Origin: Desulfuromonadales bacterium
Lineage (GTDB): Bacteria > Desulfobacterota > Desulfuromonadia > Desulfuromonadales > BM103
Length of the DNA: 32,954 nucleotides
Reading direction: 5' to 3'
NCBI GenBank assembly: GCA_023701265.1
Contig: JAMPXI010000016.1
Coordinates: forward strand, 1 to 32,954
The notes below the pieces were generated by a model. The model was not told where the DNA came from and did not search any database. It saw only the letters and a program-made list of their open reading frames with translations. Positions 1 through 32,954 of the stretch are shown here, piece after piece (the stretch's first letter is position 1; every line of letters begins with the position of its first letter). The translations under genes were made by a program, and so were the position numbers.

Positions 1-1439
1 GCATCGAACAGGGTATTGACGCCGCGGCTGCCGAGCAGGTTGCCGCCTGCCAGCACCGGCCGCTGCGCCGCTGCCAGTTGCGTGCGCAGCTCGCCCAGTT
101 TGGCCTGCCAGGGTGCGTCGAGGGCACCCGAAGCCTCCTCGGTGAAAAAGTGCAGGGCATCGTCGAGCTGTTCGGCGGGCAGGGGCAGATGGGTGAAGCT
201 GCAGGGGAGTTCCACCGGGCGTGGATCGATGACCACGACCCGGCCGCCGGCCCGTACCGCCTGGCGGATCGCCAGGGCGAGCAGCGGTCCCTCGGCCAGC
301 GGGTCGGCGCCGACCAGCACCACCAGATCGCTGCGGCGAACATCGGCCAGGCTGCGGGCGTAGCGTTCAAGGTGAGCTTCAGTAATGCGTGCGGCGCGAT
401 CGCGCTCAGCGTGCGCATCGAAGACCAGCCGCGTGGTGCCGAGGGCCTGTGCCCAGTCGCGCAGCAGCACGTTGGCTTCGAGACTGGCGCGCGGTGAGCC
501 GAGCAGGGCCACACTCTGCGGGCCGTGGCTGGCGATGATCGCGGCGAGCCGGTCACGGACCGCGTCGATGGCCGTGTTCATGGCCACGTGAAGTCCGTCG
601 ACGTGCGCGCGGCGGGGTCGCGCCGGATCGTTGTTGGTCCCGGCGCCGAAACGGCCGCGGTCGCAGATGAAAAAGCCGTTGACGTCGCGATTGATCCCCG
701 CACGCACTCGCTGCAGCTCGCGAAAACGTGCGCCTGGAACGGTCGCGCATCCCAGGCTGCACAAGGGACAGATCGACGGCGCTTCCTGCAGGTCCCAGGG
801 GCGGCTCTTGAAACGGAAGGTTTTATCGGTGAAGACCCCGGTCGGGCAGACGTCCACCAGGTTGCCGGAAAACGGGCTCTCCAGCTGACCGTCACGGACC
901 CGGCCGAAGTAGACCCGGTCGCGCGAGCCGAACACGCCGAAATCGGTGCCGCCGCAGTAGTCGCGGTAGGTGCGCACGCAGCGGTAACAGGCGATGCAGC
1001 GATTCATCTCGTGGGCGATGTACGGGCCGAGGTCCTGATTTTGGTAGGTGCGTTTTTTGCCGGTGTAGCGGCGGATGCCGTGGCTGCCGGCCACAGTCAT
1101 CTCCTGCAGCTGGCACTCCCCCCCCTCGTCGCAGACCGGGCAGTCATGGGGGTGGTTGGTCATCAGCCATTCGATCACGTGGCTGCGCAGCTCCATGGCG
1201 GTCGGGTCGAGCGTGGAGACAATCATGCCGTCTTTCGCCTTGACCATGCACGCCATCTGGATTCCGCTGGCCTTGCCGTCGCTGATCCGCATGGCGCACA
1301 GCCGGCACGCCCCCACCGCCCCGAGCGCTTCGTGGTAGCAGAAGTGCGGGATGACGATGTCGAGGGCGCGCGCCGCCTCGAAGACGTTGGTCCCCTCGGG
1401 CACGGTAATCTCGCGGCTGTCGATGGTCAGGGTTGGCAT
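1..1439 (-). CDS. nuoG: NADH-quinone oxidoreductase subunit G (NuoG), C-terminus truncated by window edge
   Basis: Own translation of the minus strand from ATG at 1439: MPTLTIDSREITVPEGTNVFEAARALDIVIPHFCYHEALGAVGACRLCAM...HDCPVCDEGGECQLQE...; [2Fe-2S] and NuoG N-terminal [4Fe-4S] motifs, then a molybdopterin-oxidoreductase-like domain. Open to the window edge, so absent from the ORF track. Confidence 0.95.
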   Translation of the reverse strand, partial: MPTLTIDSREITVPEGTNVFEAARALDIVIPHFCYHEALGAVGACRLCAMRISDGKASGIQMACMVKAKDGMIVSTLDPTAMELRSHVIEWLMTNHPHDCPVCDEGGECQLQEMTVAGSHGIRRYTGKKRTYQNQDLGPYIAHEMNRCIACYRCVRTYRDYCGGTDFGVFGSRDRVYFGRVRDGQLESPFSGNLVDVCPTGVFTDKTFRFKSRPWDLQEAPSICPLCSLGCATVPGARFRELQRVRAGINRDVNGFFICDRGRFGAGTNNDPARPRRAHVDGLHVAMNTAIDAVRDRLAAIIASHGPQSVALLGSPRASLEANVLLRDWAQALGTTRLVFDAHAERDRAARITEAHLERYARSLADVRRSDLVVLVGADPLAEGPLLALAIRQAVRAGGRVVVIDPRPVELPCSFTHLPLPAEQLDDALHFFTEEASGALDAPWQAKLGELRTQLAAAQRPVLAGGNLLGSRGVNTLFD

Positions 1440-1462
1440 GGGGTCTTACTTTCCGACGAGCC

Positions 1463-2083
1463 CTAAGGGGACGCCGGGATCCTTCCGATTTCAGCAAGGC
1501 GTTTCAGAACCTGCCGGGAGATGTCGAGGCGGTCAGAGTGGGCGCCTCCGATACTTTTCGACAGTTTTCTCAACGCCTGCCTGGTTTCAGCGAGAAGCTG
1601 GTTCATTGCAGCAGACATGCTCCCTTTCGGATCGCTGGCACAGATCCGCGGTGGCACGATGGAGACGAACGAAGCGCATGTCATCGGCCGAATCTCGTAA
1701 ATCTGGCATCGATCGTTGTCCAACAGTGCGCAGGGTATCTTCAGGCGCATGAAATTCTGAGCCGCCAGGCTTCCGGCCTCACCCGGGTCCTCGCAGGCAT
1801 TGAGCAATTCCGCGTGATTCATGAGTTGTCTTTCCCGCTGTGCTGCCCGCTCAATGAAGCGGGCCAAAAGCATCTCATCCTGCAACAGTTGCGCGGCGAT
1901 AATATCAATCTCGGCACTGCTCACGAAAAAAATATGGTTGCAACAGTGGGCACAGCCTTCCTTGCAGAAAGGCGATTCACGAGTGCCCAGTACTGACATT
2001 TTGCGGTTGAATTCGGCCAACAACTGCTTTGCTCTTGTCAGGTACCGCTGATACAGAAAATCGTCGAATTGCCTGCTCCCCAT
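1463..2083 (-). CDS. YkgJ/UPF0153-like cysteine-cluster protein
   Basis: 206 aa; CKEGCAHCCNH (CxxxCxxCC) plus CALLDNDRCQIYEIRPMTCASF, typical of YkgJ-family putative Fe/Zn-binding proteins; GAAGGGGGA Shine-Dalgarno upstream. Confidence 0.85.
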   Translation of the reverse strand: MGSRQFDDFLYQRYLTRAKQLLAEFNRKMSVLGTRESPFCKEGCAHCCNHIFFVSSAEIDIIAAQLLQDEMLLARFIERAAQRERQLMNHAELLNACEDPGEAGSLAAQNFMRLKIPCALLDNDRCQIYEIRPMTCASFVSIVPPRICASDPKGSMSAAMNQLLAETRQALRKLSKSIGGAHSDRLDISRQVLKRLAEIGRIPASP

Positions 2084-2132
2084 GAAGTCCCCCTTCAGTA
2101 GGCAAATGAGATTGAAAAATATAATCAGGTTA

Positions 2133-3404
2133 TTAGCTTATCGGGCATCGTCCCCGCTTCACGTGATCTTCCAGTTCGTCGCCGAATTTCGTCAGCAGGG
2201 AGCCCACTGGCCCCATCGCCCCTTCGGCAAGGGCGCAGAACGAGCGGCCGCTGATGTTTTTCACCTGGTCGCGGAACATGTCGAGCAGTTCCTGGCTGCC
2301 GCGCCCGGCCTCGATCTCCTCCAGCAGCCAGACCACCATCGGCAGACCGTCGCGGCACGGCGTGCACCAGCCGCAGCTTTCGCGGGCGAAGAAGCGCGCC
2401 AGGTTCAGCGTCGCCGCGACCATGCAGGTCGTTTCGTCGAACACCGTGATCCCGGCGGTGCCGAGGCGGCTCCCCGCCTGCTCCATGTGCACGTGATCGA
2501 GGGGGGTGTCAAGCTGTGCCGCAGTCAGAAACGGTGTCGACGCCCCGCCCGGCAGGCAGGCCTTGAACGTGCGCCTGCCACGCACTCCGCCACCGCACTG
2601 CTCGACCACTTCACGCAGCGGAATCCCCATCGGCAGCTCGAAGCATTCGGTGCGCTCGAGATGCCCGGAAAGCCCGACCAGCAGGGTGCCTGCCCCCTCG
2701 GGGGTGCGCGCCAGGCTCCGGTACCACTCGGCGCCGCCGGTGAAAATGTGCGGCACGTTGGCGAATGTCTCGACGTTGTTGACGTTGGTCGGCTTGCCGA
2801 ACAGCCCAAACTGTGCCGGGAACGGCGGCTTGCTGCGCGGGTTCGGCCGGCGTCCCTCCAGGCCGTTGATCAGGGCGGTCTCTTCGCCGAGGATGTAGCG
2901 GCCGGCGCTGCGGTGCACGTGCAGCTCGAAGCCGAATCTCGAACCGAGGATGTCGCGGCCGAGATAACCCTTGCCTGTCGCCTCGGCGATGGCGCGCTCG
3001 ACATTTTGCGCACAGGTCTCATAGGCATAGCGCAGGAACACGTAGCCCACGGGGATCTGCATGGCGTAGGCGGCGATCGCCATCCCCTCGACCAACTGGT
3101 GCGGGTCGGCCAGCAGCAGCTGATGGTCCTTGTAGGTGCCCGGCTCCATCTCGTCGCCGTTGGCCAGCAGGTACTTCTCCCCCGGTTGGTCGGTCGGGAA
3201 GAACGACCACTTGAGTCCGGTCGGAAAGCCGGCCCCGCCCCGCCCGCGCAGGTTGGCGGCCTTGACCTGCTCGCGCACCTCCTGCGGCGCCATCTTCAGC
3301 GCGGCGCGCAACCCCTGGTAGCCGCCGCCGGCCTCGTACTCGGCCAGGAAAGCGGTTGCGCCGGGTCGGCGGTTCTTGAAGAGAATTTGCGGGTAATTGT
3401 TCAT
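2133..3404 (-). CDS. nuoF: NADH-quinone oxidoreductase subunit F (NuoF)
   Basis: 423 aa; GRGGAGFPTGLKWSF, NGDEMEPGTYKDHQLL, and ESCGWCTPCRDG Fe-S motif. Confidence 0.97.
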   Translation of the reverse strand: MNNYPQILFKNRRPGATAFLAEYEAGGGYQGLRAALKMAPQEVREQVKAANLRGRGGAGFPTGLKWSFFPTDQPGEKYLLANGDEMEPGTYKDHQLLLADPHQLVEGMAIAAYAMQIPVGYVFLRYAYETCAQNVERAIAEATGKGYLGRDILGSRFGFELHVHRSAGRYILGEETALINGLEGRRPNPRSKPPFPAQFGLFGKPTNVNNVETFANVPHIFTGGAEWYRSLARTPEGAGTLLVGLSGHLERTECFELPMGIPLREVVEQCGGGVRGRRTFKACLPGGASTPFLTAAQLDTPLDHVHMEQAGSRLGTAGITVFDETTCMVAATLNLARFFARESCGWCTPCRDGLPMVVWLLEEIEAGRGSQELLDMFRDQVKNISGRSFCALAEGAMGPVGSLLTKFGDELEDHVKRGRCPIS

Positions 3405-3431
3405 TCAGTTGAAATCAATTCGTGTGTCCCG

Positions 3432-3490
3432 GTAGGGGCAGGCCCCCGTGCCTGCCCTGCTTGTGGGCGGCCACAGGGGGCCGCCCCTAC
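3432..3490. repeat. Palindromic intergenic element made of two tandem GC-rich hairpins with GTAGGGGC/GCCCCTAC ends
   Basis: gtaggggcaggcccccgtgcctgccctgcttgtgggcggccacagggggccgcccctac: terminal inverted repeat plus internal GGGCAGGC/GCCTGCCC and GGGCGGCC/GGCCGCCC hairpins. Confidence 0.75.
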
Positions 3491-3491
3491 A

Positions 3492-3974
3492 TCATGCCTC
3501 ATTGCGGTAACCATCAAGAATTGCATCGATCTTCTCAGGCGTCAGCGTCCCAAAGGTGGTCAGACCGATCATCATCGCCGGCGCCTCGCCGCAGGCGCCG
3601 AGGCAACAGGTCGGCAGCAGGGTGAACATTCCATCGCTGGTGGTCTCACCGAAACCGATGCCGAGGACCTTCTGCAAGTGCGCGGCAATCGCGTCCCCGC
3701 CGTCGGCCCAGCAGCAGATCGAATCGCAGACATGGATCACCCGTTTCCCCACGGGCCGGCGGAAGATCTTGTCGTAGAAGGTGGCGATCTCCTCGACCTC
3801 CACCGGTAGCACGCCGAGCAGTTCGGCAACCAGATCGACCCCGGCGTCCGGCACCCAGCCGTGGTGTGCCTGAACCGCCCGCAACGCATCGACGATCAGC
3901 TCGTGCGGATGCTCGATCGCCGCAGCCTTGGCGCGGAAGGCATTGACCTGGACCTGTGGCAGCAATTCGCTCAT
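3492..3974 (-). CDS. nuoE: NADH-quinone oxidoreductase subunit E (NuoE)
   Basis: [18 protein letters not shown]...; [13 protein letters not shown]...[14 protein letters not shown] thioredoxin-like [2Fe-2S] motif. Starts inside the listed 3492..4508 ORF; start overlaps the nuoBCD stop (ATGA). Confidence 0.95.
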
Positions 3975-6334
3975 CGGTCCAGATCCGCCAAAACGAAATC
4001 GACGGCGCCGAGGATGGTGATCAGGTCGGAGAGCAGCCAGCCCCTGGACATGGCCGGCAGCGCCTGCAGGTGCGGGAAACTCGGGGTGCGGATGCGCAGC
4101 CGGTAGGGGATGCTGTCGCCATCGCTGACCAGATAGTAGCCGCACTCCCCCTTGCTCGACTCGATCGCCCGGTAGCATTCGCCGCGCGGCGGCGTCATCC
4201 CGCGACTGACGTTGAGGAAGTGAGGGATCAGCGTCTCGATGTCGTTGAGCCCGGCCTCGCGCGGCGGGTAGGTGTAGCGGCAGTCGGCGTTGACATAGGG
4301 GCCGCCCGGCATGTCCGCCGCCGCCTGTCTGACGATGCGCAGGCTCTGGCGCATCTCGTGCAGGCGCACGATGTAACGGCTGAAGCAGTCGCCGCTGCCA
4401 TGGGTCGGGATGTCGAAATCGAAGCGCTCGTAGCCCGAGTAGGGCATTTTCTTGCGCAGATCCCAGGGGATCCCGCAGGCGCGCAGGTTCGGTCCGGTCA
4501 TTCCCCAATCGAGAGCCTGGTCGAGGGTGGTGACGCCGATTCCTTCGGTGCGCCGGCGGAAGATCGGCCCGTCGGTCATCAGCTTGTCGAAGTCATCGAC
4601 GGTCCTGGCAAAGTCGCGGGTGAAGGCGTCCACGGTCTCGCGCCAGCCTGCGGGGAGGTCGGCCGGCAACCCGCCGATCCGGAACCAGGCCGGGTGCATG
4701 CGTCCGCCGGTGATCAGTTCGACGATGTCGAAAATCCGCTCGCGGGCGTCGAAGGCATAGAAGACCGGGGTCATGGCGCCGACGTCGTGGGCGTAGGTGC
4801 CGAGCCACACCAGGTGGTTGGCGATGCGGAACAGCTCGCAGAGCAGCACGCGCACCACCTGCGCCCGCTCCGGCACGGTGACGCCGAGCAGCGTCTCCAG
4901 CGGGTAAAGGTAGGCCAGGTTGTTCTGCACCCCGGAGATGTAGTCGATCCGGTCGGTGTACGGAATGAACTGGTTCCAGTGCTGGCGTTCGCCGATCTTC
5001 TCGGCCCCACGATGATGGTAACCGAGGTCGACGTCGATATCCTCGACCTCCTCGCCGTGCAGCTTGAGCACCAGGCGCAGCACACCGTGGGTGCCGGGGT
5101 GGTGCGGGCCGAGGTTGAGGATCATGGTGTGCTTGTCGGCCCGCAACGGCCCGGCCGCCGGTTTCATCGCCAGCGCCGCTGCAGCCGTGAAGGGGGCCAT
5201 CTCGGTCGCGCGCGACGGATGCTCCTTGCGTAGCGGGTGCCCGTCCCACTGCTCCGGCATGAGGATGCGGCGCAGGTCGGGGTGGCCGGTGAAGCGGATG
5301 CCGAACATGTCGAAGGCTTCGCGCTCGTACCAATTGGCCGAACTCCAGACCCCGGTGGCGGTCGGCGCCTCGGGATAATCGCCATGCAGCGGCACCTTGA
5401 CCCGTACGTAGCCCGGCTCGTCGAAAGAGAGCAAGTGGTAGACCAGGGTGAAGGGGTGCTCCGGACGACGATGGCGCTCGCGTTCGTCGATGGCCGTGAG
5501 GTCTTCCAAGCGGCGGAAACGGCGCGGCGCCCCTTCCTTGAGAAAGCGCAGCAGGTTGATCGCATCGGCCGCTTCCGCTCGGAAGGTCGGCATGTCGGCG
5601 GCATCATCCTCGCGAACCCGGCCGCCGAAACGCTCGAAAACGGCGTGGCGCAGAGCGGGGATTGACGGCGAAAATTCGATCCTGGGTTGCGGTGGGCGCC
5701 AGATCTCGCCGTCGCGCCGCCCCCAGAAGCGCGGATGCTGTTGCGCGCTGCCGCGCAGCGGCGTGTTGCCGTAGCCCGGACCGCGCGGGTCACGACTCTT
5801 GCTGACGCCGTCGACCAGCACCGGCCCGGTCGACCCCTCGCTACCGCCCTGAAGGCCGAACACCTTGCGGGCCGGACGCTCCTCCTTGGCGATCTTCTCC
5901 TGGAGGAGCAGCAGCCCCTGGATGAACGCCTCGGGTCGCGGCGGGCAGCCGGGAACATAGACATCCACCGGCAGGATCTGGTTGATCCCCTGCATGACGC
6001 TGTAGACGTCGTACATCCCCCCGGAGTTGGCGCAGCTCCCCATGGCCATGACCCACTTGGGATTGGCCATCTGTTCGTAGACGCGCAGGATGGCATCACC
6101 CATCCGCTTGAACGGGGTCCCGGAGATAATCATCAGGTCGGCTTCGCGCGGGGAGTTGCGCAGCACCTCGGCGCCGAAACGGGCGATGTCGAAGCGCGGC
6201 GTCATGCTGGTCATCATCTCGACAAAGCAGCACGACAGGCCGAAGAACATCGGCCAGAGACTGTTCTTTCGCCCCCAGTTGATGGCGTCGTCGAGAGAGG
6301 TGAGAACGATGTTGTCGGGCAGGGCGTCGTTCAT
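3971..6334 (-). CDS. nuoBCD: Fused NADH-quinone oxidoreductase subunits B/C/D (NuoBCD)
   Basis: One ORF with, in order, NuoB ([11 protein letters not shown]...GSCANSGG...PGCPPRPE), NuoC ([40 protein letters not shown]), and NuoD ([21 protein letters not shown]...). Likely start MNDALPDN at 6334, overlapping the nuoA stop. Confidence 0.95.
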
Positions 6335-6735
6335 TCGCCGCTCCGCCGGTCGGCGCTGGGCCCCCAGTCGAGGCCGCCCGATTTCCACAGGTGGACCAGG
6401 CCGAGGAACAGCACCAGAATGAAGAACGCCACCTGGGCGAAGCCGGCCCAGCCGAGCCGGTCATAGGCGACCGCCCAGGAGACGACGAAGATCATCTCGA
6501 CGTCGAAAACGATGAAAAAGATAGCCACCAGGTAGAACGGCACCGGTTCGCTCAGGCGCGCCGGCCCGGTCGGCTCGATCCCCGACTCGTAGGCTTCGTC
6601 CTTGGCCTTGCTGTGGGTGCGCTGGCCGATCCCCCAGGAAAGGAGCATCAGCAGGCCGACGAGGCCGACGGCGATCGCGGTGTACAGCCCCAGCGACAGC
6701 AGCGCTTCGAACGATGGCAGGGTCTCGATTGGCAT
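6331..6735 (-). CDS. nuoA: NADH-quinone oxidoreductase subunit A (NuoA)
   Basis: 134 aa; three TM segments; [41 protein letters not shown] signature. Confidence 0.95.
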
Positions 6736-6831
6736 GATCAGATGACCAGAAATGTCCCGGATGAAGTGTGAGCCGGATTCAACTTACACAAAGAGTAATT
6801 TTTAGCACATGATCCCCCGTGAACCAAGTGC

Positions 6832-7305
6832 TTATTTGCCGCGGCCAATGTCGATCGCGGCCCGCGCCAGGGCATCGCAGCGCTCGTTTTCGGCATGGCC
6901 GGCGTGGCCGCGGACCCAGTGCCACTCGACCCGGTGCCGGCTGCTCAGTTCGACCAGCTGCTCCCACAGGTCGCGATTGGCCACCGGTTGCCTCTGGCTG
7001 TTCTTCCAGCCGCGCTTGATCCATCCCGCGACCCATTCGGTCATCCCCTTCTTGAGGTACTCGGAGTCGGTGGTCAGGTGCACCCGGCAGGGGCGCTTGA
7101 GGGCCGCCAGCCCGGCGATGGCCGCGGTCAGCTCCATGCGGTTGTTGGTGGTCTCCGGGGCGAAGCCCGAGAGTTCCCGCTCGTGGCCGCCGCTGCGCAG
7201 GATCGTCCCCCAGCCGCCCGGGCCGGGGTTGCCGGAGCAGGCGCCGTCGGCGAAGATTTCGACCAGCGATGCGACGTGGTGTTCGGTTTGACGGGATTCG
7301 GACAT
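6832..7305 (-). CDS. rnhA: Ribonuclease HI
   Basis: 157 aa; [57 protein letters not shown]. Confidence 0.97.
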
Positions 7306-7670
7306 TGGCGCTCGCTTGAGAATGGAGTGATAATGCCCAATCGTAATGGCAGTCGCGCATTGTGTCCACCGTCACGTCGCGGTTCGCCCGACAAAAAGGC
7401 GCACGAGGAAACCCCCGCGCGCCATTGCCCGTCCCGTCGGCACGACCTTGTGCCTGGTGATGCTGATACGATTAATTCAAAAGCACCGATCGTGCCAACC
7501 TTAAGGGAATGGGGGAATACGAACAACGTCTGCCTGTAACTGTCGGTCGTTGCCTAATTTGTCGGCGCCGGGCGGCCCGTTTTTTCGACATGCCGGGGAA
7601 AACTTCCTTGACAGTGCCCCGCGGGTTATTTCATCGTGAGACATTGTTTTGCTGACGATGCATTGCCGGA

Positions 7671-9647
7671 GTGTTCATGATCTGGTTTGTTGCAGGGATG
7701 CTGCTGACCGCGTTGTCCGGAGTGCCGGGGCTGTTCGCCGACCGGTTCGGGCGCGGCGGTGAGCGGCTTGCCTGTCTGCTGGTGCTGGCCGGAACGGCAA
7801 GCGCGACCGGCGGAGTGATCGCTGCCCTGGCCTCAGGGGCACCGGCCCTGTTGACGCGGCCATGGTCGGTTCCCGGTGGCGAACTGGCCCTGCGGCTCGA
7901 CCCTCTCGCCGCGCTGTTCATCCTGCCGCTGTGCCTGGTGGTGGGCGGCGGCGCGGTCTACGGCCTCGGCTACTGGCCGCAGCGTGATCACCCCGGCAAC
8001 GGCCGGCGCTTCCGGCTCTTCTACGGGCTGCTCGGCGCCGCCATGATGTTGGTGCTGGCCGCCGACAACAGCCTGCTCTTTCTCTTCTCATGGGAAGTGA
8101 TGGCGGTCGCCGCTTTCTTCCTGGTCACCACCGAGCAGGAACGCGCCGAAGCCCGCCGGGCCGGCTTCATCTACCTGGTTACAGCCCATGCCGGAGCCCT
8201 GGCCCTGTTCGCCATGTTCGCCCTGCTGGCACAGGAGACCGGTTCCCTGCACTTCCCGGCCGCGGCCAGCCTGGCCGGCGGCAGCGCCACCCTGCTGTTC
8301 CTCCTCGGTCTGTTCGGCTTCGGTTTCAAGGCCGGTCTGATGCCGCTGCACATCTGGCTGCCGATCGCCCACGCCGCCGCCCCCAGCCACGCCTCCGCAC
8401 TCCTTTCGGGAATCGTCCTCAAGACCGGGATCTATGGCTTGCTGCGGCTGACCTCGTTTTTCGCCGTCATCCCTGCCTGGTGGGGGTGGACGGTGCTGCT
8501 GCTCGGGGTGGTTTCCGGGGTTTTCGGCGTAGCACTGGCGCTGGCCCAGCACGACCTGAAGCGCCTGCTTGCCTACCACAGCGTCGAGAACATCGGCATC
8601 ATCACCATCGGTATCGGCCTGGCCCTGCTCGGGCGCAGCTTCGGCATGAGTGAGCTGACACTGCTGGGGATGTCCGGCGCGCTGCTGCACGTGGTCAATC
8701 ACGGGCTCTTCAAATCACTGCTTTTTTTCAGTGCGGGGTCGGTGGTCCATGCCACCGGCAGCCGCGAAATCGATCACTACGGTGGTCTGCTCCGGCAACA
8801 GCCATGGACGGCGGTCTGTTTTCTTGGCGGGGCCGTGGCGATCTGCGGCCTGCCGCCGTTCAACGGCTTCGTCAGCGAGTGGCTGATCTACCTGGCGGCC
8901 TTCGGCGCCAGTCGGGGCGAGGGCCTGAGCCTGCGCCTGGCGGTGCTTGCCGCGCCAGCCCTGGCGCTGATCGGTGGGCTGGCGGTCGCCTGCTTCGTCA
9001 AGGTGTTCGGCGTGACCTTCCTCGGCGCGCCGCGTTCCGCGGCGGCGGCAGCCGTCCACCACGATGCCGCGCCAAGCATGCGCGGACCGATGCTGACCCT
9101 GTTGCTGGCCTGTGCCTGGATCGGCCTGCTCCCCGGCACCCTGGCGCCGCTGCTGCAAAGCGCGGTAGCAACCTGGGTGATGCCGGCTAAGGCTGTCAGC
9201 CTGGCGGCGCCCCTTGCGCCGCTGCCGTTGGTCGGCGCGACCGGGTGGGTGCTGCTGATCTATCTTGCCGGGCTCGGTTGGTGGCTGCATCGGCGCACCC
9301 GGCAGGCGCCGCGCGATGTGTCGACCTGGGGGTGTGGCTATGTGGCGCCGACGCCGCGCATGCAGTACACGGCCTCGTCGTTCGCCGACTCCCTGGTCAG
9401 CCAGTTCCGTTTTGGCCTGTGGACCGAGCGCCATGGCGGCAAGGTCAAGGGGCTTTTCCCGGCGACCGGGGAGTTTGCCAGCCACACGCCCGACGCGGTG
9501 CTCGACCGTGCCCTGCTGCCGGGGTTCCGGAGGCTGGCACGCGGCTGCAGCTGGTTGCGCGCCCGCGTCCAGAACGGCCGGGTGCCCACCTATCTGCTGT
9601 ATGTCGCCCTGACCCTGCTGATCCTGCTGATCGTGACCGCGCGCTGA
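7671..9647 (+). CDS. hyfB: HyfB-like antiporter-type membrane subunit (hydrogenase-4/Ehr complex component B)
   Basis: 658 aa, many TM segments; proton-conducting transporter motifs (FGFGFKAGLMPLHIWLPIAHAAAPSHASALLSGIVLKTGIYGL; LKRLLAYHSVENIGII); HyfB-type C-terminal extension (WGCGYVAPTPRMQYTASSFADSLV). GTG start in the track; ATG at 7677 is an alternative. Confidence 0.88.
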   Translation: MFMIWFVAGMLLTALSGVPGLFADRFGRGGERLACLLVLAGTASATGGVIAALASGAPALLTRPWSVPGGELALRLDPLAALFILPLCLVVGGGAVYGLGYWPQRDHPGNGRRFRLFYGLLGAAMMLVLAADNSLLFLFSWEVMAVAAFFLVTTEQERAEARRAGFIYLVTAHAGALALFAMFALLAQETGSLHFPAAASLAGGSATLLFLLGLFGFGFKAGLMPLHIWLPIAHAAAPSHASALLSGIVLKTGIYGLLRLTSFFAVIPAWWGWTVLLLGVVSGVFGVALALAQHDLKRLLAYHSVENIGIITIGIGLALLGRSFGMSELTLLGMSGALLHVVNHGLFKSLLFFSAGSVVHATGSREIDHYGGLLRQQPWTAVCFLGGAVAICGLPPFNGFVSEWLIYLAAFGASRGEGLSLRLAVLAAPALALIGGLAVACFVKVFGVTFLGAPRSAAAAAVHHDAAPSMRGPMLTLLLACAWIGLLPGTLAPLLQSAVATWVMPAKAVSLAAPLAPLPLVGATGWVLLIYLAGLGWWLHRRTRQAPRDVSTWGCGYVAPTPRMQYTASSFADSLVSQFRFGLWTERHGGKVKGLFPATGEFASHTPDAVLDRALLPGFRRLARGCSWLRARVQNGRVPTYLLYVALTLLILLIVTAR

Positions 9648-9665
9648 GGGGAGAAACCGACTTTC

Positions 9666-10586
9666 ATGGAGATGCTGGCCCGCACCGCGTTGCACCTGAC
9701 CCTGCTCCTGCTCTTCGCCCCGCTGCTGCAGGGGGTGATCGTCAGGACCAAGGCGCTGTTTGCCGGTCGGGTCGGGGCCCCGCTACTGCAGCCGTATTAC
9801 GATCTGGCACGGCTGCTGCGCAAGGAGTGCGTTTTCAGCCGCACCACCACCTGGGTCTTCCTGGCCGGACCGGCGGCCGGCGTGGCGGTGCCGATCCTCG
9901 CCGCCCTGTTCATGCCGTTCGGCGCGCTCCCCGCCCCGATTGCCTTCACCGGCGACCTGCTGCTGTTCGTCTATCTCTTTGGTGTGGCACGTTTTTTCAC
10001 CGTGGCGTCGGCGCTGGACACCGGTTCGAGTTTTGAAGGGATGGGGGGGGCCCGCGAGGTGACCTTTGCCTGTCTGGCGGAGCCGATCGTGCTCTTCTGC
10101 CTGATCGTCCTGGCCTGCATCGCCGACGCCATGTCGCTCACCGCGCTGCTCGGTCCGCACCTGGCCGCAACCTGGCGCGGACCCGCCGGCCTTTCCCTCG
10201 GGCTGGTGGTGGTCTGTCTGCTGGTGGTCCTGCTGGTGGAGAATTCGCGCATCCCCTTCGATGACCCGAACACCCACCTGGAACTGACCATGATCCACGA
10301 AGTCATGGTCCTCGACCACAGCGGACCGCCCTTCGCGATGGTACTCTACGGCGCGGCCCTCAAGCTGATGGTGCTCGGCGCCCCGATCGTGCGCCTGCTC
10401 CTGCCGGTGAACACCGGTTTCTGGGTGGTGGATGCCTTGGTGTTCCTGGGCGGGATGCTGCTGCTGGCGGTGCTGGTTGGCGTGATCGAATCGATCATGG
10501 CCCGTTTAAAGCTGGTGCGCATCCCGCAAGTGCTGATCGGTACCACCATGCTCTCCGGGTTCGCCCTGGTCCTGGTGCTGCGATGA
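9666..10586 (+). CDS. hyfC: HyfC/NuoH-like membrane subunit
   Basis: 306 aa; QPYYDLARLLRKECVFS, VVVCLLVVLLVENSRIPFDDPNTHLELTMIHEVMVLDHSGP: NuoH/HycD/HyfC family signature. Confidence 0.9.
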   Translation: MEMLARTALHLTLLLLFAPLLQGVIVRTKALFAGRVGAPLLQPYYDLARLLRKECVFSRTTTWVFLAGPAAGVAVPILAALFMPFGALPAPIAFTGDLLLFVYLFGVARFFTVASALDTGSSFEGMGGAREVTFACLAEPIVLFCLIVLACIADAMSLTALLGPHLAATWRGPAGLSLGLVVVCLLVVLLVENSRIPFDDPNTHLELTMIHEVMVLDHSGPPFAMVLYGAALKLMVLGAPIVRLLLPVNTGFWVVDALVFLGGMLLLAVLVGVIESIMARLKLVRIPQVLIGTTMLSGFALVLVLR

Positions 10587-10611
10587 ACGCGGCCGCCGGA
10601 GGCGTGAAGCC

Positions 10612-11250
10612 ATGACCGAACTGAGCAACCTCTGTCTGCTGCTGGTCATCCTGGTCAACTTCTTCGCCCTGGGGAGTTCCCGACTCGGTGCCTGCATCCA
10701 TGCGGTGGCCCTGCAGGGGGCGGTGCTGGCGCTACTGCCGCTGGCCACCCACGGCCTCAGCGTTCACACCCTGTTGCTGGCCGCCGGCGCCCTGGCCCTC
10801 AAGGGGATACTGATCCCCTGGCTGCTGCTGCGCGCGATCCGCGAGGTGCGCATCCGCCGCGAGATGGAACCGCTGATCGGTTTCGTCCCGACCCTGCTGC
10901 TCGGTGCGCTGGCCACCGCCGGGGCGTTCATCTTTGCCGACCTTTTGCCGCTGATCGACGCGCACCAGGGTGGACTGTTCATCCCGACCTCCCTGGCGAC
11001 CCTGTTCGCCGGATTTCTGCTGCTGATCAGCCGGCGCAAGGCGATCACCCAGGTGGTCGGCTACCTGATCCTGGAGAACGGCATCTTCATCTTTGGCATT
11101 CTGCTCGCCGAAGCGATGCCGCTGATGGTCGAGGCCGGCGTGCTCCTCGACCTGCTGGTTGCCGTGTTCGTCATGGGGATCGTCCTCGACCAGATCAACC
11201 GTGAATTCTCGACGCTCGACACCGAGCAGCTCTCCGCCCTCAAGGAATGA
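10612..11250 (+). CDS. hyfE: HyfE-like (NuoK-related) membrane subunit
   Basis: 212 aa, multiple TM helices; ISRRKAITQVVGYLILENGIFIFGILL resembles the HyfE/NuoK motif; position between hyfC and hyfF. Confidence 0.85.
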   Translation: MTELSNLCLLLVILVNFFALGSSRLGACIHAVALQGAVLALLPLATHGLSVHTLLLAAGALALKGILIPWLLLRAIREVRIRREMEPLIGFVPTLLLGALATAGAFIFADLLPLIDAHQGGLFIPTSLATLFAGFLLLISRRKAITQVVGYLILENGIFIFGILLAEAMPLMVEAGVLLDLLVAVFVMGIVLDQINREFSTLDTEQLSALKE

Positions 11251-11251
11251 G

Positions 11252-12682
11252 ATGATGCTCGCCGCCCTGATCCTTCTGCCGCTGGCGCTCGTCCCGGTCG
11301 CCTGGCTCGCTCCCTGGTACCGGGTGCGCTCGTGGCTGCTGCCGTTGGCCGGCACCATTCACCTGCTGCTGGTGGTGCTGGCACTGGGGAACGTCCCCGA
11401 CGCCGCTCCCGGCGAATGGATCGGTCTCGACCCGCTGTCGCGCCTGGTGCTGCTGGTTGCCAGCCCGCTCTACCTGGGGTGTGCCCTGTATGCGGTCGAC
11501 TACCTGGAGATGCGCCGCGAACGCGGCAACCGGACCATGGTTCCCTGCCTGCTGCTGTTCCTCTCCGCCCTGAGCATGGCGGCGATGTCCCGCCATCTTG
11601 GCCTGATGTGGCTGGCGCTGGAGACGACGACTCTGGCCAGTGCGCCGCTGATCTACTTCAATCGCAACCGGCTCTCCATCGAGGCGACCTGGAAATACCT
11701 GCTGATCTGCTCGGTGGGCATCGCCCTGGCCATGCTCGGCCTGCTCTTTTTCGCCTATGCCGCCCTGCGCGGCGGGGTGCCGGTCAGCCTGCTGCTCAGC
11801 GATCTGCTGGCCGCCGGTCCGGTCCTCTCCCGTCCCTGGCTGCATGCCGGCTTCGTCCTGCTGCTGGTCGGTTTCGGCACCAAGATGGGACTCGCGCCGC
11901 TGCATGCTTGGAAGCCGGACGCCTACGGCGAGGCGCCGGGGCTGGTCGGTGCGCTGCTCGCCGGGGGGCTGACCAGTCTGGCCTTCCTTGCCGTGTTGCG
12001 GACCATGCAGGTGATGGCGGCGGCCGGTGCCCAGGGAGTGGCCCGCCCCCTCCTCCTTGGCCTGGGGCTCCTCTCCCTGCTGCTGGCGGCGCTGTTCATG
12101 ATGCGCCAGGGCGATTTCAAGCGCATGCTCGCCTACTCCAGCATCGAACACATGGGGCTGTTGGCGGTGGGGGTCGGGATCGGCGGGCTGGCGACCTTCG
12201 GCGCGCTGCTGCACATGATCAACAACTCCTTGGCCAAAGGCTGCCTGTTCCTGAGCGCCGGCAACATTCACCGCGCCTTTGCCAGCAAGCGCCTTGCCGA
12301 CGTGCGCGGGGCGCTGGTCGCCCTGCCGTTCTCCGGGGCGCTCTTCCTCACGGCTTTCCTGGCCGTGACCGGCACGCCGCCCTTCGGCATTTTTCTGAGC
12401 GAGTTCACCATCCTGCGCGGCATCTTCGGCGCCGGGCAGCTCTGGGTCGGCCTGGCGGTGCTGGTGCTGCTGGCCACCGTGTTCATCGGCATGGGCGCCT
12501 CGGTGCTCGCCGTCTCCCAGGGTGAGCCGACCGAGCGCGACCTGGCCTTCACCGACCGCTTCCTGCTGGTCGCTCCGCCGCTGCTGCTGCTGCTTGCCGT
12601 CCTGTTCCTCGGCCTGTACATTCCCGAGTCGTTGCGTCTGCTGCTCGAGCAGGCGCAGGCGCTGGTCGAGGGGGGGACATGA
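11252..12682 (+). CDS. hyfF: HyfF-like antiporter-type membrane subunit (NuoL/M/N family)
   Basis: MMLAALILLPLAL...; FGTKMGLAPLHAWKPDAYGEAPGLVGALLAGG, FKRMLAYSSIEHMG; internal start within the listed 11159 ORF. Confidence 0.88.
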   Translation: MMLAALILLPLALVPVAWLAPWYRVRSWLLPLAGTIHLLLVVLALGNVPDAAPGEWIGLDPLSRLVLLVASPLYLGCALYAVDYLEMRRERGNRTMVPCLLLFLSALSMAAMSRHLGLMWLALETTTLASAPLIYFNRNRLSIEATWKYLLICSVGIALAMLGLLFFAYAALRGGVPVSLLLSDLLAAGPVLSRPWLHAGFVLLLVGFGTKMGLAPLHAWKPDAYGEAPGLVGALLAGGLTSLAFLAVLRTMQVMAAAGAQGVARPLLLGLGLLSLLLAALFMMRQGDFKRMLAYSSIEHMGLLAVGVGIGGLATFGALLHMINNSLAKGCLFLSAGNIHRAFASKRLADVRGALVALPFSGALFLTAFLAVTGTPPFGIFLSEFTILRGIFGAGQLWVGLAVLVLLATVFIGMGASVLAVSQGEPTERDLAFTDRFLLVAPPLLLLLAVLFLGLYIPESLRLLLEQAQALVEGGT

Positions 12683-14196
12683 GTCCGCTGCGCGCCGCAG
12701 TCCCGCTGGCCAACGGCGGTGCGGTCCCCCTGGCCAATCTGCCGCTGCTCGGCCGGGGGCATTTCACCGGGGCGCTGCTCGCCGAAGTTGCCGAGGGGGC
12801 GCGGGTTGCCGCCTGTTTTGCCGTCCCCGTCGGCAGCGCCCTTGAACTGTATGCCGTGCTGGCCCGCGATGCGCACGGCGATCTGGCGATCCTGCGCACC
12901 GAAATCGGCGGCGAATATCCCTCGCTGGCGTTGCGCTGTCCCGAACTGCAGCTGTTCGAGCGCGAGATCGCCGAACAGTTCGGCAGCATCCCGACCGGTC
13001 ACCCCTGGTTCAAGCCGGTGCGTTTTCACCGCAGCTGGAACGAGCGGGACGCCTGGGGGCGCGGTTTGGAGCGGCCGCAGCCGGCGGTGCAGGAGTTCTA
13101 CCGGGTGGAGGGGGAAGAGGTCCACGAGGTGGCGGTCGGCCCGGTGCATGCCGGGGTGATCGAGCCGGGGCACTTCCGTTTCCAGTGCCACGGCGAGCAG
13201 ATCATGCACCTGGAGATCGCCCTCGGCTACCAGCACCGCGATGTCGAACGGCTGCTCCTTAACGGCCCGCATCCGGCCACCCCCCACCAGATCGAGACGG
13301 TCGCCGGCGATACCAGCATCGGCCACGCCAGCGCCTGGAGCCAGGTGAGCGAGGCGCTGGCCGGCAGTGACCTGCCCGCGCGCGGCGCGGCGCTGCGCCT
13401 GGTAGCCATGGAACTGGAGCGGCTCGCCAACCACGTCGGCGATATCGGCGCCCTGGCCGGCGACATCGGCTTTCTTCCGACCGCGGCCTACTGTGGCCGG
13501 CTGCGCGGCGATTATCTGAATGCCACCGCCGTGCTGTGCGGCAACCGTTTCGGCCGCGGCCTGGTGCGCCCCGGCGGAGTGGCCGCCGACCTGAGCGATG
13601 AGCAGGCCGCCGCCCTGCGCGAGTGCCTCGTTGCGGTGGCTCGCGACACCCATGGCGCCCTGGAGCTGTTCTTCGACACGCCGTCGGTGCTTGCCCGCCT
13701 CGAAGGAACCGGGCATGTCGCCGTCGAAGACGCCGCCGCCGTCGGGCTGGTCGGCGTGGCGGCCCGCGCCTGCGGCCTGCAGCGTGATGCACGCAAGCAC
13801 CACCCGCTGGGGGCCTACCGGACGGCCGGGATCGAACCCGCCGTCAAATGGGGCGGCGATGTCTTTGCCCGGGCCGCGGTCCGGCAGCGGGAGATCGAAG
13901 ATTCGCTGGTCCTGATCGACAGCACCCTGGCCGCGCTGCCGTCGGGGCCGGTGCGGGCGGAGGGCGGAGCGCCACGGCCAAAAGCTCTGGCTGTGGCGCT
14001 GGTCGAGGGCTGGCGGGGGGAGATCGTCCACGCCGCCCTGACGGATGCTGCCGGCCGCTTCTCCCGCTACAAGATTGTCGACCCGTCGTTCCGCAACTGG
14101 ACCGGGTTGGCGCTGGCGCTGCGCGGCGAGCAGATTTCCGACTTCCCGCTATGCAACAAGAGTTTCAATCTGTCGTACTGCGGGTTTGACCTGTAG
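12679..14196 (+). CDS. hyfG: HyfG/NuoCD-like 'large subunit' lacking [NiFe]-ligand cysteine motifs (Ehr-type)
   Basis: 505 aa; NuoC-like N-terminus followed by NuoD/HycE-like domain (GPVHAGVIEPGHFRFQCHGEQIMHLEIALGYQHRDVERLL). Where hydrogenases have CGIC and DPCxxC, this has AGDT and FNLSYCGFDL-end. Confidence 0.88.
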   Translation: MSPLRAAVPLANGGAVPLANLPLLGRGHFTGALLAEVAEGARVAACFAVPVGSALELYAVLARDAHGDLAILRTEIGGEYPSLALRCPELQLFEREIAEQFGSIPTGHPWFKPVRFHRSWNERDAWGRGLERPQPAVQEFYRVEGEEVHEVAVGPVHAGVIEPGHFRFQCHGEQIMHLEIALGYQHRDVERLLLNGPHPATPHQIETVAGDTSIGHASAWSQVSEALAGSDLPARGAALRLVAMELERLANHVGDIGALAGDIGFLPTAAYCGRLRGDYLNATAVLCGNRFGRGLVRPGGVAADLSDEQAAALRECLVAVARDTHGALELFFDTPSVLARLEGTGHVAVEDAAAVGLVGVAARACGLQRDARKHHPLGAYRTAGIEPAVKWGGDVFARAAVRQREIEDSLVLIDSTLAALPSGPVRAEGGAPRPKALAVALVEGWRGEIVHAALTDAAGRFSRYKIVDPSFRNWTGLALALRGEQISDFPLCNKSFNLSYCGFDL

Positions 14197-14213
14197 TCGG
14201 GTAGAGAAGGACT

Positions 14214-14969
14214 ATGCTGAAGATCATTCGTGAACGTATCCGCCAGGGGCACCGCACCGCCAGCTATCCCAAGGAGGCGCCGGTGCTCCCCGAGCGTTTC
14301 CGTGGCGCTCCGCGGATCGTTCCGGAACTTTGCCGCGAAGGTTGCGGCGACTGCATCAAGGCCTGTCCGTTCGGGGCCATTGAAGGAACCGCCAACGGTC
14401 CGCGCCTCGACCTCGGCCGGTGCATCTTCTGCGGCGCCTGTGCCGCGGCCTGCCCGCACGGCGTGCTGGAATTTTCCCGTGACCACCGTCTGGCCGCGCG
14501 CCGCCGCGAGGATCTGCTGGCTGGTGCCGACGGGCACCGTCTGGCCGGGGCACTGGAGGGGGAGATGCGTCGCCTGTTCGGGCGATCGCTGAAGCTGCGC
14601 CAGGTCTCGGCGGGGGGGTGCAATGCCTGCGAGGCCGATCTCAACGTCCTCAATACCCTGGTCTTCGACCTCGCCCGCTTCGGCATCCAGTTCGTTGCCT
14701 CGCCGCGCCACGCCGACGGCCTGATGGTCACCGGGCCGGTCACCGAGAACATGCGTTTCGCCCTGCTCGAAACCTACGCGGCGCTCCCCGCGCCAAAGCT
14801 GGTCATCGCCTCCGGTGCCTGCGCCATCGCCGGCGGTCCGTTCCGCGGTTCTCCCGAGTGCCACGATGGCATCGGCGACCTTCTTCCCGTCGACCTTTAT
14901 ATCCCCGGCTGCCCGCCACACCCCTACACCGCCCTCGACGGTCTGCTGCGCCTGCTTGGCCGGCTGTAA
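14214..14969 (+). CDS. Fused 2x[4Fe-4S] ferredoxin (HyfH/NuoI-like) and HyfI/NuoB-like small subunit
   Basis: 251 aa; CREGCGDCIKACP and CIFCGACAAACP, then GGCNACEAD...GACAIAGGPF...PGCPPHP (NuoB/HyfI proximal cluster cysteines). Confidence 0.88.
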   Translation: MLKIIRERIRQGHRTASYPKEAPVLPERFRGAPRIVPELCREGCGDCIKACPFGAIEGTANGPRLDLGRCIFCGACAAACPHGVLEFSRDHRLAARRREDLLAGADGHRLAGALEGEMRRLFGRSLKLRQVSAGGCNACEADLNVLNTLVFDLARFGIQFVASPRHADGLMVTGPVTENMRFALLETYAALPAPKLVIASGACAIAGGPFRGSPECHDGIGDLLPVDLYIPGCPPHPYTALDGLLRLLGRL

Positions 14970-14974
14970 CGCAA

Positions 14975-15004
14975 AAAGGGCACCTTCGCGAGAAGGTGCC
15001 CTTT
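14975..15004. terminator. Bidirectional intrinsic terminator between hyfI-like and RDD genes
   Basis: AAAGGGCACCTTC-gcga-GAAGGTGCCCTTT, 13-bp perfect stem; T-run is on the minus-strand transcript. Confidence 0.8.
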
Positions 15005-15026
15005 GAAGATTCGTGCAGAGCTTAAG

Positions 15027-15467
15027 CTAAGCCGCCGCCCCGGGCGCGCTCCGTGCGCTCGCCTGCGCGGCGGCCCGTTCGTCGACAATCACGCAGCCGG
15101 ACACATAATCATGAAACGTCTGGTGCTTTTCGGTGAAAAACATCACCGCGAAACCTGCCCCAAGCGATACCACGGAGATCAGCTTCCCCCAATATCTGCC
15201 ACTCGCCCGCAAAAATCCCACGCGGTTTCCCTGCAGGCCGGTCACCTTCAGGCCGAGAACCTGCTTCCCCAGCGTTGCCTGCAACCCTGAACTTTCCATG
15301 GCCGCGTAGTAGATCCAGCCGGCGACATATTCCAACCCCTCGAATTGCGTCAACAGGGTGCGGCATATTGCCGTCAGAATGACCAGCACCGGCAGGTCGA
15401 TGAGGAAGGCAACCAGCCTTTTCCACGGGGATGCGTATTGCGGTTGGCTGGAAGACGAGCTGCTCAT
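15027..15467 (-). CDS. RDD family membrane protein
   Basis: MSSSSSSQPQYASPWKRLVAFLIDLPVLVILTAICRTLL...ATLGKQVLGLKVTGLQGNRVGFLRASGRYWGKLIS...; RDD domain pattern; AGGAGG upstream of the ATG at 15467. Confidence 0.85.
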   Translation of the reverse strand: MSSSSSSQPQYASPWKRLVAFLIDLPVLVILTAICRTLLTQFEGLEYVAGWIYYAAMESSGLQATLGKQVLGLKVTGLQGNRVGFLRASGRYWGKLISVVSLGAGFAVMFFTEKHQTFHDYVSGCVIVDERAAAQASARSAPGAAA

Positions 15468-15674
15468 GCGATGCCTCCTGATAAACGCAGTTCCCGTCAA
15501 CGGTGGCTGCGACCAAAGCAAAGGGAATAGCCGGCACTTCTCCAATGGTCAAGGCGGGAGAAATTACCCTTGAGCATTGGAATCCAACCGGGTATTTTGT
15601 CGATATTGTACGGTTTATCAGGCAGCCGAGCCAGTTTTTTCATCATCAATAGGATAATGGCGAGGATATGAAGA

Positions 15675-16175
15675 ATGATCACCGAAGCTGAAATCGACAA
15701 GGGACTTGTTACGCTTAAGGTTATCTGGTTCGCCATGCTGTTTTCTCTGGTCGTGTACCTGCTGGTCGCCATGCAGGTCGGAGACACGGTCAAAGTGTCC
15801 ATGGAGCCTAAGGTCGTTGAAATCCTCAGGGGGGTATTCTACGTCTTCTCATTCGTAATTCTGTTTGTGACAAAATTCATTCGCAAGATGGTCTTGTCAG
15901 CGAAAGGACGTTCCGCCAACCGTCCGGCGCAATCCTTGAGTCATCCAGTTCTTCAGAAATATATAACCTCAATGATGATCTCGCTGGCACTGTCCGAAAG
16001 TATCGGGATTTTCGGTTTTGTACTCTTCCTCCTGGGAAAGAACGCCCTGGACCTTTATGTGCTGATAGCGATTTCCGCCGCCGCCATGTTCATCTATCGC
16101 CCGAAAAAGGATGAGTTGGTCAGCCTGGCGCAGGAAGAGCAAATGAAGGCGGCCATCGATGGCACGGCCGGATGA
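15675..16175 (+). CDS. Hypothetical small membrane protein
   Basis: 166 aa with about four hydrophobic TM-like segments; start preceded by GAGGATATGAAG; family not recognised. Confidence 0.7.
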   Translation: MITEAEIDKGLVTLKVIWFAMLFSLVVYLLVAMQVGDTVKVSMEPKVVEILRGVFYVFSFVILFVTKFIRKMVLSAKGRSANRPAQSLSHPVLQKYITSMMISLALSESIGIFGFVLFLLGKNALDLYVLIAISAAAMFIYRPKKDELVSLAQEEQMKAAIDGTAG

Positions 16176-16326
16176 GATCGAAACCATCAAACAACGCATG
16201 TCCAGGGCAATATATTGCAGAGAGTGTGGAGGGGCTGTAGATAAAGTTTAACTTGATCTTGCATTTTTCTGATTTTGTATTTAAATAACGTTATTCACGA
16301 TAATTAAAATCTAAAAGGAGAATGCA

Positions 16327-16818
16327 ATGGCAACGTTATTGGAAATGGCAGCTGAAATCGTATCCGCCCACGCATCGGCAACCAGCATGAGCAAAGAAGA
16401 GCTTATTTCGGAAATCGCCAGCGTCTATCAGGCACTGGCTTCACTCGAAAAGGGTGAGGCCGTCACTGCTGGAGTTGCTGCCGAAGAAGCAGGTCCTGCA
16501 GTCTCGAAAAAGAAAGCCTTCGGCAAGGACAAGGTGTTCTGCATGATCTGCGGCAAGGGGATGAAGACCCTGTCCCGTCATCTGAAGACCGCTCACGATC
16601 TGAAGCCTGGTCAATATCGCAAGCAGTTCGGTATTCCCCGTACCCAGTCGCTGGCGGCCAAGAGCTATTCCGAATCCCGCCGGCAGATGGCTATCGATCG
16701 CGGCCTGGGTGACAAACTGGCGCTGGCTCGTGCCGCCAGGGGGAAGAAGGCGGCAGCGAAGCCTGCTGCTCCGAAGGCCAAGGCTGCGCCGAAAGCGAAA
16801 GCTGTGAAGAAGAAGTAA
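16327..16818 (+). CDS. MucR/Ros family zinc-finger transcriptional regulator with Lys/Ala/Pro-rich tail
   Basis: LLEMAAEIVSAHASATSMSKEELISEIASVYQAL; CMICGKGMKTLSRHLKTAH (C-x2-C-x9-H-x4-H); HDLKPGQYRKQFGIPRTQSLAAKSYSESRR; AAAKPAAPKAKAAPKAKAVKKK tail. AAAGGAG RBS. Confidence 0.92.
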   Translation: MATLLEMAAEIVSAHASATSMSKEELISEIASVYQALASLEKGEAVTAGVAAEEAGPAVSKKKAFGKDKVFCMICGKGMKTLSRHLKTAHDLKPGQYRKQFGIPRTQSLAAKSYSESRRQMAIDRGLGDKLALARAARGKKAAAKPAAPKAKAAPKAKAVKKK

Positions 16819-16847
16819 ATCATAAGTAAATCATACATTCTGAGTTG

Positions 16848-16889
16848 AAACGCTAAGGGCCGGGGATCAATCCCCGGCCCTTAGCGTTT
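16848..16889. terminator. Perfect 20-bp-stem hairpin terminator after the mucR-like gene
   Basis: AAACGCTAAGGGCCGGGGAT-ca-ATCCCCGGCCCTTAGCGTTT. Confidence 0.8.
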
Positions 16890-16982
16890 GCTGGTGTCCT
16901 GGGCCGAGCAAGATGACAGGGGCTCGAATTCTTTCAAGTACCCCGTGGGAGCTGAGCCCGCGCCCGGCAAGCGTTGTAGCTG

Positions 16983-17300
16983 TTGACAACAGGCAATGGT
17001 GTTGTTATGTTGTCCAACATGAAGGCATTGCTGATGTTGAAGGAACGGCATCCGGTTTCCGAGGTCGCTTTTGTCGAACTGGTGGTATGGCGTTTGCCGT
17101 CTCCCCTGCCGGGATGCGATCACGGTTTCAAGTATCGGCTGGCCCTGGTTGTGAATGGCCGTTGCGTGTTGCGTTACGATAACGAATCCGGCAAGGGCGA
17201 TCACAGGCACGCGGGCGAAAAGGAGACTCGCTACCGGTTCACAACTCCGCAGAAGCTGCTCAACGATTTCTGGAACGACGTCGACAACTGGAGGCCATGA
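16983..17300 (+). CDS. TumE/DUF6516-like putative toxin (true start may be 17007 or 17019)
   Basis: MLSNMKALLMLKERHPVSEVAFVELVVWRLPSPLPGCDHGFKYRLALVVNGRCVLRYDNESGKGDHRHAGEKETRYRF: matches my recollection of the TumE family pattern; followed at once by an HTH partner. Confidence 0.78.
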   Translation: MTTGNGVVMLSNMKALLMLKERHPVSEVAFVELVVWRLPSPLPGCDHGFKYRLALVVNGRCVLRYDNESGKGDHRHAGEKETRYRFTTPQKLLNDFWNDVDNWRP

Positions 17301-17301
17301 G

Positions 17302-17643
17302 ATGCGTACCGTAACCCTGGAAATTGCTTCCCGTGAGAAAGTCAGTCGCCGTTTTTTGCGGGCATTCGACGGTGAGCCACAAGGATCTTTCATCAGCTTT
17401 GAATCGCCTGAGCTGCTTTTCAAACTGATTTCCGGCAAGCGCTGGGATCTGCTCAAGGTTATGACCGGGGCCGGCCCGCTGACCATCAGGGAGGCAGCCC
17501 GGCGCATGAACCGGGATGTCAAGGCTGTGCATGGTGATGTTCACGCGCTGCTGAAGGTTGGCATTCTGGAGAAAACTGACAAAGGACAGATCGTTTTCCC
17601 TTACGATGCGGTCCATGTTGATTTCATGCTGAATGCGGCATGA
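17302..17643 (+). CDS. TumA/HVO_A0114-like winged-HTH putative antitoxin
   Basis: MRTVTLEIASREKVSRRFLRAFDGEPQGSFISFESPELLFKLISGKRWDLLKVMTGAGPLTIREAARRMNRDVKAVHGDVHALLKVGILEKTDKGQIVFPYDAVHVDF; starts 1 nt after the TumE-like stop. Confidence 0.8.
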   Translation: MRTVTLEIASREKVSRRFLRAFDGEPQGSFISFESPELLFKLISGKRWDLLKVMTGAGPLTIREAARRMNRDVKAVHGDVHALLKVGILEKTDKGQIVFPYDAVHVDFMLNAA

Positions 17644-17691
17644 CAGTTCCCAATTCACTCCTGGTTTAGCAACACCCTTGCCGCACCACAG

Positions 17692-17733
17692 AAAAAAGCC
17701 CCTCCGCACCGAGCAGAAGGGCTTTCTCTTTTT
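17692..17733. terminator. Intrinsic terminator between tumA-like gene and tRNA-Glu (bidirectional)
   Basis: AAAGCCC...GGGCTTT stem flanked by A6 on the left and TTTTTT on the right; acts as terminator for both strands. Confidence 0.7.
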
Positions 17734-17811
17734 TGGTATCCCGTAGCGGATTCGAACCGCTGTCGCCGCCGTGAAAGGGCGGTGTCCTGGGCCAGGCTAG
17801 ACGAACGGGAC
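17734..17811 (-). tRNA. tRNA-Glu (anticodon UUC), CCA encoded
   Basis: Minus strand GTCCCGTTCGTCTAGCCTGGCCCAGGACACCGCCCTTTCACGGCGGCGACAGCGGTTCGAATCCGCTACGGGATACCA; acceptor GTCCCGT/ACGGGAT; anticodon loop CTTTCAC. Confidence 0.96.
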
Positions 17812-17912
17812 CTGAGGTTTGCGCCCCTGTCTGTCTACCGGGCTAGACGATAGGGACTCGATTATCTCAAGTGCCCCGCGGGAACTGAGCCCGCAGCAAC
17901 GCAATGTAAAAG

Positions 17913-17988
17913 TGGTGAGCCGGGGGGGGATCGAACCCACGACCATCTGATTAAAAGTCAGATGCTCTACCGACTGAGCTACCGGCTC
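17913..17988 (-). tRNA. tRNA-Lys (anticodon UUU), CCA encoded
   Basis: Minus strand GAGCCGGTAGCTCAGTCGGTAGAGCATCTGACTTTTAATCAGATGGTCGTGGGTTCGATCCCCCCCCGGCTCACCA; acceptor GAGCCGG/CCGGCTC; anticodon loop CTTTTAA. Confidence 0.95.
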
Positions 17989-17999
17989 ACGGAATTGCT

Positions 18000-18029
18000 C
18001 TTATAGATCCGTTTCTCCCGCAGTGTCAA
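18000..18029 (-). promoter_or_regulatory. Sigma70-type promoter for the tRNA-Lys/tRNA-Glu transcript
   Basis: Minus strand TTGACA-N18-TATAAG just upstream of tRNA-Lys. Confidence 0.65.
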
Positions 18030-18037
18030 CCCTTTTT

Positions 18038-20647
<2,610 letters not shown>

Positions 20648-20651
<4 letters not shown>

Positions 20652-22231
20652 AGTTCGATCTGGCGGACGGCCAGGATGCTCGGGTGAGTGCGCAGCTCTT
20701 CGAGTTGCGCGTCGGGGATGCGGCTGTCGACGTTGACCATCGAGATCGCCTTGCCGTTGATCTTGTGCCGGGTCAGATTCATCATGGCAATATTGATTCC
20801 GGCGCTGCCGAGGACCTGGCCGATGAAGCCGACCATTCCCGGACGGTCCTCGTTGTGCAGGACCAGAATATGCCCTTTCGGCACCGCCTCGACGTTGTAG
20901 CCGTCAACCCGCACGATGCGGAAATCCTCTTCGCCGAACAGGGCGCCGCAGACGAAATGCTCGCCGTCGCTCCCCTTGACGGTCAGCCGGATCAGGCTGG
21001 CATAGCCTTCGGTGCGCGGGCTCTTGGTCTCGGTGATGCGAATGCCGCGCTCGCCGGCCAGGTAGGGAGCGTTGATGTAGTTGACCTCGGGACCGACCAT
21101 CGGCGTCAGCAATCCCTTGAGCGCCGCGGTGGTCAGCGGCTCGGTCGGGAAGGCGGTCACCGCGCCGGCGAACTCCAGCCGGACCTCCGTCAGTTCACGG
21201 GCATAGAGCTGGGCCACGAAGGAGCCGAGGGTTTCGGCCATGGCGATGTAGGGGCGCAGGGTGTCGAGCAGTTCGGTGCTGATCGACGGCACGTTGACCG
21301 CATTGACGATCACTCCGCGCTGCAAAAAGTCGACGATCTGCCGGGCGACCTGCACGGTGACATTGATCTGGGCATCGAGGGTGGCGGTGCGCAGATGGGG
21401 GGTGCAGATCACTTGATCGAGGGCCAGCAGAGGGTTGTCTGGCTCCGGCGGTTCCTTGGCAAAGACGTCGATGGCTGCTCCAGCCACCTTGCCGCCGCGG
21501 ATCGCCTCGGCCAGGGCCGTTTCATCGATCAGCCCGCCGGTGGCGCTGTTGACGATCAGGCAGCCGGGCTTGACCCGCGCCAGGGTCTCGGCGTTGAGCA
21601 GTTCGGTGGTTTCGGAGGTCAGGGGGACGTGCAGGGTGATGAAGTCGGCCCGTTCCAGCAGTTCATCGAAGCTGACCGGTTCGGCGCCGTACATGCGGAT
21701 GGTCTCGGCGGCCAGGTAAGGGTCGTGGACGATCGGCAGCATCTTCAGGGCCTGGGCCCGCTCGATCACCAGTCGGCCGACCTTGCCGGCGCCGATCACG
21801 CCAAGGGTCTTGCCGGTCAGTTCGACGCCGAGGAAGCGCTCGCTCTCCCATCGGCCGCTCTTGGTGGAGGCGCTGGCGGCGGCAATCTGCCGGGCCAGGG
21901 CCATGAGCAGGGCGAGGGTGTGCTCGGCGGTGGTGGTGGCGCTGCCGAAGGGAGAGTGCATGATGACCACGCCCTTGCGGTTGGCGGCGGCCAGATCCAT
22001 GTTGTCGGTGCCGACCCCGGCCCGGCCGACCACTTTGAGCTTGTGGGCCGCCTGGAAAACTTCTTCGTTGACGAGGGTTCCGCCGCGCACCACCAGCGCA
22101 TCGGCCTCGGCCACGGCAGTCAGCAACTGGTCAAAGGAAAGGCCTGGCTGATAATCAACCTCGAGCCCTTCGGCCTGATCAAAAACTTCCAGCCCTTCGG
22201 CGGGGAATCTGTCGGAAATGAGAACTTTCAT
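20648..22231 (-). CDS. serA: D-3-phosphoglycerate dehydrogenase
   Basis: MKVLISDRFPAEGLEVFDQAEGLEVDYQPGL...VGRAGVGTDNMDLAAANRKGVVIMHSPFGSATTTAEHTLALLMALAR...; C-terminal ACT domain (GHILVLHNEDRPGMVGFIGQVLG). Confidence 0.97.
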
Positions 22232-22357
22232 GCGTCGCCGTCTGAAGGAATGCCGAACACTGTAAACTAGCAACCCCCCTCTTTGCTGTCAAGCTTCGCT
22301 TCAATTTGTCCCGTCTGATTTTGCATTCCACATCAAGGGAGAGGGAGACCGCTCCAT

Positions 22358-23866
22358 TCAACGCTTTCCGTGTGCCTGTTCGCGCAAAAAACCTGTCAGC
22401 AGACGGACGCCGACACCGCTCGCTCCCTTGGGGTGACAGGGGCGAGCCTGATCGATCCAGGCGGTGCCGGCAATGTCGAGGTGCGCCCAGTGCAGTCCTT
22501 TGGTGAAGCGCTGCAGGAAGGCGGCGGCGGTAATGGTGCCGGCCGGGCGGCCGCCGGTGTTCTTGACATCGGCGACGTCGCTATTGATCTGCTGGTCGTA
22601 GTCAGCCCAAAGCGGCAGCTCCCAGAGTCGCTCGCCGGTCTGTTCGCCCGCCTGCCGCAGCGCCTTCACCAGGGCCGGGTCGTTGCCGAGTACGGCGCTG
22701 GCGTGATGGCCGAGGGCAATGATGCAGGCACCGGTGAGGGTGGCAATGTCGACCACCAGTCGGGGTTGGAAGCGCCGGACGTAGGTGAGGGCGTCCGCCA
22801 GAATCAGGCGGCCCTCGGCGTCGGTGTTGAGAATTTCGATGGTCTGCCCGGAGAGACTGGTCAGGATGTCGCCGGGGCGGATGGCACTGCCGGAGGGGAG
22901 ATTCTCGACGGCCGGGATCACCCCGACCAGGTTGACCGGCAGCTTTAGCAGCGCCGCGGCGAGACAGGTGGCGATCGTCGCCGCGCCGCCGGCCATGTCC
23001 ATCTTCATCTCATCCATTTTTTCGGCCGGTTTCAGGGAGATGCCGCCAGCGTCGAACACCACCCCTTTGCCCACCAGGGCGATAGGCGCCACCCCTGTCT
23101 TGCCGCCCTGATATTCGAGGACGATCAGGCGCGGTTCGCGCACGCTCCCCTGGGCCACGCCGAGCAGCGCTCCGCACCCCTCCCGCGCCAGTTCGTCCCG
23201 TCCCAGCACGGTGCAGAGAAAGCCTCCCTCTGCTGCGGCAGCGACAGCCTGTTCGGCCAGATAGGCGGGGGATTTGATGTTCCCCGGTTCATTGACCAGG
23301 TCGCGGGCCAGGGTCACGGCACGGGCCAGCACCTGGGCCGTGGCCAGCGCTTTTTCCAGTTCCGGCCGGTTGGCCCCGCGCGCGAGCAGCAGGGTGACGG
23401 AACGAGGACCCGCGCCCTTTGGCCGGTTGTCCCCGGTGCGGTAGCGATCGAAGCGATAGCCGGCCAGGAGCAGCCCCTCCGTGACGGCTTCAATCCGGGC
23501 GGCCGGCGTGGTGCCGGGCAGGTCCAGCAGGTGCAGGGCACAGCTCAGTTCGGCGAGGCGCTTCCCCCTGAGCTGGCCGATGGCGGTGCCGGCCGCCTGT
23601 CGGAGTTGCTCAAGACCGGCGCCGCTCCGTTGGCCAAGACCGACCAGCAGAATCCGCCGGGCGGGCAGCGTGGCCGGCTGCAGCAACAGACTTTCATTGG
23701 CCCTGCCGGTGAATTCGCCGCTGCGGCGGGCCTCTTTCAGCCGGCCGTCGAGTTGCCGGTCGAGTTCGATTAGCAACGGGTCGTGCCAGCGGTCGGCGAA
23801 GGCGCCGAGAACCAGGCAGGCGGTGCGGGTTTTCAACGGTTCGGCAATGCGGAGGGTCAGCTTCAT
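22358..23866 (-). CDS. pepA: Leucyl aminopeptidase (M17 family)
   Basis: 502 aa; VGKGVVFDAGGISLKPAEKMDEMKMDMAGGAA, NTDAEGRLILADALTY. Confidence 0.97.
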   Translation of the reverse strand: MKLTLRIAEPLKTRTACLVLGAFADRWHDPLLIELDRQLDGRLKEARRSGEFTGRANESLLLQPATLPARRILLVGLGQRSGAGLEQLRQAAGTAIGQLRGKRLAELSCALHLLDLPGTTPAARIEAVTEGLLLAGYRFDRYRTGDNRPKGAGPRSVTLLLARGANRPELEKALATAQVLARAVTLARDLVNEPGNIKSPAYLAEQAVAAAAEGGFLCTVLGRDELAREGCGALLGVAQGSVREPRLIVLEYQGGKTGVAPIALVGKGVVFDAGGISLKPAEKMDEMKMDMAGGAATIATCLAAALLKLPVNLVGVIPAVENLPSGSAIRPGDILTSLSGQTIEILNTDAEGRLILADALTYVRRFQPRLVVDIATLTGACIIALGHHASAVLGNDPALVKALRQAGEQTGERLWELPLWADYDQQINSDVADVKNTGGRPAGTITAAAFLQRFTKGLHWAHLDIAGTAWIDQARPCHPKGASGVGVRLLTGFLREQAHGKR

Positions 23867-25509
23867 GCAAGGGCTCCTTGGTGTCGGCCTGAATAAGGGT
23901 CTGAATACGTTTGGCGGTAGTTGCCGGCGAGCGTGGCCAGATGCTCGGGTGGCAGGGACAGGCGCCGGCCGAGCACCGCGGCCACCGCATCGACGGCCGC
24001 CAGCCCGTGCCCGGGCAAGAGCGCTTGCGGGGAGCGGCGGCGCAGGATGTCTTCAGGGGTGCGGGCCATTTCAAAGTCGACCGCGTAGGCGATTTCCACG
24101 CCCAACGGTGCTCCCGGAGCAACCGGGGCCGCCAGTTCCGGCTCCTGGTCAAGGAGGTTCAACAGATGAGCTGTCCGCGTCCCGTAGCGATCGACCAGGC
24201 GGTGCAGGGTATCGGGATCAAGTCCGTGTCGATGGATGTTTGCCGGTGGGTCACGAAGGAGATCGTCCCATCCCGGCTGTCCGCCCGGCAGGGGCAGCGC
24301 GTGGGTTCGCACCTCCCCGCGCGGCCGGCCGAGGCGGGCCATGACCCGATCGGCGACCTCGGCGGCCATGGACCGATAGGTGGTGTATTTGCCGCCGCCG
24401 ATGGAGATCAGTCCGTCCGGAGACTCGAACAGGGCGTGCTCCCGGGAGACGCTGCTCTCATGGCCGGGGTGTCCGGCGAGAAGGGGCCGGATGCCCGCAA
24501 AGGTGCTCACGATGTCGCGCGCGGAAAGCTTTGCTCCGGGGAGGTATCGGGCCGCTTCCGCAAGGAGATAGTCAACTTCTCCGGCGGTGACGGCGACATC
24601 TTCCGGAGGGCTGCAATCATCGAGATCGGTGGTGCCGATCAGCGACAGATCTCCCCAGGGGATGACGAAGAACCTCCGGTCATCCCGGTCGGCGCTCAGG
24701 TACAGGGCCTCTTCGCCGCCGGGCAGGCGTGAAACCAGCAGATGTGCACCGCGGGTCGGGCGCAGCCGTGGTGTCCAGTTCCCGGCCATGGCGCCGACCC
24801 GGTCGAGCCAGGGGCCGGTGGCGTTGACCACGACCTTGGCGGAAACTTCCAGCGTGTCCTGGTTTTCCCGGTCCTCAACCACGGCGCCGGCAATTCGTCC
24901 ACCGTGCCGCAGCAGAGTGGACACCCTGGTGTAATTGACCGCGACTGCCCCGGCCTCGCGCGCGGCAATGACATTTTCCAGGCAAAGCCGGGCATCGTCC
25001 ATGCGGCAGTCCCAATAGAGGGCGGCACCGGTCAGCCCGTGCGGGTCGAGCAGCGGCTGGCGCTGGCTGGCTTCGTCGCTGGAGAGCATGCGGTGCGCAT
25101 GGGTGTTGCGCCCGAGGGCGAGCAGGTCATAGAGCGTCAACCCGGCATGCACCAGGGTGCGGGAGCGCCGCGCGCTGCGGTAGAGCGGGATCATCAACGG
25201 CAGGGGGCGCACCAGGTGAGGGGCAATCTGTTGCAGGATAAAGCGTTCGCGGCACGCCTCGAACACCAGGCCGAGGTCGAAGTTTTCCAGGTAGCGCAAG
25301 CCACCGTGGATCAGCTTGGTGGAACGGGACGAAGTGCCGCTGGCGAAGTCGTCCTGTTCCACCAAGACCACCGTGGCCCCGCGCAGGGCCAGATCGCGGG
25401 CGATTCCGGCGCCGGTGATGCCGCCGCCGATGATCAGGACATCGAAACGCTCTCCGCTGAGCCGGCTGGTATCCCTGGGTTTGGGGGTGACGAATGACGA
25501 TTTGGGCAT
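23863..25509 (-). CDS. glpD: Glycerol-3-phosphate dehydrogenase (FAD-dependent)
   Basis: MPKSSFVTPKPRDTSRLSGERFDVLIIGGGITGAGIARDLALRGATVVLVEQDDFASGTSSRSTKLIHGGLRYLE...; stop overlaps pepA start (ATGA). Confidence 0.95.
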   Translation of the reverse strand: MPKSSFVTPKPRDTSRLSGERFDVLIIGGGITGAGIARDLALRGATVVLVEQDDFASGTSSRSTKLIHGGLRYLENFDLGLVFEACRERFILQQIAPHLVRPLPLMIPLYRSARRSRTLVHAGLTLYDLLALGRNTHAHRMLSSDEASQRQPLLDPHGLTGAALYWDCRMDDARLCLENVIAAREAGAVAVNYTRVSTLLRHGGRIAGAVVEDRENQDTLEVSAKVVVNATGPWLDRVGAMAGNWTPRLRPTRGAHLLVSRLPGGEEALYLSADRDDRRFFVIPWGDLSLIGTTDLDDCSPPEDVAVTAGEVDYLLAEAARYLPGAKLSARDIVSTFAGIRPLLAGHPGHESSVSREHALFESPDGLISIGGGKYTTYRSMAAEVADRVMARLGRPRGEVRTHALPLPGGQPGWDDLLRDPPANIHRHGLDPDTLHRLVDRYGTRTAHLLNLLDQEPELAAPVAPGAPLGVEIAYAVDFEMARTPEDILRRRSPQALLPGHGLAAVDAVAAVLGRRLSLPPEHLATLAGNYRQTYSDPYSGRHQGALA

Positions 25510-25567
25510 GAGCGCTATGCTACCCCGTCTGCCGGCGAGTGGCAATGACTGCCGTTGGCGACTGCTT

Positions 25568-25595
25568 TTGACATTTGCAGGGAGGCATTTAGACT
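25568..25595 (+). promoter_or_regulatory. Candidate sigma70-type promoter for the downstream lipoprotein gene
   Basis: TTGACA-N16-TAGACT upstream of the ATG at 25658. Confidence 0.45.
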
Positions 25596-25657
25596 GTGAA
25601 GGCAAGCGGGGCAGGGAATGTCTGCCATTACTACAGGAACGGTCCAGGAGGAAAATC

Positions 25658-26512
25658 ATGCACGATCGACTCTTCTTTTTCAGGCTGGCGATCATGGCCG
25701 GGGTCGCCCTGGTGCTGGCGGCCTGCCAGGCGGCGACTCCACAGGGTGCAGCGCAGCTGGAATGCGCCCAGTGGGTCGGCAGCTACATCGACGGCCAGGG
25801 GCGCACCGGGCTTCAGGGACAGATCGTGCTCAAGGAAGCCGGTGCGCCGCTCGCCGGGGCATTCGTCAACGTGTATCCGGACACCATTTCCAACCTGCTC
25901 GGTCCTTCGCAGTTCATTTCGAGCCCGACCGACGAGCAGGGGCGCTACCGGATCGAGGTGCCCCCCGGTGTCTACTATGTAGTGGCGCGCAAGCGGCTCA
26001 GCGGACAGGCGACGGGGCCGCTCGAGCCCGGCGACTTCTACTCCGAGCACCAGCGCATCATGGTCCGGGTCGAAGCCGGTAAGGTCGCTTTGGTTGATCT
26101 GCCGGTAGCGGTGATGAAGGCGCCGATGTTCTTCAAGAGCCGGGTGGTCGATCGTGCGACCTCGACCGGGATTCGCGGGGTGCTGGTCGATGCGGCCGGC
26201 AAACCGGTCATGGGTGGCTTTGCCATGGCTTATGCCGATCCCGAGATGAAGCGCCTCCCCGATTTTGCCTCGACCCTCTCTGACGAACAGGGGAATTTCA
26301 CCATCTATCTGCCCGAAGGCGGCACCTATTTCCTGGCCGCCCGCATTCATGCCTGGGACATGCCTACGCCGGGCGAGCCCTACGGCAAATACGGCGGGGC
26401 GACGGCCACGCCGGTCACCGTGGCGACCGGTGGGTTTGTCGAAGACATCAGCATCGGGATGGCGCCATTCACCGGAGCGTATCAGCCAGGGAAAAGCAAA
26501 AGACCCTTCTAG
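25658..26512 (+). CDS. Lipoprotein with carboxypeptidase-regulatory-like (CnaB/FN3-like) repeats
   Basis: Signal peptide with lipobox (VALVLAAC); two repeats of 'G.V.VD..GKPV.GAFV.VY..P' type followed by DEQGRYRIEVPPGVYYVVARK and DEQGNFTIYLPEGGTYFLAAR; GGAGGAAAATC RBS. Confidence 0.75.
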   Translation: MHDRLFFFRLAIMAGVALVLAACQAATPQGAAQLECAQWVGSYIDGQGRTGLQGQIVLKEAGAPLAGAFVNVYPDTISNLLGPSQFISSPTDEQGRYRIEVPPGVYYVVARKRLSGQATGPLEPGDFYSEHQRIMVRVEAGKVALVDLPVAVMKAPMFFKSRVVDRATSTGIRGVLVDAAGKPVMGGFAMAYADPEMKRLPDFASTLSDEQGNFTIYLPEGGTYFLAARIHAWDMPTPGEPYGKYGGATATPVTVATGGFVEDISIGMAPFTGAYQPGKSKRPF

Positions 26513-26528
26513 CCACCGGGGGCTGATG

Positions 26529-26631
26529 AAAAGCACCCATCTGCGGCGTTGCCCTTGCTCTCGTCGCTGCGACGTCCCTTCCGGTACGCCTCACTCCTCG
26601 GGCTGTGGGCGCCTTGCACCTGGGCACTTTT
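26529..26631. repeat. Intergenic imperfect inverted repeat / putative dispersed repeat
   Basis: AAAAGCACCCATCTGCGGCGTTGCCC...GGGCGCCTTGCACCTGGGCACTTTT: long imperfect palindrome with CGTCGCTGCGACG inside. Confidence 0.5.
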
Positions 26632-26715
26632 GATCCGCCCTGTGGCCGGCTGCCAAGAGAATTCAAGTGAATTGCCGGAGTGGCGGGAACTATCTCGCCA
26701 CTCCGTAGTTTGGAG

Positions 26716-27156
26716 CTAACGGCTGCCGACGCGGGTGAGTAACCTGCCAAGCGATTTATTGAGGATGTGGTCGCGGGGCAGCGAGGTGAACACCGGCGGT
26801 TTGCGTACGCCGAGGCGGCGCAGCTCGTCGATGATCGGTTGGTAGCGCTGCTGCTTGAGGCCACGGCGGAAGGCCGCGAGGGCGGAGCTTTTCTGCTTCA
26901 TCAACAAGTGGATGCGGCCCAGCTGATAATAATGGCGGGCTTCGGCCGGTTCGGCCCCCAGTGCTTCCCGGCAGAGGGCCAGAGCCTTCTGGTAGTGCTG
27001 TCGCTCCTTGGCCAGGCAGTAGGCAAGAGCCGACTGTACGGCCGGCACCTGGCGCAGGCGGTCCGCAGTTTCAAAGTGCACCAGGGCGACCAGCGTCTCA
27101 CCGTTGGCGAGTGCCTTCTCCCCCTTGGCGATCAGGCTGTGCAGATCTTCATTCAT
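26716..27156 (-). CDS. TPR-repeat protein
   Basis: MNEDLHSLIAKGEKALANGETLVALVHFETADRLRQVPAVQSALAYCLAKERQHYQKALALCREALGAEPAEARHYYQLGRIHLLMKQKSSALAAFRRGL. Confidence 0.8.
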   Translation of the reverse strand: MNEDLHSLIAKGEKALANGETLVALVHFETADRLRQVPAVQSALAYCLAKERQHYQKALALCREALGAEPAEARHYYQLGRIHLLMKQKSSALAAFRRGLKQQRYQPIIDELRRLGVRKPPVFTSLPRDHILNKSLGRLLTRVGSR

Positions 27157-27341
27157 GGTTTGAATAGAGTAATCCTTCTTCAAGAATATCCGCAAGCCAC
27201 ATCTTCGCAAGTTATGACAGGCTCTGTTGCGGTCGTTGGGTTTCCTGTTGCCAGTCGACTAAGTAAATGCTAACTTTATCCATTGGTTATCACTTTCCCT
27301 CCGGGTTCGCCGCCCCGGCCTTCACCATCAGGAGAAACGCC

Positions 27342-28148
27342 ATGTTCGAACGCTATCGGTTGCTGCTAGTGATTGTCATGAGTTTTCTGCTGATTCCTGC
27401 CGTGGCTTCCGCCGAGGAGTTGCTCCGCTACGCCGGGGCCACCACGCTGCAGCGTTCCTTCATGCCGGAAGCCGCCCGTACCTTCCAGTCCGATACCGGG
27501 GTGCGCATCCAGATCGAGGGCGGGAATACCAACCCCGGCATCCGCGCCTTGCTGGCCGGCGAAATCGACATGGCCGGCGCCGGCCGGCATCTTACCGCGG
27601 ACGAGAAGAAGCAGGGGCTGGTCGAGCATTTTGTCGGCTGGGATGTTCTGGCGATCGTGGTGCAGCGGATCAACCCGGTGGAAAAGCTCAGCCTGGAGCA
27701 GTTGCGCGCCATCTTTTCCGGCGAGATCCGCAACTGGAAGGACGTCGGCGGCAAGGATGAGCCGATTGTCGTCGTCACCAGCCCAAAAGGGTCGGGAATG
27801 CGTACTTCCGTGCAGGATCTGATCCTCAAGGAGAAAGCATTCACTGCCAACGAGGTGGTGTCCGGCGTGGTTGGCCAGGCCGACCAGCAGGTGGCGATGT
27901 TTCCGGCAGCCGTTACCGCGGTCAGCCTGAGCATGGTTGATAATGCCCGGGTCAAGACGCTCTCCGTTGACGGCGTCGCACCGACCGCGGTCAATGTGGC
28001 GGCCGGTCGCTATCCGCTGGCCAAGCCGCTGGCGCTGGTGACGCGCGGCCAGCCCAAGGGGCAGTTGCAGCGGTTCGTTGATTTCGCCACCAGCGCGCGC
28101 GGTCAGGCCATAATGGCCAAACAGTTCGTCCCCTTGACACAACCCTGA
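27342..28148 (+). CDS. PstS-like phosphate/substrate-binding periplasmic protein
   Basis: Signal peptide (MFERYRLLLVIVMSFLLIPAVASAEE); GATTLQRSFMPEAARTFQ, IQIEGGNTNPGIRALLAGEIDMAGAGRHLT, EQLRAIFSGEIRNWKDVGGKDEPIVVVTSPKGSGMR: PBP-like (PF12849-type) pattern. Confidence 0.85.
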   Translation: MFERYRLLLVIVMSFLLIPAVASAEELLRYAGATTLQRSFMPEAARTFQSDTGVRIQIEGGNTNPGIRALLAGEIDMAGAGRHLTADEKKQGLVEHFVGWDVLAIVVQRINPVEKLSLEQLRAIFSGEIRNWKDVGGKDEPIVVVTSPKGSGMRTSVQDLILKEKAFTANEVVSGVVGQADQQVAMFPAAVTAVSLSMVDNARVKTLSVDGVAPTAVNVAAGRYPLAKPLALVTRGQPKGQLQRFVDFATSARGQAIMAKQFVPLTQP

Positions 28149-28235
28149 TCCATCCCCGTTTGTGCTAGCATAAACCTGCCGGGGGTTTGTTCGTGTTTGC
28201 CCCCGCCGAGAAACCAGAGGGTTGAGACGCAAGCG

Positions 28236-29915
28236 ATGAAGATTCGGACTAAAATCCTTCTGGCGATGATTGTGGCTTCGGTCGCGCCGATGACCTTGAC
28301 CCTGGCAATCGTCGGCAACCTGGCAGCTTATGATCAGGACCATTGGCAGGTTCTTCTGCTGACCGCTTTCGGGGTGATCGTCCTGGCGGTGCTGATCGCT
28401 TTTGCACTCGCCAAGGCCATCGTCCGGCCGCTACGCGAGATTGTCGATAACCTGGGGGAAATTGCCGATGGCGGCGGTGACCTCAGCCGCGAACTGCCGG
28501 TGCGCAGCAGCGACGAGATCGGCGAACTTTCCGAAAGTTTCAACCGGTTTCTGGTCCGTCAGCGCGAGATGATCGGGCGGTTGAATGCCGTCACCGGCGA
28601 GTTGGGAAAGGCCAACGAGCGCATCCGCAATTCTTCCCACGAAGTCATGGAGGGGGCGGTGCGTCAGTCGCAGGCTCTTGAAAATACGTCACGGGCGATC
28701 GAGGGGATCGACGAGGCGGCTGGCGGCATCGCCGAGAGCACGGGCTTTCTGGTCGGTTCCGTCGAGGAAAGTTCCTCGGCGACCCTCGAACTGGGGGCGA
28801 CCATCGAGGAAATTGCCGGGCAGATGGAGAAACTTTTTTCGACGGTCGAGGAAATCTCCAGTTCAATCAGCCAGATGTCGGTCGCCAGTCAGGAAGTCTC
28901 CGAGAACGTCGGCATCCTCTCATCCTCCACCGAGGTGACCGTCTCCTCAATGCTGGAGATGGATGCCTCGATCAAGGAAATCGAGGACAATGCCGCGCTC
29001 ACCAGCCAACTGTCCAGTGCTGCCGCCGAGGATGCCCAACTGGGTAAGCAGGCGGTCGACGAAACCATCCGGGGGATCGAGATCATCCGCGAGACGGTTG
29101 ACCGCGCCGGCGAGGCGATCATGGAACTCGGCCGCCAGTCGGGCGCCATCGGCAAGATTCTCACGGTGATCGACGAGGTGGCCGACCAGACCAGTCTGCT
29201 CTCCCTGAATGCGGCCATCATCGCTGCCCAGGCCGGCGAGCATGGCCGCGGGTTTGCCGTGGTGGCCGACGAGATCCGCGAACTGGCCGAACGCACCGCG
29301 GTATCCACCCGTGAGATTGCCACGATCATCGGTTCTCTCCAGGAGGGAACGCAGGAGGCGGTTCTTGCCATGAAGGAAGGGAGCGAGCGGGTGCACCAGG
29401 AGGTCAGCCGCTCCCGAGGGGCCGGAACCGCCCTGGAAAAGATCCGGACCAGCACCCTGAAGGCGATGGAACAGGTCAACGGCATTGTTCGGGCCACCCA
29501 GGAGCAGTCCCGCGGCAGCCGCCAGGTGACCGCTTCGATGAACCAGGTAGCCGCCATGCTCGAACAGATCGCAGCCGCCATCACCGAACAGTCCCAGGGG
29601 GCGCGGCAGTTGGCCGAAGGGGCCGAGATCATGCGCGATATCGCCGCCCACGGCAAGCAGAGTACCGGTGAACAGGCCAAGGGGAGTCGTCAGATCAATC
29701 AGAATATGGAGCAGATCCGGCAGATGATCGGCCGGATCGATGCCTCGACCAAGGAACTGACCCAGCGCAGCCGTCAGGTGGTCGAAGGGGCGGGGAGCGT
29801 GCACAAGGTTGCCGAGAGCAATGCCAGCCGGACCGCCGAACTCGATCAGGTGGTGGAGACCCTCAGCCGTCTGACCCGCTCGCTGGAGGAGGAGGTCGGG
29901 GCCTTCAAGGTATGA
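28236..29915 (+). CDS. Methyl-accepting chemotaxis protein without a periplasmic sensor domain
   Basis: Two closely spaced TM helices, HAMP-like segment ([25 protein letters not shown]), signalling tip [42 protein letters not shown]. Confidence 0.92.
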
Positions 29916-30694
29916 CTGCCGGCTCCCTGACCCTGACCATTCTCGGGTCGGGTACCAGCACCGGCGTCCCCGTGCTTGGCTGCCGTTGCACGGTGTGCCG
30001 CTCGACAGTACCCGAAAACCGGCGAACCCGTTGCAGCGCTTTATTGAGGTGGGGCGGGCATGGGGTGTTGATCGATACCGCCACCGATTTTCGCCAGCAG
30101 GCGCTGCGTGAAGGGTTGGAGCGGGTCGATGCGGTGTTGTTCAGCCATACCCATGCCGACCACGTACACGGCATCGATGACCTGCGGACCTTCACCCTGA
30201 AGGGTGAAACGATCCCGGTCTATGGCTCGGCGGAGTCGATGGCGACCATTCAGCGGGTGTTCGCCTACATCTTCAGCGACGAGATGGAACCCGGGTTTCG
30301 GCCCCGGCTGACACTTAGTGCTGTGGATGCGCCATTCACGCTGTTCGACCGGACGGTTGTCCCCGTACCGCTCCGGCATGGCCAGGTCGCATCGTTTGGC
30401 TACCGGGTCGGCGGGCTCGCCTACCTGACCGACTGCAGTGTCGTTCCGGAGGCGTCATTGCCGCTCCTGGACGGGGTGGAGTTGCTGGTTATCGACGCGC
30501 TGCGCTTCACGCCGCACACCACGCACTTCAACGTGGCCGAGGCAGTCGCCGCTGCCCGCCGCATCGGTGCCCGCCGTACCTTGCTCACCCATCTCAGTCA
30601 CGAGGTGGATCATCATCGGCATGCGGCTGGCCTTCCCGAAGGCGTGGAATTCGCCTACGACGGGCAGACAATAACGTTGCCGCTCCCGGACTGA
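29912..30694 (+). CDS. MBL-fold metallo-hydrolase, PhnP-like
   Basis: [47 protein letters not shown]; start overlaps the MCP stop (ATGA). Confidence 0.88.
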
Positions 30695-30721
30695 CCGGGG
30701 CGGTCCAGGTGATCAGAGAAC

Positions 30722-32548
30722 ATGCACCAGGAAATCCGGCTGCACGGCCATCTTGACGATACCATCGAATACTTTGCCGTGATGGCGGCGCGCGACGCCT
30801 ATACCCGCTACTTCTTCGAAGCGGCCGGTGAAAACCTGCGCTTCTTCTCCCCCGGCAACGAGTTCGTTCTCGGGCGCGAGCAGATCGTTCATCGTGGCAA
30901 CGGTGGTTCGTTCTGCGAGTACATGTTCGGCGTCGACCAGCCGATTGCCGATCTGGCCAAAACCGAGGTTCGCAACCGGCTGGTGCTCTACGGCGCCATC
31001 TACAAAGATGAAAACCAACTTGAATTTACCGGGCAGACCGAGGGGTACAGCAGCTACGAAAAGCTCTTTTTCGAAGGCAATGCCCTCTATAACTGCTTCT
31101 TCTTTCTGACCGGCTCGGTTGCCGGAACCCTGCGCGAGCAGCAGGAGAACATCGCCCGCCTGCTCGGCAAGACGCTCAAACGCTCTGAAAATGTCGGTCT
31201 CGGCGACGATGCCGAGCTGCTCGACGAGATCTACAGCCTGCTCGGCCATCGAAGCTCCCTCTATCTGGTCAAGCTGATCCACAAAAAACACAAGGCGTAC
31301 CATGACGCCTTCAAGGAACTCTATTTTTCCTACAAGTCGATTCCCGACGAAGAGTTCCAGTCCCTGCAGGGGCGCGCCGAAAAATGGGGGATCGACCGCT
31401 ACCAGCAGGAACGGATCCGCATCGATGTGATGTACAAGCATCCCGACAACCAGCGGATCGTCGATGAATACAAGAACATTCTGATCGACTGCAATCGCAA
31501 GGGGAGCATCAATCAGCCGGAGAATGCCCGGCTGACCCGGCTGAAGACCCTGTCGGTGCGCAACAAGATCCCTTCGGCCCTGTTCTACACGATCGACGAG
31601 ATGCTCAAGCACGACAAGCTGGTCGACCTTGACGAGCAGGACTACCTGGCCGAAACCCGCCAGGTGCTGGAGGGAATCTTCCTCACCGAGGCGCAAATCG
31701 ATGCCAGCATCACTGCCGAAGACATGAAGCTGCTGCTCCATGCCAAGCGCCAGGCCACGGAGAACCGCGACCACACCTTCGAGCACATCCTGCTCGAGAC
31801 CGGCAAGGCCTGCGACGAGAAAATTCACGAAGGGGGCGACCTCGCGCCGCTCGAGCACTTCTCCTATATCATTACCTACTTCGACCGCTACGATAACACC
31901 TACGCCAACATCAACGAGCTGGCGTTCATGGAAAACATCAAGTACAGCGAGGAGAAGATCCGCAGCCTGCTCGGCAACAAGAAGGAGTTTGACATCATCG
32001 ACCCGGGTCTCTGGAAGGGGCTGTTCTTCCAGCAGGTCTACGAGAATAAGTACCTTGGCCAGTTTGGCCGCAAGAAAATCCAGTGCCTCGCCAAGGGGCT
32101 GAGGGCCATCGAGGAGAGCCGCCTGGCGGTCCCCGACCTGCTCGGCCAGCTGCGGGGTATCGAGGAGGAGGAGCACCTCTACAACATTCTGCTCTCCCAT
32201 GTGAAAGATCGCATCCGCAACTTCTACTCGCGTTACAATACCCGTGTTGAACAGGATGCCCTGCTCCTCGAAATTGCCGAGGAACTGCGCAACAAGGGGC
32301 TGGTGGCCGAGGAGATCCCGCCGGCGTTGTTCCGCGACGTGGTGGTCAATATCAAAAAAGAGGCGATCTACCTGCACAACCTCCTGCCGAAGATCGTTGC
32401 CGAGCGCGACGTGGCCCTGCGCGAGGATTTCCTCGACAACAGCGGACTCGATCGCTTCTACGTCGAGGAACTCGAACGTGAATACTTCGAGCTCAACAAC
32501 CTCGACATGGAGGACCTTTACCTGATCCGCAAAGGATACGCCGCCTGA
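30722..32548 (+). CDS. Uncharacterised TIGR04442-like protein
   Basis: 608 aa, soluble and mostly helical; recalled similarity to the TIGR04442 family of Deltaproteobacteria; follows the PhnP-like gene closely. Confidence 0.65.
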   Translation: MHQEIRLHGHLDDTIEYFAVMAARDAYTRYFFEAAGENLRFFSPGNEFVLGREQIVHRGNGGSFCEYMFGVDQPIADLAKTEVRNRLVLYGAIYKDENQLEFTGQTEGYSSYEKLFFEGNALYNCFFFLTGSVAGTLREQQENIARLLGKTLKRSENVGLGDDAELLDEIYSLLGHRSSLYLVKLIHKKHKAYHDAFKELYFSYKSIPDEEFQSLQGRAEKWGIDRYQQERIRIDVMYKHPDNQRIVDEYKNILIDCNRKGSINQPENARLTRLKTLSVRNKIPSALFYTIDEMLKHDKLVDLDEQDYLAETRQVLEGIFLTEAQIDASITAEDMKLLLHAKRQATENRDHTFEHILLETGKACDEKIHEGGDLAPLEHFSYIITYFDRYDNTYANINELAFMENIKYSEEKIRSLLGNKKEFDIIDPGLWKGLFFQQVYENKYLGQFGRKKIQCLAKGLRAIEESRLAVPDLLGQLRGIEEEEHLYNILLSHVKDRIRNFYSRYNTRVEQDALLLEIAEELRNKGLVAEEIPPALFRDVVVNIKKEAIYLHNLLPKIVAERDVALREDFLDNSGLDRFYVEELEREYFELNNLDMEDLYLIRKGYAA

Positions 32549-32578
32549 AAAGCAGCGTAGACCCGACCCTCGCCTCTT

Positions 32579-32954
32579 ATGCTTCCGTCCTCTGTCGCTC
32601 AGATCCGCAACCTCGGCATCATCTCCCATATCGATGCCGGCAAGACCACTGTCTCCGAGCGGTTTCTCTTTTACACCGGGGAAATCCACAGGCTCGGCGA
32701 GGTCCACGATGGCGAAGCCACCATGGACTGGATGGATCAGGAGCGGGAACGCGGCATCACCATCACCGCCACCGCCACCACTTGCCGCTGGCACGACGTC
32801 TCCATCAACCTGATCGATACCCCGGGGCACATCGACTTTACCATTGAGGTGGAACGCTCCCTGCGGGCGCTGGACGGCGCGCTGGCCATCTTCAGCGCGG
32901 TCGAGGGGGTGCAGCCGCAGAGCGAGTCGGTCTGGCGCCAGGCCGATCGCTATA
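32579..32954 (+). CDS. fusA: Translation elongation factor G (EF-G family), truncated by window edge
   Basis: Own translation: [71 protein letters not shown]...[48 protein letters not shown]. Confidence 0.93.

Follow-up and report, generated by a model that had tools for sequence, protein, structure and literature searches.

A [NiFe]-ligand-free Ehr complex of the Desulfuromonadales as a probable redox-driven ion pump

What does a membrane complex built like an energy-converting hydrogenase do when its large subunit carries none of the [NiFe] ligands? The question is raised by six contiguous, same-strand open reading frames at positions 7671-14969 of the window, by which we mean the whole analysed stretch of 32,954 nucleotides from a Desulfuromonadales metagenome-assembled genome (contig JAMPXI010000016.1). 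They encode hyfB-, hyfC-, hyfE- and hyfF-like membrane proteins and, at the tail of the operon, a NuoC/NuoD-type large subunit (EhrL) followed by a small subunit of combined ferredoxin and NuoB type (EhrS). The same gene order is found in dozens of genomes from many phyla, which excludes a chance arrangement. Judged by its sequence, the operon is a member of the Ehr (Ech-hydrogenase-related) family, as the preliminary description had proposed: the subunit set and order, the loss of all four metal ligands, a common clade with the Geobacter Ehr proteins and intact pumping residues all agree. The family was reportedly first described by Coppi in 2005, in G. sulfurreducens (GSU0739-45). Published readings of Ehr conflict, one assigning it to hydrogen production (PMC7894505) and another calling it non-functional (PMC13194489), and other papers label it 'function unknown'. 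The bacterial phyla that contain it number at least a dozen, and published work adds comammox Nitrospira, ammonia-oxidising archaea and Sulfobacillus to its hosts.

All six genes lie on the plus strand, and profile matches confirmed the homologies earlier claimed for them, including the two antiporter-type, the NuoH-like, the NuoK-related and the Fe-S subunits. EhrA2, the HyfB/NuoL-type antiporter-like subunit (7677-9647), matches PF00361 with 184 bits and NF005086 (hydrogenase 4 subunit B) with 567 bits, below the cut-off of 667; the GTG start proposed at 7671 gives way to the likelier ATG at 7677, since the GGAG at 7668-7671 fits the ATG and overlaps the GTG. EhrB (9666-10586; PF00146, 104 bits) is the HyfC/NuoH-type membrane anchor with the E-channel, and EhrC (10612-11250) is a HyfE homolog whose NuoK-like C-terminal part carries two Glu and whose matches to NF008556 (88 bits) and PF00420 (23.6 bits) each fall under the respective cut-off. 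With EhrA1 (11249-12682; PF00361, 163 bits; NF005044, 293 bits), the HyfF/NuoN-type antiporter-like subunit, the HyfB-, HyfC-, HyfE- and HyfF-type membrane arm is complete at this locus. EhrL (12679-14196; PF00346, 135 bits) joins a NuoC-like N-terminus to a NuoD/HycE-like large subunit devoid of [NiFe] ligands, and EhrS (14214-14969; PF12838 and PF01058) fuses a 2x[4Fe-4S] ferredoxin domain to a NuoB/HyfI-type domain.

In the alignment of EhrL with HycE (7z0s_E), all four [NiFe] cysteines are substituted. An AGDTS motif (residues 209-213; 13303-13317, plus strand) takes the place of the L1 CxxC, aligned with the HycE CGIC and yielding A209 and T212, and the C-terminal segment DFPLCNKSFNLSYCGFDL (residues 488-505; 14140-14193, plus strand) replaces the L2 DPCxxC, yielding S499 and G502. 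This ligand-free pattern is universal in 105 Ehr sequences; the C-terminal segment is near-invariant among them, the protein ends exactly there in 103, and EhrL has no cleavable C-terminal tail. Across Ehr the pocket reads, invariantly, AGD[TS] ... DFPxxNKSFNLSYCG. The quinone-site residues of complex I are replaced as well, H38 and Y87 (Nqo4 numbering) by I161 and G210, so that quinone reduction by EhrL would need other residues.

The ancestry of this subunit is nevertheless that of a hydrogenase. Its sequence matches HycE (PDB 7z0s_E) with 219 bits, and among predictions made for single chains, the AlphaFold2 model of EhrL (pLDDT 87) finds the same formate hydrogenlyase (FHL) subunit as its top fold match (TM 0.85), followed by complex I NuoCD. 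In the large-subunit tree every sampled Ehr sequence falls into one clade with 100/100 support on a stem of 1.63, which includes the three Geobacter Ehr sequences and is sister to E. coli HyfG/HycE, apart from NuoD. Monophyly of the six catalytic group 4 enzymes is rejected (AU test, p = 0.026), and descent of EhrL from inside the group 4 tree is supported. The phylogenetic placement suggested for the HyfG-like protein thus gives a divided answer: an origin within group 4, beside Hyc/Hyf, but in a ligand-free clade of its own, which argues that EhrL is not catalytic as a hydrogenase.

The G. sulfurreducens locus GSU0739-0745 encodes the same set of EhrA-1, EhrA-2, EhrB, EhrC, EhrL and EhrS, also without [NiFe] ligands, in seven loci as opposed to the six genes of the window. 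The Geobacter-type proteins compared came from G. argillaceus, Trichlorobacter and Geotalea, the searched sets not including G. sulfurreducens itself; the window EhrL is 55-57% identical to their proteins and forms one clade with them. The E. coli HycBCDEFG and HyfA-I complexes have homologous subunits and are the nearest catalytic relatives by tree and fold, but the window lacks their [NiFe] site, maturation protease, HyfD and the HycB/HyfA and FdhF partners, and, unlike in E. coli hydrogenase-4, HyfH and HyfI are fused. Complex I shares with Ehr the NuoB, C, D, H, K and L/M/N-type subunits and the channel residues, whereas Ehr is without the NADH module and the H38/Y87 dyad, and the proximal cluster of EhrS has the hydrogenase-like CxxC spacing in place of the tandem CC of complex I. 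Pyrococcus MBS/Mbx (6u8y, 102 bits) and MBH (6cfw, 159 bits) are ferredoxin-linked, ion-pumping relatives, MBS being likewise without [NiFe] function; they are separate from and more distant to EhrL, and their membrane modules differ. A further possible point of comparison is the hyc-like operon Rv0082-0087 of tuberculosis.

The membrane arm is intact. EhrA2 retains the TM5 Glu, TM7 Lys, TM8 Lys and TM12 Lys positions in alignment with E. coli HyfB, EhrB its Glu-rich loop, EhrC the conserved Glu of LENGIF and of VEAG, and EhrA1 the channel Glu and Lys. Against two congeners, all six genes show dN/dS of 0.07-0.22, near the level of NuoBCD; the preserved channel residues and this purifying selection argue that the complex is not a relic.

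EhrS in turn retains 12 of 12 cluster cysteines, corresponding to three predicted [4Fe-4S] clusters. The ferredoxin domain (14331-14453, plus strand) supplies an outer cluster (C40, C44, C47, C80) and a middle one (C51, C70, C73, C76), and C136, C139, C203 and C233 (14619-14912, plus strand) bind the proximal, N2-like cluster, whose ligands are retained in every intact type A and type B sequence. All or most of the outer ligands are gone in about 16 relatives, among them G. argillaceus and T. thiogenes, through about seven loss events, with the four middle-cluster ligands remaining. General degeneracy of the domain was considered and rejected, as the eight cysteines of the domain are all present in 76 of about 102 EhrS and the losses hit the outer cluster; loss confined to that cluster matches the expectation for a working electron wire shortened from the outside. 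The three clusters of the window complex would suit ferredoxin input, and the outer one appears dispensable in relatives. Type-B Ehr is entirely without the ferredoxin domain, so that ferredoxin need not be the donor family-wide.

Taken together, these features argue that the window complex is almost certainly not a hydrogenase and very likely a redox-driven ion pump; with every [NiFe]-site residue replaced, pumping would most likely be driven by another electron reaction. Our preferred reading, to which we assign a probability of roughly 0.6, is a functional type-A Ehr that descends from an FHL-type (group 4a) hydrogenase, no longer has the [NiFe] site and passes electrons from ferredoxin to an acceptor, most simply menaquinone. 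Ferredoxin is a probable electron partner; for quinone as the other partner the odds appear slightly short of even. A soluble low-potential donor, likeliest ferredoxin reduced by 2-oxoacid oxidoreductases, would supply electrons to the outer or middle EhrS cluster, from where they would travel via the proximal cluster to the pocket that once contained the [NiFe] site and there reduce an acceptor, menaquinone being the simplest candidate; the energy released would drive H+ or Na+ through EhrB/EhrC and the two antiporter-like subunits. The genome encodes 2-oxoacid:ferredoxin oxidoreductase-type proteins as well as MqnA/MqnD-type menaquinone synthesis genes. Some carriers of Ehr are aerobes (Rhizobium, Burkholderia and plasmids of Meiothermus), and it is less evident that these would have reduced ferredoxin constantly available.

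The predicted anatomy would be compatible with either net direction in vivo, and a reversed complex would look identical. Proton-motive force would then lift menaquinol electrons to ferredoxin and provide low-potential reductant for CO2/acetyl-CoA assimilation during growth on formate or H2, whose electrons enter at menaquinone, a reading that we regard as possible, though unlikely. It agrees with the missing link to a dedicated donor enzyme and with proteomics of G. sulfurreducens, in which Ehr subunits are higher on formate than in hydrogen-containing conditions (PMC7894505), but the lower abundance on H2 fits it poorly; the rise on formate could reflect another donor or the reverse direction.

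More doubtful is a pocket that reduces a small soluble substrate in place of quinone, by analogy with the proposed reduction of sulfane sulfur by Pyrococcus MBS. The lost quinone residues of complex I, the invariant Ehr-specific motif and the presence of MBS-type enzymes in the same superfamily would suit such chemistry, but 6u8y is a distant match, at less than half the score of HycE, and genes for sulfur or other substrates are not linked to Ehr.

A supercomplex of formate dehydrogenase and Ehr acting as a formate-fed pump, as proposed for Margulisbacteria (PMC6349859) and G. sulfurreducens, would agree with the formate-induced abundance (PMC7894505) and with descent from the FHL branch. We consider it improbable: the window has no formate dehydrogenase gene and no HycB/HyfA-like linker subunit, and when the neighbours of about 100 Ehr loci were clustered to seek a linked donor enzyme, no formate dehydrogenase, NADH module or CODH recurred. 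As initially noted, no hyp or maturation-protease gene is found either in the set of window proteins that we read and scanned. We rejected any inference from the missing hyp genes, which say little: other contigs of the same genome encode hypD as well as [NiFe] hydrogenases belonging to other groups.

It is highly improbable that Ehr is chiefly an energised ion or bicarbonate transporter with a secondary redox part, as in DabAB or NDH-1MS: transporter-related genes do appear in its surroundings (see below), but the Fe-S ligands are strictly retained and a carbonic-anhydrase-like subunit is absent. No more credible is a decaying, non-functional relic, a reading that goes back to a passing statement on G. 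sulfurreducens KN400 and to ehr missense mutations in long anode growth (PMC13194489); the selection values, the intact frames and motifs invariant over many phyla contradict it for this lineage. Least probable of all is that Ehr works as a genuine [NiFe] hydrogenase of group 4 or a formate hydrogenlyase. HyfG/HycE as nearest relatives and the hyp genes of the genome could be cited for this reading, but it is contradicted by the loss of the metal ligands and the lack of a tail for processing; CxxC and DPCxxC are retained in true group 4 enzymes that share this gene order. The ligand, selection and cluster-loss results thus speak against the hydrogen-production and the non-functional readings of the literature alike.

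The sole neighbour recurring across phyla around the clustered loci is a regulator gene that combines an HTH with a PTS-EIIA domain. It is found in 51 of 61 Ehr operons, covering at least 11 phyla, and in 72 of the 87 Ehr genomes of the class, and a literature search for a link between Ehr and a PTS regulator found nothing relevant. An additional antiporter gene is present in about a third of Ehr operons. A second HyfB, together with the regulator, is common at Geobacteraceae loci, whereas the operon of the window's genus is without the regulator. New here are the prevalence of this regulator, the extra antiporter gene, the repeated loss of the outer cluster and the lack of a linked donor gene. 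Tentatively, EhrL may have an active site of a third type within the complex I/group 4 hydrogenase superfamily, an AGD[TS]/NKSFNLSYCG pocket that receives electrons over a short Fe-S wire and is usually encoded under a regulator that senses PTS phosphorylation, with a substrate that would be neither H2 nor a conventionally bound quinone. The results yield ranked, testable predictions, concerning the residues of the new pocket, the entry cluster and the usual PTS-EIIA-type control; should the Ehr reaction be identified, it would close a gap in the understanding of ferredoxin-based energy conservation by anaerobes.

In three Ehr-less relatives the HTH-EIIA regulator lies upstream of a SulP-like transporter, and in a few genomes genes for DUF1275 membrane proteins are found close to Ehr. 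The operon itself lacks the NADH module (NuoEFG), and the adjoining nuoEFG genes belong to a separate, divergent complex I operon, nuoA-nuoBCD-nuoE-nuoF-nuoG (3-6735, minus strand), which lies outside Ehr, was missing from the preliminary description and is separated from it by rnhA alone, an adjacency also seen in three relatives.

The preliminary description had proposed a six-gene Ehr-like (Ech-hydrogenase-related) membrane complex at 7671-14969, and the assignment holds: the genes are closely packed on one strand, and by their Pfam and NCBIfam matches they code, in this order, for an antiporter-like subunit of HyfB type, a NuoH/HyfC subunit, a HyfE subunit weakly matching NuoK, a second antiporter-like subunit, of HyfF type, a large subunit of NuoD type whose N-terminal part is NuoC-like (EhrL), and a 2[4Fe-4S] ferredoxin domain fused to a NuoB-type domain (EhrS). 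The start given there is to be corrected, as ATG 7677 is likelier than 7671 for the first gene, judging by the GGAG at 7668-7671. About 0.9 kb upstream, with rnhA in between, a complex I operon with fused nuoBCD (nuoA-nuoBCD-nuoE-nuoF-nuoG, 3-6735, minus strand) extends past the contig start. The source draft genome (2.72 Mb, 87% complete) carries a second, different NuoD on contig C128, and a 608-aa open frame at 30722-32548 (plus strand) of the window has no Pfam matches. Descriptions of Ehr go back to Coppi 2005 (cited in PMC13194489 and PMC7894505), and the complex has been found in further phyla with its function stated as unknown (PMC6349859, PMC10284858, PMC10432482, PMC4378227); the window is a further representative of this kind.

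The best PDB match of EhrL is HycE of the E. coli FHL (7z0s_E, 219 bits), whose four [NiFe] cysteines align with A209, T212, S499 and G502. Of 105 Ehr large subunits, which come from relatives, from plasmids and from many phyla, most read [AS]GD[TS] at the first site, and the C-terminus reads DFPxxNKSxxxSYxGxDL; 103 stop exactly at this motif, so that a maturation protease has no peptide to cleave. These two losses make a role of EhrL as a hydrogenase very unlikely. Genuine group 4 [NiFe] hydrogenases of the same taxonomic order (loci L053, L054 and L150 in genomes G025, G032 and G035, two of which also encode Ehr) have CxxC and DPCxxC intact. Elsewhere in the window's own genome, contigs C143 and C159 match the [NiFe] large-subunit family over its full length and C56 in split form, with hypD fragments at contig ends. 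The quinone residues of complex I, His38 and Tyr87 (Nqo4, 2fug), align with I161 and G210, and with both sets replaced the pocket is of neither the hydrogenase nor the complex I kind. G210, D211, N493, K494, S495, F496, S499, Y500, C501, G502 and D504 are invariant in 35 sequences of type A, the Ehr class that includes the window, and this replacement motif implies that the pocket would hold one conserved ligand or substrate.

An AlphaFold2 model of EhrL (pLDDT 87, but low at the GPVHAG loop and in the C-terminal tail) has HycE as its best fold match (TM 0.85), followed by complex I NuoCD. A tree of the 49-kDa domain with 45 rows (LG+C20, NuoD as root) gathers every Ehr sequence into one clade (100/100, stem 1.63) that is sister to E. 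coli HyfG/HycE (96/88), with the window's EhrL in type A beside proteins of Geobacter argillaceus, Trichlorobacter thiogenes and Geotalea. Monophyly of the six catalytic group 4 enzymes is rejected at a p-AU of 0.026, a modest value in the presence of long branches. Together, tree and test place the origin of Ehr within the group 4 hydrogenases, as a non-metal lineage apart; the HyfG-like protein named in the preliminary description thus falls by descent inside group 4, yet in a clade of its own without metal ligands.

For the six ehr genes, dN/dS lies at 0.07-0.16 in comparison with one congener and at 0.12-0.22 with a second, near the values for NuoBCD (0.11 and 0.13). The antiporter-like subunits retain the Glu/Lys sites in TM5, TM7, TM8 and TM12, the NuoK-like part both Glu, and the NuoH-like subunit its Glu-rich loop. 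Ehr has been called non-functional for want of NiFe (PMC13194489), a verdict that, given this selection and these predicted channel residues, does not fit the window's lineage.

Assigned on the model of the usual 2[4Fe-4S] pattern, the 12 cluster cysteines of the window's EhrS would ligate an outer (C40/44/47/80), a middle (C51/70/73/76) and a proximal cluster (C136/139/203/233). All eight ferredoxin-domain cysteines are present in 76 of ~102 EhrS sequences, and outer-cluster ligands are lost in ~16 of type A, including named Geobacteraceae (loci L101 and L102); usually most or all four are gone and the four middle-cluster cysteines kept (two alignment gaps are artefacts, and the frame of L127 is truncated). 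On the EhrL tree, this loss takes 7 changes by parsimony. Type B Ehr (EhrL 36-40% identical) is missing the ferredoxin domain and keeps the proximal cluster. Electron entry therefore appears to have shifted inward repeatedly, the outer cluster, or in type B the entire ferredoxin domain, being dispensable for the reaction, a pattern that fits a genuine redox wire. Type A and type B operons adjoin in genome G006 and on a Variovorax plasmid, and DUF1275/YoaK genes lie close to Ehr in a few genomes, a Burkholderia plasmid among them (L047, L056, L041, L042, L058).

Among the neighbours of about 100 Ehr loci, no donor such as a formate dehydrogenase or an NADH module recurs, and plasmid copies (Rhizobium, Burkholderia, Variovorax, Meiothermus) are also without a linked donor. 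We infer that the electron donor is soluble and of low potential, with ferredoxin the likeliest candidate; the genome codes for 2-oxoacid:ferredoxin oxidoreductase-type proteins. Electrons would pass along the three clusters and reach, in the EhrL pocket, an acceptor that may be menaquinone, as MqnA/MqnD-type genes are present; their transfer would drive ion export. Alternatively, the complex may run in reverse, with pmf driving ferredoxin reduction; the higher Ehr levels in formate-grown G. sulfurreducens than in hydrogen-containing cultures (PMC7894505) suit either direction. The suggestion by the same authors that Ehr helps produce H2 from formate is at odds with the loss of the EhrL metal ligands. 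In the ion-export scheme, the parts shown by sequence are the non-hydrogenase large subunit, the three clusters, the intact ion-translocation residues and the selection.

The only gene recurring across phyla beside Ehr operons encodes a regulator that joins HTH_17 to a PTS EIIA-2 domain (Pfam) and carries its phospho-acceptor His in an A(I/L/V)PH motif. Lying upstream of ehr or divergent from it in relatives, it accompanies 51 of the 61 type-A loci whose upstream sequence extends for 1.5 kb or more (e.g., L037:16402-17106), these 51 spanning at least 11 phyla. Among 117 genomes of the class, 87 have Ehr, 78 the full-length regulator and 72 both (Fisher p = 1e-9, ignoring kinship among genomes), within ~14 kb of each other in 64 of the 72. 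The window's genus is without it; genome G032 (locus L037) shares the nuo adjacency and single HyfB of that genus, yet keeps the regulator. A second HyfB-like gene, not found in the window, occurs in 20 of the 61 loci, so that the number of antiporter-like subunits varies from two to three. We found no report of the regulator association, the cluster-loss pattern or this variable number in the later papers on Ehr that were consulted, and claim no priority. In three Ehr-less relatives (loci L062, L063 and L064, in G011, G016 and G014) the regulator precedes a gene resembling a SulP-type transporter, and in another (L061, in G029) it lies beside a DUF1275-like frame, hinting at a regulatory signal common to Ehr and ion or anion transport.
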